Shown: positions 1 through 64,000 of the stretch, piece after piece
Position numbering within the stretch: the first letter of the stretch is position 1
Layout: each line of letters starts with the position of its first letter
Origin: Microlunatus phosphovorus NM-1
Lineage (GTDB): Bacteria; Actinomycetota; Actinomycetes; Propionibacteriales; Propionibacteriaceae
DNA length: 64,000 nucleotides
Assembly (NCBI RefSeq): GCF_000270245.1
Contig: NC_015635.1
Coordinates: forward strand, 1,922,001-1,986,000
Direction: 5' to 3'
Notes under the pieces: generated by a model
The model's database searches: none
What the model saw: only the letters and a program-made list of their open reading frames with translations
What the model was told of the DNA's origin: nothing
Translations under genes and position numbers: made by a program

Positions 1-766
1 CCAGATAGCGCTCAGCCAGCGGAGCGTCCTCGAGCAGGTGCCAGGCCGCCATCGTGATGAACTCGCGGGTGGTGACCATGCCTGCGGTCGCGTACGTGAC
101 GCACTCCACGAGGATGTCCAGATCGGTGTAGCCCTCGGCGATCAGATGAGTGATCACGTCGTCGGCCGGGCTCCGGCGACGGCGACGGATCGCCGGGCGG
201 ACATCGGCCAGATAGAACTGTGCGATCGGGGCCAGGCCGTTGACCGCCGCCTGCAGCCATTGCCGCCGGGTCCGGCCGAGATCGGCGCGGGTGATGTCGA
301 GCGGTGGCTGCCGGAAGAAGGCCACCAGGCGTCGCGACATCTTCGGGACCGGTCGCTCGGTGAGACCGACGATCCGGGCTGTCACTTCCACCGAGTAGTG
401 CAGGGCCAGCTCGTCCAGACTGATCGTGTCTTCGGTGCAGGCCTGGGCGAGCAGCCGTTCGGCGCACTCGACCAGGTGTGCGTGATGTCGATCGGCGACC
501 ACGGCGGGCGCGAAGAAGCGGGCCACCTTGGAGCGCTGCTCATCGTGCAAGGGACCGTCCGAGATGAGGATCGGATGATGCTCGAGGCGCCCCTTCGGGA
601 TGAACTCGGCGGTGAATCCCGCCTGGGTCGTCGCGTGTCGGGCTCGGAGGACCTGCCGGGCGGCCGGCAGCGAACGAATCCGCCAGATCCGCCCTTGCCG
701 CTCGATCCTGGGCTCGGTCGACTCGCCGGGCCTGATCGCCCGGCGTTGGCTCACCTCATCGGCCAC
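1..766 (-). CDS. cytochrome P450, C-terminal part beyond left edge
   Basis: About 255 codons are open on the minus strand from a GTG near 766 to the window edge. The segment AGMVTTREF near residue 222 is a P450 I-helix oxygen-binding motif (A/G-G-x-x-T-T), preceded by a typical long helical region and followed by LLEDAPLAERYL. The heme-cysteine loop and the ExxR helix would lie beyond base 1, so they cannot be checked. An AGGA sits upstream of the GTG codons at 769 and 766; a GTG at 754 is the other candidate start. The protein should be a soluble heme monooxygenase that needs ferredoxin partners; the substrate is unknown. It is divergent from hisF, with about 110 bases between them. Confidence 0.72.
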   Translation of the reverse strand, partial: MADEVSQRRAIRPGESTEPRIERQGRIWRIRSLPAARQVLRARHATTQAGFTAEFIPKGRLEHHPILISDGPLHDEQRSKVARFFAPAVVADRHHAHLVECAERLLAQACTEDTISLDELALHYSVEVTARIVGLTERPVPKMSRRLVAFFRQPPLDITRADLGRTRRQWLQAAVNGLAPIAQFYLADVRPAIRRRRRSPADDVITHLIAEGYTDLDILVECVTYATAGMVTTREFITMAAWHLLEDAPLAERYL

Positions 767-880
767 CACTGCATCCTGCCGCAGGCGGCAAAGACCGGCA
801 GGCTGTAGACAGCCTGATCTCCGGTGTGGCGGATTTTCGATAACGGTCGTCGCCCGCCGGGGGCGGTTAGGGTTTCTGCC

Positions 881-1669
881 GTGAGTGTGGCAGTCCGCGT
901 CATCCCGTGTCTGGACGTCCATGACGGCCGAGTCGTCAAGGGCGTCAACTTCGTCGACCTGCGCGATGCCGGTGACCCGGTCGCGCTCGGTGGGGTGTAC
1001 GACGCCGAGGGCGCCGACGAGTTGACCTTCCTCGATATCTCCGCCTCGGTCGAGGGCCGGGAGACCACACTCGAGGTGGTCCGCCGGACTGCGGAGACCG
1101 TGTTCATCCCGCTCACCGTCGGCGGCGGGGTCAGCAGTGTGCGTGATGTCGACCAACTGCTCCGGGCAGGCGCGGACAAGGTCGCCATCAACACCGGTGC
1201 GATCCACCGTCCCGAGGTGATCGCCGAGATCACCCGGCGGTTCGGCAACCAGGTGCTGGTGCTCTCGGTCGATGCCCGACGCAGCCCCGAGCAGCCCTCC
1301 GGCTTCGAGGTGACTACTCACGGCGGCCGCAAGAGCGCGGGCCTGGACGCGATCGAGTGGGCCAAGAGAGGCGTCGATCTGGGGGTAGGGGAGATCCTGC
1401 TCAACTCGATGGACGCCGACGGCACCACCGCCGGCTTCGATCTGGAGATGATCGCGGCGGTCCGGCAGGTCGTCGACGTACCGTTGATCGCGTCCGGCGG
1501 CGCCGGCCGAGCCGAGGACTTCCCACCGGCGGTGGCGGCCGGAGCAGATGCGGTGCTCGCTGCCAGCGTGTTCCACTTCGGTACGCTCCGGATCGCCGAC
1601 GTGAAGCAGGCCCTCGCCGACGCGGGCTACCCAGTCCGGCTGCCCTCGGCTGTCAGTGCCGGCGGCTAG
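881..1669 (+). CDS. hisF: imidazole glycerol phosphate synthase cyclase subunit HisF
   Basis: HisF is the cyclase half of IGP synthase: with HisH ammonia it turns PRFAR into imidazole glycerol phosphate and AICAR in histidine synthesis. The 262-residue length is normal for this (beta/alpha)8 barrel. Visible marks are the N-terminal RVIPCLDV strand with catalytic Asp12, Asp131 in VLSVDARR, and the phosphate loops TVGGGV and ASGGAG. The GTG at 881 begins right before the first barrel strand; the in-frame ATG at 824 would add 19 unconserved residues. No other his gene is adjacent. hisD lies about 27 kb away on the other strand, so the histidine genes are scattered. Confidence 0.95.
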
Positions 1670-1702
1670 CGTCGGCAGCTGACCATCAAGGAGGAGAACT
1701 GC

Positions 1703-2677
1703 ATGGGCGACATCGTGGCGTGGCTGCCGTATGCCTCGCCGGAAGAGGCTGCGGAGCGGCTCGGCGGGCTGCCGGACGGCGTACGGGTGGAGTGCTACCG
1801 CGCCGACGGCGACGACCTCCCCGACTCCGTCGGTGATGTGCAGTTCTACGTCCTGCCGTACATGAAGGGGGAGGAGGTGCTTGCCCGAGCACCGGAGATG
1901 TCCGGCCTCCGGGTGATCCAGACCCTGACCGCGGGATATGAGAACTTCCTGCCCCACGTGCCGGCTGGTGTCACCCTCTGCAATGCCGCCGGTGTGCACG
2001 ATGCCTCGACCGCCGAGCTGACCATCGCCTTGACCCTGGCCAGCGGCCGGCATCTGGATGCCTTCGCTCGTCAGCAGCCCGCGGGCCGGTGGGAGCCGAT
2101 CATGGGCAGTGCGCTGGCCGACAAGCGGGTGCTGATCATCGGGTACGGCCGGATCGGCGAGGCCATCGAGCGTCGGCTCGCCGGATTCGAGGTTGCCTCG
2201 ATCACCCGGGTGGCGCGTCGCGCCCGCGACGGTGAGCCGCGCGTCCAGGCGACCACTGAGCTGCCGGAGCTGATGGCCGAGGCAGACGTGGCCATCGTCA
2301 TCGCACCGCTCACCCCCGAGACCGACGGCCTGATCGACGCCGACCTGCTGGCCCGGCTGCCGGACGACGCACTGCTGGTGAACATGGCCCGTGGTCGCCT
2401 GGTCGACACCGATGCATTGGTCGCCGCCACCGCGACCGGCCGGATCCGAGCCGCCGTGGACGTCACCGAACCCGAGCCGCTGCCGGCCGACCATCCACTC
2501 TGGCAGTTCCCGAACGTGTTGATCTCCCCGCACGTGGGCGGCGCCAGCTCGGCGTTCTGGCCGCGGGCTGATCGGCTGGTAGCCGCGCAGCTGCGGCGCT
2601 TCGTCGCCGGCGAGCCCCTGGACAACGTGATCCAGCACAATGTGATCCAGCGCGACGTGATTGGAGACCGGGCATGA
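1703..2677 (+). CDS. D-isomer-specific 2-hydroxyacid dehydrogenase
   Basis: This 324-residue NAD(P)-dependent dehydrogenase interconverts a 2-oxoacid and a D-2-hydroxyacid; the substrate cannot be told from sequence. The Rossmann motif GYGRIG lies at 147-152. The catalytic triad is present: Arg230 (NMARGRL), Glu256 (TEPEP) and His277 (SPHVGG). A strong AAGGAGGAG precedes the ATG. The C-terminus holds a small duplication (NVIQHNVIQRDVI) outside the fold. It overlaps the HIT gene by four bases (ATGA), and that gene overlaps the membrane glycosyltransferase, so three genes appear translationally coupled. Phosphoglycerate dehydrogenase is less likely because no ACT or ASB domain follows. Confidence 0.88.
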   Translation: MGDIVAWLPYASPEEAAERLGGLPDGVRVECYRADGDDLPDSVGDVQFYVLPYMKGEEVLARAPEMSGLRVIQTLTAGYENFLPHVPAGVTLCNAAGVHDASTAELTIALTLASGRHLDAFARQQPAGRWEPIMGSALADKRVLIIGYGRIGEAIERRLAGFEVASITRVARRARDGEPRVQATTELPELMAEADVAIVIAPLTPETDGLIDADLLARLPDDALLVNMARGRLVDTDALVAATATGRIRAAVDVTEPEPLPADHPLWQFPNVLISPHVGGASSAFWPRADRLVAAQLRRFVAGEPLDNVIQHNVIQRDVIGDRA

Positions 2678-3087
2678 CGAGCGACCCGAGCTGCATCTTC
2701 TGCAAGATCATCGTCGGTGACATCCCGTCGCGTCAGGTGTATGCCGATGACAAGGCCGTTGCCTTCCTCGATGTCGGGCCCTGGTCTCGAGGCCACACCC
2801 TGGTGATTCCCCGCGAGCACGTCGCGGATCTGGTCACCGATCCGCCGCAACTGTCCGCCATCGGTCCCGCGATCGACGCGACCGCGAGGCTGCTGGTCGA
2901 CAAGCTGCACGCGGACGGGCTCAATCTGCTCTCCTCGGCCAAGCCGGTCGCCGGTCAGGAGGTGTTCCATCTGCATGTGCACCTCATTCCCCGCTATGCG
3001 GACAAGCCGGGTCTGCGGAACCTGATCGGACCCGACCCGAAGGCTGCCGCCGACCTGGATGCGGTGCACGCCGAGATCACAGCGTGA
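2674..3087 (+). CDS. HIT family hydrolase
   Basis: This 137-residue protein is a histidine-triad nucleotide hydrolase or transferase of the HINT/Fhit superfamily, expected to cleave AMP- or nucleotide-linked phosphoramidates or dinucleotides in the cytosol. The active-site motif HLHVHLIPRY has His99, His101 and His103. The N-terminal CIFCKIIVG is the usual HIT opening, with a CxxC pair that may bind zinc. The start ATG overlaps the upstream dehydrogenase stop, and its TGA overlaps the GTG of the next gene. The physiological substrate is not predictable. Confidence 0.93.
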   Translation: MTSDPSCIFCKIIVGDIPSRQVYADDKAVAFLDVGPWSRGHTLVIPREHVADLVTDPPQLSAIGPAIDATARLLVDKLHADGLNLLSSAKPVAGQEVFHLHVHLIPRYADKPGLRNLIGPDPKAAADLDAVHAEITA

Positions 3088-4352
3088 GCAGTGCTCGTGG
3101 TCGCGCTCCGCGCTCCGACGGCGGGTCGGCCTCCGGGCTGCGCCTGGTCAACCCCGGTCCACAGCATCCGGTGTGGCGCTGGGTGATCGAGCTGGGGCCG
3201 CCGTTCGTGGTCGCCGTGCTCCTGCTGCCCTGGGTGATCGCCCACGGGATCGCGTGGCCGTGGCAGCCGTCCACCATCGACCTGCAGGTGTACGTGTACG
3301 CGGTCAACGACATGCTGGCCGGCAAGGACATCTACGCCACCACGACGCCAGGGTGGAACCTCTACTTCATCTACCCCCCGATCGCGGCCATCCTGATGGT
3401 GCCGCTGGCCGTCGGCGCCTACTGGCTGTGGCAGCTGACCTGGACCTTCCTGCTCGTCTGGGCACAGCAGTCGGTGCTGAAGCGCTGCGGCGTCCCGCGT
3501 GGCTGGGTGCTCGGACTGATCGGTGTCGTCGTGGTGCTGGCGGTCGAGCCGATCCGCACGACCTTGGGCTATGGGCAGGTCAACACGATGCTGATGGCGC
3601 TCGTGGTGGCCGACCTGCTCCCTGACCGGCCCCATCAGAAGCGCCGGATCCCGCAGGGCGCCCTGATCGGTCTCGCCGCGGCCATCAAGCTGACCCCGGC
3701 GTTGTTCGTGGTCTTCGCCTTCCTGCTCGGCAAGAAGCGGATGGCTTGGACCGCGATCATCAGCTTTGCGGCCTTCACCCTGGTCGGAGCCGTCTTCCAG
3801 TGGAACCAGACCTGGCAGTTCTGGTTCGGGCTGTCGGGTGGTGACACGCGTACGGCCTCGCCGCTGTATGCCGGGAACCAGTCGTTCCTCGGCGTGATCT
3901 ACCGGCTGATCGGTGAGACCAGGGAGCTCACCCTGCTCGGGTTGGCCGTCGGTGGGCTGGTCGCGCTGCTCGGCACCCTCGTCGCGTGCCAGTGGTGGCG
4001 GGCGGGCGAGCAGACGTTCGCGGTGGCATTGGTCGGTCTGTGCACCTGCCTGGCCTCCCCGCTGTCGTGGACCCACCACTACGTCTGGATCCTGCCGATG
4101 GCCGTAGCCGTGGTGCTCGGACGGACGCTACCGCGCTGGGTGCGACTGCTCGGGGGTGCCTGGGTGCTGTGGGTCTCCGCCTGTCTGCCGCTGGCTCTGC
4201 TGCCGTACGGCGGAGGCCAGGAGCGGAGCTTCACGCTGCTGCAGCAGATCGTCGCCAACCTCGGGCCGCTGCTCGGGGTGGCCCTCATCGTCGGCCTCGG
4301 CTGGCAGATGCTGGTCGCGCATCGGAACCGTGAAGTCGCGGCGGTAACCTGA
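3084..4352 (+). CDS. GT87 (DUF2029) polyprenol-linked mannosyltransferase-like membrane protein
   Basis: A 422-residue integral membrane protein with about ten hydrophobic segments. The luminal loop after the first segment ([18 protein letters not shown], then a NLYFIYPP motif) is typical of actinobacterial GT-C glycosyltransferases of family GT87, which add mannose from a polyprenyl-phosphate donor to cell-envelope glycans. The acidic STIDLQVY site is the presumed catalytic Asp. It starts with GTG overlapping the HIT stop (GTGA). The acceptor is unknown. ilvD begins five bases after its stop, but that is probably coincidence rather than shared function. Confidence 0.8.
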
Positions 4353-4357
4353 CCGCC

Positions 4358-6085
4358 ATGACCCCCCAGACCATCACCGAAACCTCCTCTGCCGCCGACT
4401 CTGCGCCTGGCGGGGTCGACATCAAGCCACGCTCGCGGGTGGTGACCGACGGGCTCGAGGCCACTGCCGCACGTGGCATGCTTCGTGCGGTCGGTATGGG
4501 CGACGAGGACTTCGCCAAGCCCCAGATCGGGGTCGCCTCGTCCTGGAACGAGATCACCCCGTGCAACCTGTCCCTGGACCGGTTGGCCAAGGCGGTCAAG
4601 GACGGCGTGCACGCGGCCGGCGGCTACCCGCTGGAGTTCGGCACCATCTCCGTGTCGGACGGCATCTCGATGGGCCACGAGGGGATGCACTACTCACTGG
4701 TCAGCCGGGAGATCATCGCCGATTCGGTGGAGACGGTGATGTCGGCCGAGCGGCTGGATGGCTCGGTGCTGCTGGCCGGCTGTGACAAGTCGTTGCCCGG
4801 CATGCTGATGGCGGCCGCCCGGCTGGATCTGGCGTCGGTGTTCCTGTACGCGGGCACCATCATGCCCGGCCGGGTGGGGGACAAGGACGTCACCATCATC
4901 GACGCCTTCGAGGCGGTCGGTGCCTGCGTGAAGGGTCTGATCACCCGCGAGCAGGTGACCGAGATCGAGAAGGCCATCTGTCCCGGTGAGGGCGCCTGCG
5001 GTGGCATGTACACCGCCAACACCATGGCCTCGGCCGCGGAAGCGCTCGGCATGTCGTTGCCCGGCTCGGCTGCGCCACCCGCCGTGGACCGGCGTCGCGA
5101 CGGATTCGCCCGCCGTTCGGGCATGGCCGCCGTCGAACTGCTCCGCAAGGGCATCACTGCCCGGCAGATCCTGACCAAGGAGGCGTTCGAGAACGCCATC
5201 GCGGTGACCATGGCCTTCGGCGGTTCCACCAACGCGGTCTTGCACCTGCTGGCCATCGCCAACGAGGCGGAGGTCGATCTGACCCTCGACGACTTCGTCC
5301 GGGTGGGCAAGAAGGTGCCGCACCTCGGCGACCTGAAGCCGTTCGGCCGGTATGTGATGAACGACGTGGACCGGGTCGGCGGTGTGCCCGTGGTGATGAA
5401 GTCTCTGCTGGAGGCTGGACTGCTGCACGGCGACTGCCTGACGGTGACCGGCAAGACGATGGCGGAGAACCTGGCCGACATCGCGCCGCCGGACGTCGAC
5501 GGGACGATCGTGCGGGCGCTGTCGAATCCCATCCACCCGACCGGCGGCATCACCATCTTGCAGGGCTCACTGGCTCCCGAAGGTGCGGTGGTGAAGAGCG
5601 CCGGCTTCGACACGTCGGTGTGGGAGGGGACCGCGCGAGTCTTCGACGGCGAGCGCGCCGCCATGGACGCGCTGGAGGACGGCACCGTCGTCGCCGGCGA
5701 TGTGGTGGTGATCCGGTATGAGGGCCCCAAGGGCGGTCCGGGAATGCGCGAGATGCTGGCCATCACCGCGGCGATCAAGGGCGCCGGACTGGGCAAGGAC
5801 GTCATGCTGATCACCGACGGCCGATTCTCCGGTGGCACCACCGGTCTCTGCGTCGGCCACATCGCCCCGGAAGCCACCGAGGGCGGACCGATCGCCCTGG
5901 TGCAGGACGGCGATCCGATCACCTTGGACGTGGCCAATGGCACGCTCGAGCTGGGCGCCGATCCTGAGGAACTGGAGCGCCGACGGGCCGACTGGACACC
6001 GACCCCGCGCCCGGCCCGCCGTGGCGTGCTCGCCAAATACGCCAAGTTGGTGCGTTCGGCCAATGTGGGCGCCGTCTGCAGCTAA
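4358..6085 (+). CDS. ilvD: dihydroxy-acid dehydratase
   Basis: IlvD dehydrates 2,3-dihydroxy-isovalerate and -methylvalerate to the 2-oxo acids in valine, leucine and isoleucine synthesis, using an Fe-S cluster and Mg. The 575-residue protein shows the three cluster cysteines: Cys69 (TPCNLS), Cys142 (GCDKSLPGM) and Cys214 ([10 protein letters not shown]). It also has the C-terminal [10 protein letters not shown] signature. The ATG lies five bases after the preceding gene, so it may be cotranscribed. It is about 8.8 kb from ilvBNC, and no attenuator leader was recognised ahead of it. Confidence 0.97.
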
Positions 6086-6229
6086 CTCTCAAGAAGAGGG
6101 CGAGGTGCGGCGGCGTGTCGGCTTGCTTTTGTTGCTCCTGTTGCTCCCGTGGCTTGCGTGACGACAGTGAACGACCTTAGGGTCGGCTGGGTCCGGGGGC
6201 CAGGAGAACTGACGACAGCAAGGAGCATC

Positions 6230-7507
6230 ATGCGGCGTCACCGCAGCGCAGCTACCCGTCTCGTGGGCCTGATCGCCCTACTCGTGCTCGTCCCGTTGGT
6301 CGGAGTCGCCGAGGTCAACTCGCCCCGCGCCGAGGCCGCACCGGTCACCCCTGTCACACCGCCCGCCCGGACGACGATCGCCGGCCACCCGGTATGGGCG
6401 CACTTCGCCAACCCGCAGGCGAACGACGGTCGTGACAAGACGATCCTCGATGAGGTCGTGCGGCTGATCGACAACGCACCGGCCGGCTCGACGATCCGGG
6501 GCACGATCTACTCCCTGTCCGTGCAGCCGGTGGCCAAGGCCCTGGTCGCCGCCGAGCGGCGGGGTGTCACCGTGCTGGCGCTGAGCGACGGCAAGAATCA
6601 GGCGCTCACGGGCAAGGCGCTGTCGATCGCGGCAGAACTGTCCAACTACCGTTTCTGCGGCTATTTACCGGCGGAGTACGAGAGCCCGACCAAGGCCGGC
6701 GGAGGCTGCATCAGCACCAGTGACAGCGGCGACCTGCACGTCAAGATGTTCACCTTCAGTTCGACCACCGATCCCAAGGGAGTGCGGCGGTCCAACGTCG
6801 TCTGGTTCGGCTCGGCGAACATGACGTACGCCTCCGGCTCCGACCAGAGCAACAACGCCATCACTGTGTATGGCGACGCCGCCTTGGTCACAGGGCTGAA
6901 CAAGTACTTCACCGACCTGTGGAACCGCCGTCACTACACCGGGAACGACTACTACAACGCGAAGTCGGGACGCGGCTACTACCAGGCGTCCACGGCAACC
7001 GTTTATGCATCGCCCGAGGGTCGGGGCCAGACCGACACGGTCGTCGCCAGGCTCAACGACGTGAAGCCGAATGCCAACTGCCAGGTGCGGATCGGGATGA
7101 ACTTCGTCACCGCAGGCCGGCCGGCCCTGCTCAAACTGGTCAAGAGCCTGCGCGCCAAGAAGTGCCGGGTGTGGATGGTGATCGGTTCCTCCGGCGGCAA
7201 GATCGAGATGGATCGCGGGGTCTACAACGCACTCATCAAGGCCGGCGTCAGCATCCGCCGAGCGCCCGCTGTGCACGACAAGTACTTCCTGGTGTACGGC
7301 AAGTTCGGCAAGCGCTACGAGTACCGGGTCTACACCGGCTCGCAGAACTGGAGCACCAGTGCGCTGACCACCAACGACGAGATCTTCGTCAAAATGACGC
7401 CCGAGTTGGCCGCCAGCCACCCGCTGTACGACGGGTTCCGCGCCCACTTCAACGAGACCTGGCGGTATGGTCGCACCTGCGTCAAGGGCGGCCACCCCTG
7501 CCGCTGA
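6230..7507 (+). CDS. secreted phospholipase D-fold protein
   Basis: This 425-residue protein has a cleavable signal peptide (basic MRRHRSA start, hydrophobic core to about residue 30, likely cut near PRAEA). Two HKD-type motifs follow: HVKMF at His170 with SANMTYASGSDQSNN downstream, and HDKYF at His349 with TGSQNWSTSALTTNDE. Paired HxK/N/D motifs define the PLD superfamily (phospholipases, nucleases, transferases); which reaction is catalysed cannot be told. AAGGAGC precedes the ATG at 6230; upstream in-frame codons lack a ribosome site and would bury the signal peptide. Expression appears independent, 144 bases after ilvD. Confidence 0.85.
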   Translation: MRRHRSAATRLVGLIALLVLVPLVGVAEVNSPRAEAAPVTPVTPPARTTIAGHPVWAHFANPQANDGRDKTILDEVVRLIDNAPAGSTIRGTIYSLSVQPVAKALVAAERRGVTVLALSDGKNQALTGKALSIAAELSNYRFCGYLPAEYESPTKAGGGCISTSDSGDLHVKMFTFSSTTDPKGVRRSNVVWFGSANMTYASGSDQSNNAITVYGDAALVTGLNKYFTDLWNRRHYTGNDYYNAKSGRGYYQASTATVYASPEGRGQTDTVVARLNDVKPNANCQVRIGMNFVTAGRPALLKLVKSLRAKKCRVWMVIGSSGGKIEMDRGVYNALIKAGVSIRRAPAVHDKYFLVYGKFGKRYEYRVYTGSQNWSTSALTTNDEIFVKMTPELAASHPLYDGFRAHFNETWRYGRTCVKGGHPCR

Positions 7508-7590
7508 GCGAACGTCAGCGAAGCGAGCCCGTCGCGAGCCGCCGGTTCCGAACGAGCGTTAGCGAGTGAGCCCCGTCGCGAGCGGCCGTC
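7505..7590. repeat. two degenerate 37-44 bp GC-rich direct repeats after the PLD-like gene
   Basis: Directly after the PLD-like gene there are two diverged copies (about 7506-7542 and 7549-7586) of a segment containing a GCGAG-type core and the string CCCGTCGCGAGC. A related string occurs at about 18474-18492 after ilvC. The rest of this 364-base spacer (7591-7871) holds no recognisable gene, only the 5' region of the next glycosyltransferase. Confidence 0.5.
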
Positions 7591-7871
7591 TCACAGCGAG
7601 TGACGAAGACACGGTGAATTTCGTCACGGGTGCCGGTTTTGGGCGTTTCTCGTTCGAGTCTCGGCCCATCCGTCGGATATCCTTGCTGAAGTGACGTGGT
7701 GACCATTGAGTCGCCTGCACTAGCCGACGAAGACAACCGCCGCGCCCCCACCACGCCCGGGACGGCCTGAGACCGAGGAGTTCTGCGATCACCGATTCCG
7801 CCATCGCGACGGGGTTCTACACCAGCGCCGAGACTCCGCGGACGACACGTGGCTCCTATCAGACCCAACGG

Positions 7872-9461
7872 GTGCTGGAATCGTTGCCTGCCGTGATGCT
7901 GGTGCTGCCCATCTTGGTGCCGGTGCTGCTCCTGCTGGTCTCGCCGACCATCGCGTACCTGGCCTTCAGCGCGTACGTGCTGTTCTGGCTGGGTGCCTCG
8001 CTGAGCCTCGCCTTCCGGCAGTTGCGGGAGTTCCGCACCCTCAAGCGCTACCGCGCGATCGACTGGGATGAGCGGCTGCACAACCTCACCGACCCGTACG
8101 CGCGGATCCACGAGCTGGTCGACCGCCCCGATCTGACCAAGTCGGAGGTCGAGGAGCTGCACGCGCTCAATGCGTGGGTGCACAGCGGTGCCGATGTCCC
8201 GGCGCCGGACAGCATGCATCACCTGATCGTGATCCCGGTCTACAGCGAGTCCACCGAGATCATCGAGCAGTCGCTGGAGGCGATCCTGGAGGCCGACTTC
8301 CCGAGCGATCGGCTGATGGTCTGCCTGACCTTCGAGGCGCGCTCACCGGTCTGGGGGCCGACCGAGATCGCAGCGATCGAGAGTGCTTATACGCATCGAT
8401 TCGGTCATTTCCTGGCTACGCAGCATCCCGACGGGCTGCCCGGCGAGGGCAAGGTGAAGGGCGCCAACATCAGCTGGGGTGCCCAGCTGGCCCGCCAGGA
8501 GCTGCATCGTCACGGGATCGCCGACGAGCAGGTCATCGTGTCGGCGTTTGACTCAGACACCCGGCCCAGCCCGCACTACTTCAAGGTGCTCACCTACACC
8601 TACCTGACCAACCCGGATCGGGATGTCGACAGCTATCAGCCGGTGCTGCTGTTCCACAACAACGCCTGGGAGGTGCCGACCGCGTCTCGCCTGGTCGGCT
8701 ACGTCGCAAGCATGTGGACGCTGGCCGACTCGACCCGCCCGGAGCGGCTGCGGATCTTCTCCTCGCACGCGCTCGGTATGAAGGCCCTGGCCAGCGTCGA
8801 CTTCTGGTCCACCAACGTGATTCCGGACGACTCGCGTCAGTTCTGGCGGATGTACTACGAGACCGACGGTCGGGCCAAGACCTTGCCGCTGCACCTGCCG
8901 GTCTATCTGGACGCTGTCCAGTCGCACAGCTGGTGGGCGACGATGAAGGAGCAGTACAAGCAGATCCGCCGCTGGTCCTACGGGGTGATCGACTTCCCGT
9001 ATCTGATGGAGCAGAACCTGCGCAACGGGCGCATTCCGTGGCGGGAGAAGGCCTTCCTGACGCTGCAGCAGGTGACCCAGTTCCACCTCTGGGCGACTGT
9101 GCCGCTGATGCTGTTCGCGCTGCGCATGACGAGCACCTATCTGCAGCCGATCTACACCCACTCCAGCCTGATGCTGTCCGAGATCGCCGGCATGGTGAAC
9201 CTGGTGGCCTTCATCATCGCGCCGCTCAGCCTGGTCATCTCGGCCGTCGTAGGCATCCGGCTACTGCCCCCGCGCCCCGCGGAACGTCCTCGGCGTGCCT
9301 GGGTGAAGATGGTGGGGGAGTGGATCTGCCTGCCGCTGGTCGGCCCGATCTTCTTCTGCGCGCCGGCCATCGACGCTCAGATCCGGCTGCTGCTTCGGCG
9401 CTATCTGGGCTTCCGGGTGACCGTGAAGTCGCGGACCAAGGCGGCCCACTCGGTTCGCTGA
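7872..9461 (+). CDS. membrane GT2-family glycosyltransferase (processive-type)
   Basis: A 529-residue protein with two N-terminal membrane helices, a cytosolic GT-A domain and three C-terminal helices. The catalytic domain has VIPVYSE, the metal site FDSDTRP, the acidic pair in PDDSRQF and the QxxRW-type motif KQIRRW, as in cellulose and hyaluronan synthase-like enzymes. It probably extends or exports a surface polysaccharide; sugar and acceptor are unknown. The first standard start is GTG at 7872, with no convincing ribosome site. Reading frame and hydrophilic sequence continue upstream to 7788, where an ATC codon lies seven bases after GAGGAG, so the real N-terminus may be 28 residues longer. 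Confidence 0.82.
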   Translation: MLESLPAVMLVLPILVPVLLLLVSPTIAYLAFSAYVLFWLGASLSLAFRQLREFRTLKRYRAIDWDERLHNLTDPYARIHELVDRPDLTKSEVEELHALNAWVHSGADVPAPDSMHHLIVIPVYSESTEIIEQSLEAILEADFPSDRLMVCLTFEARSPVWGPTEIAAIESAYTHRFGHFLATQHPDGLPGEGKVKGANISWGAQLARQELHRHGIADEQVIVSAFDSDTRPSPHYFKVLTYTYLTNPDRDVDSYQPVLLFHNNAWEVPTASRLVGYVASMWTLADSTRPERLRIFSSHALGMKALASVDFWSTNVIPDDSRQFWRMYYETDGRAKTLPLHLPVYLDAVQSHSWWATMKEQYKQIRRWSYGVIDFPYLMEQNLRNGRIPWREKAFLTLQQVTQFHLWATVPLMLFALRMTSTYLQPIYTHSSLMLSEIAGMVNLVAFIIAPLSLVISAVVGIRLLPPRPAERPRRAWVKMVGEWICLPLVGPIFFCAPAIDAQIRLLLRRYLGFRVTVKSRTKAAHSVR

Positions 9462-9500
9462 GGTCCCGTGCCCAGCTAGCAACGCGAGTCCACTCGTCCT

Positions 9501-9518
9501 CAACGCGACTTTGCGTTG
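9501..9518. terminator. short hairpin between convergent genes
   Basis: CAACGC and GCGTTG flank a six-base loop between the convergent glycosyltransferase and VOC genes, which suggests a bidirectional terminator. There is no T-run. Confidence 0.45.
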
Positions 9519-9538
9519 TGGTGGCCGGCTTGGGGCGC

Positions 9539-10015
9539 TCAGGACGACGACATCTCCGTGGCGGCCCACTCGGCGACCCGCCGCTCAGCCTCCTCGTCGG
9601 AGACGTCCTCGACCCGGGTCATGATCGACCAGCGATGCCCGTACGGGTCCAGCACGGACGCGTACCGGTCGCCGGTGACGAAGGTGCTGGGCTGCTCGCG
9701 TACGGTCGCACCGCGGTCGGCAGCCAGCTTGGTGGTCGCGTCGACGTCGGGTACATAGATGGCGATCGAGCCGGTCACCGGACCCTCGGTGGGGGCGACC
9801 AGGCCGTACTCGGCCATGGCGTCGCCCAGTTGCAGTCGGCCGTCTTCGAGCTGCAGCTCGGCATGGGCGACCCTGCCGTCGGGGAGGTTCATCCGGCTCA
9901 CCACGGTCGCGCCGAACACCGCGCAATAGAAGTCGATGGCCGCCGCGCCGTCGGAGACGCACAGGAACGGGGTCAGCGTCGAGTAACCGGCGGGGCGGTA
10001 AGGAATCTCAGTCAT
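9539..10015 (-). CDS. VOC/glyoxalase-fold protein (PhnB-like)
   Basis: A 158-residue vicinal-oxygen-chelate protein. The features are a TPFLCVSDGAAAIDFY opening, the second-half SIAIYVPDVDATTKLAADRGA, and a DPYGHRWSI ending typical of the PhnB/YdcE group. Members are metal-dependent lyases, isomerases or ligand-binding resistance proteins; no substrate can be assigned. The ATG at 10015 is preferred because the 38 upstream in-frame codons lie in a palindromic intergenic repeat and look non-coding. It is divergent from the AraC gene. Confidence 0.82.
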   Translation of the reverse strand: MTEIPYRPAGYSTLTPFLCVSDGAAAIDFYCAVFGATVVSRMNLPDGRVAHAELQLEDGRLQLGDAMAEYGLVAPTEGPVTGSIAIYVPDVDATTKLAADRGATVREQPSTFVTGDRYASVLDPYGHRWSIMTRVEDVSDEEAERRVAEWAATEMSSS

Positions 10016-10077
10016 CCGACCAGCCTGCTCCGCCAGAGTGACGTACTTCTTGGAAAGACCCGCCAGGCGCCACGAAG

Positions 10078-10139
10078 TTGCTCGGGATTGTCGGTCTCGC
10101 TCGATCTGCTGGTATTGCAGATCCGACAAGATCGAGCAG
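10078..10139. repeat. intergenic palindromic repeat, family C copy 1
   Basis: An imperfect inverted repeat (ATCTGC/GCAGAT inner arms, TTGTCGG/CCGACAA outer arms) lies between the divergent VOC and AraC genes. Bases 10117-10139 are an exact 23-base reverse-complement match to 57254-57276 in the ethanolamine cluster, showing a dispersed repeat family. Confidence 0.75.
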
Positions 10140-10188
10140 CTCTCACTTGAGGCATCGGGTGTCTGTGGTGTCGATTAGCGTTCGTGCC

Positions 10189-11025
10189 ATGAGCAGTACG
10201 CCGGAGCGTGGGCTGGTGCGTCGGCCGGGCAGCGTCGGTGCCTTCACCACGCATCGTTATCCGCCTGGCGCGGTGCTGGCGCCGTGGGTCGAGCACTTCT
10301 GGAGTGTCACCTGGGATCGCGGCGGTGCCGGACCGCTGGAGTCCAGCGTCATCTCCTTCCCGGCGATGCACGTCACCGTCGAGTGGGGCGATCAAGGATC
10401 GGTACGGCACGGCTACCCGATGCCGGCGACGCTGCTGCACGGCGTGGTGAGCCGGGTGTTCCGGGTGACCCTGACTGGCCGAGGCGGAGTAGTCGGAGCG
10501 CGCTTCCGGCCGGATGGCTTCCACGCCTGGTCCAGGCTGGATGCCGCAACCTTGACCGATACGGTGCAGCCGGTCAGGGACCTGCTCGGAGCCGAGATCG
10601 GCTCGCTGCATGCCGGAATGACGCCCGACGCTGAGCCCGCGGAGGTGCTGCGGAAACTGCGGAGTGCATTGGAAGGGCATCGTCCTGACAAGATGTCAGT
10701 TGGCATCGGTCCCGTCGTCGACCGGATCGCGACCGATTCCACCTTGGTTCGGGTCGACCAGGTTGCTCACGCGGTCGGACTGTCGGAGCGGACCTTGCAA
10801 CGACGCTTCCGCCGCGAGATCGGCGTCGGTCCGAAATGGGTGCTCTCTCGGTTTCGACTGCAAGAAGCAGTCTTGGCACTGGAATGTGATCCCGGCGTTG
10901 ATCTCAGCGAACTGGCGATCCGACTTGGCTTCTACGACCAGGCGCACCTCACCAACACCTTCGTCGAGATGCTGGGCGAGACCCCTGCTGCTTACGCCGC
11001 CCGCGTCCGCTCGCAGGTCTCATGA
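10189..11025 (+). CDS. AraC family transcriptional regulator
   Basis: This 278-residue DNA-binding protein has an N-terminal DUF6597-like sensor region (PPGAVLAPWVEHFWSV, FRPDGFHAWSR). The C-terminal AraC double helix-turn-helix contains VDQVAHAVGLSERTLQRRFR and LSELAIRLGFYDQAHLTNTF. The target and ligand are unknown. The ATG at 10189 gives the usual length for this group, and longer in-frame starts fall in the upstream repeat. The stop overlaps the ATG of the downstream kinase (ATGA), so the two are probably coexpressed. Confidence 0.87.
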   Translation: MSSTPERGLVRRPGSVGAFTTHRYPPGAVLAPWVEHFWSVTWDRGGAGPLESSVISFPAMHVTVEWGDQGSVRHGYPMPATLLHGVVSRVFRVTLTGRGGVVGARFRPDGFHAWSRLDAATLTDTVQPVRDLLGAEIGSLHAGMTPDAEPAEVLRKLRSALEGHRPDKMSVGIGPVVDRIATDSTLVRVDQVAHAVGLSERTLQRRFRREIGVGPKWVLSRFRLQEAVLALECDPGVDLSELAIRLGFYDQAHLTNTFVEMLGETPAAYAARVRSQVS

Positions 11026-11948
11026 GGATCCGGTTGCAGCCCCTGACCAGGGCACGTCTGGCAGCACTCGGCGCCGCGGGTGTTGCCTGGGCGGAGGCGT
11101 TGCCGGAAGTGCTCGCGGGCTTGGCGCGCGACTGGAGCCTGGAGTTGGGCGCGGATCTGCCCGGTGGCAGCAACTCCTACGTCGTTCGGGCTACGACGGC
11201 GACCGGGTCACGCGCGGTGCTGAAGGTGGTGCTCGATGACACCGGATTGGCCGACCAGATCCGCGTGCTCCAGGTGGCCGACGGTCGTGGATACGCCCGA
11301 TTGCTGCGATCCGATCTCGACCGGCGGGCCATGCTGCTGGAGGAGCTCGGTGCCTCATTGCAGAACCGTGGCCTGCCGGGCCGAGACCAACTGGCGATCC
11401 TCGCCGACACGCTGGCGATCGCCTGGCAGCCGACCGGCCTGGATCGGGTGCCGCCCGAGGCGGACAAGGCTGTCGGTCTGGCGCACCTGATCAGCGAGCA
11501 CTGGGAGCAGCTCGACCGCCCCTGCCCGACCGAGGTACGCGACCAGGCCCTGCGCTACGCGGAGCAGTTGGCAGATCCACCTGCCGAGGCGCTGGTGGTC
11601 GTCCATGGCGACCCCCATCCCGGCAATGCACTCGCCGCCAAACGGTCCGGGCGGAACGACCAGATCGGCTATCGCTTCGTGGACCCGGACGGCTTCGTCG
11701 CGGATCGGGCCTACGACCTCGGCGTCACCATGCGCGACTTCTCCGCCGCCGTGCTGCGGGAGGGTCGCCCGCTGGTGGAGTCGTATGCCGCCCTGCTCGC
11801 AGCCCGGACCGGTGTCGTTGCCGAGCGAATCTGGCAATGGGCTTTCGTCGAGCGAGTCTCCACCGGGCTCTATGTCCTCGGCTTCGGCGCCGAGACGGTC
11901 GCCCGGTCGTATCTGGACTCGGCGGAGTTGCTGCTCGACCGGCCGTGA
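11022..11948 (+). CDS. aminoglycoside phosphotransferase (APH)-family kinase
   Basis: A 308-residue protein with the APH/choline-kinase Brenner motif VVHGDPHPGN near residue 195 and the metal-binding FVDPDGFVADRAYDLG loop that follows. The overall layout resembles APH(6)/streptomycin 6-phosphotransferase (aminoglycoside/hydroxyurea kinase) proteins. Many chromosomal homologues have other or unknown substrates, so resistance cannot be concluded. It is translationally coupled to the AraC regulator, suggesting induction with it. Confidence 0.8.
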   Translation: MRIRLQPLTRARLAALGAAGVAWAEALPEVLAGLARDWSLELGADLPGGSNSYVVRATTATGSRAVLKVVLDDTGLADQIRVLQVADGRGYARLLRSDLDRRAMLLEELGASLQNRGLPGRDQLAILADTLAIAWQPTGLDRVPPEADKAVGLAHLISEHWEQLDRPCPTEVRDQALRYAEQLADPPAEALVVVHGDPHPGNALAAKRSGRNDQIGYRFVDPDGFVADRAYDLGVTMRDFSAAVLREGRPLVESYAALLAARTGVVAERIWQWAFVERVSTGLYVLGFGAETVARSYLDSAELLLDRP

Positions 11949-11978
11949 TCGTTGCGGTGCCCGCCTACTCTGGCCGGC

Positions 11979-13472
11979 ATGAGAGCGCGGGTGCTCGCCG
12001 CGGTGGTGGTCCTGGCTGCGCTGACGGCCTGCACGGCCGGTCAGCCGGGTGAACCTGGTCGCCAGTCCTCACCATCCACGAGCGCAGCGCCCAACCCGTC
12101 GACGCCGGCCGGCACGGTGACGCCCGATGGCTCGACCGCGCCTACTACCCCGACTGCCGTCACCCCGACTCCTCAGGCTCTCACTCAGCCGTTGGTACTG
12201 ACGGTGCACGCCACCCGGACGGTGGCTGATGTCCCTACCAGGACAGCACGTTCCCTGTCCGATCGCGCAGCCCGCAACCAGAAGCTGACCATCCGGTGGG
12301 CAGAGCTGGAGCAGCCCGGTGGCGGCCGCGCCAAGGTCCGTCTCGCCACCACGGCAGCAGGAGCCAGAGCACTGCTGAAAGACGTCCGCGCCGACGACAG
12401 CCTCCTCGCTCTGGTGCCTGCCGAGGTGGTGGATGCGACGGTTCGCGTCCTCACCGTCGGCAGCCGACACCCGCTGCGCGATCCGGCTCGCTATCCGCTG
12501 CGGACCGCCGCCAGCACTCGCCAACCCCAGGTCACCACGGTCACGATCGTCGGCGATGTGATGCTCGGACGACGCGTCGCCCGGGCATCCGGCGATGACC
12601 CGATCCGACCGCTGCGATCGACGGCGAAACGGCTGGCCAGCGCTGAAATCACCGTCGGCAATCTCGAATCCACCCTGTCCGATGACGGCTCGCCGACCCA
12701 GGGCGGCGACTCCTTCCACGCCGACCCCGCGATCATCAAGGGCCTGAGACTGGCCGGATTCGACACGGTGGTGCTGGCCAACAACCACCTCGGCGACTAC
12801 GGCCAGCGGGCGCTGCGACAGACCCTCGCCACCCTCCGGGACGCCGACCTCCCATACGTGGGTGCCGGTCGAGACCTGAAAGAGGCGCGTCGGCCGGTGA
12901 TCATCACCCGCGACGGCGTACGGGTGGGGTTCATCGCGACCGAGTCGATCGGCGAGACCCCCGCAGCCACCGCAGATCGCGGCGGCACCAACCGGTTGAA
13001 CATGCCGCCGCGGACCGGTCCGCTGAACGAGCGGCAGTTGGACCGGATCACCGGCGACATCGCCAAGCTCAGCCAGCGGGTCGATGTGGTCATCGTCATC
13101 CCGCACTGGGGCACCCAGTACACCCATGTGCCCGAGGCCAGTCAGCGAAGTGCCGCCCGCGCCTTCGCCAAAGCCGGTGCGGATCTGGTGATCGGCGGTC
13201 ATCCGCACTGGGTGCAGGGCTGGGAGCAGATGAGCGGCGCGGTGGTCGTGCACTCGCTCGGCAACTTCGTCTTCGACATGGACTTCCAGACCAAGACGAT
13301 GGAGGGCATCTTCGTCGAGATCGTGCTCTGGGGCGGTGCCGTCAAGGCGGTCGAACCGGTCCCGTACCGACTCGACTCCCGTTTCGTGCCGAAAGTGGTC
13401 AAAGGCCGACAGGCCGAACGGATCCTTGCCGATGTCTGGTCGACGAGCCGCGGACCGTTCGCCCGTCCGTGA
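11979..13472 (+). CDS. CapA-family metallophosphoesterase lipoprotein
   Basis: A 497-residue lipoprotein: the signal peptide ends in the lipobox LTAC (Cys16), followed by a Ser/Thr/Pro-rich spacer to about residue 75. The CapA/PgsA calcineurin-like domain starts at VTIVGDVMLG and contains GNLESTLSD, ANNHLGDYG, VVIPHWGTQY and GGHPHWVQG. CapA proteins take part in poly-gamma-glutamate synthesis, but the capBC partners are not nearby, so the role here is open; a surface phosphoesterase is the safe reading. A region of about 105 residues between spacer and domain shows no recognised motif. The gene is convergent with a second lipoprotein gene. Confidence 0.85.
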   Translation: MRARVLAAVVVLAALTACTAGQPGEPGRQSSPSTSAAPNPSTPAGTVTPDGSTAPTTPTAVTPTPQALTQPLVLTVHATRTVADVPTRTARSLSDRAARNQKLTIRWAELEQPGGGRAKVRLATTAAGARALLKDVRADDSLLALVPAEVVDATVRVLTVGSRHPLRDPARYPLRTAASTRQPQVTTVTIVGDVMLGRRVARASGDDPIRPLRSTAKRLASAEITVGNLESTLSDDGSPTQGGDSFHADPAIIKGLRLAGFDTVVLANNHLGDYGQRALRQTLATLRDADLPYVGAGRDLKEARRPVIITRDGVRVGFIATESIGETPAATADRGGTNRLNMPPRTGPLNERQLDRITGDIAKLSQRVDVVIVIPHWGTQYTHVPEASQRSAARAFAKAGADLVIGGHPHWVQGWEQMSGAVVVHSLGNFVFDMDFQTKTMEGIFVEIVLWGGAVKAVEPVPYRLDSRFVPKVVKGRQAERILADVWSTSRGPFARP

Positions 13473-13490
13473 TCAAAGAGGCCGTCTTGA

Positions 13491-14558
13491 TCAAAGGCTC
13501 TGCAACCAGGCCCACATCACGGCGCCGACCCGTCTGAGTTGGCGACGGTCGACCACGTCAGGCGTGTCAGCGGGGGAGTGGTAGCCGGCGTACGGGATGC
13601 TGCCCAGCCGGATCGCCGGGATGCCTGCCTTGGTGTACGACCAGTGGTCGCTGGCGGTGTTCCCGCTGCAGCTGCGAGTAGGCACGTCGGCCTTCTTCGC
13701 CGCGGCTCGGACCTCGGCTCGCAACTTGTTTCCGCTGGTCCGGGCCGAGCAGACGGGCACGTAGGAGGCCCGCACACCCACGCGATCAAGAGCGACCGCG
13801 GCGACGATCGCCTTGCGCTCGGCCTTCGACAGCTTCGCCACGTGCTGCTGGGAGCCGAAGTGATGCAGTGCGTCGCCGGAGCCGCGCGGTTCCTCGGCGC
13901 CGAACGCGATGAACCGGACCGGGGTGTCGGGCGGCGCGGCGGCCGCCATCCGGGCCAGCTCGAGCATCACCGAGACCCCGGATGCGTTGTCCTCTGCACC
14001 CGGTGCGACCGCGACCGTGTCCAGATGGGCGACCACCACCACATGCGGTTTCCGGTCGTCGAAGCCCGATGGATCGGCGATCACGTTGCGCGAGGTGCCG
14101 GCCTTCACCGGCGTACCCCAGGAGTTGCCGGCCGGCACCTTCACCGACTCGGTGCTGACCTCGTACCCGAGGGTGCGGAACCGCTTGCTGACCAGGTCGG
14201 CTGCCTTCGCGAACCGTTTGGAGGTGGCCTCGCGCGGGCCGATGTCGCCGGCCAGGGTCTCGATGTCAGCCAGCACATCCCGCGTGTCGAACTTCGGCTT
14301 CGGCGTTCTGGTCGGCCCTGGCGAGGTCGGCGTCGGAGACGGAATAGGAGGTGCCGGATCGACGCGCGGGGTCGATGTCGTGGCCGGTATTGCGCTCGAG
14401 GTTCCCGAGGGCGGCGACGATTCGCTCGGGTTCGAGGCCCGCGATCCGTCGGGCGCGGCCGTACACGCAGTTGCCAGGCACACGGTTGCCACGCAAGCTG
14501 CCGAGAGGCTTCCTATCGGCCAGTCGCGCCAGAATCGAAGCGCCCGTCGGCCCGCCAT
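13491..14558 (-). CDS. M28-family zinc aminopeptidase lipoprotein
   Basis: A 355-residue exported peptidase. The N-terminus has a signal peptide with a lipobox-like ATAC and a Pro/Ser/Thr-rich linker to about residue 85. The M28 domain shows the co-catalytic metal ligands: His in VAHLDTV, bridging Asp in EDNASG, Glu-Glu in GAEEPRG, Asp in ALDRVG and a late His in YHSPADTPD. It would remove N-terminal residues from peptides outside the membrane. Two cysteines (VCSAR, RSCSG) probably form a disulphide. It ends 18 bases from the convergent capA gene. Confidence 0.88.
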   Translation of the reverse strand: MAGRRALRFWRDWPIGSLSAACVATVCLATACTAAPDGSRASNPSESSPPSGTSSAIPATTSTPRVDPAPPIPSPTPTSPGPTRTPKPKFDTRDVLADIETLAGDIGPREATSKRFAKAADLVSKRFRTLGYEVSTESVKVPAGNSWGTPVKAGTSRNVIADPSGFDDRKPHVVVVAHLDTVAVAPGAEDNASGVSVMLELARMAAAAPPDTPVRFIAFGAEEPRGSGDALHHFGSQQHVAKLSKAERKAIVAAVALDRVGVRASYVPVCSARTSGNKLRAEVRAAAKKADVPTRSCSGNTASDHWSYTKAGIPAIRLGSIPYAGYHSPADTPDVVDRRQLRRVGAVMWAWLQSL

Positions 14559-14763
14559 CCACCGATGCTACCCAGCCGATCGGGGACAAACCTGCGGCTC
14601 AATCCAGCGAAACCCTCCGACACGCCGTCTTGCGCGAGTTGAGCCGCACCTCTGTCCCGGAAAGGGGGCGGTCAACAACTAGGACGTCCGAATGTCCTTC
14701 CGAATGTCAAGACATCCCGGGTGTCACGTTGACCTGGACGCCGTGATCGGCGATGGTTGGCGG

Positions 14764-14808
14764 GTGCCTCGTACGTCCCTCCTCGTAGTTAGTCAGCGCG
14801 TCAGCTGA
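14764..14808 (+). CDS. branched-chain leader peptide of the ilvBNC attenuator
   Basis: A 14-codon reading frame from GTG encodes (M)PRTSLLVVSQRVS with four consecutive leucine/valine codons. It ends at a TGA that forms the left arm of a small hairpin and lies just ahead of a terminator-like hairpin before ilvB. This is the organisation of actinobacterial ilvB leader peptides: ribosome stalling at Leu/Val codons would favour readthrough. The alternative leader at 14753 is less convincing because its Leu/Val codons are not clustered. The remainder of the 389-base spacer (14559-14947) shows no other gene. Confidence 0.68.
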   Translation: MPRTSLLVVSQRVS

Positions 14809-14831
14809 GCCGATAGCTCACCGATGCGCTT

Positions 14832-14864
14832 CCCTCGTCTGCCTTCCGGCGGCGGGGGTTTTTT
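14832..14864 (+). terminator. attenuator terminator upstream of ilvB
   Basis: A GC-rich imperfect stem (CCCTCGTCTGCC against GGCGGCGGGGG, loop TTCC) is followed by six T residues. A separate small hairpin, TGAGC-CGATA-GCTCA, at 14806-14820 overlaps the leader stop. This fits transcription attenuation of ilvBNC. Confidence 0.7.
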
Positions 14865-14947
14865 GTTGGCCGGCCACGTGGCTGGAGGAGGCCGACGATG
14901 CACAGGCGTAACATTCAGAAGGTTTGGAACACGACAGGAGTAGGCAG

Positions 14948-16699
14948 ATGGCCGACGCGGGCACGGCCGGTGAATTCACCGGCGCCCAGTCCCTGGTGAA
15001 GTCCCTCGAACACGCCGGGGCAGACACAGTATTCGGGATCCCGGGCGGAGCGATCCTCCCCGCTTACGATCCCCTCTACGACTCCCAGTCTGTACGCCAC
15101 ATCCTGGTTCGGCACGAACAGGGTGCGGGCCATGCCGCCCAGGGCTACGCGATGGTGACCGGCAAGGTCGGCGTCTGCATGGCCACCTCCGGACCGGGCG
15201 CCACGAATCTGGTCACCCCGATCGCCGACGCCCATATGGACTCGGTGCCGATCGTGGCCATCACCGGTCAGGTCGCCTCTCCGGCCATCGGCACCGATGC
15301 GTTCCAGGAAGCCGACATCCGCGGCATCACGATGCCGATCACCAAGCACAACTTCTTGGTGACCAAGGCGGCCGACATCCCGCATGCGATCGCCTCCGCG
15401 TTCCACATCGCCAGCACCGGCCGGCCGGGACCGGTCCTGGTCGACGTCACCAAGGATGCGTTGCAGGGCACCTCGACCTTCACCTGGCCCGGTCAGCTGG
15501 ATCTGCCGGGCTACCGGCCGGTGACCAGGCCGCATGGCAAGCAGGTGCGGGAGGCTGCCCGACTGATCGTCGCAGCCAAGCGCCCGGTGCTGTACGTGGG
15601 CGGCGGCGTGGTCAAGTCCCGCGCCTCCAAGCAGTTGCTGGAGCTGGCCGAGCTGACCGGCATCCCCGTGGTCACCACCTTGATGGCGCTGGGCAGCTTC
15701 CCGGCCACTCATCCGCAGAACATGGGCATGCCCGGCATGCACGGTGACGTGTCGGCTGTCGGTGCGCTGCAGCGCAGCGATCTGTTGATCACCCTCGGCG
15801 CTCGCTTCGACGACCGGGTCACCGGCCAGCTGTCCAGCTTCGCGCCCGAGGCCAAGGTGATCCACGCCGATATCGACCCGGCGGAGATCTCCAAGAACCG
15901 CTATGCCGATGTGCCGATCGTCGGTGACGCCCGGGAGATCATCGAAGAGCTGACCAGTCTGCTGCGTGGCAGCGACAAGCTGCCCGACGTGGCGGACTGG
16001 GCGCGCTATCTGACGGAGGTCAAGCGTCGCTATCCGACCGGGTACGACCTGCCGGCCGACGGCTCGCTGTCACCGCAGCACGTCATCAAGCGGATCGGCG
16101 AGCTGACCGGGCCGGATGCCTACTACGCCGCGGGTGTCGGTCAGCATCAGATGTGGGCGGCGCACTTCCTGCCCCACGAGCTGCCCGGTCGCTGGCTCAA
16201 CTCCGGCGGCGCCGGGACGATGGGCTACTGCGTGCCGGCAGCGATGGGCGCCAAGGTCGGCCAGCCGGACAAGGTGGTGTGGGGCATCGACGGAGACGGC
16301 TGTTTCCAGATGACCAACCAGGAGCTGGTGACCTGCGCCCTGGAGGGGATCCCGGTCAAGATCGCGGTGATCAACAACCAGAGCCTGGGCATGGTGCGGC
16401 AGTGGCAGACGCTGTTCTACGAGGGCCGCTATTCCAACACCGACTTGAAGACCAACCGGGTGCCGGACTTCCCGAAGCTGGCCGAGGCGATGGGCTGCGT
16501 CGGTCTGCGGGCCGAGGAGCCCGACGAGGTCGACTCCGTGATCGAGAAGGCGTTGTCGATCAACGACGTCCCGGTGGTGGTGGAGTTCGTGGTGCACAAG
16601 GACGCCATGGTGTGGCCGATGATCGCCGGCGGCGCCAGCAACGACGACATCAAGGTGGCCCGTGACATGGCCCCGCGCTGGGACGGAGAAGACCTGTGA
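14948..16699 (+). CDS. ilvB: acetolactate synthase large subunit
   Basis: This is the 583-residue thiamine-diphosphate enzyme that condenses two pyruvates, or pyruvate and 2-oxobutyrate, in valine/leucine and isoleucine synthesis. Visible motifs are [13 protein letters not shown] with the TPP-activating Glu, the FAD-binding central domain ([10 protein letters not shown]), and the ThDP/Mg motif [12 protein letters not shown] with [17 protein letters not shown] lies seven bases before the ATG at 14948, while a TTG at 14924 has no support. The last codons overlap ilvN (GTGA). Expression is probably controlled by the leader attenuator upstream. Confidence 0.97.
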
Positions 16700-17256
16700 G
16701 CATCACCACTGTCACCACGGCCGAGACCACCCACACGCTGAGCGTGCTGGTGGAGAACAAGCCCGGTGTGCTCGCTCGTGTCGCGTCGCTCATCTCGCGG
16801 CGCGGATTCAATATCGAGTCGCTCGCCGTCGGACCCACCGAGTATCCGCACATGTCCCGGATCACGCTCGTGGTCACCACCGAAGACCACGTGCTGGAGC
16901 AGCTCACCAAACAGCTCAACAAGCTGATCGAGGTGCTCAAGATCGTCGAGCTGGAGCGCGACGCCGTCCGCCGGGAGTTGATCCTGGTCAAGGTGAAGGT
17001 CGACCCCGACCAGCGCGGCCAGGTGCTGGACATCATCCAGCTGTTCGGCGCGAAGGCCGAGGACGTCAACTCGGAGACCATCACCATCGAGGCCACCGCG
17101 GTGCCCGAGAAGCTGGACTCGATGCTCAAGCTGCTCGAGCCGTACGGTGTGCGCGAGTTGGTGAAGTCCGGGCTGGTCGCAGTCGGGCGGGGCAACCGTT
17201 CCATCACCGACCGCACGCAGCGCGGCGAACGATTCAAGCACGTCCGGGCCGTCTGA
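16696..17256 (+). CDS. ilvN: acetolactate synthase small (regulatory) subunit
   Basis: A 186-residue regulatory partner of IlvB that mediates valine feedback inhibition. The N-terminal ACT domain is clear ([32 protein letters not shown]), followed by the conserved C-terminal domain with [14 protein letters not shown]. It starts with GTG overlapping the ilvB stop, which ties the subunits to equal translation. ilvC follows after 66 bases. Confidence 0.96.
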
Positions 17257-18354
<1,098 letters not shown>

Positions 18355-18379
18355 TTTGCCAGCGGCTGACCTTCTTCAG

Positions 18380-18422
18380 ACCGCCCTCGGGTTCCGGGTT
18401 TCGGGACTCGGGGGCGGTTTTG
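18380..18422 (+). terminator. rho-independent terminator after ilvC
   Basis: ACCGCC and GGCGGT arms enclose a GC-rich imperfect stem and are followed by TTTT, 25 bases after the ilvC stop. Confidence 0.8.
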
Positions 18423-18528
18423 TCGTCCTAGCTCGGCTAGTTGGCCGACCCCACCGAGCGAGGCGCTAGCCGAGCGAGCCCGTCGTGAGCGCCCGCGCAG
18501 CGGAGCAGCGAATCGACGACAACACGAC

Positions 18529-19065
18529 TCAGCGCGAGCGGATGGTCATGTCGATGACGCGGGTGCCGTCGTCGCGGCGTACGCCGGTGCCGATCACGTA
18601 CAGCCGGCTCGGTGGCTCCTTCTGCTGGCTGACCGCGTCGTCGTTGGCCAGCACGCAGATCTTGGTCAGCTCGCTGGTCTGCATGGGGACCGGGTGACCG
18701 GGGACGCATTTGCCGAACTCATCGGCGAGCGCCGCCATCGCCTTCGCGGCGGACTCCTTCGGGACCTCGAGCCGGGCCCGCAGCAGGTAGTCGTGGGTGG
18801 CGGTATAGGTGCCGCTGATCACCTTCGTGTCGGGCGGCAGCTCGGCGTCGCTGTAGTATTGGACGTCGGCCAGCGTCAGCGGTTCGCAGACGAAGCCAGT
18901 GAGCTTGTTGACACACGGCGAACCGTTGTCCGAGGTGAAGCTGAAGTAGGGAACTCCCCAGACACCCGCGTACCGGGTGAGGACGCCCCACACGATCAGC
19001 ACGAACCCGGCCATCAGCAGGATGCCGACGCCGATCCTGATCGCTCTGTTTCGTCCCCGGGCCAC
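18529..19065 (-). CDS. hypothetical protein with one N-terminal membrane segment
   Basis: I do not recognise this 178-residue family. A basic start (VARGRNRAIR) precedes one hydrophobic helix (IGVGILLMAGFVLIVWGVL), and about 150 residues follow that should lie outside the cytoplasm. That domain contains four cysteines (SPCVN, FVCEP, GKCVPG, KICVLA), possibly two disulphides. GTG at 19065 is preferred to upstream starts because it lies just before the basic stretch and helix. It is convergent with ilvC and its spacer carries part of the repeat cluster. Confidence 0.65.
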   Translation of the reverse strand: MARGRNRAIRIGVGILLMAGFVLIVWGVLTRYAGVWGVPYFSFTSDNGSPCVNKLTGFVCEPLTLADVQYYSDAELPPDTKVISGTYTATHDYLLRARLEVPKESAAKAMAALADEFGKCVPGHPVPMQTSELTKICVLANDDAVSQQKEPPSRLYVIGTGVRRDDGTRVIDMTIRSR

Positions 19066-19164
19066 GCGGCACAGCCTATGTGACGCGTGCCGTCGTCCGG
19101 TGGGTCGCGCTCTGGCGCTGCCCATGCCCCATGCCAGTGCCACAGCCGATCCCCGCCGATACCC

Positions 19165-19234
19165 ACTTCGCACCAATTGCATCTTCTCCGCACCAGGCGT
19201 GCTTGGTGTGAGGTGGCATCAGTGGGTGCGAAGT
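19165..19234. repeat. 70-bp palindromic repeat, family B copy 1
   Basis: The element begins ACTTCGCACC and ends GGTGCGAAGT, exactly 70 bases, with a weaker inner inverted pair (CGCACCA / TTGGTGTG). Two more 70-base copies lie at 19692-19761 and 61129-61198. It occupies a spacer with no gene. Confidence 0.8.
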
Positions 19235-19263
19235 GGGGATTGGGGTGGTGTGACCTGCGGTTG

Positions 19264-19502
19264 CCGGTCCGGCTGGCGCCGCCGGGCCAAAGATCTACCC
19301 GGCTCTGACGGGATGCTGAGTCGTTTCGCGCCGCCGGGCCACCGACGACCACCAGTTGCGCGTGTGCGGCGTACGTTTTGCACCACCGGGCCACGAACGA
19401 CCGTCGACCAGGCGCGCACGGCGTACATCTCGCGCCGCCGGGCCACGAACGATCGTCGACCGGGCGTGTGCGGCGTACATCTCGCGCCGCCGGGCCACAG
19501 AT
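19264..19502. repeat. 52-bp tandem repeat array, 5 copies (family A)
   Basis: A core resembling CGTACATCTCGCGCCGCCGG followed by GCCAC recurs with the GCGCCG hexamer (once GCACCA) starting at 19276, 19328, 19380, 19432 and 19484, a period of exactly 52 bases. The sequence between cores is diverged, with CGACCGTCGAC-type strings in copies 3-5. The 825-base spacer 19066-19890 contains this array, two family B palindromes and a 32-base tandem, but no credible gene: the overlapping open frames are repeat shadows. Confidence 0.85.
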
Positions 19503-19691
19503 AGGCGCCGGAGCGGCGACGTCTGGCTCTGTCAGGTGGGATCGCTGATCGAGAAGGAGGCAAGGCACCTGTTCACGGCCGAAACAGGTGCCAGAACTCT
19601 TTCTCGCGAGCACCTGCGTGCGCCAAGCGGGCAGGCCGAAGGAGACTTGCCTGCACCCGCCTCTACCAACGACCGCCCAGATCCCGCATCG

Positions 19692-19761
19692 ACTTCGCAC
19701 CATTTACTGCGACTGCGCACCACGCCCACCTGATGCGCAGAAGACGTAGTTGGTGCGAAGT
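19692..19761. repeat. 70-bp palindromic repeat, family B copy 2
   Basis: Begins ACTTCGCACCA and ends TGGTGCGAAGT, exactly 70 bases, with inner CGCACCAC and a degenerate partner. It is followed by 32-base tandem copies of its right end. Confidence 0.8.
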
Positions 19762-19823
19762 CGGAATCGGGCGGGCACGAAATGGTGCGAAGTCGGAATC
19801 GGGTGGGCACGAAATGGTGCGGC
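19751..19823. repeat. 32-bp tandem of the palindrome right end
   Basis: TGGTGCG recurs at 19751, 19783 and 19815, with the intervening GAAGTCGGAATCGGG-type sequence nearly identical, giving a 32-base period. It looks like local amplification of the arm of the adjacent 70-bp element. Confidence 0.75.
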
Positions 19824-19890
19824 GTTGAGAGGTACGGATGCGGAGTTGCGGGCCAGGTCGGTGGCATTCGCCGGCGAGGTAATGAACCGG

Positions 19891-20454
19891 TCAGCGGCGC
19901 ACAGCGATGATCACCGAGGTGTCCTCGGCGACCATGACGTCCACGCTGGTGAAGCGTTCGTCGGCCAGCCAGTCCTGGCGCAGCACGTCCACCCGGCCGG
20001 CTGACAGCGGGGGCCAGCTGGCGCAGGGGGTGAAGTCGTCCAGCACGATCATGCCGCCGGTGTCCACCAGGTCGACGATCTGCTCCCGAGGGAACTTCGC
20101 GGCGCTTCCGGCGTCGAGGAAGACCAGTGAGAACGGGCCGTGCTGGCCGAGTTCGGCCCAGTCGGCATGGATGACGTCGATGTCGTCGTCGGAGAACATG
20201 TCCATCACGCAGTGGGCGAGTTCGGGATCGAGCTCGGCGGTGATCACTCGGGTGTCCTTCGGTGCCCCGCTGCGCAACCAGGCGGCGCCCACGCCGCAGC
20301 CGGTGCCAGCCTCGGCGATCGTCCCGCTGCGTGTGGCGGCCAGCGTGGCCAACAGCCGGCCGGTTTCGGTTCGCGAGGCCTGTACGTAGCCGCGGTGCAG
20401 TGACATCCGCAGCGCACGAATGACCAGCTCAGGCAGCTCGGGAGGGGCACTCAC
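19891..20454 (-). CDS. O-methyltransferase-like SAM-dependent protein
   Basis: A 187-residue class I methyltransferase. The SAM motif is EAGTGCGVGAAWL near residue 50, followed by VITAELDPELA with the ribose-binding acidic residue, VIHADWAEL, and VFLDAGSAAKF / MIVLDDFTP as post-motifs of the caffeoyl-CoA O-methyltransferase group. The acceptor is unknown. GTG at 20454 starts just before the conserved PPELPELVIRALRMS helix; an ATG at 20505 would add 17 residues. It is divergent from a 54-codon small gene. Confidence 0.75.
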   Translation of the reverse strand: MSAPPELPELVIRALRMSLHRGYVQASRTETGRLLATLAATRSGTIAEAGTGCGVGAAWLRSGAPKDTRVITAELDPELAHCVMDMFSDDDIDVIHADWAELGQHGPFSLVFLDAGSAAKFPREQIVDLVDTGGMIVLDDFTPCASWPPLSAGRVDVLRQDWLADERFTSVDVMVAEDTSVIIAVRR

Positions 20455-20598
20455 CCCGCCAGTGTGCGGGACCGCGGCGGGCTCATGGGCACGATCGTCC
20501 AGCATGTGGAAAGAAGGTGAAAATGCCAGGGCGTCCAATAGTCGGATGTCCTAGCATTCCTGTTGTCCACCTGACCTCGACCTCGAGAAAGAACCGCC

Positions 20599-20763
20599 AT
20601 GTACGAGATGTATCCCGACGATTGGGCAGCCACCCCGCAGCCCTCGACGACCGCGGAGCAGCCGCGTCGCCGGGCGCGCCGCGCGCACTCGGTCACCCCG
20701 TCGATTCTCGTACCGGACGAGGTAGGTCAGGTCGAAGAGCCCCGGTCCGCCGACCAGGACTGA
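20599..20763 (+). CDS. small hypothetical protein, 54 aa
   Basis: A 54-codon frame starts with ATG 11 bases after GAGAAAG and encodes an acidic aromatic start (MYEMYPDDWAA), a basic centre (QPRRRARRAHSVTPSILVP) and an acidic tail (DEVGQVEEPRSADQD). The alternating charge and the PxxLVP segment look like a real small actinobacterial protein rather than a random frame. No membrane segment or metal motif is visible and the function is unknown. It sits between the divergent O-methyltransferase and the leuB terminator. Confidence 0.5.
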   Translation: MYEMYPDDWAATPQPSTTAEQPRRRARRAHSVTPSILVPDEVGQVEEPRSADQD

Positions 20764-20857
20764 TCTGAACCGCCAGCACCCACCCAGGTGGCAGGGAGCC
20801 GACTTCCTGGCGAGCGGCCGCGTGCGTAGCGCCCTCAGGCGCGGAGCTCGCAGCGAG

Positions 20858-20964
20858 TCAGACCAGCGCAGCGGCGCCGACTTTTGGTCCGAAATCCACC
20901 TGTGACGGGGTTTTCGGACCAAAAGTCCGGGCTGGCGAGTCAGGCAATTCAGACCAGCGCAGCG
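20858..20964. repeat. 16-bp direct repeat of the leuB 3' end flanking a hairpin
   Basis: TCAGACCAGCGCAGCG occurs at 20858-20873 and again at 20949-20964, where its first three bases are the leuB stop. Both copies continue into GCCGACT after short unrelated linkers. The hairpin at 20880-20926 lies between them. Confidence 0.7.
20880..20926. terminator. strong bidirectional hairpin downstream of leuB
   Basis: ACTTTTGGTCCGAAA and TTTCGGACCAAAAGT form a perfect 15-base-pair stem with a 17-base loop. A-rich and T-rich ends on both sides suit termination of leuB and of the opposing small gene. Confidence 0.8.
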
Positions 20965-22013
20965 ATGGCGTCGCCGACTGCCGCGGTCGGACGGTGGCCG
21001 GTCCGTGCGGACAGGTCGGCCAGCACGGCCTGCTCCACTCGGGCCGCCTCGTCGTGCATGCCGAGGTGGTCCAGCAGCAGTGCCACCGAGGAGATCGTGG
21101 CTGTGGGATCGGCGATCTGCTTACCGGCGATGTCGGGAGCCGAGCCGTGGATGGGCTCGAACATCGACGGGAAGGCTCCGGTCGGGTTGATGTTGCCGCT
21201 CGCGGCCAAGCCGATGCCACCGGTCACCGCGGCGGCGAGGTCGGTGAGGATGTCGCCGAACAGGTTGTCGGTGACGATCACGTCGAACCGGGCGGGATCG
21301 GTGACCAAGAAGATGGTGGCGGCATCGACATGCAGATAGTCAGTGGTGACACCGGGATACTCGGCGGCCACCTCGGCGAAGACCCGCTTCCACAGCCCGC
21401 CGGCGTTCACCAGCACGTTGTGCTTGTGCACCAGGGTGACCTTGTTGCGGCGCCGGGTGGCGCGCTCAAAGGCATCCCGGACCACGCGCTCGACGCCGTA
21501 CGCGGTGTTGACGCTGACCTCGTTGGCGATCTCGGCCGGCGTGCCGGCGCGCACCACGCCACCGTTGCCGCAGTAGAGACCCTCGGTGCCCTCGCGTACC
21601 ACCACGAAGTCGATCTCGCCCTTCGCCACCACCTCGGGCGACAGGGGAGTGACCGAGCCCGGGTAGAGCTTGCTGGGTCGCAGGTTCACGGCATGATCGA
21701 ACGCAAAGCGCAGCTTGAGGAGCAGACCCCGCTCCAACAGACCGCTGGGGATGTCCGTGGCGCCGGGTGCGGCGCCGACCGCGCCGAGCAGGATCGCGTC
21801 GGCCGTGGCCAGTTCGGTCAGCACCGAGTCCGGCAGCACCTCGCCGGTGCGCTGCCAGCGGCTGGCGCCCAAGTCATAGTGCGTGGTGGTGACCACGCCG
21901 GGGCCCGTCACCGCGTCGAGGACCTTCAGTCCCTCGGCGACGACCTCGGGTCCGATTCCGTCCCCGCCGATGACGGCGAGATTCACGGCTTTTCCATTCG
22001 TCGATGCGGTCAC
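20949..22013 (-). CDS. leuB: 3-isopropylmalate dehydrogenase
   Basis: LeuB oxidatively decarboxylates 3-isopropylmalate to 2-oxoisocaproate with NAD in leucine synthesis; if CimA makes citramalate, the same enzyme also serves the 3-methylmalate step. The 354-residue protein has [12 protein letters not shown], the substrate Tyr/Lys region ([19 protein letters not shown]), the metal-binding [13 protein letters not shown] and the NAD loop [12 protein letters not shown]. The GTG at 22013 starts near the first strand; a GTG at 22043 would add ten residues, and neither has a clear ribosome site. ilvE is divergent, about 215 bases away. Confidence 0.95.
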
Positions 22014-22103
22014 CGGCGCATCGTAGCCACGCCCGGCGACCACGCCCGGGCCGTCTCAGGAGGTGCGTTAACGTGACCACTGTGTTTGCCTGTCGCGCTC
22101 CGC

Positions 22104-22121
22104 GCTCCGTGTCCACGGAGC
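22104..22121. promoter_or_regulatory. perfect 8-bp hairpin in the leuB-ilvE intergenic region
   Basis: GCTCCGTG and CACGGAGC are separated by two bases, about 107 bases ahead of ilvE. It could be an operator or leader hairpin. No leader peptide or T-run accompanies it. Confidence 0.35.
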
Positions 22122-22227
22122 TTCGCGGATCTCACTCGTTCGTCGTGATTTCACGCGACGCAGTGCTGCCTTACCAGAGTGGGCATGTCGCGCAGAAACG
22201 CTCGTGCACTCCTGAGAGGCTACGCCC

Positions 22228-23331
22228 GTGACCCTGACCAACCGACTGGCGCTCGAGTTCGAGCAGCGCAAGAACCCTCATCCCCGCTCCGCGAGTGAGC
22301 GTGCCGCGATCCTCGACAACCCCGGGTTCGGCACCAATTTCACCGATCACATGGCGGTGGCGACCTGGACGCTGGCCGACGGTTGGCACGATGCGGCGGT
22401 GGTGCCGTACGGGCCGTTCGCGCTCGACCCGGCGACCGCCGTGCTGCACTATGCGCAGGAGATCTTCGAGGGACTGAAGGCATACCGGCATGCCGATGAC
22501 AGTGTCTGGCTGTTTCGTCCGGAACAGAACGCGGCCCGATTCGCTCGCTCGGCGAAGCGGCTCGCGCTGCCGGAGTTGGCCACCGAGGATTTCATCGGCA
22601 GCATCGAGGCGCTGGTTGCCGCCGATGTCGATTGGGTGCCCTCCGGAGGGGAGAAGACCCTCTACCTGCGGCCGTTCATGTTCGCCTCCGAGGCGTTCCT
22701 CGGGGTCCGGGCCGCGCATCGGGTGACCTACTGCTGCATCGCCAGCCCGGCCGGCTCCTACTTCTCCTCCGGGGTGAAGCCGGTCAAGATCTGGATCTCC
22801 ACCACGTACACCCGGGCTGCTCCAGGGGGCACCGGGGCGGCCAAGTGCGGCGGCAACTACGCGGCCAGCCTGATCGCTCAGCAGGAGGCCGCCGAGCACG
22901 GCTGCGAGCAGGTGATGTTCGCCGACGCTGCTGAGCACACCTGGCTGGAGGAACTGGGTGGGATGAACGTCTATCTGATCACCGATGACGGCGAGATCAT
23001 CACCCCCGAGCTGACCGGCTCGATCCTGGAAGGGGTCACCCGCGACTCGATCCTGACCTTGGCGGCGGAATGGGGTCTGACTCCGGTCGAGCGGCGGATC
23101 GGCGTCGCCGAGACGCTGGAAGGGCTGTTGTCCGGGAAGATCACCGAGATGTTCGCCTGCGGTACCGCCGCTGTGGTCACGCCGATCGCCTCATTGCACA
23201 ACGACGAGGGTGATGTCGTGGTCGGCACCGGCGAGACCGGCGAGACGACGGCTGCGATTCGCAAGGCGCTGATGGACATCCAGTACGGGCGGACCGAGGA
23301 CACGCACGGCTGGCTCAAGCGCATCATCTGA
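22228..23331 (+). CDS. ilvE: branched-chain amino acid aminotransferase
   Basis: IlvE transfers amino groups from glutamate to the three branched-chain 2-oxo acids using PLP. The 367-residue fold-type IV enzyme shows the PLP lysine in GAAKCGGNYAAS (about residue 207), the substrate loop HYAQEIFEGLKAYR, and the C-terminal ITEMFACGTAAVVTPI phosphate region. GTG at 22228 is the first start in the frame, and NRLALEFEQRKNPHP is the usual N-terminus. It reads away from leuB; a perfect hairpin follows at 23401. Confidence 0.95.
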   Translation: MTLTNRLALEFEQRKNPHPRSASERAAILDNPGFGTNFTDHMAVATWTLADGWHDAAVVPYGPFALDPATAVLHYAQEIFEGLKAYRHADDSVWLFRPEQNAARFARSAKRLALPELATEDFIGSIEALVAADVDWVPSGGEKTLYLRPFMFASEAFLGVRAAHRVTYCCIASPAGSYFSSGVKPVKIWISTTYTRAAPGGTGAAKCGGNYAASLIAQQEAAEHGCEQVMFADAAEHTWLEELGGMNVYLITDDGEIITPELTGSILEGVTRDSILTLAAEWGLTPVERRIGVAETLEGLLSGKITEMFACGTAAVVTPIASLHNDEGDVVVGTGETGETTAAIRKALMDIQYGRTEDTHGWLKRII

Positions 23332-23400
23332 ACCCGAAGGCTGGGCAGATCGAGTCGAGTCGCCGGACTGGGCTGCTCGGTCAGCGGTTGAAAGGTGCGC

Positions 23401-23432
23401 AGATGTAGCTTCGTGCCGCTGAAGCTACATCT
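23401..23432. terminator. perfect 12-bp hairpin between convergent genes
   Basis: AGATGTAGCTTC and GAAGCTACATCT flank an eight-base loop between ilvE and the convergent hypothetical gene, a good bidirectional terminator. Confidence 0.75.
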
Positions 23433-23460
23433 AGGCACCACTCGAATCGCAGACGGATGG

Positions 23461-24036
23461 TCAGGTCGCCGCGCTGCCGGCTGGCTCCGCGAGTTCGGCA
23501 GGCGCTCGAGGCGACGCGCGTCGCGCCAGTGCTGCCCATGGTCGGTCCAGACAACTGCGCTGGTGGGAGGCGAGTTCGGCGGTGGAATCCGAAGGTGCCG
23601 AGCGGTGATCCACACCGGCAGCAGCGCGTACCGCGACTTCGTAGCGGGCGAACCAGGTGCTCGCGTCGGCGAGGTGGTGGGGTTGGCACGGTGCGGCGTG
23701 GGAATGGGCTGCCCGGACCAGTCTCGGATCCCACAGGTCGTGCAGGCATCGGTACGCGACGCGCCTGGGCGTGAGTCCCCGGACGCAGAGCACGTCTCCG
23801 TGCGCCGTGCTGAGCAAGAGGCCGCATCGCCAGATGATGGCGAACTCGTCCTGACCGGCCATGGTGTAGCGGCTCGGAAGCTCGGGATTCGCTGGTCGCT
23901 CGCGGGTGAGTCCCAGTGCGACCAGGAGGTTGCCCGCAGGATGGACCACATCGCGACCCATGAGCCAGAACTGGACGTCGAGGAGGTCGATGAACTGCTC
24001 CTCGAGACATTCTCGGTCGGCGACCAACCGCCTCAC
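23461..24036 (-). CDS. hypothetical protein in the rpmE2 transcript
   Basis: I do not recognise this 191-residue protein. It begins with GTG six bases from the end of rpmE2, so it is probably cotranscribed and zinc-controlled. The first 130 residues look well formed (ECLEEQFIDLLDVQFWLMG, HPAGNLLVALGLTRERP, GQDEFAIIWRCGLLLSTA). Several His/Cys residues cluster in HSHAAPCQPHH near the middle. The last 40 residues are low-complexity Ala/Arg/Pro and may be a degenerate tail. No membrane segment is visible. A role in zinc stress is inferred only from position. Confidence 0.6.
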   Translation of the reverse strand: MRRLVADRECLEEQFIDLLDVQFWLMGRDVVHPAGNLLVALGLTRERPANPELPSRYTMAGQDEFAIIWRCGLLLSTAHGDVLCVRGLTPRRVAYRCLHDLWDPRLVRAAHSHAAPCQPHHLADASTWFARYEVAVRAAAGVDHRSAPSDSTAELASHQRSCLDRPWAALARRASPRAPAELAEPAGSAAT

Positions 24037-24041
24037 CGTGG

Positions 24042-24290
24042 TCAGGACGGGCGGCCGTAGCGGCGCTGGAACTTCTCCACCTGACCGGCTGCGTCCAGGA
24101 TCCGGGACTTGCCCGTGTAGAAGGGATGGCTGGCGGAGGAGACCTCGACATCGATCACCGCGTAGGTCCGGCCATCACTCCATTCGATGGTTTGGTCTGA
24201 CGTCATCGTCGAGCGGGTCAGGAACGCCAGATCGGCTGACTTGTCGCGGAAGACGACGGGCTCGTAGCGGGGGTGGATGTCCTTCTTCAT
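24042..24290 (-). CDS. rpmE2: 50S ribosomal protein L31 type B (zinc-independent)
   Basis: The 82-residue protein has the L31 opening [19 protein letters not shown] and the type B features [28 protein letters not shown] and a FQRRYG end. It contains no cysteine, so this is the C-minus form that replaces zinc-binding L31 when zinc is scarce. The ATG at 24290 is chosen because GAGAGG lies seven bases upstream; another ATG at 24296 is too close. It is divergent from rpmB across a Zur-like box. Confidence 0.95.
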
Positions 24291-24335
24291 GAGCATGCCT
24301 CTCGATTCGACGGGCGGAACGACGCATCTGGAACA

Positions 24336-24353
24336 TAATGACAGTCATTTTCA
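24336..24353. promoter_or_regulatory. probable Zur operator between rpmE2 and the rpmB operon
   Basis: TAATGACAGTCATTTTCA contains the palindrome AATGAC-A-GTCATT and resembles actinobacterial Zur boxes (T-G-A-N-A-A-T-x-A-T-T-x-T-C-A style). It is AT-rich against the local background and lies between two sets of zinc-free ribosomal genes. Confidence 0.75.
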
Positions 24354-24374
24354 TTTATAGCTATACTGGCACGC

Positions 24375-24611
24375 GTGTCTCAACGTTGTCAGGTCACCGG
24401 CGCGCAGCCGGGCTTCGGTCACCATGTCTCCCACTCCCACCGGCGGACCAATCGCCGTTTCGATGTCAACATCCAGCGCAAGACCTACTGGGTGCCGTCA
24501 CTACGGCGTTCGGTCCGGCTGCGGGTGAGTGCTCGCGGCATCAAGATCATCGATCAGCGGGGGATCGATGCCGTGGTGGCTGACATCCTCCGCCGCGACG
24601 GGAGGCTGTGA
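24375..24611 (+). CDS. rpmB: 50S ribosomal protein L28, zinc-ribbon-less paralogue
   Basis: This 78-residue L28 opens (M)[20 protein letters not shown] and continues with the conserved [19 protein letters not shown]. Only one of the four cysteines of a zinc-binding L28 remains (Cys5), so it is a C-minus form. The GTG start lies 22 bases downstream of the Zur-like box, so bound Zur would cover the promoter. It is the first gene of a six-gene run with overlaps or tiny gaps. Confidence 0.94.
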
Positions 24612-24778
24612 TGGCCCGCCGCCTGGAGAACCGGCCGATCGTGAAGCTCCGCTCCACTGCCGGCACCGGCTACACCTACGTCACCCGCAAGAACCGCCGG
24701 AACAACCCGGAGCGGTTGGTGCTGCGCAAATACGACCCGGTGATCCGCCGGCATGTCGACTTTCGTGAGGAACGCTGA
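24611..24778 (+). CDS. rpmG: 50S ribosomal protein L33, zinc-ribbon-less paralogue
   Basis: A 55-residue protein: [20 protein letters not shown], then [20 protein letters not shown], is L33. No cysteines are present, so this is the C-minus form. It overlaps the rpmB stop by one base (TGATG) and precedes rpsN by three bases. Confidence 0.94.
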
Positions 24779-24781
24779 ACG

Positions 24782-25087
24782 ATGGCCAAAACCAGCAAGA
24801 TCGTCAAGAACAACCAGCGGCGCGAGATCGTCGCCCGCTATGCCGAGCGTCGGCAGGCCCTCCGTATGGTGCTCAGGGACAGCCAAGCAACCCAGCAGGA
24901 GCGCGAGGCCGCGCAGGCAGCGCTGGCCAAGCTCCCGCGTGACGCGAGTCCCACTCGGCTGCGCAATCGGGACATCGTGGACGGTCGGCCGCGCGGCTAT
25001 CTCCGCAAGGCCGGGATCAGTCGCATCCGTTTCCGCGAGATGGCCCACCGGGGCGAACTGCCCGGCATCACGAAGGCGAGTTGGTGA
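24782..25087 (+). CDS. rpsN: 30S ribosomal protein S14, zinc-independent form
   Basis: The long 101-residue S14 form ([56 protein letters not shown]) has no CxxC pairs, unlike the 61-residue zinc-binding version. It binds the 30S head near the decoding region. The stop overlaps the rpmF start. Confidence 0.95.
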
Positions 25088-25269
25088 TGGCGGTTCCGAA
25101 GCGGCGTATGTCGCGCAGCAACACCCGGCACCGCCGGGCCCGTTGGCAGGCGGCCCCGATAGCCCTGGTCCCGGTACGGATCCGCGGCGTGGTCTACAAG
25201 GTGCCGCGTCGGCTCGTCCGCGCCTACCGGACCGGCGTGCTGCCTCCACCGGAGGGAGGCCGATCATGA
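25087..25269 (+). CDS. rpmF: 50S ribosomal protein L32, zinc-ribbon-less paralogue
   Basis: A 60-residue L32: [20 protein letters not shown] is the family N-terminus. The normal zinc ribbon (two CxxC pairs) is replaced by a cysteine-free [17 protein letters not shown] segment. It sits between rpsN and the CobW-like gene and overlaps both. Having L32 in a zinc-starvation operon adds a fifth alternative ribosomal protein beside L28, L33, S14 and L36. Confidence 0.9.
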
Positions 25270-26489
25270 TCATCCGCGTATCGGCGTCGAGTGCCCTCGG
25301 GATTCGGGAGCAGGACGCGGCACTGGCCGGGCTGGCGCAGCATCGTCCACGTCTGGTGGTGATCCGCTACACCCAGCAGCCAGGGTCAGCGGTGGCGATC
25401 CCGTCCGCAGAGCGGGAGATCAGCCAGCACGGACTGCGCCTGGACACCAGTCAGATCACGGCTCCGACAGGCTGCCTGAGCTGTGCGATCGTCGATGACT
25501 TGAGCCGGCTGCTGCCCGATCTGGCCGGTACCGATTGGGCGCGCGACATCCTGGTCGTGCTGCCGCTGGGAGTGAGCGCCCACACGGTGCTCGACGGGTG
25601 TGCCGCGATCGACCCGGCCTCGCTGGCGCCTCTCGGACTGACGATCGGCACCGTTGCGGTCGCGCTCGATGCGGCCGGTCTGGAGGACCAACTCTGGGCA
25701 GCGGAGACCCTGGCGGACGCGCACATCGCGGTCGCCGAGGACGATCTGAGCCTCGGCGAGTTCCTGGTAGGGGAGTTGCTGCTCGCCGACACCTATGTCT
25801 TGGCGAATCCGAGCGATGAGCCTGGCCTGGAGGTGATCAGCGAAGACGTGATCGCCGGTGTGGAGCTGGCACGCCACATTGCGCCGCAGAGCCGTGCGAC
25901 GGCCGTGGGTGGCGGCCTGCTGGCTCGGTTCTCCAGACCGGAGCTTGCGGATACCTTCGACGAATACGAATCCACGGTCCGTGCCGAACTGGGTGCGGTG
26001 GCGGTGCCGGTCCGCAGCGCGGGGGAGGTGGTCGCCAGCCATGTGGTCCGGATCGAGCGTCCGCTGCACCCCGGCCGGCTCGCCGTCGCCATGCACACGG
26101 TCGCGGCGGGCTGTGTCTGGTCGCGGGGCTTCCTGTGGGTGGCCTCGATGCCGTCCCGGAGAGTCGGGTGGATCGGAGTCGGGCCGAACGTGAGCTTCGG
26201 TGACGCGGGTGGCTGGCTGGCTGACGGGGCCGAGCGCTTTCGGCTGGACAGTCTCGCCTTGCTGACCTGGCATTCCGAGTACGGCGATCGCGGCAGCATG
26301 TTGGCCTTCACGGCCCGTGACTTGGATGCTCCCGGCATCGAGTCGGCGTTGCAGGCGTGCGCATTGACCGATGCCGAGTTGGCGCTCGGGCTGGAGCATT
26401 GGGCTACTCAGCCCGATCCGCTCGAGTTGCGATCCTCGTTCGACCATGTCCACGAACTCGACAACGAACCCCACCACGAGAAGGAATGA
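25266..26489 (+). CDS. CobW/COG0523-related protein with degenerate GTPase motifs (Mrf-like)
   Basis: A 407-residue protein of the COG0523 group, with the zinc-motif remnant [11 protein letters not shown] (normally GCxCC) and the C-terminal CobW domain ([36 protein letters not shown]). The P-loop is missing: [12 protein letters not shown] stands where GxxGxGKT is expected, and the NKxD motif reads NPSD, so GTP hydrolysis is unlikely. From memory of the families, mycobacterial Rv0106/MSMEG_6069 (Mrf, which recruits the hibernation factor MPY to zinc-starved ribosomes) is a similarly altered neighbour of C-minus ribosomal genes. An equivalent role here is inference. ATG overlaps the rpmF stop. 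Confidence 0.75.
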
Positions 26490-26491
26490 CG

Positions 26492-26614
26492 ATGAAGGTC
26501 CGCAACTCACTACGCGCGCTGAAGAAGAAGCCGGGTGCTCAGGTCGTACGACGGCGTGGCCGAGTGTTCGTGATCAACAAGCGGGAGCCGCGGTTCAAGG
26601 CCCGTCAGGGCTGA
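26492..26614 (+). CDS. rpmJ: 50S ribosomal protein L36 type B (zinc-independent)
   Basis: A 40-residue protein: [20 protein letters not shown], then [20 protein letters not shown], is L36. It lacks the CCHC zinc knuckle of the 37-residue form, marking the C-minus paralogue. GAGAAGGA lies upstream and the gap after the CobW-like gene is two bases. It is the last gene of the Zur-like operon and converges with an APC permease 12 bases away. Confidence 0.95.
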
Positions 26615-26626
26615 GCCTGCGCCGCG

Positions 26627-28072
26627 TTACCGCTCGTCGGAGGACTGCAGAGCCGGGTCTGCCACGGCATGGCCGACCCGGCGAGGGACCAGCAGCCCGG
26701 CCGCGAACGCACCGACCAGCACCAGCCCCCAGACGATCGCGGCCACTGTTCCGCCGACCAGGATCGGGAAGTTCCACACCGAGATCGCCAGCACCAGCAG
26801 CAGACCGATCCCGCCGAGCACCGCGGAAGCAATCACCCGAGTGGTCGAGGCGCCCTGAGCGGCGCCGCGCAGCTTGGAGCCGTACGCGATGACTGCGACG
26901 CTGGTCAGCGTCATCATCACGATGACGCCGAGCGCCCCGGCGCCGGAATACCAGGTGTAGATCTGCAGCACCGGATCAAGTTGCACCACCGCCGACACGA
27001 CCACGATGGCCGAGGTCACCGCGCTCACGCACAGCGACGCCCGGGAGGGGGCCCGGTGCCGTCGATGCACTTCGGCCAGGCTCGCGGGCAGCACCGAGCG
27101 CTGGCCGAGGGTGAACAGATAGCGGGTGACGATGTTGTGGAAGGCGAGCATGCAGGCGAACATGCTGGTCACCACGAGGACCTGCACGATGTCGGCCATG
27201 ATCGGCGCGACGACCTCGCCGGCCAGTTTGATCACCACCTGATCGGGACTGTCGGTCGCGGCGGCGACCGCCTGGTGCGCGCCCAACCCATCGATGATCA
27301 ACCAGGATGAGAAGAAGTACAGGGTGCCGATCGAAAGCACCGCGATATAGGTGGCCCGCGGCACGGTGCGGTCCGGATCGCGGGCCTCGTTGCGGAACAC
27401 CGCCGTGGCCTCGAAGCCGAAGAACCCGAGGAAGGCGAACAGCAGGCCCAACCCGGGCGCGCCCGAGAGTGCCTCTGCCGGGCTGAACGCGGCGGTGGTC
27501 AGTTCACGGCCGGAGAAGATGACGCCCAGGTCGATGGCCACCACGGTGAGCACCTCGAGCACCAACGCAACACCCAGCACCTTGGCGGACAGGTCGATGT
27601 CGCGATAGCCCAGCAGGCCGACGATCACCAGCATGACGGCCGAGATCAGCCACCACGGCAGACTGGCGCCGGTCCAGAGCTCGATCAGGTTGCCGGTCTG
27701 TACCCCGAGATAGCAGGTCATCGAGACGGTGAGCAGCACGTACGAGAGCAGCGCGATCGACGCGGCACCCAGGCCGGGCCGGCGACCGAGACCGCGATCG
27801 ATGTAGGCGTAGAACGCGCCGGCATCGGGGACGTGCGGGGTCATCCAGGCGTACCCGACCGAGAACAGCAGCAGGATCACGGTAGCGACCAGGATCATCA
27901 GGGGCGCCCCGACCGACTCGGAGACGGTGATGATGATCGGGAAGTTGGCCGCCACGACCGTGACCGGCGCGGCCGCGGCGACCACCATGAAGACGATGCC
28001 GATCACTCCGAGACCGCGATGCAGATCCGCGTCCGGCGCTGCGGTGGTGGTCGCGCGGGAGTCGTTGGTCAC
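26627..28072 (-). CDS. APC-superfamily amino acid permease
   Basis: A 481-residue membrane protein with about 12 hydrophobic segments. The first helix holds the APC substrate loop (GLGVIGIVFMVVAAAAPVTV), and GFFGFEATAVFRNEARDPDR is the conserved segment between helices 6 and 7. The substrate is not predictable, but amino-acid or polyamine uptake is the family norm. It begins with GTG, 45 bases after hisD, so the two likely form one transcript. A link to histidine is suggested only by this pairing. Confidence 0.85.
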   Translation of the reverse strand: MTNDSRATTTAAPDADLHRGLGVIGIVFMVVAAAAPVTVVAANFPIIITVSESVGAPLMILVATVILLLFSVGYAWMTPHVPDAGAFYAYIDRGLGRRPGLGAASIALLSYVLLTVSMTCYLGVQTGNLIELWTGASLPWWLISAVMLVIVGLLGYRDIDLSAKVLGVALVLEVLTVVAIDLGVIFSGRELTTAAFSPAEALSGAPGLGLLFAFLGFFGFEATAVFRNEARDPDRTVPRATYIAVLSIGTLYFFSSWLIIDGLGAHQAVAAATDSPDQVVIKLAGEVVAPIMADIVQVLVVTSMFACMLAFHNIVTRYLFTLGQRSVLPASLAEVHRRHRAPSRASLCVSAVTSAIVVVSAVVQLDPVLQIYTWYSGAGALGVIVMMTLTSVAVIAYGSKLRGAAQGASTTRVIASAVLGGIGLLLVLAISVWNFPILVGGTVAAIVWGLVLVGAFAAGLLVPRRVGHAVADPALQSSDER

Positions 28073-28117
28073 TGGGTGCCTTTCGTCGAGACGTCGGTGG
28101 GGCGCCGGCCGCGGCCG

Positions 28118-29425
28118 TCAGTTGACGCGGATGGCGACCGCGGTGCCGTGGGCGGGCAGGTCCTCGGCGTTGGCGAGGTTCACCACGTGCGCCGCGACCT
28201 CGTTGAGCGCCGCCTCGTCGTACTCGATCAGGTGGACTCCGCGGAGGAACGTCTGGACTGACAGGCCGCTGGAGTGGGTGGCCGCGCCGCCGGTCGGCAG
28301 CACGTGGTTGGATCCGGCGCAGTAGTCGCCGAGCGAGACCGGGGCGAAGTCCCCGACGAAGATCGCCCCGGCGCTGGTGACCCGGCGGGCCACGGCAGCG
28401 GCGTCCCGGGTGTGGATCTCCAGGTGCTCGGCGGCGTACGCGTCGACCACCCGCAGTCCGGTGTCCAGATCGTCGACGATCAGGATCGCCGACTGCTGTC
28501 CGCCGAGTGCCTCGGTGATCCGCTCGGTGTGCTTGGCCGCGGCGACCTGGGTCTCCAGCGCCACGGAGACGGCCGCTGCCAGTTCGGGACTGGTGGTGAC
28601 CAGCACGGAGGCGGCGATGACGTCATGCTCGGCCTGGCTGATCAGGTCGGCGGCCACCCACTCGGCGTTGGCGCTGTCATCGGCCAGGATCGCGATCTCG
28701 GTGGGCCCGGCCTCGGAGTCGATGCCGATGACCCCGCGCAGGGCGCGCTTGGCTGCGGCGACCCAGATGTTGCCAGGGCCGGTGACCATGGCGACCGGGC
28801 GGCAGATCCAGTCTCGGTCGGCGTTGCGGACTCCGTACGCGAATGCCGCCACCGCCTGGGCGCCGCCCATCGCGTACACCTCGTCGACGCCCAGCAGCTC
28901 GGCGGCGGCCAGGATGGTCGGGTGCGGCCAGCCGTCGTTGTCGGCCTGGGGTGGGGAGGCGATGGCGAGCGAACCGACACCGGCCTCTTGGGCGGCGACC
29001 ACGTTCATCACGACCGAGCTCGGGTAGACGGCGCGGCCGCCCGGCACATACAGCCCGACCCGCTCGACGGGCAGCCAGCGCTCGGTCACCCGGGCACCGT
29101 TGCCGAGCACCGTGGTGTGCTCCTCGCGACGCTGATCGGCGTGCACCAACCGGGCGCGTCGGATGGACTCGGCCAAAGCGGCGCGGACCTCGGGATCCAG
29201 GCTGGACAGCGCTTCGTTCAAGACGTCGGCCGGCACCCGTAGCGCCGGCGGCCGGATCCCGTCGAACGCCTCCGCGTACTCGTTCAGCGCCTCGACGCCA
29301 CGAGTGCGGACGGCCTCGATGATCGGCTGCACCTTGGTCAGGGCGGCGTCGACGTTCAGTCCGGCGCGAGGGACGACGTCCTCGAGCTCGAAACTGGTGC
29401 CGCGCAGATCGCGAACGGTGATCAT
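28118..29425 (-). CDS. hisD: histidinol dehydrogenase
   Basis: HisD performs the last two steps of histidine synthesis, oxidising histidinol to histidine with two NAD and a bound zinc. The 435-residue protein shows the [18 protein letters not shown] loop, the [15 protein letters not shown] loop, [20 protein letters not shown] and [18 protein letters not shown] with its catalytic and metal His residues. It reads as a true HisD and not a sulfopropanediol-type paralogue. ATG at 29425 follows GAAAGGGAGC; the longer in-frame start would pass through the promoter. It is separated from other his genes and faces a TetR gene across a palindrome. Confidence 0.93.
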
Positions 29426-29518
29426 CGTGCTCCCTTTCGGTGGGGTTCGGGACTCGCCTGGCTCTGCGGCAGCCGTGGCGTCCCTGGTCACGTCGGCGAT
29501 CTGGCTCCGAGATCTGAC

Positions 29519-29552
29519 TTTGACCAAATGTTCAATTTGAACAAGTGTCAAA
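29519..29552. promoter_or_regulatory. nested palindrome between hisD and tetR genes
   Basis: Outer arms TTTGAC/GTCAAA and inner arms TGTTCA/TGAACA (spacer ATT) form a nested inverted repeat about 42 bases upstream of the TetR GTG. This is the expected shape of an operator for autoregulation and control of hisD-permease. Confidence 0.7.
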
Positions 29553-29594
29553 GTCGCGGGCGGGATTGTCAAGACCCGATGGCATGATGATCGG

Positions 29595-30218
29595 GTGGGA
29601 CGCGACGGAGCACAGACCAGTCGCCGCGTCTTGGATGCCGTCGGGCGGATCGTCGCTGCGCGTGGCCTGGAGGGCATCCGGATCCGCGAGATCGCGGCCG
29701 AGGCTGAGCTGTCACCGGGTTCGGTGCTCTACCACTTTCCCGATCACAGCCAGCTGCTCTATGCCGTGCACGTCGACACGGTGCGCCGCTATGTCGAGGG
29801 CCGGGCTGCTGCGGCGGCGGTCACCGATGCCACTACCGACGCTGCTCAGCGACTGCTGGCGGTGATGCGCGCCGGCGTACCGCCGTGGGCCAACGAGCAC
29901 GTCATCCGGCTGCTCTACGGGCTGCACGATCTGGCCCGGCGGAGCCAGGAGCACGCCGATCTGCTCACCGAGCTGTGGCGGGACGAGCAGGCGTTGTACG
30001 TGGAGATCATCCGGGCTGGGATGGCGGACGGGATCTTCGCGGTGGACGGGACGCCGGAGGAGGTGGCCGCCGGTCTGCTGGCGCTGGAGGACGGGCTGGT
30101 GCTGCACCGGATCAGCAACAACTCCGAGATCTCCAGCGACCGGGCGGTCGCCGTCTTCGCCGGCATTGCCGCCGAACAGCTGAGTTGTCCGCGCCTCGCC
30201 GAGTACGCCGCCGGCTGA
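29595..30218 (+). CDS. TetR family transcriptional regulator (BetI-like C-terminus)
   Basis: A 207-residue repressor. The N-terminal helix-turn-helix reads [20 protein letters not shown] followed by [11 protein letters not shown]. The C-terminal domain, with [17 protein letters not shown], resembles the TetR_C_6/BetI group. GTG at 29595 gives the standard N-terminus, and the ATG at 29585 is out of frame. Its operator is probably the palindrome just upstream, which suggests control of the divergent hisD and amino-acid permease. The ligand is unknown. Confidence 0.85.
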
Positions 30219-30245
30219 TGCTCTTGCTCGGTTACCCTTCCGAGG

Positions 30246-30502
30246 ATGCTCATCGTCGAGAACCTGTTCTTGCTGCTGATGGATGCCGATGGCGACCGGC
30301 CGTGCCGGGGATGCCTCGTCTGACAGGGTTCAATGCCGCGCTCATCGCCGACCTTCAGCTCGCCGGACGGGTTCAGGTGCGGCGACGCCTGGACGCGGTG
30401 CTGGACCATCCGACCGCCAGCGGATCTGCCCTGATTCGGACGGTGCGGAACCTGCGCCTCGCCACCCCGACGATCCCCGGCAACACCTGGGGAGTCGTCT
30501 GA
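30246..30502 (+). pseudogene. GPP34 (GOLPH3-like) gene remnant, frameshifted and truncated
   Basis: From ATG 30246 the frame encodes MLIVENLFLLLMDADGDRP, the usual opening of actinobacterial GPP34 proteins, and then stops after 26 codons. In another frame from about 30300 the family continues (VPGMPRLTGFNAALIAD, LQLAGRVQV) followed by RRRLDAVLDHPTASGSALIR. One missing base near 30300 explains the shift. The joined product would be about 85 residues against roughly 200-220 for the family, so the middle has also been lost. The 285 bases after the TetR gene hold nothing else. Confidence 0.6.
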
Positions 30503-30503
30503 C

Positions 30504-32255
30504 CTACCCGGACGGCTGCCCGGCACGGCCGCGTGGAGCCAGGTTGGCGGCCGAGACGGCGAGCACGGAGAGGGCGATCAGCGCCAGGGTCGGCGCGAGC
30601 ACCGCCCAAGGGGCGCGTTCCACGTACGGCATTCCCTCGCCCAGGATGAGTCCCCACTCTGGCTGGGGTGGCTGCGGACCCAGGCCGAGGAACCCCAGCC
30701 CGGCGATGGCCAGCGCGATCCCGGGCAGCCGGAGCATCGCGTGCCGGGTCACCGGACCGAGCACGGCCGGCAGCACGTAGGACAGCAGCACGCTGGCGGC
30801 GCCGACCCCCAGCACCGGAGCGATGCGTACGTGCGGTTGGCCTCGGGTCTCTTCGGCCAGCGCGGCGGTGTGCGCGGCCAACGGAGCCCAGCAGGTGAGG
30901 GCCACCGCGATCGCGGCACCGACCAGGCTGCCGCCGGCGACCGCCGCAACAAGCAGCCCCGCGATCACCGGTGGCATCGCGTTGGTCACCTCGATCGGGC
31001 CCGCGCCGATCCGCGGCACCAGCCCGACCACCAGACCGATCAGCAGGCAGACGAAGACCACCACCAGAGCAGCGGTCACCGTGGTCACCACCCCGTGCGA
31101 CACCCGTGCCAACAGATCCCGGCCGGAGGCATCGGCACCCAGCGGAGCGGCGGCGCTGGGCGGGGCGAGCCGGGGGAGCGTCGAGGCGTAGGGGTCTCGA
31201 CTGATGCCGGCGATCACCAAGCCGATCAGCAACGCGGTCATGACGCCCGGCACGATCCAGGCCGTCCGACCCGAGGCAGTCCGCGGCGCCGAGGCCGGCA
31301 GTTGACCGGCCGCAAGCGCCGGGCCGAGCAGCCATCGGCGGGCGAGTGCACCCGCACCGCCCAGTAGCAAGGCGATGACCATCAGCAGCAGAATGCCGAC
31401 CTGCAGAGTCGGCAGATCCTGGGCCACGGCCGCGCCGAGTGTGGCCCGGCCCAGTCCGGGGATCGCGAAGACCCGCTCGACCGCCACCGCGCCGCCCAAC
31501 AACCCAACCAGGGTGAGGGCCAGCTGGCTGGTGATCGAGGGCACCGTCCGGCGGACCGCAGCGAGCACGATCGCGGCGGAGGAGTACCCGGCCACCTGCC
31601 AGGTGACCACCCACGGCTCGGCGAAGGTGGTCGCCAGTCCATCGGCGAGCAGTCTGCCCATCAGCCCACCGGCCGGTAGTCCCATCGCGAGGGCGGGCAG
31701 GATGGCGTACTGCAGGCCCTCCCAGCCGTACGGCGGCAGCCAGCCGAGACCAACCGCGACCACGACCAACAGCGCCGTGGCGAGCAGGAACTCCGGCAGC
31801 GCTGTCAACGCCACCGCGCCCATGCCCGAGGTCCGGGCATCCTTGCCTGCCAGGCCGCGCCGGATGGTCGGGATGCACATCAGCCCGGCGACCACGAGGG
31901 CGACCAGGGCGGCGAACACCATCAGCGTGAGCGATACCCCCAGCGCGGTGAGCATGCCGGGCAATACCGGCCGACCCGAGACCCAAGACAGACCGGCGTC
32001 GCCCCGCAGCAGCCCGGCCAGCCAGCGACCGAACATGGTGACCGGTCCGGCATCCAGCCCGAGCTGGGTGCGGATCGCCTCGAGAGCTTCCGGGGTGGCC
32101 TCCTGCTCGGCCGAACGGGCCCGCAGGATGGTCCGGGCCGGATCGGCGCCGGACAGCCACGGCAATGCGCCGATCAGCACGATCACCGCGGCCGTGGTGA
32201 GGACGCGGGAGCCGGCCGTGATCAGCCCGGGCCACCGCTGCAACGTCGCGATCAC
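30504..32255 (-). CDS. fused DppB-DppC-type ABC permease
   Basis: A 583-residue protein joins two peptide/nickel-type permeases that are normally separate. Residues 1-310 correspond to DppB (AIRTQLGLDAGPVTMFGRWL, GDAGLSWVSGRPV, TALPEFLLA, VERVFAIPGLGRATL). Residues 320-583 correspond to DppC (LGADASGRDLLARVSHG, a cytosolic coupling loop, FLGLGPQPPQPEWG). GTG at 32255 follows AGGGA and lies 13 bases after the binding-protein stop; the 25-residue extension to 32330 would overlap that gene. It is the membrane part of an importer whose ATPases and lipoprotein are upstream. Confidence 0.87.
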   Translation of the reverse strand: MIATLQRWPGLITAGSRVLTTAAVIVLIGALPWLSGADPARTILRARSAEQEATPEALEAIRTQLGLDAGPVTMFGRWLAGLLRGDAGLSWVSGRPVLPGMLTALGVSLTLMVFAALVALVVAGLMCIPTIRRGLAGKDARTSGMGAVALTALPEFLLATALLVVVAVGLGWLPPYGWEGLQYAILPALAMGLPAGGLMGRLLADGLATTFAEPWVVTWQVAGYSSAAIVLAAVRRTVPSITSQLALTLVGLLGGAVAVERVFAIPGLGRATLGAAVAQDLPTLQVGILLLMVIALLLGGAGALARRWLLGPALAAGQLPASAPRTASGRTAWIVPGVMTALLIGLVIAGISRDPYASTLPRLAPPSAAAPLGADASGRDLLARVSHGVVTTVTAALVVVFVCLLIGLVVGLVPRIGAGPIEVTNAMPPVIAGLLVAAVAGGSLVGAAIAVALTCWAPLAAHTAALAEETRGQPHVRIAPVLGVGAASVLLSYVLPAVLGPVTRHAMLRLPGIALAIAGLGFLGLGPQPPQPEWGLILGEGMPYVERAPWAVLAPTLALIALSVLAVSAANLAPRGRAGQPSG

Positions 32256-32268
32256 CGACGGTCCCTGC

Positions 32269-33877
32269 TCAGCGGTTGACGGCCGTGCCGGGCAGCACCA
32301 GCTGCCGCTCACGAGGATCGCGCGCCGCATCGGACAGACCCGACGCCTCGCCCTGGATCACCCGCTCGTGCAGCATCGGTACGGCGGCATGCGTGTCGAG
32401 CACGGCCCGTTCGGCGGCCATGATCGCGGTCCGTCGCTCGGGTCCGGGAGCGGTCTCGGAGGCCTGCTGGATCGCGGCATCCACGCCCTTGTCGCAGAGC
32501 TGGGAGATGTTGAACGATCCGTCGCAGGCGAAATCGCTGTACAGGTACGCGACCGGGTCACCCGAATCGAGGACGGTCGCCCGGGACAGGATGAAGGCGT
32601 CGAACTTCCCGGCCAGCGCGTCGGACTCGATCTGGGCGTACTCGCGTACGTCCTGCTTGACCTTGAAGCCGGCGGCCTCCAACTGCTGCTGCAACTGCAC
32701 TGCCACCTCCGGCAGCTCGGGCCGATCCGTGAAGGTGCCGATGGTGATCGATGCGCCGTCCGCGTTGCCCGGCGACGGGGCAGTGGTGGGCTGGCGGAGG
32801 TCGGCCGCCCAGGGCAGCGCCGGTCCGAGCAGGCCCTGAGCAATATCGGCCCGACCCTCATAGACGGTGTCGACGATGGTCTTCCGATTGATCGCGGCCG
32901 CGGCAATCTCCCGGTTCTTCGCGTCGGCGAACGGTCCCTTCTCGGTGTTCAGATAGAGGGTGTTGGTCCGTGGCATCGGCACCTCGTGTACCAGCGCCTG
33001 GTCCAGCAGCGGAGCCTGGGCGACCGGAATGGCCTCGACCAGATCGGCCGTACCGGTGCGCAGGGCAGCCGCCCGAGCCGCGCCATCGGGCACGAAGTCC
33101 GCGTCGATGCCCGGAGCCGCCGCCTTGGTGCCCCAGTAGCCGTCGTACCGGTCCAGGTGCGCACTGCTGGTGCCGTTCACCGAGGTGAGGAGGAACGGGC
33201 CGGTGCCGGCACCGATCGGGTCGACCACACCGTTCTTCCCGTACGCCTTCGCCGCCAGGATCGACAACTGCGGGCTGGACAGGCGCTGCGGCAGCAGCGG
33301 ATCGATGTCGGAGGTCGTGATCTTGACCGTGTCGTCGCCGACCGCCGTGATCTTCAGCTCGGTGCCGTCCAGGATGCGCGGCTTCGGGCTGGCCTTGGTG
33401 GCCGCGGTGAGGCTGGCGACGACCCGCTCGGCGGTCAGCGGCGTGCCGTCGTGGAAGGTCACGCCGGAGCGGATGATGAACTCCCAGGTATGCGGGTCGG
33501 TCTGCTTCCACTCGGTGGCCAGGGCGGGTTGGGCATCGCCGTTGGGATCCAGCACGATCAGGGTCTCGGCGGTCTGCCAGCGCGACAGCTTGAAGGCGTC
33601 GTCGCTCAGTGGCGTGAGGCCGGAGCGGGGCGGTTGCAGCATTGCCAGCCGGATCCGCTGGGAACCCTCGCCGGAGCCGGAGCTGTCGGACTGGGCCGGA
33701 GTGAAGCACCCGGTGAGGGCCAGGGCCGCCGTGGTGCAGACCGCAGCCAGTGCAGCGCGACGAAAGTGAGGTGCTCGTTGCCGGAGTGACAGCGCAGACG
33801 GGGATGGGGCAGACGGGGATGGGGCAGACGGGGATGGGGCAGACGGGGATGGGGCAGACGGGGATGGGGGTAGTCAC
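32269..33877 (-). CDS. peptide/metallophore-type ABC substrate-binding lipoprotein, start out of frame
   Basis: An SBP_bac_5 (cluster C) binding protein with LIVLDPNGDAQPALATEW, WEFIIRSGVTFHDGTPL, GTGPFLLTSVN and DSGDPVAYLY. The lipoprotein signal (RRAALAAVCTTAALALTGC) is in this frame near 33712. Upstream the frame has no ATG, GTG or TTG before a stop at 33874-33876. The only well-placed start, GTG at 33877 after GAAGGAAG, is one base out of frame. Removing one base from the C5 tract at 33866-33870 would join them through five Pro/Ser-rich 15-base repeats. Possibilities are phase variation, a mutation or a sequence error; ATG 33642 would give a protein without export signal. Confidence 0.75.
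33796..33870. repeat. five tandem 15-bp repeats at the start of the binding-protein gene
   Basis: AGACGGGGATGGGGC is repeated five times, the last copy ending in G5 (C5 on the coding strand). It lies between the putative GTG start and the lipoprotein signal. The unit length is a multiple of three, so copy-number change alone does not alter frame; the homopolymer can. Confidence 0.9.
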
Positions 33878-33956
33878 AGATCTTCCTTCGTTCTTTGTCA
33901 TGGTTTGGCTTTGAGGGTGGGGTCTCGCAGGTTTGGCCAGGCCTGGTCAGGTTTGA

Positions 33957-34772
33957 TCAGGCAGGGACGGGGAGCCGCGGCACGGCGGCCAGCAGCCGAC
34001 GGGTGGCCGGGTGCTCCGGTTGGCTGAAGAGCTGGGTGGTGGGTCCGGCTTCGGCGATCCGGCCCTGATCGAGGACGATCACCCGCTGACACAGGTGCAC
34101 GACCGCGGCCAGGTCATGCGAGACCAGCAGCAGCGCTGTGCCCTGTTCGGCGTGCAGCCGGGCCAGCACCTCGAGGATCTGGCGACGCAACGGCAGATCG
34201 AGACCGCTGACCGGCTCGTCGGCGATCAGCAGGCGCGGCCGGGTGACGATCGCTCTGGCAATGGCCACCCGCTGGGCCTGGCCGCCGGAGATCTCGCCGG
34301 GGCGCCGGGCGGCCAGCGCAGGATCCAGCCCGACCTGTTCGAGGGCGTCGGCGACCAGCTCGGCGTGGTTGCCGTCGACCCCGAGCCGGCGCAGTGGCTC
34401 GGCGACCAGCTGGCGTACCGGTCGGCGTGGATCCAGCGAGGAAGCGGGATCCTGCGGCACGTACTGGACGAGTTGGCGGAACCACCGCAGTTGCCGTACC
34501 GAACCTGGCAGCACCGGTCGGCCCTGGCAGCTGACCGACCCCTCGTCGACGGGGTCGAGCGCCAGCAGACAGCGGGCGACCGTCGTCTTGCCGGCGCCGC
34601 TGCTGCCGACCAGCGCAATCGTCGCGCCTGCGTCGATGGGCATGGAGATGTCGTGCAGCACGGTACGCCAGCGCTCGCCGCCGCGGCGGAACAACGAACC
34701 GGGGATGCGATAGCGTCGGCTGACCTGGTCGAGCTGGGCGAACACCGAGCTTTGGGACTCCGTGGTCGTCAT
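33957..34772 (-). CDS. peptide/nickel-type ABC transporter ATP-binding protein (DppF-like)
   Basis: A 271-residue ATPase with Walker A GSSGAGKTT (near residue 53), Q-loop VPQDPASSLDP, signature ISGGQAQRVAIARAI, Walker B LLIADEP and H-loop VSHDL. The arrangement matches the second ATPase of Dpp/Opp/Nik importers. ATG at 34772 overlaps the upstream ATPase stop (ATGA). A longer reading frame to 35549 exists, but it is the shadow of the neighbouring gene. It precedes the binding-protein gene by about 80 bases. Confidence 0.9.
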   Translation of the reverse strand: MTTTESQSSVFAQLDQVSRRYRIPGSLFRRGGERWRTVLHDISMPIDAGATIALVGSSGAGKTTVARCLLALDPVDEGSVSCQGRPVLPGSVRQLRWFRQLVQYVPQDPASSLDPRRPVRQLVAEPLRRLGVDGNHAELVADALEQVGLDPALAARRPGEISGGQAQRVAIARAIVTRPRLLIADEPVSGLDLPLRRQILEVLARLHAEQGTALLLVSHDLAAVVHLCQRVIVLDQGRIAEAGPTTQLFSQPEHPATRRLLAAVPRLPVPA

Positions 34773-35644
34773 CGTGCCCACGCAGCCCGATCGGCTCGGA
34801 GGGTCTGATCGGTTGGCAGAGGCTGACTGGACGGCTGGGTCTGATCGGACGGCAGGGTCTGATCGGACGGCAGGGTCTGATCGGACGGCAGGGTCTGGGC
34901 GTATGCGGCGGCGGACAGTTCCTGGGTGTACGGATGCTTGGCCTGCCACAGCAACTCCGGCAACGGGCCCTCCTCGACGACCTGACCACTTGCCAGGACG
35001 ACCGCCCGCTCGCACAGGCTGGTGGCAACCGCCAGATCGTGGGTGATGAACACCAGTGCGGTGCCCGCCCCGACCTGTTGGCGGAGCACCTCGAGCACGG
35101 TGGCCTGGGCGACCACATCGAGGGCGGTTGTCGGCTCGTCGGCGACCAACACGCCGGGCCGGGAGGCCAGGGCGAGGGCGATGCAGACACGCTGTCGCTG
35201 GCCGCCGGACAACTGGCTCGGCACCCGGGACGCCATACCCGGCGTATCGAGGCCCACCGAGGCGAGCAGATCGTCGACTCCGCTGCGCACCGTCGCTGCC
35301 GGCACGCCGTGGCGGCGCAGCGTGGTGCCGATCTGCGAACCGATGGTGATCAGCGGGTGCAAGGCGGAGGCGGAGTCCTGGAACACCATCGCCACCCGGG
35401 CGTTGGCGGGACGCCGCGACGGCGGCCGTCCGGCCACATCGCATCCATCGACGAGGACCTGGCCGGACAGCGTCATCCCCGGCAGTGACTGACCGACGAC
35501 GGCGCGAGCGGTCAGGCTCTTCCCCGACCCTGAGGCCCCCAGCAGGCATAGCCGTTCACCGGGTTCGACCGAGAAGTCGACGCCGTCGACCAAGGTGCGG
35601 CCGTGGACCCGCATCGTCAAGTTGCGCACGACCAATCCGCTCAA
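34769..35644 (-). CDS. peptide/nickel-type ABC transporter ATP-binding protein (DppD-like)
   Basis: A 291-residue ATPase: Walker A GASGSGKS, Q-loop VFQDSASALHP, signature LSGGQRQRVCIALAL, Walker B VLVADEP and H-loop ITHDL. The C-terminus carries several repeats of QTLPSD encoded by 18-base tandem units, a disordered tail instead of the usual ligand-binding extension. TTG at 35644 is preferred because AGAAGGGGG lies six bases upstream; earlier codons run into the promoter. It is the first gene of the importer operon, and a Zur-like palindrome lies about 160 bases upstream. Confidence 0.87.
   Translation of the reverse strand: MSGLVVRNLTMRVHGRTLVDGVDFSVEPGERLCLLGASGSGKSLTARAVVGQSLPGMTLSGQVLVDGCDVAGRPPSRRPANARVAMVFQDSASALHPLITIGSQIGTTLRRHGVPAATVRSGVDDLLASVGLDTPGMASRVPSQLSGGQRQRVCIALALASRPGVLVADEPTTALDVVAQATVLEVLRQQVGAGTALVFITHDLAVATSLCERAVVLASGQVVEEGPLPELLWQAKHPYTQELSAAAYAQTLPSDQTLPSDQTLPSDQTQPSSQPLPTDQTLRADRAAWAR
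34839..34892. repeat. three perfect 18-bp tandem repeats in the ATPase 3' end
   Basis: GTCTGATCGGACGGCAGG occurs three times in a row, with diverged copies on both sides. It encodes the QTLPSD tail repeats. Confidence 0.9.
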
Positions 35645-35804
35645 CTGACGCCCCCTTCTGTTGTGGGTGGAACTCGTGACTGCAGATCTCGTTCCCAGGA
35701 ACGGAAGTCCGGCATGGAAACGGGAGTCATTGTCAACAGATAGTGGCCGAGCATAGAGCAGGCGAGTCGATCTCGTCACGCCAGTCCACGAGTGCCGGTG
35801 GGTT

Positions 35805-35819
35805 TGACAATCATTGTCA
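35805..35819. promoter_or_regulatory. probable Zur operator between ABC importer and methyltransferase
   Basis: TGACAAT-C-ATTGTCA is a perfect 15-base palindrome matching the general actinobacterial Zur-box form and related to the box at 24336. It lies in the divergent promoter region. Another half-site (ATTGTCA) occurs near 35730. Confidence 0.7.
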
Positions 35820-35885
35820 TTCAGTTACGGTGTGGCAAGCCCAGTCCTGCGAATCACACTCATTGGAGACCGTAAGGAGATGCCC

Positions 35886-36644
35886 GTGTCGCCACGTCCG
35901 GTGCTGAGCAGTGGTGCGTCGAAGGTCGACGAGTACGCGGCCACGGCCGGCGCGTACGACCTCTTTGCGGCTCCCTATCGGTCGGTGCAGTTGGCTGCGC
36001 TTGACGAACTGATGCCGAGGCTGCGGCCGGAGGTGGGGCCGATCCTCGACATCGGGGCGGGATCTGGTGTGAACGCCGCTGTCATGCTCGATCGCCTCTC
36101 CGACGCGCGGGTAGTCGCCCTGGAACCGAGCCGGGCGATGCGCTCGCTGATCCTGTCGCGGATTGCTGCGCACTCGGAGTGGTATCGACGGGTCACAGTC
36201 CGACCGGAGGACTTCTTCTCCGCGTCACTGCCCGAACGTATCGGCGGCGCGATCCTGCTTGGTGTCATCGGGCATTTCGATCCCGGCGAGCGGGCCGCTG
36301 TGCTGGCCGAGCTCGCCGCCCGGCTGCCTGAGGGCGGTGCGGCGCTGCTCGATCTGCAGCAGCCCGAACGGCCGCGCCGGGTGGAGCCGTACGAGTTCAC
36401 GGCCGCGACGATCGGTGAGTTGAGCTACCGCGGGATCGCCGAGGCGTGGCCGGTCGACACTGAGCTGATGCGGTGGCGGATGAGCTACCTCTGCCTGGAG
36501 GGCGAGCGGGTGCTGACCGAGGACACGGCAGAGTACGAGTATCGGCATCCGGCTCCCGCCGTGGTGGCCGTCGAGGCTGAAGCGGTCGGTCTGAGCCTGG
36601 TGCCGCTGGCTGACGGAGTGCACTGGCTCGTAGAACGGGCGTAA
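35886..36644 (+). CDS. class I SAM-dependent methyltransferase
   Basis: A 252-residue methyltransferase. It begins SKVDEYAATAGAYDLFAAPY, with SAM motif I ILDIGAGSGVNAAV, acidic motif VVALEPSRAMR, GAILLGVIGHF and ALLDLQQPE. GTG 35886 is favoured because AAGGAG lies six bases upstream; an ATG at 35880 is too close to that site. The Zur-like palindrome about 65 bases upstream suggests expression under zinc limitation. With the divergent importer, the gene may modify or make a metal-binding small molecule, but this is inference; the acceptor is unknown. Confidence 0.75.
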   Translation: MSPRPVLSSGASKVDEYAATAGAYDLFAAPYRSVQLAALDELMPRLRPEVGPILDIGAGSGVNAAVMLDRLSDARVVALEPSRAMRSLILSRIAAHSEWYRRVTVRPEDFFSASLPERIGGAILLGVIGHFDPGERAAVLAELAARLPEGGAALLDLQQPERPRRVEPYEFTAATIGELSYRGIAEAWPVDTELMRWRMSYLCLEGERVLTEDTAEYEYRHPAPAVVAVEAEAVGLSLVPLADGVHWLVERA

Positions 36645-36645
36645 C

Positions 36646-37100
36646 GAGGAACGTTTGGCGCCGCGGGGCCACCGGTGATCGCGGCTCAGGCGGGTGGTGC
36701 GTACGTTCGGCGCCGCGGGGCCACAGACGCGCGCCGGCGTGCGTACGCGGGGTGCGTTTCGCGCCGCCGGGCCAAGGATGATCGCGGGCTAGGCGGAATG
36801 CCCGTACGTCTTGCGCCGCGGGGCCAACAACGACCGTAGGTCCCGCGGGTGGTGCGGACGTCTGGCGCCGTGGGGCCACAGGCGCGCGCCGGCGTGCGTA
36901 CCTGGGGTGCGTTTCGCGCCGCCGGGCCACAGGTGGTCGCGGGCTAGGCGGAATGCCCGTACGTCTTGTGCCGCGGGGCCAAGGACGACCGTAGGTCTCG
37001 CGGCTGGTGCGTACGTCTGGCGCCGCGGGGTCAACAACGACCGCAGGTCCTCTCGTCAGGCCGGTACGTCTGGCGCCGTCGGCCGCAAATAGCCGGAAGT
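36646..37100. repeat. 52-bp tandem repeat array, 9 copies (family A)
   Basis: The core (C/G)GTACGTCTGGCGCCGCGG followed by GGCCA recurs with its GCGCCG hexamer (GTGCCG once) at 36658, 36710, 36761, 36813, 36865, 36916, 36968, 37020 and 37073: spacings 52, 51, 52, 52, 51, 52, 52, 53. Sequence between cores falls into alternating types (for example GACGACCGTAGGTC and CACAGGCGCGCGCCGGCGTG). The array fills the 529-base gap after the methyltransferase; no gene is seen in it. Confidence 0.9.
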
Positions 37101-37116
37101 CCTTGCCAGAGACGAA

Positions 37117-37150
37117 GAGGGGATGTCCGGCAGGCACCGGACATCCCCTC
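37117..37150. terminator. perfect 14-bp hairpin downstream of the His-rich gene
   Basis: GAGGGGATGTCCGG and CCGGACATCCCCTC flank a six-base loop, 24 bases beyond the His-rich stop. No T-run follows. Confidence 0.75.
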
Positions 37151-37173
37151 GACCTCCTCGCGGTCGAGCCGGG

Positions 37174-37470
37174 TCAGTGCTCGTCGTAGTGGTCGTCGTG
37201 AGCCGCGTGCTTGTGTCCGTCGTGGAGATAGTCGACGTGGTCGCCGTGCTGGACGGCTTCGTGGCCGCAGTCGTCGCCGTGAGCGTGATCGGCGGGAGTG
37301 TGCTCGGCGACAGACTCGTGCTCGTCGTAGTGGTCACCGTGCAGGGCATGCCGGTGGGTGCCGTGGATGTAGTCGACATGGTCGTCGTGCTGCACTGCTT
37401 CGTGCCCGCAGTCCGTGCCGTGTTCGTGCTCGGCGGTGGTGTGCTCCGCGTGGACGTCGGTGCTGGTCAT
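37174..37470 (-). CDS. histidine-rich metal-binding protein with internal duplication
   Basis: A 98-residue protein, over a quarter histidine, with many Asp/Glu. It consists of two copies of a roughly 38-residue unit: each runs from an EHEHG/DHAHG start through DCGHEAVQHxDHVDY and HxxHxHAxHxDHYDEH. Each has one cysteine. There is no signal peptide or membrane segment, so it should be a cytosolic buffer or store for zinc or nickel. ATG overlaps the stop of the ArsR gene (ATGA), so expression probably follows that sensor. Function is inferred from composition and neighbour. Confidence 0.8.
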   Translation of the reverse strand: MTSTDVHAEHTTAEHEHGTDCGHEAVQHDDHVDYIHGTHRHALHGDHYDEHESVAEHTPADHAHGDDCGHEAVQHGDHVDYLHDGHKHAAHDDHYDEH

Positions 37471-37841
37471 GCTGTCTCCTTGTGTTCTGACTGTGCGGAA
37501 TGGGATGGGGTTTCGTCGGCGGACTCGGCCGCGACGGGCTCTCGGACGTGGATCAGCGCGTCGGCGATCACGTGCGCAACGTGATGGTCGACCAGGCGGT
37601 ACGTGACCTCCTTGCCGGCTCGGCTCGCCGTCACCAGACCGCCCTGGCGCAACGTCCGCAGGTGTTGCGACACGAGCGGCTGTGACATGCCGGTCGCTTC
37701 CACGAGAGCCCCGACGGTGCGCGGTTCCGCACCGATCAGTTGCAGCAGTCCCAGCCTCGACTCGTTGCCGAGGACTTTGAACAGCTGCGCGGCCTCGGCA
37801 AGCCCCGGTTCCGCGTCCATGGCCTCCATCTCAGCACACAT
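37467..37841 (-). CDS. ArsR/SmtB-family zinc-type metalloregulator
   Basis: A 124-residue winged-helix repressor: AAQLFKVLGNESRLGLLQLI, TVGALVEATGMSQPLVSQHL (recognition helix), LVTASRAGKEVTYRLVD. The C-terminal helix carries DHHVAHVIADALIHVRE, an exact D-x-H-x10-H-x2-E alpha5 site as in the zinc sensors SmtB and CzrA. ATG 37841 is the first of three close starts (also 37829, 37820). Metal binding would release DNA and induce the coupled His-rich gene. A palindrome at 37870-37886 is a candidate operator. Confidence 0.87.
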   Translation of the reverse strand: MCAEMEAMDAEPGLAEAAQLFKVLGNESRLGLLQLIGAEPRTVGALVEATGMSQPLVSQHLRTLRQGGLVTASRAGKEVTYRLVDHHVAHVIADALIHVREPVAAESADETPSHSAQSEHKETA

Positions 37842-37869
37842 ATAAACAGATTGCAATGTGACTATGTTG

Positions 37870-37886
37870 GTGAGAATGGTTCTCAC
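37870..37886. promoter_or_regulatory. palindromic operator candidate upstream of arsR-type gene
   Basis: GTGAGAA-TGG-TTCTCAC has perfect 7-base arms, about 30 bases upstream of the ArsR start. A second palindrome, GTGAGCGCTCAC, lies at 37991-38002. Confidence 0.55.
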
Positions 37887-38069
37887 TTCACCTGAGTTCC
37901 ACCATCGGCCCGGCTTTGGGTGATCAGCCGCATCGACAGGTGCCTTGTTGTTGCTTCGCGTGACTTGAAGCAACCACCGCGCACCAGCGAGTGAGCGCTC
38001 ACTTGGCGATGGTACGAAGGGAAGCGCGCCGCACACCGGCATGAACACCGGTGACGCGAGTACCGAAGG

Positions 38070-39335
38070 TCAGCTCTCGGCGCCGGGGTCGGCGCCGGCC
38101 GGCTCGGCCGGCAGCCGTCGGAAGCGCGGGTGCACGAGGACGAAGACGGCGACGATGCCCATGATCGCGGTGCCGGCGATGATCGGCAGTGGCGGCCAGA
38201 GTCCGTACAAGGCCGTCCCGGCAGTCGGGGCCACGACGAAGGTGAGTCCGGTGGTCGCGCCGATGAGCCCGGCGAGTCCGCCCTGCTCTTCGCGACTGAC
38301 CAGCAGAGTGGGGCCGGCGGTATAGCCGGGCATGGCGATGCCCAGACCCAGACCGATCAGCAGGATGGCCGCAAACAACGGCATCGGTCCGGCGTCGATG
38401 ATGAGCAGGGCGAAGCCGGCGAAAGCGATGATCCCTCCCACCCGCAGCAGGGTTGCCGGCGCCCAGCCGCTGCGGGGGACGATGACGGCCTGGGCGAGGA
38501 TCATGCCCAGTCCTGCGGCCAGTAGGGCAGCGCCGGTGAGAAGACCGGTGGTCTCGGCGTCGAGTCCGAGGCGGTCCTGGACGATGAAGCCGGTGATGAC
38601 CTGGATGAACCCGAGCGCGGTAAACATCCCGAAGCCGGCCAGCAGGAAGGGCCACACACGGCGGTCGCGGGGGCTGATTCTGGCGGGGGTCTGGACGAGC
38701 TCGTGGCGGGGTTCGCGGCGGAGCCGGAAGACGATCAGAGCGAGCCCTGCGCTGAGGAGGACCGGTACGGCCACCAGCGGGGTGATGAGGCCGAAGACCG
38801 AGAGCAGTCCGCCGACGACGGAGCCGACCACCATGGCGATCCCCTGCACCGCACCGATGCCGGCCATGCCCCTGACTCGAGCGGCCTGATCTGGGGTGAC
38901 ATCGGCGATGTAGGCCTGCGCAGTGGGCGGCACCGCAGCGATTGCCGTACCGAAGCCGACCCCGCGGAGCAGTACGAAGAGCACGAACAGCAGCGTTCCG
39001 TTGACCAGCCCTGCCATGCCCAGCGAAGCCAGCAGAGCGAACAGCGCCATCGCGACGACCGCGAGGCCGAAGGCCGCGACGAGCACCGGCTTGCGCCCCC
39101 AGGACTGGGACGTGCGACCCCAGACCTGACTGGTGAGCACGACCATGACGGCGGCGGTGCTGATCGTCACGCCGATCTGCCACTCGGCCAGTCCCACCTC
39201 GCGGGACAGCGGGGCGATGATCGGATTGAGCGTCATCTGACCGAGGTAGATGAGGAACACCGCGGCGAGCAGCAGTGGGACCTGCGGACGCGGTGCCGTC
39301 GTCTCCGGGGCCGGCTCGCGGGTGGGCGTGGTCAT
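38070..39335 (-). CDS. MFS transporter, likely exporter
   Basis: A 421-residue major-facilitator protein with 12 hydrophobic segments. The motif A-like loop is VWGRTSQSWGRKPVL between helices 2 and 3, and antiporter-like RGVGFGTAIAAVPPTAQAYIAD lies in helices 4-5. It is the last gene of the ECF/ABC operon (start ATGA-overlaps the ECF ATPase stop). The position next to IrtAB-like half-transporters suggests export of a siderophore or related metallophore; the sequence itself would also fit a drug exporter. Confidence 0.78.
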   Translation of the reverse strand: MTTPTREPAPETTAPRPQVPLLLAAVFLIYLGQMTLNPIIAPLSREVGLAEWQIGVTISTAAVMVVLTSQVWGRTSQSWGRKPVLVAAFGLAVVAMALFALLASLGMAGLVNGTLLFVLFVLLRGVGFGTAIAAVPPTAQAYIADVTPDQAARVRGMAGIGAVQGIAMVVGSVVGGLLSVFGLITPLVAVPVLLSAGLALIVFRLRREPRHELVQTPARISPRDRRVWPFLLAGFGMFTALGFIQVITGFIVQDRLGLDAETTGLLTGAALLAAGLGMILAQAVIVPRSGWAPATLLRVGGIIAFAGFALLIIDAGPMPLFAAILLIGLGLGIAMPGYTAGPTLLVSREEQGGLAGLIGATTGLTFVVAPTAGTALYGLWPPLPIIAGTAIMGIVAVFVLVHPRFRRLPAEPAGADPGAES

Positions 39336-40822
39336 CGGATCTCCTTCGACGATCGGTGCTGCCTGAGCGCAGGATCAGCAGGGGTCAGGACAAGCTGTCG
39401 GTCGGCGGCGCGGGCGAGCAGGTCATCGTCGTGGCTGATGAGCAGCACGATGGCACCATCGGCAGCGACGTGGCGGATCTGGTCGGAGATGGACCGCAGA
39501 TGGCGGCGGTCGACGCCGGAGCTGGGCTCGTCGAAGATGACGATGCGCCGCCCCTGGACCCGGACAGCCGCCACCACGAGTCGCTGCTGCTGGCCACCGG
39601 AGAGCGACAGCGGATGCCGTTCGGCGAGGGCGCCGAGATCCAGGGCGTCAAGAATCCCGGTCGGGTCGGGAGGCGCGTCGGGAGCCGTGCGGGGAGTACG
39701 TGGGGCATCAGTACTCGCGAGGTCGATCTCGGCCGCGACGCTGTCGGTGAACAGCTGTCGCTGGACGTCTTGCATGACGATGGCGCTCGCCCGTTGGCGA
39801 GCCCTGCGGCCCAGGGCCTTTCCATCGAGACGCACCGTGCCGGCACTGCGCTGCAGGCCGGTCACGATCCGGGCCAGGGTGGACTTCCCGGCCCCGTTGA
39901 CGCCGCGGATCGCGGTGACCGATCCAGCGGCAAAGCTGACCCGATCGAGGTCGAGCACGATGCGGCCACCGAGACGACAGCGGATCGCCTCCAGCTCGAG
40001 CTCGCCGTCGGGTACGTCCGAGGCGGGGGTCCCGCCAAGCACGCTGGCGCCCGAGGCCGAGGCAACCGGCAGTTGGACGGTGCTCAGCATCCCGCGGAGC
40101 CCTTCGCGGGCGAGCTCGGAATCCGGTACGGCGCGAAAGTCGGCGGCTGTCCAGGCGGCGTCGATCGCACCATCCCGCATCACGACGACCCGATCGACGA
40201 GGTCCTCCAGATAGCGCAGCCGGTGTTCGGCCACCACGATCGTCACGCCACGAGCCTTGAGTCCGGCAAGGATGGTGATCAGCCGGCGTACGGCGTCGGC
40301 CGAGAGATTGGAGCTGGGTTCGTCCAACAGTAGGATGCGGGGGCGGTGCGCGGTCGCCGCCGCGATCGCGACCTGTTGCTGCTGGCCGCCAGAGAGATCC
40401 CGGAGCCGCTGTCCGACCGGCACGCTGGCGGACAGCTCATCGACCGTCTCGGCGACGCGAGCGCGGATCTCGTCCGGCGGGAAGCCGAAGTTCTCCATCG
40501 CAAAGGCGACTTCCTCCGGGGCGGTGTCGGCGAAGAACTGACGCCTCGGGTGCTGCAGCACTGTGCCGGTGACCAGGCCGAGCGCATCCAGCTCGGCGTC
40601 GGCGGTGATCAGGCCGTCGACCGTGACTGCGCCGGTGAGAACGCCGTCCTCGTGGAAGTGCGGGATGAGTCCGTTCATGAGCCGGAGAGCGGTGGACTTG
40701 CCGGACCCGCTCGCACCACACAAGATCACGAACTCGCCTGGTTCGAGGTGCAGTTCGAGATCGCGCAGGCTTGGCTGCTCGGCGTGTGGATAGGTCCAGG
40801 TGACGTGGTCGATGCGGATCAT
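39332..40822 (-). CDS. ECF transporter double ATPase (EcfA1A2 fusion)
   Basis: A 496-residue protein with two ABC domains. The first has Walker A GASGSGKST, Q-loop VLQHPRRQF, LSGGQQQQVAIAAA and LLLDEPSSNL. The second has GVNGAGKST, VMQDVQRQLF, LSGGQQQRLVVAAV and VIFDEPSSGVD. Fused ATPases that couple to an EcfT protein are typical of energy-coupling-factor vitamin/metal importers. ATG 40822 overlaps the EcfT stop (ATGA). The longer frame to 41338 runs through EcfT and is not coding. Confidence 0.88.
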   Translation of the reverse strand: MIRIDHVTWTYPHAEQPSLRDLELHLEPGEFVILCGASGSGKSTALRLMNGLIPHFHEDGVLTGAVTVDGLITADAELDALGLVTGTVLQHPRRQFFADTAPEEVAFAMENFGFPPDEIRARVAETVDELSASVPVGQRLRDLSGGQQQQVAIAAATAHRPRILLLDEPSSNLSADAVRRLITILAGLKARGVTIVVAEHRLRYLEDLVDRVVVMRDGAIDAAWTAADFRAVPDSELAREGLRGMLSTVQLPVASASGASVLGGTPASDVPDGELELEAIRCRLGGRIVLDLDRVSFAAGSVTAIRGVNGAGKSTLARIVTGLQRSAGTVRLDGKALGRRARQRASAIVMQDVQRQLFTDSVAAEIDLASTDAPRTPRTAPDAPPDPTGILDALDLGALAERHPLSLSGGQQQRLVVAAVRVQGRRIVIFDEPSSGVDRRHLRSISDQIRHVAADGAIVLLISHDDDLLARAADRQLVLTPADPALRQHRSSKEIR

Positions 40823-41568
40823 GTCAGCGGCGCCGGAAGGACCAGGGACGCGACGGCGAGCGCGGCGCAGGCGAGCATGAGGAGGAGATCGCCGCTGCTG
40901 AAGCGTGGCGGGTGCATCGCGGTCGGTGTGTGCTGGGATCCGAGTCCGCGGAGGATGGCTGAGGCGGAGAGGTCCTCGCTGGCGCGCAGGCTCGCGGCGA
41001 TCATCGGGACGGTGAACCGTTCGAGTGTGAGTACGGGGTGGCGCACCAGTCCGGTTGTCCCGGCGAGCCCACGCAGCCGCATGGCGTCCAAGACCGCCGC
41101 AGCCTCGGCCCCGACAACGGGGAAGAAGCGGAGCATGACGGCGAGCGTCACCGAGATCGGGCGTGGAATCCGCCAGGCGCGGAACGCGGCGGCGAGTTGC
41201 GTCGGCGAGGTCGTCGCGATCAGATGCATCCCGACCCCGACTGTGGCGACGAAACGAATCAGATAGCTGCAGGTGAGCGCCACGATCGCGACGAGTGCGT
41301 TCGGCCACCACAGTGGAAGCAGCCAGCCCAGCACCCACATCGTGGTCGCGGTCGCCGCCAGCCCGAGCGCGCGTCGCCAGGCCCGCGCCGACAGGGCGAG
41401 ACCGCCGGCAAGGATCAGCACGGCAGGGACGAACCGCAGTCCGCCGGGACTCATCACGACGATGCTGCAGATCAGCAGCACGAGGATCTTGGACCGTGGA
41501 TCCAGTCCCGGCTGCCGCGGGGTGGCGGCAGCCAGGGACCGGAGGTCAGGCAAGACCGGCGCGGACAA
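40819..41568 (-). CDS. ECF transporter transmembrane (T) component
   Basis: A 249-residue membrane protein. LDPRSKILVLLICSIVV begins the first helix pair, and two Ala-Arg-Gly-like coupling motifs, DAMRLRGLAG and AILRGLGS, mark the long cytosolic helices that contact the ATPases. The TTG at 41568 has GGAAG just upstream and overlaps the end of the S-component gene by 23 bases; a TTG at 41550 is an alternative. It couples ATP hydrolysis to the adjacent S components. Confidence 0.83.
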   Translation of the reverse strand: MSAPVLPDLRSLAAATPRQPGLDPRSKILVLLICSIVVMSPGGLRFVPAVLILAGGLALSARAWRRALGLAATATTMWVLGWLLPLWWPNALVAIVALTCSYLIRFVATVGVGMHLIATTSPTQLAAAFRAWRIPRPISVTLAVMLRFFPVVGAEAAAVLDAMRLRGLAGTTGLVRHPVLTLERFTVPMIAASLRASEDLSASAILRGLGSQHTPTAMHPPRFSSGDLLLMLACAALAVASLVLPAPLT

Positions 41569-42175
41569 AGTGCTTCCGGAGGAGCGCGGAGCCGAGCAGC
41601 CCGCCCAGGAGCCCCGTGATCACGATGACGAGTGCCACGATGCCGAGCACCGGCAAGGTGAGCAGTGCATCGGCGGCGTTCACGTAGTCCGACCCCATCT
41701 GTGTCCAGGTCGAGTCTGCGAGGTAGCTGTCGCGGTCGACGAGCAGCGGCAGGAAGGGGGTGAAGAAGCTCAGCGCGAAGACCGTGTATGCCCAGATCGC
41801 CGCCCACCTCGACCGATAGCGTCCGGACCAGAGGATCACCTCGGCGACAAGTCCGAGCACGATGATCCAGGCGGTGCCGAGCAACGTGTTGCCGCCCAGC
41901 AGATAGAAGAGTGCGACGACGCCTGCGAACAGGGTGAGCATGCCGGCATGCCGCACCCGAGTGAGAAACAACATGACGGGTATCCCGCTGGCCACGACCT
42001 GCAGTGGCACGACGAGCAGCCAGACCACCGGGGAGACGATGCCGAGCAGCCCGGTGGCATAGGTGACCACGATGAAGATGACGGCGAAGATCGCGGTGTC
42101 GAGCAGGTCCCGCGCGCTGAAACGAGTGGAGGGCTTCGGCCGCGGCGGCGTACCGGTCGTCGGGTCGACACTCAC
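41546..42175 (-). CDS. ECF S component, MptD/Trep_Strep-like, copy 2
   Basis: A 209-residue protein with five or six membrane helices. It opens FSARDLLDTAIFAVIFIVV and ends LLGGLLGSALLRKHFVRAGLA. The central FLTRVRHAGMLTLFAG and RYRSRWAAIWAYTVF are nearly the same as in the upstream gene, showing tandem duplication. The family resembles MptD/Trep_Strep S components found beside IrtAB-like transporters. GTG 42175 overlaps the stop of copy 1 (GTGA). The substrate is unknown; iron-chelate, heme or cobalamin-like molecules would fit the setting. Confidence 0.78.
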   Translation of the reverse strand: MSVDPTTGTPPRPKPSTRFSARDLLDTAIFAVIFIVVTYATGLLGIVSPVVWLLVVPLQVVASGIPVMLFLTRVRHAGMLTLFAGVVALFYLLGGNTLLGTAWIIVLGLVAEVILWSGRYRSRWAAIWAYTVFALSFFTPFLPLLVDRDSYLADSTWTQMGSDYVNAADALLTLPVLGIVALVIVITGLLGGLLGSALLRKHFVRAGLA

Positions 42176-42822
42176 GCGAGGCCGGCCCTCTGGAAGTGCT
42201 TCCGCAGCAGCGCGGTGCCCAACAGAGCACCGAGGAAGCCACAGACCAGGGTGCCGGCGACCATGATGAGCACGGCGGGCACCGTGACCACCTGCGCGAA
42301 GCTCTGCATGTAGGCCTCGCCCATCGCCTCGACTCCACGGCCACGCAGGTACTCCTCCTGGTCGAGGAAGAACGGGATCCACGGGCCGACGAACCACGCC
42401 GAGAACACGACATAGGTCCAGATCGCCGCCCACTTCGACCGGTATCCGCCGGCTCGAAGGACCACTTCGGCGACCAGCGAGAGACCGATCGTGACCAGGG
42501 TGCTCTGCCAGGGCTGGCCCGTCATGAGGAACAGCAACGCGAGCACGGTGCCGAACAGCGCGACCATGCCCGGATGTCGGACCCGAGTGAGGAAGAGCAG
42601 GTACGGGATGCCGGCGGCGATGGCCGCCAGCGGCAGAGTCACCAGCATCACCAGGGGACTGACGATGCCGAGCATGGCGATCGCGTACACGATCACGAAG
42701 TAGATGACGGCGAAGATCGCGACGTTCAGCAGGTCGCGGGCGGAGAAACGTACGGACGGCCGTGGTCGCTCGTCGCGGGCGTCGGGCTGGGTGCGGTTGG
42801 TGCCGGCAGTGGTCTCGTTCAC
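42172..42822 (-). CDS. ECF S component, MptD/Trep_Strep-like, copy 1
   Basis: A 216-residue membrane protein paralogous to the next gene: FSARDLLNVAIFAVIYFVIV, FLTRVRHPGMVALFG, GYRSKWAAIWTYVVF and GTALLRKHFQRAGLA are shared. It starts with GTG after AAAGGA, 64 bases from the half-transporter gene upstream. Two S components with a single T component suggest two related substrates or alternative affinities. Confidence 0.78.
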   Translation of the reverse strand: MNETTAGTNRTQPDARDERPRPSVRFSARDLLNVAIFAVIYFVIVYAIAMLGIVSPLVMLVTLPLAAIAAGIPYLLFLTRVRHPGMVALFGTVLALLFLMTGQPWQSTLVTIGLSLVAEVVLRAGGYRSKWAAIWTYVVFSAWFVGPWIPFFLDQEEYLRGRGVEAMGEAYMQSFAQVVTVPAVLIMVAGTLVCGFLGALLGTALLRKHFQRAGLA

Positions 42823-42886
42823 GTCGGGTCCTTTCGAGGTCAGCGGTGGGTTCAGGTGCAGGCGACGTACGCGGGTCCGAGCAGAG

Positions 42887-44617
42887 TCAGTCGTGGGCGA
42901 GTTGCCAGCCGGCGGCGTCGACCCGCTCGGTCCAGTAGTGGGCGTAGGCGCCGCCGGCGGCCAGGAGCTCGAGGTGGGTGCCGGTCTCGCGGATGCCGCC
43001 CTCGCCGTCCAGCATGATGATCTGGTCGGCGGTCATGATCGTCTGCAGCCGGTGGGCGACGACGATCAGCGTCCGGTCGGAGCGGATGGCATCGACGGCT
43101 TGACCGATCGCGATCTCGTTGCCGATGTCGAGAGCGGCGGTGGCCTCGTCGAGCAGCACGATCGGAGCATCCTTCAGCAGCGCCCGGGCGATGGACACCC
43201 GCTGGCGCTCGCCGCCGGAGAGATTGGACCCGCCCTCGCCGACCCGCGCATCCCAGCCGCCCGGTAGCCGGTCGGCGAGCTCGTCGACCCGGGCGCGCGT
43301 GGCGGCTGCGATGACCTCCTCGCGCGACAGTTCGGGATTGCCGAGCCAGACGTTGTTCAGGATCGTGTCGTCGAAGAGATAGACGTCTTGGAACACCGGT
43401 GCGACCGCGGCCTCGACCACGGCGGTGCCGAGCTCGGGAAGCGGTACGCCGCCGATCGACACGGTGCCGGCCTCGGGGTCGTAGAACCGGGCGATGAGTT
43501 TCGTGATCGTGGTCTTGCCGGAGCCGGACGGTCCGACGATCGCCGTCATGCCTCCGGTGGCTGCGGTGAAGGACAGGTTCCGCAGCACGGGAGTGTCGCC
43601 GTAGCCGAACGTGACGTCGTCGAACTCGATGTTCCAGGCCGCGGGGGCCTGAGGATCGACCGGTTCGGGCAGCGCCTCGACCGCGGCGAGCCGGTCGAGC
43701 TGGTCGAGGGTGGTGCGAGCGACGGCGACCCCGCCACCGAGATCACCCGCCGCGACGATGGGTTCGTTGAAGCGCGCACCGAGCACCAGCAGTGCGATCA
43801 GGGTCGCGATGTCCACGGTGCCGCCGATGGCGAGATAGGCCCCGACGACGAGCAACAGGGTCAAGGAGAGCTGGACGAGGCCGGCGAAGGTCGCGATGCC
43901 GGCGCCACCGGTGACGAGCATGCCGCGGTAGGCCCGGTGCTGGTTCTGCAGCGCATCCTCGACCAGTCGGTCGGCGATCGATCCGTCGCCGGCGGTACGT
44001 AGAGCGGGCTGGACCCGGGCGAACTCGATGACGCGATTGGAGGCATCCGCCACGGCTTCCGCGTGGACGGCGTCGCCGCGGCCGATCGTGTTCCGCAGCC
44101 ACCGATAGCCGATCATCAACACCGGGACCATCACGGTCATCGCCACGGCGAGGCGCCAGTCGAAGACATACATCCCGATCAGCACCGTGCCCGGGGTGAT
44201 GAATCCGATCAGGATCTGCCGCAGGATCGCGTACGGCATGTTGGAGACGAACATCGCCCCTTGGGTCGCGACGCCGGCGATGAGCCCGGACCGGTCGGCG
44301 CCGAACCAGGCCACGGGCAGCTCGACCAGCCGGTCACCGAGCCGGCTGAGCAGCGAGTCGAGCATCGCACCGCTCGCCTTCATGCCGATCTGACTGGCGA
44401 ACCAGGTCGTCAGCACATACCCGGCCCCGACCGCGGCGACCGCGGTCAGCCAGGAGCGTGCCGCGTCGATGTCGCCGAGGAACAGCGCCCGCAGCAGCGG
44501 GACGAGCAGCAGGAAGGCGATGCCCTGCAGCACCGCCGTGCCGACGATGAACACCAGCTCGGTGACGAGCAGCCGGCGTGCATCCGCGGATGAGTAGTGC
44601 AGCAGCCGGCGGATCAT
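42887..44617 (-). CDS. ABC half-transporter (membrane-ATPase fusion), IrtB-like
   Basis: A 576-residue protein: an exporter-fold membrane domain (about 1-310) and an ATPase with Walker A GPSGSGKTT, Q-loop VFQDVYLFDDTILNNVWLG, signature LSGGERQRVSIARALL, Walker B IVLLDEAT and H-loop VVAHRL. The pairing with the upstream gene, the neighbouring ECF genes and the iron-box-like site suggest siderophore or ferric-chelate uptake like IrtAB/YbtPQ, although the exporter fold alone does not give direction. ATG 44617 overlaps the upstream stop. A 1110-codon frame extending to 46219 is the out-of-frame shadow of the partner gene. Confidence 0.83.
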   Translation of the reverse strand: MIRRLLHYSSADARRLLVTELVFIVGTAVLQGIAFLLLVPLLRALFLGDIDAARSWLTAVAAVGAGYVLTTWFASQIGMKASGAMLDSLLSRLGDRLVELPVAWFGADRSGLIAGVATQGAMFVSNMPYAILRQILIGFITPGTVLIGMYVFDWRLAVAMTVMVPVLMIGYRWLRNTIGRGDAVHAEAVADASNRVIEFARVQPALRTAGDGSIADRLVEDALQNQHRAYRGMLVTGGAGIATFAGLVQLSLTLLLVVGAYLAIGGTVDIATLIALLVLGARFNEPIVAAGDLGGGVAVARTTLDQLDRLAAVEALPEPVDPQAPAAWNIEFDDVTFGYGDTPVLRNLSFTAATGGMTAIVGPSGSGKTTITKLIARFYDPEAGTVSIGGVPLPELGTAVVEAAVAPVFQDVYLFDDTILNNVWLGNPELSREEVIAAATRARVDELADRLPGGWDARVGEGGSNLSGGERQRVSIARALLKDAPIVLLDEATAALDIGNEIAIGQAVDAIRSDRTLIVVAHRLQTIMTADQIIMLDGEGGIRETGTHLELLAAGGAYAHYWTERVDAAGWQLAHD

Positions 44618-46383
44618 CGCAGGGCTCCTTCGGGAAGAGACAGGGTTCCTTCGGGAAGTGACCGGGCATGGTTCGCCTGGTAGTCGGCCCACATCCGAGC
44701 GAATCTGCCGCCCAGGGCGACGAGCTCGGGGTGAGTGCCGCGCTCGACGATCCGGCCGTCCTCCAGGACGAGAATCTGATCGGCGCCGGTGATGGTGTGC
44801 AGTCGATGGGCGATCACCAGCACCGTCCGATCGGCGGCAAGGGTGCTGAGCGCACGCTGGATTGCCGCCTCCGAGTCGGGGTCGGCGAACGCCGTCGCCT
44901 CGTCCAGGACGAGCACCGGGGTGTCGGCGAGCAGCGCCCGCGCGATCGTCACCCGTTGCGCCTCCCCGCCCGAGGGATTCGCGTCCTCGCCCACCACGGC
45001 GTCGTAGCCGCGATCGAACCGCTGGATGCGTTCGTGGATCTGCGCCGCGCGGGCTGCTGCCTCCACCTCCCCATCGGTGGCGTCCGGCCTGGTCAGACGG
45101 ATGTTGTCGCGGATGCTCGCGCGCAGCAGCTGCACGTCCTGGAACACGAACCCGACTTCCCGGTACAGCTGGGTCGCGGCGACCTGGCGTACGTCGGCGT
45201 CGCCGATCGCCACCGTGCCGGCCTGGGCGTCGTAGAAGCGGGGCACAAGCTTGGCGAGGGTGGACTTCCCGGAGCCGGACGCGCCGACGAGAGCGGTGAC
45301 GGTGCCCGGCGCGCAGGCTGCGGCGATCTCTCGCAGCACCCGATGCTCGCCGTCGTAGCTGAAGGAGACCTCCTCGAAGGCGACTTCGTGGCCCTGTGGG
45401 CTGCGCGGCGCATCGGGGAGTGCGACCGGTGGCAGCGCGAAGAACTCGGCGAGCGACTGCTGCGCCTTCGTGGCGTTGCGCAGGAACTGCGCGGAGGCGC
45501 CGAGCTTCATCAACGGACTCGTCAGGCCGAGGCCCAGCAATAGACCGGGCAGCACGTCGATCGGGGGCGCGGCGCCTGAGTTGACCAGCCAGATGCCGAC
45601 GGTGAGCAGCCAGACCAACACCACGACCGGGGAGGTGACGATCTCGATCACGGTGAACATCGCGGCGGTCTCCCGGGTCCACTCGCCGACGAACTGCACG
45701 TACTTCGTGGTCTCGTCCCGGTATCGGCGGTGGCTGCGGCCCAATTGCCCGAACCGCTTCACCACCGCGATGCCGTGCACGAACTCGACGGTCGCCCCCG
45801 AGAGCCTGGCGGTGGACTCGTCGTACTGGCGATATTTCTCCGCACCGCCACGCATCAGCACCGGATAGAGGATCGCGGTGACGATCAGTGGCACCAGTGC
45901 CGCCACGGCCAGCTGCCACTGCACGACGAACAGGTAGGCGAGGCTGATCACGGGCACGGTGATCGCGGTGACGACGTCGTGGATGGCGTGCGCGACGAGC
46001 TGATGCAGGGCAACGACGTCGTTCTCGACGAGCTTGCGTACGGAGCCTGAAGTGCGCCGGTCGAACCAGCCCAGCGGCAGCCGCTGCAAGTGACGCACGA
46101 TCCGCTTCCGCAGCGAGAGCTGTAGCTCGGCGTCCGCGAAGTGGCTGACCAGCCCCGACAGGAACGCAGCCCCGAAGCTCACGAACAATGCTGCTACTGC
46201 CACGGCGACGATCACCCATACTCGGGTGGCGTCGATGTCGTCACCAGACAGCGCGGGCAGCAACGTACGGGTGAGCTCGACGATCGCGATGAACGGGATC
46301 ACTCCGCTGGCTGCCCCGAGCACGCTCAGCGTGATGATTCCGGCGAGACTGCCGCGCACCGGCGCGAAGAACGACTCGTCCAT
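44614..46383 (-). CDS. ABC half-transporter (membrane-ATPase fusion), IrtA-like
   Basis: A 589-residue half-transporter: membrane domain, then Walker A GASGSGKST, Q-loop VFQDVQLLRASIRDNIRLT, signature variant PSGGEAQRVTIARALL and H-loop VIAHRL. The leading Leu of the LSGGQ motif is Pro and the Gln is Glu, while the partner has a standard motif, as expected for a heterodimer with an asymmetric site. No siderophore-reductase domain is attached, unlike mycobacterial IrtA. ATG after GGGGAAGGAG starts the operon. An iron-box-like and a palindromic site lie upstream. Confidence 0.83.
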   Translation of the reverse strand: MDESFFAPVRGSLAGIITLSVLGAASGVIPFIAIVELTRTLLPALSGDDIDATRVWVIVAVAVAALFVSFGAAFLSGLVSHFADAELQLSLRKRIVRHLQRLPLGWFDRRTSGSVRKLVENDVVALHQLVAHAIHDVVTAITVPVISLAYLFVVQWQLAVAALVPLIVTAILYPVLMRGGAEKYRQYDESTARLSGATVEFVHGIAVVKRFGQLGRSHRRYRDETTKYVQFVGEWTRETAAMFTVIEIVTSPVVVLVWLLTVGIWLVNSGAAPPIDVLPGLLLGLGLTSPLMKLGASAQFLRNATKAQQSLAEFFALPPVALPDAPRSPQGHEVAFEEVSFSYDGEHRVLREIAAACAPGTVTALVGASGSGKSTLAKLVPRFYDAQAGTVAIGDADVRQVAATQLYREVGFVFQDVQLLRASIRDNIRLTRPDATDGEVEAAARAAQIHERIQRFDRGYDAVVGEDANPSGGEAQRVTIARALLADTPVLVLDEATAFADPDSEAAIQRALSTLAADRTVLVIAHRLHTITGADQILVLEDGRIVERGTHPELVALGGRFARMWADYQANHARSLPEGTLSLPEGALR

Positions 46384-46433
46384 GCCGTCTCCTTCCCCAA
46401 GTTATTGAGAACGATTGTCACATACTAAGGTGA

Positions 46434-46444
46434 ACAGTGTTCTA
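46434..46444. promoter_or_regulatory. GAACA-g-TGTTC palindrome, candidate TetR operator
   Basis: A perfect short inverted repeat lies in the 217-base divergent region between the ABC operon and the TetR gene. Confidence 0.45.
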
Positions 46445-46465
46445 ATCTTGGAACGGTCTCGTGAA

Positions 46466-46482
46466 TAAGGCAAGCCTTACCT
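46466..46482. promoter_or_regulatory. iron-box-like (DtxR/IdeR) site
   Basis: TAAGGCAAGCCTTACCT matches the core of the actinobacterial DtxR/IdeR consensus (TTAGGTTAGSCTAACCTAA) with the palindrome TAAGGC-AA-GCCTTA. It supports iron control of the divergent ABC/ECF operon and the TetR gene. Confidence 0.65.
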
Positions 46483-46600
46483 CATGTGATGAGCCTGACC
46501 TACTCGACTTCTGCTGGCGGACGGCGGCCAGGTACGTTCGGGCGGTCTGAGTACGCCAGTCGGAGCAATCAACCAGAGCACGCCAGTCGGAGGAGCCATC

Positions 46601-47389
46601 GTGACAGTGACAAGTCCGGGATCGTTCCATGTCGGTCTGACTCCGGATCGGGTCATCGATGCGGCCGTGGAGCTCACTCGCGAGTCGCACCTGATGAGCT
46701 GGTCGATCCGCGACCTCGCGACTCGGCTCGGCGTAGCTGCCTCGGTGATCTACCACCATGTCGGTGGCAAGGACCTGCTGTGCCGAAGGGTCGTCGAGCG
46801 GATGTTGGTACGGATCGAGCCGCCCGCGGAGGACCTGCCCTGGCAGGAGTGGTTCCGTACGCTGCTCTGCTCCGCCGGTCCTCGCGCTGCGGAATATCCG
46901 GGGACGGCGAAGTGGATGCTCATGCACGGGCCGACGCTCCCGGCCGTGCTCCCTGTCCTCGAGGCCGGCATGTCCGTTCTTGACCGGGCAGGGTTCGGCG
47001 ACCGGGCTGGTCTCGGCTATGCGGTGCTGCTCAACAACGCCATGCTGACGGTCTCGATGAGCGACGACCGGCTGCAACATGAGGGCGATGGCCCCCGTGA
47101 TCACGCCACGATGATGGCCGAGTTCCAGGAGATGCCAACGGCGTCGGCGGGAGTCCGGGTGATGGGTCAGAGCCTCATCCGGCCGTTTGCGGAGGGCGGG
47201 GAGACCGCCGCGCGGGTGCGCTGGGACTACTACCGCTTCGTGGTGGACACCACCATTGCCGGGCTCGACGTCGCCCTGCAGTCCGGGTTTCGCAGCTCGG
47301 TCCCGTCGCCGGCTGCCCCCTCTGCCGCGGTGCGGCACGATGCCACATCACGGACAGATGCTGGCCATCCCGGCTGTGATGGTGTATGA
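46601..47389 (+). CDS. TetR family transcriptional regulator
   Basis: A 262-residue regulator: VIDAAVELTRESHLMSWSIR leads into the helix-turn-helix (DLATRLGVAASVIYHHVGGK). The C-terminal TetR_C region (tetracycline-repressor-like class) has WFRTLLCSAG and GYAVLLNNAMLT. GTG 46601 follows GGAGGAGCC. The last 30 residues are low complexity and end by overlapping the ATG of the cimA leader peptide (ATGA). It is divergent from the ABC/ECF operon and likely its repressor. Confidence 0.83.
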   Translation: MTVTSPGSFHVGLTPDRVIDAAVELTRESHLMSWSIRDLATRLGVAASVIYHHVGGKDLLCRRVVERMLVRIEPPAEDLPWQEWFRTLLCSAGPRAAEYPGTAKWMLMHGPTLPAVLPVLEAGMSVLDRAGFGDRAGLGYAVLLNNAMLTVSMSDDRLQHEGDGPRDHATMMAEFQEMPTASAGVRVMGQSLIRPFAEGGETAARVRWDYYRFVVDTTIAGLDVALQSGFRSSVPSPAAPSAAVRHDATSRTDAGHPGCDGV

Positions 47390-47424
47390 CTGAGCTTGTG
47401 TCGTCCTTGGTGATTATCATCTAG
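47386..47424 (+). CDS. Leu/Val/Ile-rich leader peptide of the cimA attenuator
   Basis: ATG starts a 12-codon frame, MTELVSSLVIII, with seven branched-chain residues, ending in three consecutive isoleucine codons before TAG. It is followed immediately by two hairpins and a T-run ahead of citramalate synthase. Stalling on Ile/Val/Leu codons would report isoleucine and branched-chain supply. The ATG overlaps the TetR stop, so translation could be coupled to readthrough from that gene. Confidence 0.75.
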   Translation: MTELVSSLVIII

Positions 47425-47477
47425 CGCGCTGAAGCCCTCAGCGCGCCAACCTCCTGTGTCATCGCGGGAGGTTTTTT
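47424..47477 (+). terminator. attenuator hairpins upstream of cimA
   Basis: The first stem is perfect: GCGCGCTGA-agccc-TCAGCGCGC at 47424-47446. The terminator stem AACCTCC/GGAGGTT at 47448-47473 runs into six T residues ending at 47477. The leader segment TTGGTG (47407-47412) can pair with CGCCAA (47444-47449), a possible competing structure. Confidence 0.78.
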
Positions 47478-47523
47478 GTTGCCCGAGGCACACCGACCCC
47501 AAGAGAACTGAGGAATCCTGCAG

Positions 47524-49185
47524 ATGTCCACCCCCGCCAGGCCAGCGCCGGTCCCGTTCCATGTCTATGACACGACCCTCCGAGATGGGTCGCAGCAAGA
47601 GGGTCTGAACCTCTCCGTCAACGACAAACTGGCGATCACTGCACTGCTCGACGAACTCGGCGTGCACTACATCGAGGGCGGCTGGCCGGGCGCGAATCCG
47701 AGCGACACCGCGTACTTCGCGGCGATGGCTGATGGTGCGGTGCCGCTGCAGAACGCGACCCTGACCGCCTTCGGCTTCACCCGCCGGGTCGGCATGAAGG
47801 CCGCCGATGATCCGCTCACGGCAGCGCTGCGCGACTCCCGTGCCCCGGTGGCCTGCATCGTCGCCAAGTCCCACGATCGGCACGTCGAGCAGGCGCTGCG
47901 AACCACGCTCCGGGAGAACCTGGCGATGGTGGCCGACACGGTGTCGCATCTGCGCAGCGAGGGGATGCGGGTCTTCGTCGACTGCGAGCACTTCTTCGAC
48001 GGCTACCGGGCGAATCCCACGTACGCGCTCGAGGTCGTGCACACCGCCGCGGAGGCCGGTGCGGAGGTGGTCATCCTCTGCGACACCAACGGCGGCATGC
48101 TGCCGCCGTGGATCACCGAGATCGTCGGTGCGGCCGGCACCACGGGTGCGAACCTGGGCATCCACTGTCACAACGACACCGGCTGCGCGGTGGCCAACAC
48201 GATGGCGGCGGTCGACGCCGGCGCGATGCATGTCCAGGGCACGATCAACGGCTACGGCGAGCGCACCGGCAACGCCGACCTGGTCACGGTCGTGGCCAAC
48301 CTAGAACTCAAATACGGCTGGAAGTTGCTGCCAGCCGGCGCACTGCAAGAGGTGACGCGGCTATCGCACGCGATCGCTGAAGTGACGAACGTTCCACCGA
48401 GCGCTCGTCAGCCCTATGTTGGCTTGTCGTCGTTCGCCCACAAGGCGGGCCTGCATGCCAGCGCCATCAAGGTCGATCCCAACCTCTACCAGCACATCGA
48501 CCCGGTCGAGGTGGGGAACGACATGCGGATGCTCGTCTCGGACATGGCAGGCCGGGCGAACATCCAGATCAAGGGATCCGAGCTCGGCTTCGACCTCTCC
48601 GACCGCGAGCTGGCGGCGAGGATCACCGAGAAGGTCAAGGAAGCCGAGGCCGCCGGCTACACCTATGAGTCCGCCGACGCCAGCTTCGAGCTGTTGCTGC
48701 GTCGCGAGCTCGGGGAGTTGCCGACGTTGTTCGACGTGCACTCGTGGCGGGTCTTCACCCAGTCCCACGGCGGTGGTGAGGTCGACACCGAGTGCATCGT
48801 CCGGCTGAGCGCCAAAGGGCAGGAACAGCGGGTCGTGGGCGAGGGCAATGGACCGGTCAATGCTCTCGACCATGCTCTGCTGAATGCCCTGCAGCCCGCG
48901 TACCCGGTAGTCGACCGGTTCGAGCTGGTCGACTACCGGGTCCGGATCCTCGACCAGGGGCACGGCACCGATGCGACCGTACGCGTCCTCATCCAGACCA
49001 CGAACGGGCACAAGATCTGGACCACCGTCGGGGTCGGCCAGAACATCATCGAAGCCTCCTGGGAGGCGCTCAGCGACGGCTACCTGTACGGGCTGCTGCA
49101 CGCCGACAACCCCACCGGCGGCAAGGCAGCGGTCACGGTGGCCGAGGCTGCGCCGAGCGTCAACCCGGAGCCGGCGGCCGTCTGA
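47524..49185 (+). CDS. cimA: (R)-citramalate synthase
   Basis: CimA condenses pyruvate with acetyl-CoA to citramalate, giving 2-oxobutyrate for isoleucine without threonine. The 553-residue protein has the DRE-TIM metallolyase site YDTTLRDGSQQEGLNLSV, metal-site HCHNDTGCAVANT, NGYGERTGNADL, and a C-terminal LeuA-dimer regulatory domain (ALSDGYLYGLL). Its length and the GWPGANPSD segment fit CimA rather than LeuA or homocitrate synthase. ilvD, ilvBN, ilvC and ilvE in this window complete the pathway, and LeuB could serve the 3-methylmalate step. A leader-peptide attenuator precedes it. Confidence 0.92.
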   Translation: MSTPARPAPVPFHVYDTTLRDGSQQEGLNLSVNDKLAITALLDELGVHYIEGGWPGANPSDTAYFAAMADGAVPLQNATLTAFGFTRRVGMKAADDPLTAALRDSRAPVACIVAKSHDRHVEQALRTTLRENLAMVADTVSHLRSEGMRVFVDCEHFFDGYRANPTYALEVVHTAAEAGAEVVILCDTNGGMLPPWITEIVGAAGTTGANLGIHCHNDTGCAVANTMAAVDAGAMHVQGTINGYGERTGNADLVTVVANLELKYGWKLLPAGALQEVTRLSHAIAEVTNVPPSARQPYVGLSSFAHKAGLHASAIKVDPNLYQHIDPVEVGNDMRMLVSDMAGRANIQIKGSELGFDLSDRELAARITEKVKEAEAAGYTYESADASFELLLRRELGELPTLFDVHSWRVFTQSHGGGEVDTECIVRLSAKGQEQRVVGEGNGPVNALDHALLNALQPAYPVVDRFELVDYRVRILDQGHGTDATVRVLIQTTNGHKIWTTVGVGQNIIEASWEALSDGYLYGLLHADNPTGGKAAVTVAEAAPSVNPEPAAV

Positions 49186-49239
49186 CCTTCCTCTGATCTC
49201 TGGCGTAGCCCGGCCGCCGGTGGTCACTCGGGCTTGGGA

Positions 49240-51063
49240 TCAGTCGGTGGCCAGCATCCCGGTCTGCACCCGCCACAGGGCCGCGTACGCTCCGTTGGCC
49301 GCGACCAATTCGTCGTGCGTGCCGAACTCGACGATCTGTCCCGCGTCCAGCACCCAGATGCGGTGTGCATGCCGAACGGTGGAGAGCCGGTGCGCCACGA
49401 CCAGCGCGGTGCAGTCCGCGGTGGCGACCCGCAGTGACTGTTGGATCGCCGCCTCGGTCTCGTTGTCGACGGCGCTCGTCGCCTCGTCGAGGACCAGGAT
49501 CGCCGGCTGGCGCAGCAACGCCCGGGCCAGCGCGAGACGCTGCCGCTGACCGCCGGAGAGGGTGACGCCGCGTTCGCCGACCCAACTGTCGAGACCGTCG
49601 GGCAGCGCCTCGATGAACTCCCAGGCCGCGGCCGCGCGGGCGGCGTGTTCGATCTCGGCACGGGTGGCGGTCGGCCGGCCGTACGCGATGTTCTCCGCGA
49701 TACTGCCGGCGAACATGAACACATCCTGGGCGACGTAGCCCATCGATCCGCGCAGGGAGTCCCAGTCGAGGTCGCGGACGTCCCGACCGTCGAAGAGCAC
49801 CTGGCCGGAGCGGGGATCGCTGAACCGCAGCACCAGCCGAAGCAGCGTCGATTTGCCTGCCCCGGTGGAGCCGACGACGGCGTGCGTCTCGCCGCCCGGG
49901 ATGACCATGTCGATTCCCTTGAGCACGTCCGGCCCGTCGGCATACCCGGCCCGGACACCGCGCAGTTCCAGACCTCCGGCGACCGGTCGGTTCAGGCTGG
50001 CGTGTCCCTGCCGGACGATCACCGGCTCGTCGAGCAGGCGCAGCAGTCGGGCTGCCGAGGCTCGACCGCGCTGGTAGAGATCGAGCACCTCGGCCACCTC
50101 GGTGAGCGGCCAGAGCAGCCGTTGGGTCATGAAGACCAGCACCGAGTACATGCCGACCTCCAGGGTGCCGTTGAGGGTCGCCCAACCCCCCAACAGCAGG
50201 GTGCAGGTGAAGCCGGTCAGGATCGCGACGCGGACCAGCGGGACGAAGGCCGCGGCGGTCCGGATCGCGTTGCTGTTCGCCTGCCGGTAGGCCAGCGACG
50301 CCTTGCTGATCCGGGCGTACTCGTGATTTTCGGCGGTGAACGCCTTGATGGTGGCGATCCCGGCCAGGTTGGCCGACAGCGCGGCGGAGAGGTCGGCGAC
50401 GGCCTCGCGAACCCGGGCATAGAGCGGCTCCAGCCGCCGCTGGAAGATCAGCGAGCCGACGATGATCACCGGGATCGGCAGGAACGCAAGCACCAGCAGC
50501 TGGGTGGAGGCGATCGCGAACACGCCGCCGACCAGGATCACGTTCAGCGCGGTCTGGATGATTGCCGGCGCGCCGACGTCGAGGAAGCGCTCCAGTTGGT
50601 TCACGTCGTCGTTCAAGATCGCCAGCGTCGATCCGCTGGAGCGGGACTCGTGCCAACTGAGATCGAGGTGCTGGACGTGGTCGTACGCCTCCATCCGCAA
50701 GTCGTGCTTGATGCCCTGGGCGAGATTTCGCCAGAGCACCTCGGCGAGATATTCCGACCCGGACTCGACCAGCCAGACGACGACGTTGATCACGGCCAGC
50801 CAGCCGAGCTGGGCATAGCGAGACTCCACGCCCAGCACGTCGGCCACGAACGACTGGTCACCGCGCACCACGACATCCACCGCAGCGCCGATCAGCAGCT
50901 CGGGCATCACGTCGGCGACCTTGTTGATCACCGAGAAGGTGAAGGCCAGAATCAGCCGAGCCCGATAGACCGTGTAGCGCCGCCACAGCGCCCGCAGCGG
51001 ACGATCGGCATCACTCACCGGATCGGCGGAGCGCGGAGCGCGGCTATCCAAGACAGTGGGCAT
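49240..51063 (-). CDS. ABC transporter, fused membrane and ATPase domains
   Basis: A 607-residue exporter-type protein: a six-helix membrane domain to about residue 330, then an ATPase with Walker A GSTGAGKST, Q-loop VAQDVFMFAGSIAENIAYG, signature LSGGQRQRLALARALL, Walker B ILVLDEAT and H-loop VVAHRL. Standard catalytic residues suggest a homodimer exporter for a lipid, peptide or drug. Segments such as HDLRMEAYDHVQHLDLSWHE match the usual coupling helices. It is convergent with cimA and reads away from the FAH gene. The ATG at 51063 lacks a good ribosome site; GTG 51018 is an alternative. Confidence 0.83.
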   Translation of the reverse strand: MPTVLDSRAPRSADPVSDADRPLRALWRRYTVYRARLILAFTFSVINKVADVMPELLIGAAVDVVVRGDQSFVADVLGVESRYAQLGWLAVINVVVWLVESGSEYLAEVLWRNLAQGIKHDLRMEAYDHVQHLDLSWHESRSSGSTLAILNDDVNQLERFLDVGAPAIIQTALNVILVGGVFAIASTQLLVLAFLPIPVIIVGSLIFQRRLEPLYARVREAVADLSAALSANLAGIATIKAFTAENHEYARISKASLAYRQANSNAIRTAAAFVPLVRVAILTGFTCTLLLGGWATLNGTLEVGMYSVLVFMTQRLLWPLTEVAEVLDLYQRGRASAARLLRLLDEPVIVRQGHASLNRPVAGGLELRGVRAGYADGPDVLKGIDMVIPGGETHAVVGSTGAGKSTLLRLVLRFSDPRSGQVLFDGRDVRDLDWDSLRGSMGYVAQDVFMFAGSIAENIAYGRPTATRAEIEHAARAAAAWEFIEALPDGLDSWVGERGVTLSGGQRQRLALARALLRQPAILVLDEATSAVDNETEAAIQQSLRVATADCTALVVAHRLSTVRHAHRIWVLDAGQIVEFGTHDELVAANGAYAALWRVQTGMLATD

Positions 51064-51154
51064 GGGCTGAATCGTTCCACCTCAGCCTTGGGCGGCCCGG
51101 TGTTAGTCGGTGGTTGAGAACGTCCGTGTTCCCCGCGGCCGTTAGGCTGGCGGA

Positions 51155-51952
51155 ATGCGCGTCGCCCGTTTCTCCACCGGTTCCGATCCCGTCTTCGGGA
51201 TCGTAGAGCTGGCCGCCGATGGGGGCAAACACCCCGACACCGTCTCCACGCTCACCGGTGATCCGCTGTCCATGCCGGTGCAGCTGACCGGCGAGCGGCA
51301 CGAGCTGGATGGCGTACGACTGCTGGCCCCGGTCATCCCGCGCAGCAAGGTGGTCGGGGTGGGGCGCAACTACGCCGCGCATGCCGCGGAGCTGGGCAAC
51401 GAGGTGCCGACGACCCCGCTGATCTTCCTCAAGCCGAACACCTCGGTGATCGGACCCGATGAGCCGATCATCTATCCCGAACCGGTCACCAGACTCTCGT
51501 ACGAGGGGGAGCTGGCCGTGGTGATCGGCCGGATCTGTCGCGACGTACCGGCCGAGCGGGTCAAGGACGTGATCTTCGGCTACACGGTGGCCAATGACGT
51601 CACCGCCCGGGATCTGCAGAAGAGCGACGGCCAGTGGGCCCGGGCCAAGGGATACGACACGTTCTGCCCACTCGGACCATGGATCACCACGCATCAGTCC
51701 ATCGAGGAGATGAGCGACGCGATGATCACCACCACCGTCGACGGCATCCAGCGACAGCATGGATCGACCTCGCTGATGTTGCGGGGCATCACCGAACTGG
51801 TGGTCTACATCAGCTCGTTCACCACGTTGTTGCCCGGCGACGTCATCCTGACCGGTACGCCGGAGGGTGTCGGCGAGCTGCTGCCCGGCCATGAGGTCAG
51901 CATCACCGTCGACGGCATCGGCACCTTGACCAACACGGTCATCAGCAAATAG
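51155..51952 (+). CDS. fumarylacetoacetate hydrolase-family protein
   Basis: A 265-residue FAH-fold metal enzyme. Metal ligands are in YEGELAVVIG (ExE) and ANDVTARDLQ (D), with the family loops VVGVGRNYAAHAAELG, FLKPNTSVIGP and ILTGTPEGVG. Family members are acylpyruvate hydrolases, oxaloacetate decarboxylases or 2-hydroxyhepta-dienedioate isomerases; in actinobacteria this gene commonly lies just before gltX, as here (43-base gap), without a settled function. Confidence 0.88.
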   Translation: MRVARFSTGSDPVFGIVELAADGGKHPDTVSTLTGDPLSMPVQLTGERHELDGVRLLAPVIPRSKVVGVGRNYAAHAAELGNEVPTTPLIFLKPNTSVIGPDEPIIYPEPVTRLSYEGELAVVIGRICRDVPAERVKDVIFGYTVANDVTARDLQKSDGQWARAKGYDTFCPLGPWITTHQSIEEMSDAMITTTVDGIQRQHGSTSLMLRGITELVVYISSFTTLLPGDVILTGTPEGVGELLPGHEVSITVDGIGTLTNTVISK

Positions 51953-51995
51953 CCCTCATCACCTAGCAGTCCCGCTCGAAAGCAAGCATTCGAAA

Positions 51996-53540
51996 GTGAG
52001 CATGTTGACCACCACGACCACCGCCCCCGATACGGCTGCCGACCCGGTGCTCGGCGATCTCGCACCCGAGCAGGTACGCGTCCGCTTCCCGCCGTCGCCG
52101 ACCGGCAACCTGCACGTCGGCAACGTGCGCAGCGCCTTGTTCAACTGGGTGTTCGCCCGGCACTACGGCGGCACGTTCGTGCTCCGGATCGAGGACACCG
52201 ACGCCGGCCGGAACCTGGCCGAGTCCTACAGCGGGTTGACCGACGCGTTGACCTGGCTGGGGCTGACCTGGGACGAAGGTCCGCAGGTCGGCGGCCCGTA
52301 CGGTCCCTATATCCAGACCGAGCGCGGCGAGATCTATGCCGACGTGATCGTCAAGCTGCTGGCGGCCGGTTTCGCGTACCGGTGTTTCTGCACCCGCGAG
52401 GAGCTGGAGGCGCGGGAGGCGGCCCGGCCCAAGGGTGCGCCGTCGGGCTATGACAGGCATTGCCGCGAGCTGACCGCCGATCAAGTGGCCGCTTTCGAGG
52501 CCGAAGACCGCAGCTACGTGATCCGGATGCGGGTGCCCGACGCGCCGATCACGTTCCATGACCTAGTGCGGGGCGAGATCACCTTCGAGCCGGTCCATGT
52601 GCCGGATTATGTGCTCGTCCGGGGGACCGGGGAGCCGCTCTACACGCTGGTGAACCCGGTCGACGACGCGCTGATGGAGATCACCCACGTGCTCCGTGGC
52701 GAGGATCTGCTGCCGTCGACGCCGCGGCAGATCGTGCTCTATCAGGCGCTGGCGCAGATCGGTGTCGGCTCCGGGCGGGTGCCGACCTTCGGTCATCTGC
52801 CCACCGTGCTGGGCTCGGGCAATCGTCGACTGTCCAAGCGGGACAAGGGATCGGGGCTGAAGGAGTATCGCGAGCAGGGCTATCTGCCCGAGGCGTTGCT
52901 CAACTATCTGGCGCTGCTGGGTTGGGCGATCGCCGACGATCGTGACGTGTTCACCATCGAGGAGATGGTGAGCGTGTTCGACATCCTGCGAGTCAATGCC
53001 AACCCGGCTCGCTTCGATGCCAAGAAGTGTGAGGCGATCAACGCCGCGCATATCCGCCGGCTGTCCACCGAGCAGCTCACCGAGCAGTTGCTGCCCTTCC
53101 TGCAGGGCGCCGGGCTGGTCGCGGATCCGCCGACCCCGAAGCAGTGGGATCGGCTGGTCGGGGCGACGCCGCTGATCCAGGAACGGATGACCACCCTGTC
53201 CGAGGGCGTGGAGCTGATCAGGTTCTTGTTCACCCCTAACGCCGAGATCGTGATCGACGAGTCCGTGGCGCTGCCGGCGACCGCCGGTGCAGTGCTCGAC
53301 GCCGCTGCCTCGGCGCTACGCACGGTCAAGCCGTTCGACCACGAATCGATCGAGGCCGCGCTGCGTACAGCGCTGATCGACGGGCTGGGGCTGAAGCCGC
53401 GGCTGGCGTTCGGCCCGGTCCGGGTGGCGGTGACCGGCAAGAAGATCTCCCCGCCGCTGTTCGAGTCGTTGGAGTTGCTGGGCCGTAAGTCGTCGCTGGC
53501 TCGGATCGAGGCGGCCCGCGCCGGTCTGCCGCAGGACTGA
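51996..53540 (+). CDS. gltX: glutamyl-tRNA synthetase
   Basis: GltX charges tRNA-Glu, and in many actinobacteria also tRNA-Gln before transamidation. The 514-residue class I synthetase shows the HIGH-equivalent PPSPTGNLHVGNVRSALFN, RIEDTDAGR, and the KMSKS-equivalent RRLSKRDKGSGLKEYR, followed by a helical anticodon-binding domain. It starts with GTG at 51996; an ATG two codons in (52002) is equally possible. The next gene begins one base after its stop. Confidence 0.95.
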   Translation: MSMLTTTTTAPDTAADPVLGDLAPEQVRVRFPPSPTGNLHVGNVRSALFNWVFARHYGGTFVLRIEDTDAGRNLAESYSGLTDALTWLGLTWDEGPQVGGPYGPYIQTERGEIYADVIVKLLAAGFAYRCFCTREELEAREAARPKGAPSGYDRHCRELTADQVAAFEAEDRSYVIRMRVPDAPITFHDLVRGEITFEPVHVPDYVLVRGTGEPLYTLVNPVDDALMEITHVLRGEDLLPSTPRQIVLYQALAQIGVGSGRVPTFGHLPTVLGSGNRRLSKRDKGSGLKEYREQGYLPEALLNYLALLGWAIADDRDVFTIEEMVSVFDILRVNANPARFDAKKCEAINAAHIRRLSTEQLTEQLLPFLQGAGLVADPPTPKQWDRLVGATPLIQERMTTLSEGVELIRFLFTPNAEIVIDESVALPATAGAVLDAAASALRTVKPFDHESIEAALRTALIDGLGLKPRLAFGPVRVAVTGKKISPPLFESLELLGRKSSLARIEAARAGLPQD

Positions 53541-53541
53541 C

Positions 53542-54597
53542 GTGGCCAAGAAGTCGCGCCGGCAGTCGGGAAATCCGGCGGCGAGGGGCCAGACCGGGAA
53601 TCAGCCCACGAGCCAGGCTGGCAACCAGTCGAGGGAGTCGCGGTCGGCCAGGTTGGCGCGCAACGCCGAGAATGCGGGCCAGCTGCCGGAAGGGGTGCCA
53701 CCGAACGGGGCCAGCTATCCGCAGATCCTGCGTGGCACCAGCTATGCCTGGTGGCGCTCGATGCTGGGCGTGGTGTTCGGGCTGTCGCTGTATCTGATGA
53801 TGACCGCCGTGATCACCCAGGTGGTGGTCGGGATGTCCTGGAGCATCACCGGCGCGTCCGGCGCGTTCGAGGACTTCAGTCGCCGGGCGACGGCCTTCGA
53901 GCTGCCGGCCGGGATGCTGGCGGCGAACCTCGGGATCGCCACCTTGATCCCGATCTGCTGGGTGCTGATGACCATCGTCCACCAGGTGCGGCCGCGGTGG
54001 CTGAGCTCGGTGCAACCGCGGATGCGGTGGAAGTATCTGCTGATCAGCGCCGGTGTCGCGTTCGTCGTCCTGAACGCGGTCACGCTGATCCCGCTGGCGT
54101 TCGGCGGATCGGACGTGAAGGTGTCGCCGCAGTCGGGACTGTGGGGCTTCCTGATCGTGATCATCCTGACTTCACCGCTGCAGGCGGCCGCGGAGGAGTA
54201 CTTCTTCCGTGGCTATCTGATGCAGGCCCTCGGCAGCCTGGTTGCCCATCCCGCCTTCGGTGTGGTCGTCTCGGCGCTGCTGTTCGCCCTGATGCACGGC
54301 GTGCAGAACCCCGCGCTGTTCGTGAACCGGCTGGGCTTCGGTCTGCTGGCCGGGATCCTGGTCTGGCGTACCGGGGGACTGGAGGCCGGCATCGGTGCGC
54401 ACGTGGTGAACAACATCTGTGCGTACCTGATTGCGGGGCTGACCAGTTCGATGGCTGCCCTACGCGCCGTGGACTCGATCACCTGGGTCGACTCGGGCAT
54501 CCAGCTGGGCGGGTTTGCCGTGTTCGCGGCTCTCGCATTATTGGTCGCGCGAGGTCTCAAGCTGCGTACGACCGCGGATCTTTCGCTCGGCCGCTGA
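53542..54597 (+). CDS. CPBP-family intramembrane glutamic protease
   Basis: A 351-residue membrane protein with a hydrophilic Gln/Ser/Arg-rich N-terminus of about 65 residues, then eight hydrophobic segments. The Abi/CPBP motifs are present: EEYFFRG (EExxxR), the motif 2 helix LLFALMHGVQNP and GIGAHVVNNI (HxxxN). Homologues cleave prenylated or other membrane proteins, or act in bacteriocin immunity; the substrate here is unknown. GTG 53542 is one base after gltX, so the two are cotranscribed. Confidence 0.85.
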   Translation: MAKKSRRQSGNPAARGQTGNQPTSQAGNQSRESRSARLARNAENAGQLPEGVPPNGASYPQILRGTSYAWWRSMLGVVFGLSLYLMMTAVITQVVVGMSWSITGASGAFEDFSRRATAFELPAGMLAANLGIATLIPICWVLMTIVHQVRPRWLSSVQPRMRWKYLLISAGVAFVVLNAVTLIPLAFGGSDVKVSPQSGLWGFLIVIILTSPLQAAAEEYFFRGYLMQALGSLVAHPAFGVVVSALLFALMHGVQNPALFVNRLGFGLLAGILVWRTGGLEAGIGAHVVNNICAYLIAGLTSSMAALRAVDSITWVDSGIQLGGFAVFAALALLVARGLKLRTTADLSLGR

Positions 54598-54620
54598 GCG
54601 GCTCCAGCGGGGCCAGGGTC

Positions 54621-54660
54621 GAGTGCTGACCCTGACGGTCGAGTGCTGACCCTGACGGTC
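54621..54660. repeat. two perfect 20-bp tandem repeats
   Basis: GAGTGCTGACCCTGACGGTC occurs twice head to tail just after the CPBP gene. Confidence 0.9.
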
Positions 54661-54782
54661 GTATGTGGCCCGGGGGCGCGAGGCGTCCGGGGTTCTCGCG
54701 GGGTCGGCGGTCGTATGTGGCCCGGGGGCGCGAGGCGTACGGGCTCCTCGAAGGGCCGGCGGTCATCCTTGGCCCGGCGGTC
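54661..54782. repeat. 52-bp tandem repeat array, 3 copies, inverted (family A)
   Basis: GTATGTGGCCCGGGGGCGCG is found at 54661 and 54713 and a diverged copy near 54765; the GGCCC core starts at 54667, 54719 and 54771, exactly 52 bases apart. Its reverse complement matches the CGTACG-CTCGCGCC-CCGGGCCAC core of the arrays at 19264 and 36646. Confidence 0.8.
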
Positions 54783-55589
54783 CTAGGTGTCCTCGACCTC
54801 CTCGCCCAGGAAGCCGCGCAGCAGGCTCTCGGTGCCGGCCAGGTGTTCGGCCGCGACCAGTTCGGCGTCGGCTACGCGCCCGGCGATCACGGCCTCGACC
54901 AGGTGCCGATGCTGCTCGTGCCCGTGGTCCAGGTTCATCGACAGCAGGGGAATCAGATCCAGCAGCTGATTGAGCCGGATCCGGACGTCGGCGACGGCGC
55001 GTAGCAGACTCGGGATTCCCGCGCACTCCGCGATCAGCAGGTGTAACCGGGAGTCGAGCTGCCGGAACGAGTCATCATCGGATGCTGTGCACTCGGCCAA
55101 GGCCTGCTGGAGCGCGATGACCTGCGACTCGTCGAGTTCGGCGGCTGCGGCGGCACTCGCCGCGGCGACATCCACGATGGCACGGAAGCGCAGTACGTCG
55201 TCCAGTTCCTCCGCCGACGGCCAGCCGGTCCCGGCCGCGCCAGACTCGATCAGACCCGTGCCGGCAGCTCCCGATGCGGCAGGGTCCGCGTCGATCCCCA
55301 CCGCCAACGGAGTCGGCCGTGGCGGCTCGATCACGTAGGCCCCGCCGTACCGGCCCCGGCGTACCTCCAGATATCCGGCACGCTGAAGTCCCGCGATCGC
55401 CTCCCGCAAGGTCGTCCGTGACACGCCGAGCTGAACGGCGAGCGCACGTTCGCTCGGCAGTCGTTCGCCAACTCGCACCGAGCCCAGCCGAATGAGCTGG
55501 AGCAGTCGAGCCGTGGTCTCCTCGAAGGCGTTGCCCGAGCGGATCGGCCGCATCAGGGAGGCCATCTTCGGAGGCAGCGGATCGGACAT
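54783..55589 (-). CDS. GntR/FadR-family transcriptional regulator
   Basis: A 268-residue regulator. The winged helix-turn-helix is VGERLPSERALAVQLGVSRT followed by TLREAIAGLQRAGYLEVRRGR, and the C-terminal FCD domain has metal-binding-type residues (DSRLHLLIAECAG, HEQHRHLVEAVIAG). A low-complexity linker with a duplicated GAAGTG motif joins them. It is divergent from the ethanolamine-type permease and probably represses that operon, releasing on the amine or a glutamylated intermediate. Confidence 0.86.
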   Translation of the reverse strand: MSDPLPPKMASLMRPIRSGNAFEETTARLLQLIRLGSVRVGERLPSERALAVQLGVSRTTLREAIAGLQRAGYLEVRRGRYGGAYVIEPPRPTPLAVGIDADPAASGAAGTGLIESGAAGTGWPSAEELDDVLRFRAIVDVAAASAAAAAELDESQVIALQQALAECTASDDDSFRQLDSRLHLLIAECAGIPSLLRAVADVRIRLNQLLDLIPLLSMNLDHGHEQHRHLVEAVIAGRVADAELVAAEHLAGTESLLRGFLGEEVEDT

Positions 55590-55789
55590 CGCACCACCCT
55601 AGATCGCTCGGGACGAGGCACGACGGTGTGACCATCGCGTAACAAGTGGTCTCGGCCCTGGAATCGCCTCTTGACGCCGAATCGGGACTTGAAATACCTT
55701 CTCCACGTCATTGGATTGAAATCAAACCATTGACGCCAGCCCGTCCGTTCCCGCTGGATTCAGCGGACCTATCCAGGGTGGCACTCCGC

Positions 55790-57241
55790 ATGGCACTGAA
55801 GCACAATCCGTCGAGCAAGCACGTCGACTACACCAAGGTCGACACCTCCTACCTCGAGCACCGTCAGCTGAAGAAGGGCGCCGCAGGCTGGATCCTGCTC
55901 GCCGGGCTGGGTGTTGCCTACGTCATCTCCGGCGACTTCTCCGGCTGGAACCTCGGTCTCGCCGAAGGTGGCTGGGGCGGTCTGCTCATCGCCTTCGTGC
56001 TGATGGGCATCATGTACACCTGCATGGTGTTCGGCCTGGCCGAGCTGTCCTCCACGCTGCCGACGGCAGGAGCCGGCTACGGCTTCGCCCGGCGCGCCCT
56101 CGGCCCGCTTGGCGGCTTCGCCACCGGCATGGCAATCCTGATCGAGTACGCCGTCGCTCCGGCCGCCATCGCCACCTTCATCGGCGGCTATGTCCGCGCC
56201 CTCGGGCTTCCGGAGTCGATCCCGATCTGGCTGGTCTATCTGGTCTGCTATGCGCTGTTCATCGGCATCCACATCTTCGGTGTGGGCGAGGCGCTGAAGC
56301 TGATGTTCGTGATCACGGCGGTGGCGCTCATCGCGCTGATCACCTTCGTGGTGGCGATGGTCCCGCATTTCCAGTCGGCCAACCTGTTCGACATCGCGCC
56401 GACCGATGCCGCCGGCGCCAGTGAGTTCCTGCCCTTCGGCAATGCCGGCATCCTGGCCGCGCTGGTCTTCGGGATCTGGTTCTTCCTGGCGGTCGAGGGC
56501 GTACCGCTGGCCGCCGAGGAGTCCGCCGATCCCAAGCGGGACATGCCCCGGGGCATCATCACCGCGGTGCTCATCCTGGTGTGTTCCGGAGCGGCGATGC
56601 TCATCCTGGTGCCGGGCACGGCCGGGGCCGACGCGATGAGCGTGTCGGACAACCCGCTGCCCGAGGCACTGCGGCACGTCTATGGACAGAACTCGGCCGT
56701 CGCCGCCTTCGTCAACTGGGCCGGGCTGTTCGGCCTGGTGGCGAGCTTCTTCTCGATCGTGTTCGCCTACTCCCGGCAGTTGTTCGCGCTGTCCAGGGCG
56801 GGCTACCTGCCGAAGGCGCTGTCGCTCACCACCAAACGGAAGACCCCGTACCTGGCCCTGATCGTGCCCGGCACCATCGGCTTCGCGCTCGCTGCCATCC
56901 TGCAGAACGGCGGTCTGCTGATCAACATCGCCGTCTTCGGCGCCACCGTGTCGTACGTGCTGTTGAACCTCAGCCACATCGTGCTGCGCTTCCGGGAGCC
57001 GGACCTCAAACGCGGTTATCGGACGCCGGGCGGCGTCGTGACCACCTCGATCGCCCTGGTGCTGGCCATCGTCGCGGTGGTGGCGACCTTCTTCGTCGAC
57101 ATCCTCGCGGCGGGCATCACCGCCGGGATCTTCCTGCTGGCGATCGCGTACTTCTGGTTCTATTCCCGGCACCATCTGGTCGCCAGCGCGCCCGAGGAGG
57201 AGTTCGCCGCGCTCGCCAAGGCCGAGGCCGAGCTCAACTGA
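55790..57241 (+). CDS. ethanolamine permease (Eat-like, APC superfamily)
   Basis: A 483-residue transporter with about 12 membrane segments. The signature AYVISGDFSGWNLGLAEGGWG of the Eat family is present, followed by MYTCMVFGLAELSSTLPTAG and FFLAVEGVPLAAEESADPKRD. Ethanolamine uptake is therefore likely. ATG 55790 starts the usual MALKHNPSSK basic N-terminus; the 48 codons upstream are the promoter region. The next gene is a glutamine-synthetase-like ligase, which supports an amine substrate. A family C hairpin repeat separates the two. Confidence 0.83.
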   Translation: MALKHNPSSKHVDYTKVDTSYLEHRQLKKGAAGWILLAGLGVAYVISGDFSGWNLGLAEGGWGGLLIAFVLMGIMYTCMVFGLAELSSTLPTAGAGYGFARRALGPLGGFATGMAILIEYAVAPAAIATFIGGYVRALGLPESIPIWLVYLVCYALFIGIHIFGVGEALKLMFVITAVALIALITFVVAMVPHFQSANLFDIAPTDAAGASEFLPFGNAGILAALVFGIWFFLAVEGVPLAAEESADPKRDMPRGIITAVLILVCSGAAMLILVPGTAGADAMSVSDNPLPEALRHVYGQNSAVAAFVNWAGLFGLVASFFSIVFAYSRQLFALSRAGYLPKALSLTTKRKTPYLALIVPGTIGFALAAILQNGGLLINIAVFGATVSYVLLNLSHIVLRFREPDLKRGYRTPGGVVTTSIALVLAIVAVVATFFVDILAAGITAGIFLLAIAYFWFYSRHHLVASAPEEEFAALAKAEAELN

Positions 57242-57250
57242 CCCCTGAGG

Positions 57251-57319
57251 GATCTGCTCGATCTTGTCGGATCTGCACCATCTATAGCCCGAGCAGATCC
57301 GACAAACCCGAGCAGATCG
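57251..57319. repeat. intergenic palindromic repeat, family C copy 2
   Basis: TTGTCGGATCTGC and GCAGATCCGACAA form a 13-base-pair stem, and a second GAGCAGATC follows. Bases 57254-57276 equal the reverse complement of 10117-10139. It may act as a partial terminator between permease and ligase genes. Confidence 0.75.
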
Positions 57320-57377
57320 GAACTAGCACCCCTCCGACCCCCACCCGACCCAGATCCCCAGCAGAAAGCGACCCCAG

Positions 57378-58757
57378 ATGACCACCACCTCTGACCCCGG
57401 CACCCGGGGCATGCTGACCCTCGACGAGTTGCGTACGCTGGTCGACGCCGGCGAGATCGACACCGTCACCGTCGCGATCACCGACGTCCAGGGCCGGCTG
57501 CAGGGCAAGCTGCTCGGCGCCGAGTACTTCATCAACGAGGTCGCCCACCACAGCTCCGAGGGCTGCAACTACCTGCTCGCGGTGGATGTCGAGATGAACA
57601 CCGTGGAGGGGTACGCGATCTCCTCCTGGGCGAGCGGTTACGGCGACCTGGTGATGCGGCCGGACCTGTCAACGCTGCGGCTCACCCCCTGGCAGCCCGG
57701 CGCGGCGCTGGTCATCTGCGATGTGCTGTGGCCGTCCGGCGCCCCGGTGGTCCAGTCCCCACGGCAGATCCTGCAGGCCCAGGTCGACCGGCTCACCGAG
57801 CGTGGCCTGCAGGCGTTCGCCGGCACCGAGCTGGAGTTCATCGCCTTCGACACCAGCTACGAGGACGCGCAGCGCGGCGGCTACCGGGAGGTCGTGCCGG
57901 CCAATCTCTACAACGTCGACTACTCACTGCTCGGCTCGGTGCGGGTCGAGCCGCTGCTGCGGGAGATCCGCAACGCCATGTCCGGTGCCGGGTTCTACGT
58001 CGAGGGCACCAAGGGCGAGTGCAACTTCGGCCAGCACGAGATCACCTTCAAGTTCCGTGACGCGGTCGGCACCTGCGACAACCACTCGATCTACAAGTTC
58101 GGGGCGAAGGTGCTGGCGTCCAATGCCGGCAAGTCGATCACCTTCATGGCCAAGTACAACGAGCGGGAGGGCAACTCCTGCCATATCCACCTCAGCTTCC
58201 GCGGCACCGACGGCTCCATCGTGATGGCCGGCGACCGCGAGCACGGCTTCTCCGAGCTGATGGAGCACTTCATCGCCGGGGTGCTGGACGCGCTGCCGGA
58301 CTTCACCTACTTCCTGGCGCCGAACATCAACTCCTACAAGCGCTTCGTCAAGGGCAGCTTCGCCCCGACCGCGGTCGCGTGGGGGTTCGACAACCGGACC
58401 TGTGCGGTCCGAGTGGTCGGCAAGGGACCGGGCCTGCGGGCCGAGCTGCGGGTCGGCGGGGCGGACCTCAACCCGTACCTGGCCACCGCAGCGTTCATCG
58501 CTGCCGGCCTGCACGGCATGGACAACGCGTTGCCGCTGCCGCCGCTGGTCACCGGCAACGCGTACGAGGCCGCGGTCGATCAGTTGCCCACCACACTGGT
58601 GGACGCCGCGGCGCGGCTCGGTTCGTCTGAGTTGGCCAGGAAGGCGTTCGGGGATGACGTGGTGGACCACTACGTCAACGCCGCCCGGGTCGAGATCGAC
58701 GCCTTCGAGCGGGCCATCACCGACTGGGAGCGCGTCCGCGGGTTCGAGCGGCTGTGA
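57378..58757 (+). CDS. glutamine synthetase-family gamma-glutamyl-amine ligase (GlnA4-like)
   Basis: A 459-residue GS-fold enzyme: VAITDVQGRLQGKLLGA at the start, TELEFIAFD with metal glutamates, the ATP/glutamate segment GQHEITFKFRDAV, NSCHIHLSF and a late NRTCAVRVVGKG / RAELRVGGADLNPYLA. In true GlnA the late arginine loop and adenylylation Tyr region differ, and the gene setting is catabolic. Streptomyces GlnA4 is a gamma-glutamylethanolamide synthetase, and the Eat-like permease next door points to that reaction (glutamate + ethanolamine + ATP). Glutamylpolyamine synthesis (GlnA2/3, PuuA) is the alternative. Confidence 0.82.
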   Translation: MTTTSDPGTRGMLTLDELRTLVDAGEIDTVTVAITDVQGRLQGKLLGAEYFINEVAHHSSEGCNYLLAVDVEMNTVEGYAISSWASGYGDLVMRPDLSTLRLTPWQPGAALVICDVLWPSGAPVVQSPRQILQAQVDRLTERGLQAFAGTELEFIAFDTSYEDAQRGGYREVVPANLYNVDYSLLGSVRVEPLLREIRNAMSGAGFYVEGTKGECNFGQHEITFKFRDAVGTCDNHSIYKFGAKVLASNAGKSITFMAKYNEREGNSCHIHLSFRGTDGSIVMAGDREHGFSELMEHFIAGVLDALPDFTYFLAPNINSYKRFVKGSFAPTAVAWGFDNRTCAVRVVGKGPGLRAELRVGGADLNPYLATAAFIAAGLHGMDNALPLPPLVTGNAYEAAVDQLPTTLVDAAARLGSSELARKAFGDDVVDHYVNAARVEIDAFERAITDWERVRGFERL

Positions 58758-58818
58758 CGAGTCCGAGCTGCATCTCAAACCGGCAGCTGCCCAGCGATGC
58801 GTACGAGAGGATGGCGCG

Positions 58819-60183
58819 GTGAGCGTGGCTTTCCAGGTGATCAACCCGTCGACCGAGGAGGTCGTACGGACGGTCGAGTTGGCTGATCGGGCGGCCACCG
58901 ATGCCGCCATCGAGCGGGCGCAGCGGGCGTTCGAGACCTGGCAGGACGTGGCTCCGGCCGACCGCGCCCGGCTGCTGCGACGCTTCGCCGGCGCGGTCGA
59001 TGCCGACCTGGAGAACCTGGCCCGGCTCGAGGTCGCCAACGCCGGGCACCCAATCGGCAATGCGCGGTGGGAGGCGGGCAACGTCCGCGATGTCCTGGAC
59101 TACTACGCCGCGGCTCCGGAACGACTAAGTGGCCGCCAGATCCCGGTCGCCGGTGGGGTCAATGTCACCTATCTGCAGCCACTGGGTGTCGTCGGGGTGA
59201 TCGTGCCCTGGAACTTCCCGATGCCGATCGCCGGCTGGGGTTTCGCGCCGGCGCTGGCCGCCGGGAACACGGTGGTGCTCAAGCCGGCGGAGGTCACGCC
59301 GCTGACCGCGATCCGGCTGGGCGAGCTCGCTCTGGAGGCCGGGCTGCCTCCGGATGTGTTCACCGTGCTGCCTGGCAAGGGATCGGTGGTGGGTGACCGG
59401 TTCGTGACGCACCCGGCCGTACGCAAGGTGGTCTTCACCGGCTCCACCGAGGTGGGCAAACGGATCATGGCCGGCTGCGCCGACCAGGTGAAGCGAGTGA
59501 CGCTGGAACTCGGCGGCAAGAACGCCAACATCGTGTTCGCCGACGCCGACCTGGCGAAGGCCGCCGCAGCCGCTCCGGGCGGCGTGTTCGACAACTCCGG
59601 TCAGGACTGCTGTTCTCGGTCCCGGCTGCTCGTCGAAGCCAGCGTGTACGACGACTTCTTGGTGGAGTTGCGGCAGGCGGTCGAGGCGTTCCGGGTCGGC
59701 GACCCCGGGAACGACGACACCGAGATGGGTCCGCTGATCACCGCCGCCCATCGCGCCGGTGTGGCCGCGTACGTCGACAGTGCCGATGTCGCCTTCACCG
59801 GCAGCGCTCCGACCGGGCCCGGTTTCTGGTACCCGCCGACGGTGCTGACTCCGGCCACTCCCGCCGCCCGGGACTTCCGGGAGGAGATCTTCGGACCGGT
59901 GGTCTCCGTCGTGCCGTTCGCCGATGAAGAGGAAGCGCTGGCGATCGCCAACGACACCGAGTACGGGCTCTCGGGGTCGATCTGGACCGAGAATCTCGAC
60001 CGCGCGCTGCGGGTGTCTCGCCGAGTGCAGGCCGGGAACCTCTCGGTCAACTCGCACTCCTCGGTCCGCTATGCCGCACCGTTCGGCGGCTTCAAGCAGT
60101 CCGGGCTCGGCCGCGAGTTGGGGCCTGATGCGGTTGAGGCTTTCACCGAGACCAAGAGCGTGTTCTACGCCAGCAGACTCTAA
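58819..60183 (+). CDS. NAD(P)-dependent aldehyde dehydrogenase
   Basis: A 454-residue ALDH with VPWNFPMPIAGWG, the cofactor loop FTGSTEVGKRIM, general-base Glu in LELGGKNANIVFAD, the nucleophile in NSGQDCCSRSRL and the C-terminal PFGGFKQSGLGRELG. GTG 58819 follows GAGAGGA and precedes FQVINPSTEE, the family N-terminus; earlier in-frame starts overlap the ligase gene. In this operon it would oxidise the gamma-glutamylated aminoaldehyde made from the hydroxyl group of gamma-glutamylethanolamide. This step assignment is inferred from context. Confidence 0.88.
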   Translation: MSVAFQVINPSTEEVVRTVELADRAATDAAIERAQRAFETWQDVAPADRARLLRRFAGAVDADLENLARLEVANAGHPIGNARWEAGNVRDVLDYYAAAPERLSGRQIPVAGGVNVTYLQPLGVVGVIVPWNFPMPIAGWGFAPALAAGNTVVLKPAEVTPLTAIRLGELALEAGLPPDVFTVLPGKGSVVGDRFVTHPAVRKVVFTGSTEVGKRIMAGCADQVKRVTLELGGKNANIVFADADLAKAAAAAPGGVFDNSGQDCCSRSRLLVEASVYDDFLVELRQAVEAFRVGDPGNDDTEMGPLITAAHRAGVAAYVDSADVAFTGSAPTGPGFWYPPTVLTPATPAARDFREEIFGPVVSVVPFADEEEALAIANDTEYGLSGSIWTENLDRALRVSRRVQAGNLSVNSHSSVRYAAPFGGFKQSGLGRELGPDAVEAFTETKSVFYASRL

Positions 60184-60315
60184 GCGGCCAGGCGCTCAGA
60201 ACCCAGGACTCAGAGCCCAGCACTCTGAACGCACGGCAGCGGCGGTCGCACGACTTCGACAGCCGCTGAGGCAGTACTCACCTCACCGACACAGGAAGAA
60301 TCAGGAAGGACAGCG

Positions 60316-61101
60316 ATGACAACGCAGCAGGTCGTCTCCCAGCGCTTGGCGGGGCGGGTCGCAGTGGTGACCGGGGGAGGCTCCGGGATTGGTCGAGCGA
60401 CCGCCCGCCGGTTCGCCGCCGAGGGGGCCACGGTGGTGATCGGCGACCTCGACCCGACGGCGGGGGAGACGGCGGCCGAAGAGGTCGGCGGACTGTTCGT
60501 CGGCGTCAACGTCGCTGACGAGGGGCAGGTGAAGAACCTGTTCGACACCGCCGGGCGTACCTATGGGCAGGTGGACATCGCCTTCAACAACGCCGGCATC
60601 TCCCCACCCGACGACGCCTCCATCACCGAGACGGGGCTGGATGCCTGGAAACGCGTGCAGGATGTCAACCTGACGTCGGTCTATCTGTGCTGCAAGTATG
60701 CGATCGAGCACATGCTGCCCCGGAAGTCGGGCTCCATCATCAACACCGCCTCCTTCGTGGCGCTGATGGGTGCGGCGACCTCGCAGATCTCCTACTCCGC
60801 GTCCAAGGGCGGCGTGTTGTCCATGTCACGCGAGCTCGGCGTGCAATTCGCTCGAGACGGGATCCGGGTCAACGCCTTGTGCCCCGGTCCGGTGAACACG
60901 CCATTGCTCCAAGAACTCTTCGCCAAGGATCCGGTGGCGGCGCAGCGCCGGCTCGTCCATGTCCCGATGGGTCGGTTCGCGGAGCCCGAGGAACTGGCCG
61001 CCGCTGTGGCGTTCCTGGCCAGCGACGACGCCTCCTTCATCACCGCGAGCACCTTCCTGGTGGACGGCGGCATCTCCGCGGCCTATGTGACCCCGCTCTG
61101 A
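60316..61101 (+). CDS. short-chain dehydrogenase/reductase
   Basis: A 261-residue classical SDR. The NAD(P) motif TGGGSGIGRA follows VAVVTGG, with GDLD (NAD-type acidic residue after beta2), NNAGIS, catalytic Ser in INTASF, YSASK, and the end SFITASTFLVDGGISAAY. The Asp after beta2 favours NAD. In this cluster it could oxidise gamma-glutamylethanolamide to the aldehyde, ahead of the aldehyde dehydrogenase. AGGAAGGA lies before the ATG; the 132-base spacer holds no gene. An unrelated oxidoreductase role is possible. Confidence 0.86.
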   Translation: MTTQQVVSQRLAGRVAVVTGGGSGIGRATARRFAAEGATVVIGDLDPTAGETAAEEVGGLFVGVNVADEGQVKNLFDTAGRTYGQVDIAFNNAGISPPDDASITETGLDAWKRVQDVNLTSVYLCCKYAIEHMLPRKSGSIINTASFVALMGAATSQISYSASKGGVLSMSRELGVQFARDGIRVNALCPGPVNTPLLQELFAKDPVAAQRRLVHVPMGRFAEPEELAAAVAFLASDDASFITASTFLVDGGISAAYVTPL

Positions 61102-61128
61102 CCGCTGTTCCCGGTGAGTCCTGGTCCG

Positions 61129-61198
61129 ACTTCGCACCAACTGTGTCATCCGCGCACCACGCACACGTGGTGCGCGGTGACAGGAGTTGGTGCGAAGT
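61129..61198. repeat. 70-bp palindromic repeat, family B copy 3
   Basis: It begins ACTTCGCACCAACT and ends AGTTGGTGCGAAGT, exactly 70 bases, with an inner perfect inverted pair (CGCGCACCACG / CGTGGTGCGCG). It is the best-preserved copy and could fold into a nearly continuous hairpin between convergent genes. Confidence 0.88.
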
Positions 61199-61290
61199 GG
61201 GGATTGCGGAGGGGGATCGGGGCAGGGGATTTGCGGACGGGATGGGCCCGGATCGCGGACGGGATAGGGGCCCGGCGGCCGGGCGCTGGG

Positions 61291-62115
61291 TCAGGGAGAC
61301 CCGGCGGGGATGAAGGTCAGCAGTGCGTCGACGAGCTGATGGGGTGCCAGCTGCTCGGGCCAGTCGAGGGTCTGATCAGGACCGAAACGCCGGGCGATGG
61401 TGAAGGAGCTGCGCTCGATCGCACTGTCTCCACCGTGTCCGCCTTCGTCCAGGTGCCCGTGATCGGTGACGACGACCACGAGCCAGTCCTCACCCTGGTC
61501 AGCGCGCGCGGACACGGCAGCCACGAGGCGAGCCAGATGCTCATCGCAGCGCCGGATCGCGGCGGCGTACTCCGGTCCGACCGAACCGAAGACGTGAGCA
61601 GCGATGTCGGTCTCGCCGAGATAGACGAAATAGACCTCGCGACCCATGGCACCAAGATCGGCGACCGCACCGGCTGTGATGACGGCGTCCTGGGTCTCGT
61701 AGCCGTAGACCTCGCCGTCGCGTACCACCACCTGGTGCTTGCCGGCCCACTGCTGTTCGAGTCGGGGATGGATCACCGGCCCCGCTGGTCCGACCGGATC
61801 GACCAACGGTCGCCAGGCCGCGGCGGCAAAGGTGCGTACCGACTGATTGCGGTAGTAGGCGCGACTGAGCAGGTCGGGATACTCCCAGAGCCGGCTGCCG
61901 ATGAAGCTGTTGTCCCGGATCCCGTGCTGCGCGTGGGTCGTCCCGGTCAGCAGCGATGCCCACCCCGGTCCCGAGATGGTGGGCACCTCCATCTCCAGGT
62001 CGGTACGGATGCCCTCGGCCGCGAGCCGAGCCAGGGTGGGAGCGATCGGATCCGGTCGATCGATCGCCTGGTCGAGGCGGAGACCGTCGATCCCCACCAG
62101 GCAGATCTTGGTCAT
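61291..62115 (-). CDS. alkaline phosphatase-superfamily phosphodiesterase
   Basis: A 274-residue NPP/phosphonoacetate-hydrolase-like protein. The nucleophile region is EVPTISGPGWASLLTG (Thr/Ser as nucleophile), and metal ligands are seen in CLVGIDGLRLD, LGETDIAAHVFG and VVTDHGHLDEGGHGG. No signal peptide is visible, so it acts in the cytosol on an imported phosphodiester, phosphonate or nucleotide-like compound. ATG overlaps the stop of the ABC ATPase gene (ATGA), so the importer and hydrolase form one operon. Confidence 0.83.
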   Translation of the reverse strand: MTKICLVGIDGLRLDQAIDRPDPIAPTLARLAAEGIRTDLEMEVPTISGPGWASLLTGTTHAQHGIRDNSFIGSRLWEYPDLLSRAYYRNQSVRTFAAAAWRPLVDPVGPAGPVIHPRLEQQWAGKHQVVVRDGEVYGYETQDAVITAGAVADLGAMGREVYFVYLGETDIAAHVFGSVGPEYAAAIRRCDEHLARLVAAVSARADQGEDWLVVVVTDHGHLDEGGHGGDSAIERSSFTIARRFGPDQTLDWPEQLAPHQLVDALLTFIPAGSP

Positions 62116-63263
62116 CCGACCGCGACCGCCTCGTCACCTGGCGCATGGGTGCCGGGCACTGCGGCAGCCACGTCGACCAGCACGCTGGTCGATCGCGGGG
62201 AGACCCGGACGCGTCCGCCGACGCCGATGGCCTCGGCCTCATGAGTCGGCAGGTCGATCCGAACCGGCCCGACGCCGCCGAGCTCGACTACCAGACTGGT
62301 GACGGGTCCGCGCAGAATGGCCTCGGTGACGGTGCCCGACCCCGGACCCGATCCCGGTCCAGAGATCCCGCTGTCGGCACCAGCTGCCGCTTCGACCACC
62401 AGGTCCTCCGGGCGTACCAGAGCATGGCCGGCACCGGAGCGTACGACGCTGCCGGGGCTCAACCGCAGCCCCCGCCCGAGTACTGAAGCCTCATCGCCCT
62501 GCACCTGAGCGGGGATCCGGTTGACCACCCCGACGAACGCCGAGACGAAGGCGGTCGCCGGGTTGAGGTAGACGTCGTCCGGCGTGCCGAGCTGCTCCAT
62601 CTTGCCGAGGTTCATCACCCCGACCCGATCGGCCATGGTGAGTGCCTCCTCCTGATCATGGGTCACCAGCAGGGTAGTGGTTCCCTCGGTCTGCTGGATG
62701 TAGCGGATCTGCTCGCGCAGCTGCACCCGCACCTTCGCGTCCAAGGCGCTGAGCGGCTCGTCGAGCAGCAGCACCTGCGGTGCGATCGCCAGCGCACGGA
62801 CCAGCGCGACGCGCTGCTGCTGGCCGCCCGACAGCTGCCGAGGAAACTTCTCGGCGTGCTCTGTCAGGCCGACGCTGTCCAGCAGCTCCATCGCCCGCGC
62901 CGTCCGCTTGGCCTTGGACAGCTTCCGGATCCGCAGCCCGTACGCGACGTTCTCTGCCGCGGTCATGTGCGGGAAGAGGCTGTAGGCCTGGAACACGATG
63001 CCGATGCCGCGTTGCGTGACGGACTCCCCGGTGACGTCCCGGCCGTCGATCCGTACGGCACCGGAGGTCGCCGTCTCCAGTCCGGCCAGGATCCGCAGGG
63101 TGGTGGTCTTGCCGCAGCCGGACGGACCGAGCAGGGCCAACAGCTCGCCGCCGACGATGTCCAGGTCGAGCGCGTCGAGCACGGTCTTGTCGCCGTACCG
63201 CTTGGTCACCTCACGGAGCTCGACTGTCGCGCCCCGGGCGGCGCCGTCCACGGTGGTCATCAT
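62112..63263 (-). CDS. ABC importer ATPase (PotA/PhnT/FbpC type)
   Basis: A 383-residue ATPase: Walker A GPSGCGKTT, Q-loop VFQAYSLFPHMT, signature LSGGQQQRVALVRALA, Walker B LLLDEPLSALD and H-loop VTHDQEEALTMADR. A C-terminal TOBE-like domain follows from about residue 260, containing a Gly/Ser-Pro linker (GISGPGSGPGSG). This type energises importers of polyamines, phosphonates or iron. The neighbouring phosphodiesterase favours a phosphorylated organic substrate. ATG overlaps the permease stop (ATGA). Confidence 0.87.
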   Translation of the reverse strand: MMTTVDGAARGATVELREVTKRYGDKTVLDALDLDIVGGELLALLGPSGCGKTTTLRILAGLETATSGAVRIDGRDVTGESVTQRGIGIVFQAYSLFPHMTAAENVAYGLRIRKLSKAKRTARAMELLDSVGLTEHAEKFPRQLSGGQQQRVALVRALAIAPQVLLLDEPLSALDAKVRVQLREQIRYIQQTEGTTTLLVTHDQEEALTMADRVGVMNLGKMEQLGTPDDVYLNPATAFVSAFVGVVNRIPAQVQGDEASVLGRGLRLSPGSVVRSGAGHALVRPEDLVVEAAAGADSGISGPGSGPGSGTVTEAILRGPVTSLVVELGGVGPVRIDLPTHEAEAIGVGGRVRVSPRSTSVLVDVAAAVPGTHAPGDEAVAVG

Positions 63264-64000
63264 CTATCTCCAGATCGGGGCGAGCGGGAACTGACGGCGG
63301 TGATGAGGTAGAGCAGCAGGAAGGTGCCGATGCTCATCAGGAAGGAGAGCGCTGCGGCGGCCCGGGCCTGCGAGGTGCCGATGCTGACCAGCCACACCGG
63401 GAAGGTGTTCTGCAGCAGCAGGCTCGCCAGCACGAACTCGCCGATGCCCAAGGTGACGCACAGCAGCGAGGCGGTCAGCACGGCGCTGCCCATGTTGGGC
63501 AGCACCAGGGTGAACAGCCGATACCACCAGCCGGCGCCGAGACTGGCGCCGGCGTCCATCATGGTGCGCAGGTCGAGCGCTCGGATGCCGGCGTCCAGTG
63601 CCCGATAGACCAGGGGCAGGGTCAAGATCACATAGAAGGGGACCAGCGAGTACGGGCTGACCAGGAAGGTCGGGAAGGTGGCCCGGAAGAACAGGTTCGC
63701 GCCGCTGACCAGGGCCACCGCCGGGACCACCATCGGGATCACCGACAGCAGTTCGGTGACCGGCAGCATCCAGGGGCATTTCAGGTGCAGCCAGAGCAGA
63801 GTCGGCAGCAGTAGAGCCAGCGAGCCCACCGTGGTCAGCACGGCCAGCTGAGCCGACAGGGCCAGCTGGGGCAGGAACGTGGCGTCCTGAGTGGCCGTCC
63901 GGACAGGCTCGAGGGTGAAGCCGACGTCCGGCAGGCTGAACCCGTACACGGCTGCAGCGATCAGCGGCACCATCAGATAGACGACGGAGAACAGCAGGAT
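63260..64000 (-). CDS. ABC importer permease (PotC/PhnV-like), start beyond right edge
   Basis: An inner-membrane permease running off the window. The visible 246 residues include at least six hydrophobic segments and the coupling loop DLRTMMDAGASLGAGWWYRL, then VLPNMGSAVLTA, typical of binding-protein-dependent transporters. The open frame continues to 64000 without a clear start (an internal ATG at 63973 follows membrane-like sequence). A binding-protein gene and perhaps another permease are expected beyond the edge. Confidence 0.84.
   Translation of the reverse strand: MLLFSVVYLMVPLIAAAVYGFSLPDVGFTLEPVRTATQDATFLPQLALSAQLAVLTTVGSLALLLPTLLWLHLKCPWMLPVTELLSVIPMVVPAVALVSGANLFFRATFPTFLVSPYSLVPFYVILTLPLVYRALDAGIRALDLRTMMDAGASLGAGWWYRLFTLVLPNMGSAVLTASLLCVTLGIGEFVLASLLLQNTFPVWLVSIGTSQARAAAALSFLMSIGTFLLLYLITAVSSRSPRSGDR

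Follow-up and report, generated by a model that had tools for sequence, protein, structure and literature searches.

In this work, we are presenting a genome-wide analysis of the repeat array at 36646-37100 of the window, the whole 64,000-nucleotide stretch of DNA that was analysed. The array is one locus of a dispersed family of intergenic direct repeats, whose unit consists of a 33-bp core (positions -9 to +23, consensus GTACGTCTCGCGCCNNCGGGCCACAGACGACCG) and a 19-bp weakly conserved linker, and whose pitch of 52 bp is real. As an explanation we propose, and hold to be an even call, a lineage-specific family of dispersed arrays in which the core is a DNA site recognised by a probably dimeric protein, and in which unequal recombination alters the number of copies. 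Many units, a conserved core set against a free linker, a near-fixed pitch and sharp core-to-core ends are combined here in one repeat family, and two questions can therefore be put to the test in a single organism: which factor recognises repeats of this type, and whether selection or mere inheritance accounts for their spacing.

The reported array, the family and its core

The preliminary description of the locus had listed nine cores centred on GCGCCG, spaced 52, 51, 52, 52, 51, 52, 52 and 53 bp apart. These spacings are exact, with the cores starting at 36658, 36710, 36761, 36813, 36865, 36916, 36968, 37020 and 37073. The first eight cores belong to full units, which score 20.4 to 51.5 bits on the family model, while the ninth is a half core only; GCGCCG itself is present in eight of nine copies, the seventh being GTGCCG, and the conserved part around it actually extends over about 33 bp. 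Using Tandem Repeats Finder, a period of 52 was detected at 36651-37078 (8.2 copies, 64% matches), together with a higher-order period of 155 bp at 36690-37030 (2.2 copies, 90%). With at most one mismatch, the sequence GCGCCGNNGGGCCA was matched at 21 places in the window compared with 2.92 +/- 1.67 in shuffled sequence, and none of 100 shuffles reached 21. The features of the locus, followed by the two further family arrays of the window, are listed below.

35832-36644, + strand: gene of a methyltransferase-domain protein, upstream; its stop lies 5 bp before the reported array
36649-37043, + strand: reported array, eight full 33-bp cores and seven linkers at 52/51-bp pitch (from the sequence and the family model)
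36651-36960, + strand: two tandem 155-bp higher-order repeats of three units each, 85% identical
37064-37078, + strand: ninth, truncated core, left half only, GTACGTCTGGCGCCG (from the sequence; -7.4 bits as a whole unit)
37117-37150, no strand assigned: perfect inverted repeat (14-bp arms, 6-nt spacer), terminator-like, between the reported array and the convergent gene
37174-37470, - strand: convergent gene of a His-rich protein, downstream, with a duplicated 141-bp unit; no Pfam match
19267-19507, + strand: second family array, five units with a pitch of exactly 52 bp; part of a larger dispersed composite element
54656-54792, - strand: third family array, three units with a 52-bp pitch; the first core and the 3' end of a GntR-type regulator gene share 10 bp

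The 141-bp unit is present in about 1.9 copies (window 37177-37450) in the His-rich protein gene, which adjoins an ArsR-type regulator gene. The methyltransferase on the other side of the array has no match at 1e-20 in 19 congeners. Two unrelated short tandem repeats, a perfect one of 15 bp x 5.1 at window 33794-33869 and an 85% one of 18 bp x 5.4 at window 34800-34897, were noticed near or in what by eye appears to be an ABC transporter gene cluster.

The DNA examined for further members of the family amounted to 1.893 Mb including the window, which is a third of the 5,683,123-bp genome, a single contig in which the window spans bases 1922001-1986000. Sixty evenly spaced 20-kb stretches (1.2 Mb) served as an unbiased sample, the rest being stretches around pattern matches or adjoining the window. 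Units were identified at a cut-off of 18 bits by a position weight matrix that started from the core and was refined iteratively on this same DNA. In this way 348 units of at least 18 bits were obtained, compared with none in the reversed sequence, and these form 86 arrays of 1 to 11 units each (one palindromic site was counted once per strand). The unbiased 1.2 Mb holds 27 arrays with 111 units, which by extrapolation to the genome gives about 128 arrays and 526 units (rounded here to about 130 and 525), and a sequence model built from 54 units yielded at least 256 matches at E <= 0.01 in the whole genome. The G+C content of the sampled stretches is 67.2%.

That the core is better conserved than the DNA between the cores was borne out across the examined DNA. 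Between units of different arrays, core identity is 72% and linker identity 46% (25,047 pairs), the values for adjacent units being 79% and 60%, respectively (132 pairs); the unit model was core-seeded and trained on the same data, which can sharpen this contrast. Core and linker are copied together, yet they are conserved unequally, which points to selection or recognition at the core. The TGGC/GCCA dyad symmetry described previously stood in part: a dyad is present but imperfect (CGTYT...ARACG with GCC...GGC, 10 of 16 pairs at one centre; the next best has 7 of 14), and its centre lies 1 bp from the one proposed. Across 340 distinct units, complementary bases at the paired positions are not in excess of expectation (for instance, -3/16: 0.62 observed, 0.67 expected). 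RNAalifold, applied to 54 units, kept three inner pairs, the covariation term being -0.02; compensatory change was found in one of the 54 sequences, at one pair. Since covariation does not exceed expectation, the symmetry points to DNA rather than RNA. Judging from these sequence comparisons, we infer that the core would be conserved as DNA and not as an RNA hairpin, most likely through recognition by a sequence-specific, probably dimeric protein, which might be a host nucleoid or topology factor or else the enzyme that spreads the repeats.

Placement, pitch and growth of the arrays

Gene calls made in this analysis gave 1,885 genes (89% coding), and 82 of the 86 arrays lie between called genes: 25 in convergent gaps, 22 codirectional in sense, 21 codirectional in antisense and 14 in divergent gaps. 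The other four comprise two arrays inside low-scoring open reading frames (15.8 and 18.6 bits) and two without a flanking gene; some short open reading frame calls also overlap arrays. A coding role was considered and rejected, as a pitch of 52 bp is not divisible by three and the arrays are placed between genes. Convergent gaps are over-represented (25/82, 17% expected, p = 0.002) and divergent gaps under-represented (14/82, p = 0.02; 8/68 for non-composite arrays, p = 0.0016), the placement being less clear in the unbiased sample alone, with 5 convergent and 5 divergent among 26 arrays. Of the 43 arrays in codirectional gaps, 31 are closer to the 3' end of the upstream gene (median distance 48 v 125 bp). 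There is no strand preference relative to genes in these gaps, as seen from the 22 sense and 21 antisense arrays, and array strands by half-chromosome are 23/19 and 22/22 when the origin is assumed at base 1. The largest similarity group among the proteins of neighbouring genes comprises 5 of 289.

The spacing noticed at the single locus turned out to be preferred throughout the examined DNA. For neighbouring cores on the same strand and within 400 bp of each other, 226 of 262 spacings are exactly 52 bp, 16 are 51 and 8 are 53 bp, so that 250 fall within +/-1 of 52 bp; the other 12 are found at 41, 50, 54, 55, 57, 105, 154 and 157 bp. Calculated from net spacing, the arrays carry 0.0085 length variants per substitution per period (32 in 258 periods, with 14.5 mismatches each). 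Three flanking stretches of the composite element, a small and uneven control set, gave 2 per 121, 1 per 21 and 15 per 71, or 18 per 213 when pooled (0.085). Length changes per substitution in the arrays are thus about ten-fold below the pooled flanks and two-fold below the left stretch alone, the strictest comparison; the composite arrays taken alone, at 0.0125, are still closer to this left stretch. Net spacing replaced an earlier control based on gap counting, in which the arrays showed 0.13-0.25 indels per substitution, not below two of the three flanks (0.06, 0.09 and 0.29), and in which gaps in the diverged linkers looked like alignment artefacts.

The preliminary description had attributed the period to helical phasing, and on this point the evidence is divided. 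The rarity of length changes relative to the pooled flanks speaks for it, but cores beside an off-pitch spacing are not weaker than the others (38.1 bits for 55 internal units vs 38.8 for 132 on-pitch units, p = 0.75), which counts against a strict phase requirement. Selection on the pitch is plausible, and helical phase as its cause is compatible with these data but unproven. In the mechanism that we propose, the linker would supply length more than sequence, placing successive dyads about five helical turns apart.

The same description had set the array apart from a decayed ordinary tandem duplication, and this distinction is not supported: ordinary tandem duplication, acting on blocks made up of complete units, enlarged the arrays. 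Patterns of the ABAB, ABCABC and longer block types are seen in several of them, and growth of this kind implies that the period is at least partly inherited. Unequal recombination, or slippage from one core to another, may add or remove copies in steps of one or more full periods, which would leave such patterns behind.

A change in copy number can be followed in the dispersed composite element, which occupies 19160-19830 in the window and consists of ACTTCGCACCA repeats on both sides, a 52-bp array and then a long hairpin sequence (CGAGAAGGAGGCAAGGCACCTGTTCACGGCCGAA...). The hairpin sequence has 15 copies in the whole genome at up to 3 mismatches, and 11 of the 12 copies in the examined DNA follow an array, at a distance of 66-118 bp from its last core. 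In the 11 arrays concerned, 7, 5, 3, 5, 8, 5, 7, 6, 7, 5 and 8 units were counted, so the copy number changes, from 3 to 8 units, while the flanks stay alike. A hairpin sequence with 3 mismatches and no array within 400 bp was found at L127:1078-1111, and it may represent a terminator-like ancestor. The window contains nine ACTTCGCACCA motifs at up to one mismatch, compared with 0.87 expected; a further inverted pair of exact motifs lies at window 61129-61198.

In 61 non-composite arrays of at least two units, the match to the consensus just outside the first and last core is 0.36-0.38, compared with 0.50-0.58 in internal linkers and 0.30 at random. When the outer 19 bp of 40 arrays with at least three units were compared with the arrays' own linkers and with the flanks of other arrays, the values were 0.46 v 0.41 on the right side (p = 0.31) and 0.39 v 0.38 on the left (p = 0.85); for internal linkers, the best partner reaches 0.71. 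The arrays are therefore mostly composed of n cores and n-1 linkers, running from core to core. Exceptions exist: a value of 0.7 is reached by the right flanks of 5 and the left flanks of 2 of the 40 arrays, and the reported array ends in a half core. First cores also score lower than internal ones, at 32.9 bits (75 units) compared with 38.6 bits (187 units). Duplication of a single core with its flank would leave an outer linker, and for this reason it is probable either that the founding piece of an array carried two or more cores, or that linker-core pieces were acquired from other arrays through recombination. The linkers of non-composite arrays (168 in all) include 16 cross-locus pairs that are identical at 17 or more of 19 positions vs 0.5 expected, some of them coming from duplicated neighbourhoods. 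An exact linker is common to the arrays at 967932 and 5265730, for which no common flank was detected. Target-site duplication was not seen around the arrays, the best offsets falling inside or at the edge of the core. It is recombination between cores that, on our proposal, would make the arrays and spread them.

Distribution in relatives and rival explanations

Core profile and pattern searches failed to find the family in the relatives searched. An exact 19-base core pattern, matched 84 times in this genome, was not found in any of 56 relatives (19 congeners among them) and gave no control matches; as it catches about one sixth of the estimated units, scarce or diverged copies could be missed. 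With the family model, the 19 congeners gave 0-4 weak matches each, 16 of them having 1-4 matches at E <= 0.1 (best E 7.5e-4), which exceeds the nominal expectation. In five congener genomes inspected place by place, the matches number 14; they are partial and scattered, score 15-22 bits and form no array, and on these grounds the congener matches are read as chance. In 400 kb from each of two congeners no position exceeds 8 bits, compared with 118 positions in 1.2 Mb here. The 19-base pattern found four lone matches in the genome contig collection, with no second core near (for one of them, 28 bp from a stretch end, on the upstream side only). The plasmid and phage collections contained no match to the reported array, and 58 viral stretches had one match each of a 15-base pattern. 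The family is best read from these searches as lineage-specific, and any host function would then not be shared with the congeners. One congener carries a single array of 52-bp period with unrelated sequence (L268:8649-8811, 3.2 copies, 94%), of which no further copy occurs in the 400 kb examined.

A selfish or passive satellite, spread by transposition or gene conversion, enlarged by unequal crossing-over and free of any host function, is a tentative but serious possibility. Its 52 bp would be nothing else than the length of the founding unit, and the intergenic placement would be what purifying selection leaves. The block duplications fit such an origin, as do the varying arrays beside alike composite flanks, the failure to find the family in the relatives searched, the linkers shared between loci and the full-strength cores of off-pitch units. 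A satellite alone does not account for a conserved core next to an unconserved linker within one and the same unit, although it would if the core served as the site of spreading; in addition, no target-site duplication was seen, and the genome has no transposase of the Y1 class, the only class searched. With the spreading enzyme itself as the recogniser, the selfish reading becomes almost as likely as protein recognition combined with core recombination. We regard as rather unlikely the more ambitious proposal that the approximately 130 arrays form a lattice, in which a dimeric protein would sit on a 33-bp dyad every five helical turns and mark or insulate gene ends, the whole being a bacterial satellite in which higher-order repeats arise and core recombination homogenises the loci.

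Three other explanations are considerably less probable. Some arrays begin a few bases after a stop codon, as the reported one does, and the consensus CGTCT can pair with AGACG, as would suit an RNA element with each unit forming a hairpin in 3' untranslated RNA and stabilising or terminating transcripts; this is nevertheless improbable, given pairing and covariation at the levels stated above, the balance of sense and antisense arrays and the lack of an Rfam match in the window at the gathering threshold. We see very little room for a REP/BIME family mobilised by a RAYT transposase. The intergenic location, the dyad-symmetric core of 32-33 bp, its frequent position near gene 3' ends and the CGTC near one core end, as in the CGTC-tagged REPs described in PMC3733652, are in its favour. 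However, a search for Y1 (IS200/REP-type, PF01797) transposase gave no match in the genome, its control being positive in 5 of 14 genomes, and the units are arranged head-to-tail: of 265 pairs of neighbours closer than 400 bp, 3 have opposite orientations, one of these being the palindromic site matched on both strands. Mobilisation by RAYT is largely refuted, and any other mobilising enzyme would come under the selfish reading. As to the palindrome of REP type (20-40 bp, able to pair), the dyad has the 10 of 16 pairs and the single compensatory change among 54 sequences given above, with covariation not beyond expectation. Least credible of all is a CRISPR-like or cassette-like array, in which 33-bp repeats would alternate with acquired 19-bp inserts of fixed length. 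It agrees with the core-to-core ends, the constant insert length and the presence in the genome of one Cas1 gene, Cas1 being the cas gene searched for, but adjacent cores are only about 79% identical, the linkers have a common consensus and were duplicated along with the cores, there are 86 loci in a third of the genome, and none of these arrays lies within 17 kb of the Cas1 gene at C1:1243769, around which 1242001-1276000 fall outside the examined DNA. The Cas1 domain (C1:1243769-1244614, L276) belongs to a 695-residue open frame, which exceeds the 283 positions of the Cas1 model.

Comparison with known repeats

No report of this repeat was found in the literature searched, and it may be noted in the genome's own paper. 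The earlier statement that no named element has this form was too strong, as the staphylococcal STAR elements and the mycobacterial MIRUs are similar in layout, and by this analogy the family is best read as STAR/MIRU-like in layout.

CRISPR arrays have repeats at both ends, a constant pitch, near-identical repeats and unique spacers. The present arrays resemble them in having a core at both ends and a constant pitch, and differ in their degenerate repeats, consensus linkers and many dispersed loci, none of which was found within 17 kb of the Cas1 gene.

The orientation of MIRUs follows the transcription of neighbouring genes, whereas here there is no strand preference (22 sense, 21 antisense); the approximately 130 loci, estimated by extrapolation, and the strong contrast between core and linker are further differences. 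The likeness, which is one of layout, consists in tandem repeats scattered over an actinobacterial chromosome, here with a 52-bp pitch and 86 arrays found. In Mycobacterium tuberculosis, MIRUs are described as minisatellite-like tandem repeats of 46-101 bp present at 41 loci (PMC3914561).

REP/BIME sequences, including the CGTC-tagged REPs, are high-copy palindromic extragenic repeats located mostly downstream of coding regions, and the CGTC REPs are reported as having no dedicated transposase (PMC3733652). The units analysed here are head-to-tail instead of mostly opposite, no Y1 transposase accompanies them in the genome, and their core is partly palindromic with no support from covariation.

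The STAR elements of Staphylococcus aureus are built on a 14-bp motif, T(G/A/T)TGTTG(G/T)GGCCC(C/A), with at least 40 bp between copies, and such families have been described without a known function or spreading mechanism (PMC3532100). By inspection, this 14-bp motif is not contained in the 33-bp core consensus. Both families have a GC-rich conserved short motif, recurring linkers and tandem repeats of about 50 nt in intergenic positions at several loci, and in both the copy number is variable, here between loci of one genome, and linkers differ between loci (PMC3532100). What distinguishes the present family from STAR is its 33-bp dyad core, its 19-bp linker and its almost exact 52-bp pitch, in a high-GC actinobacterium.
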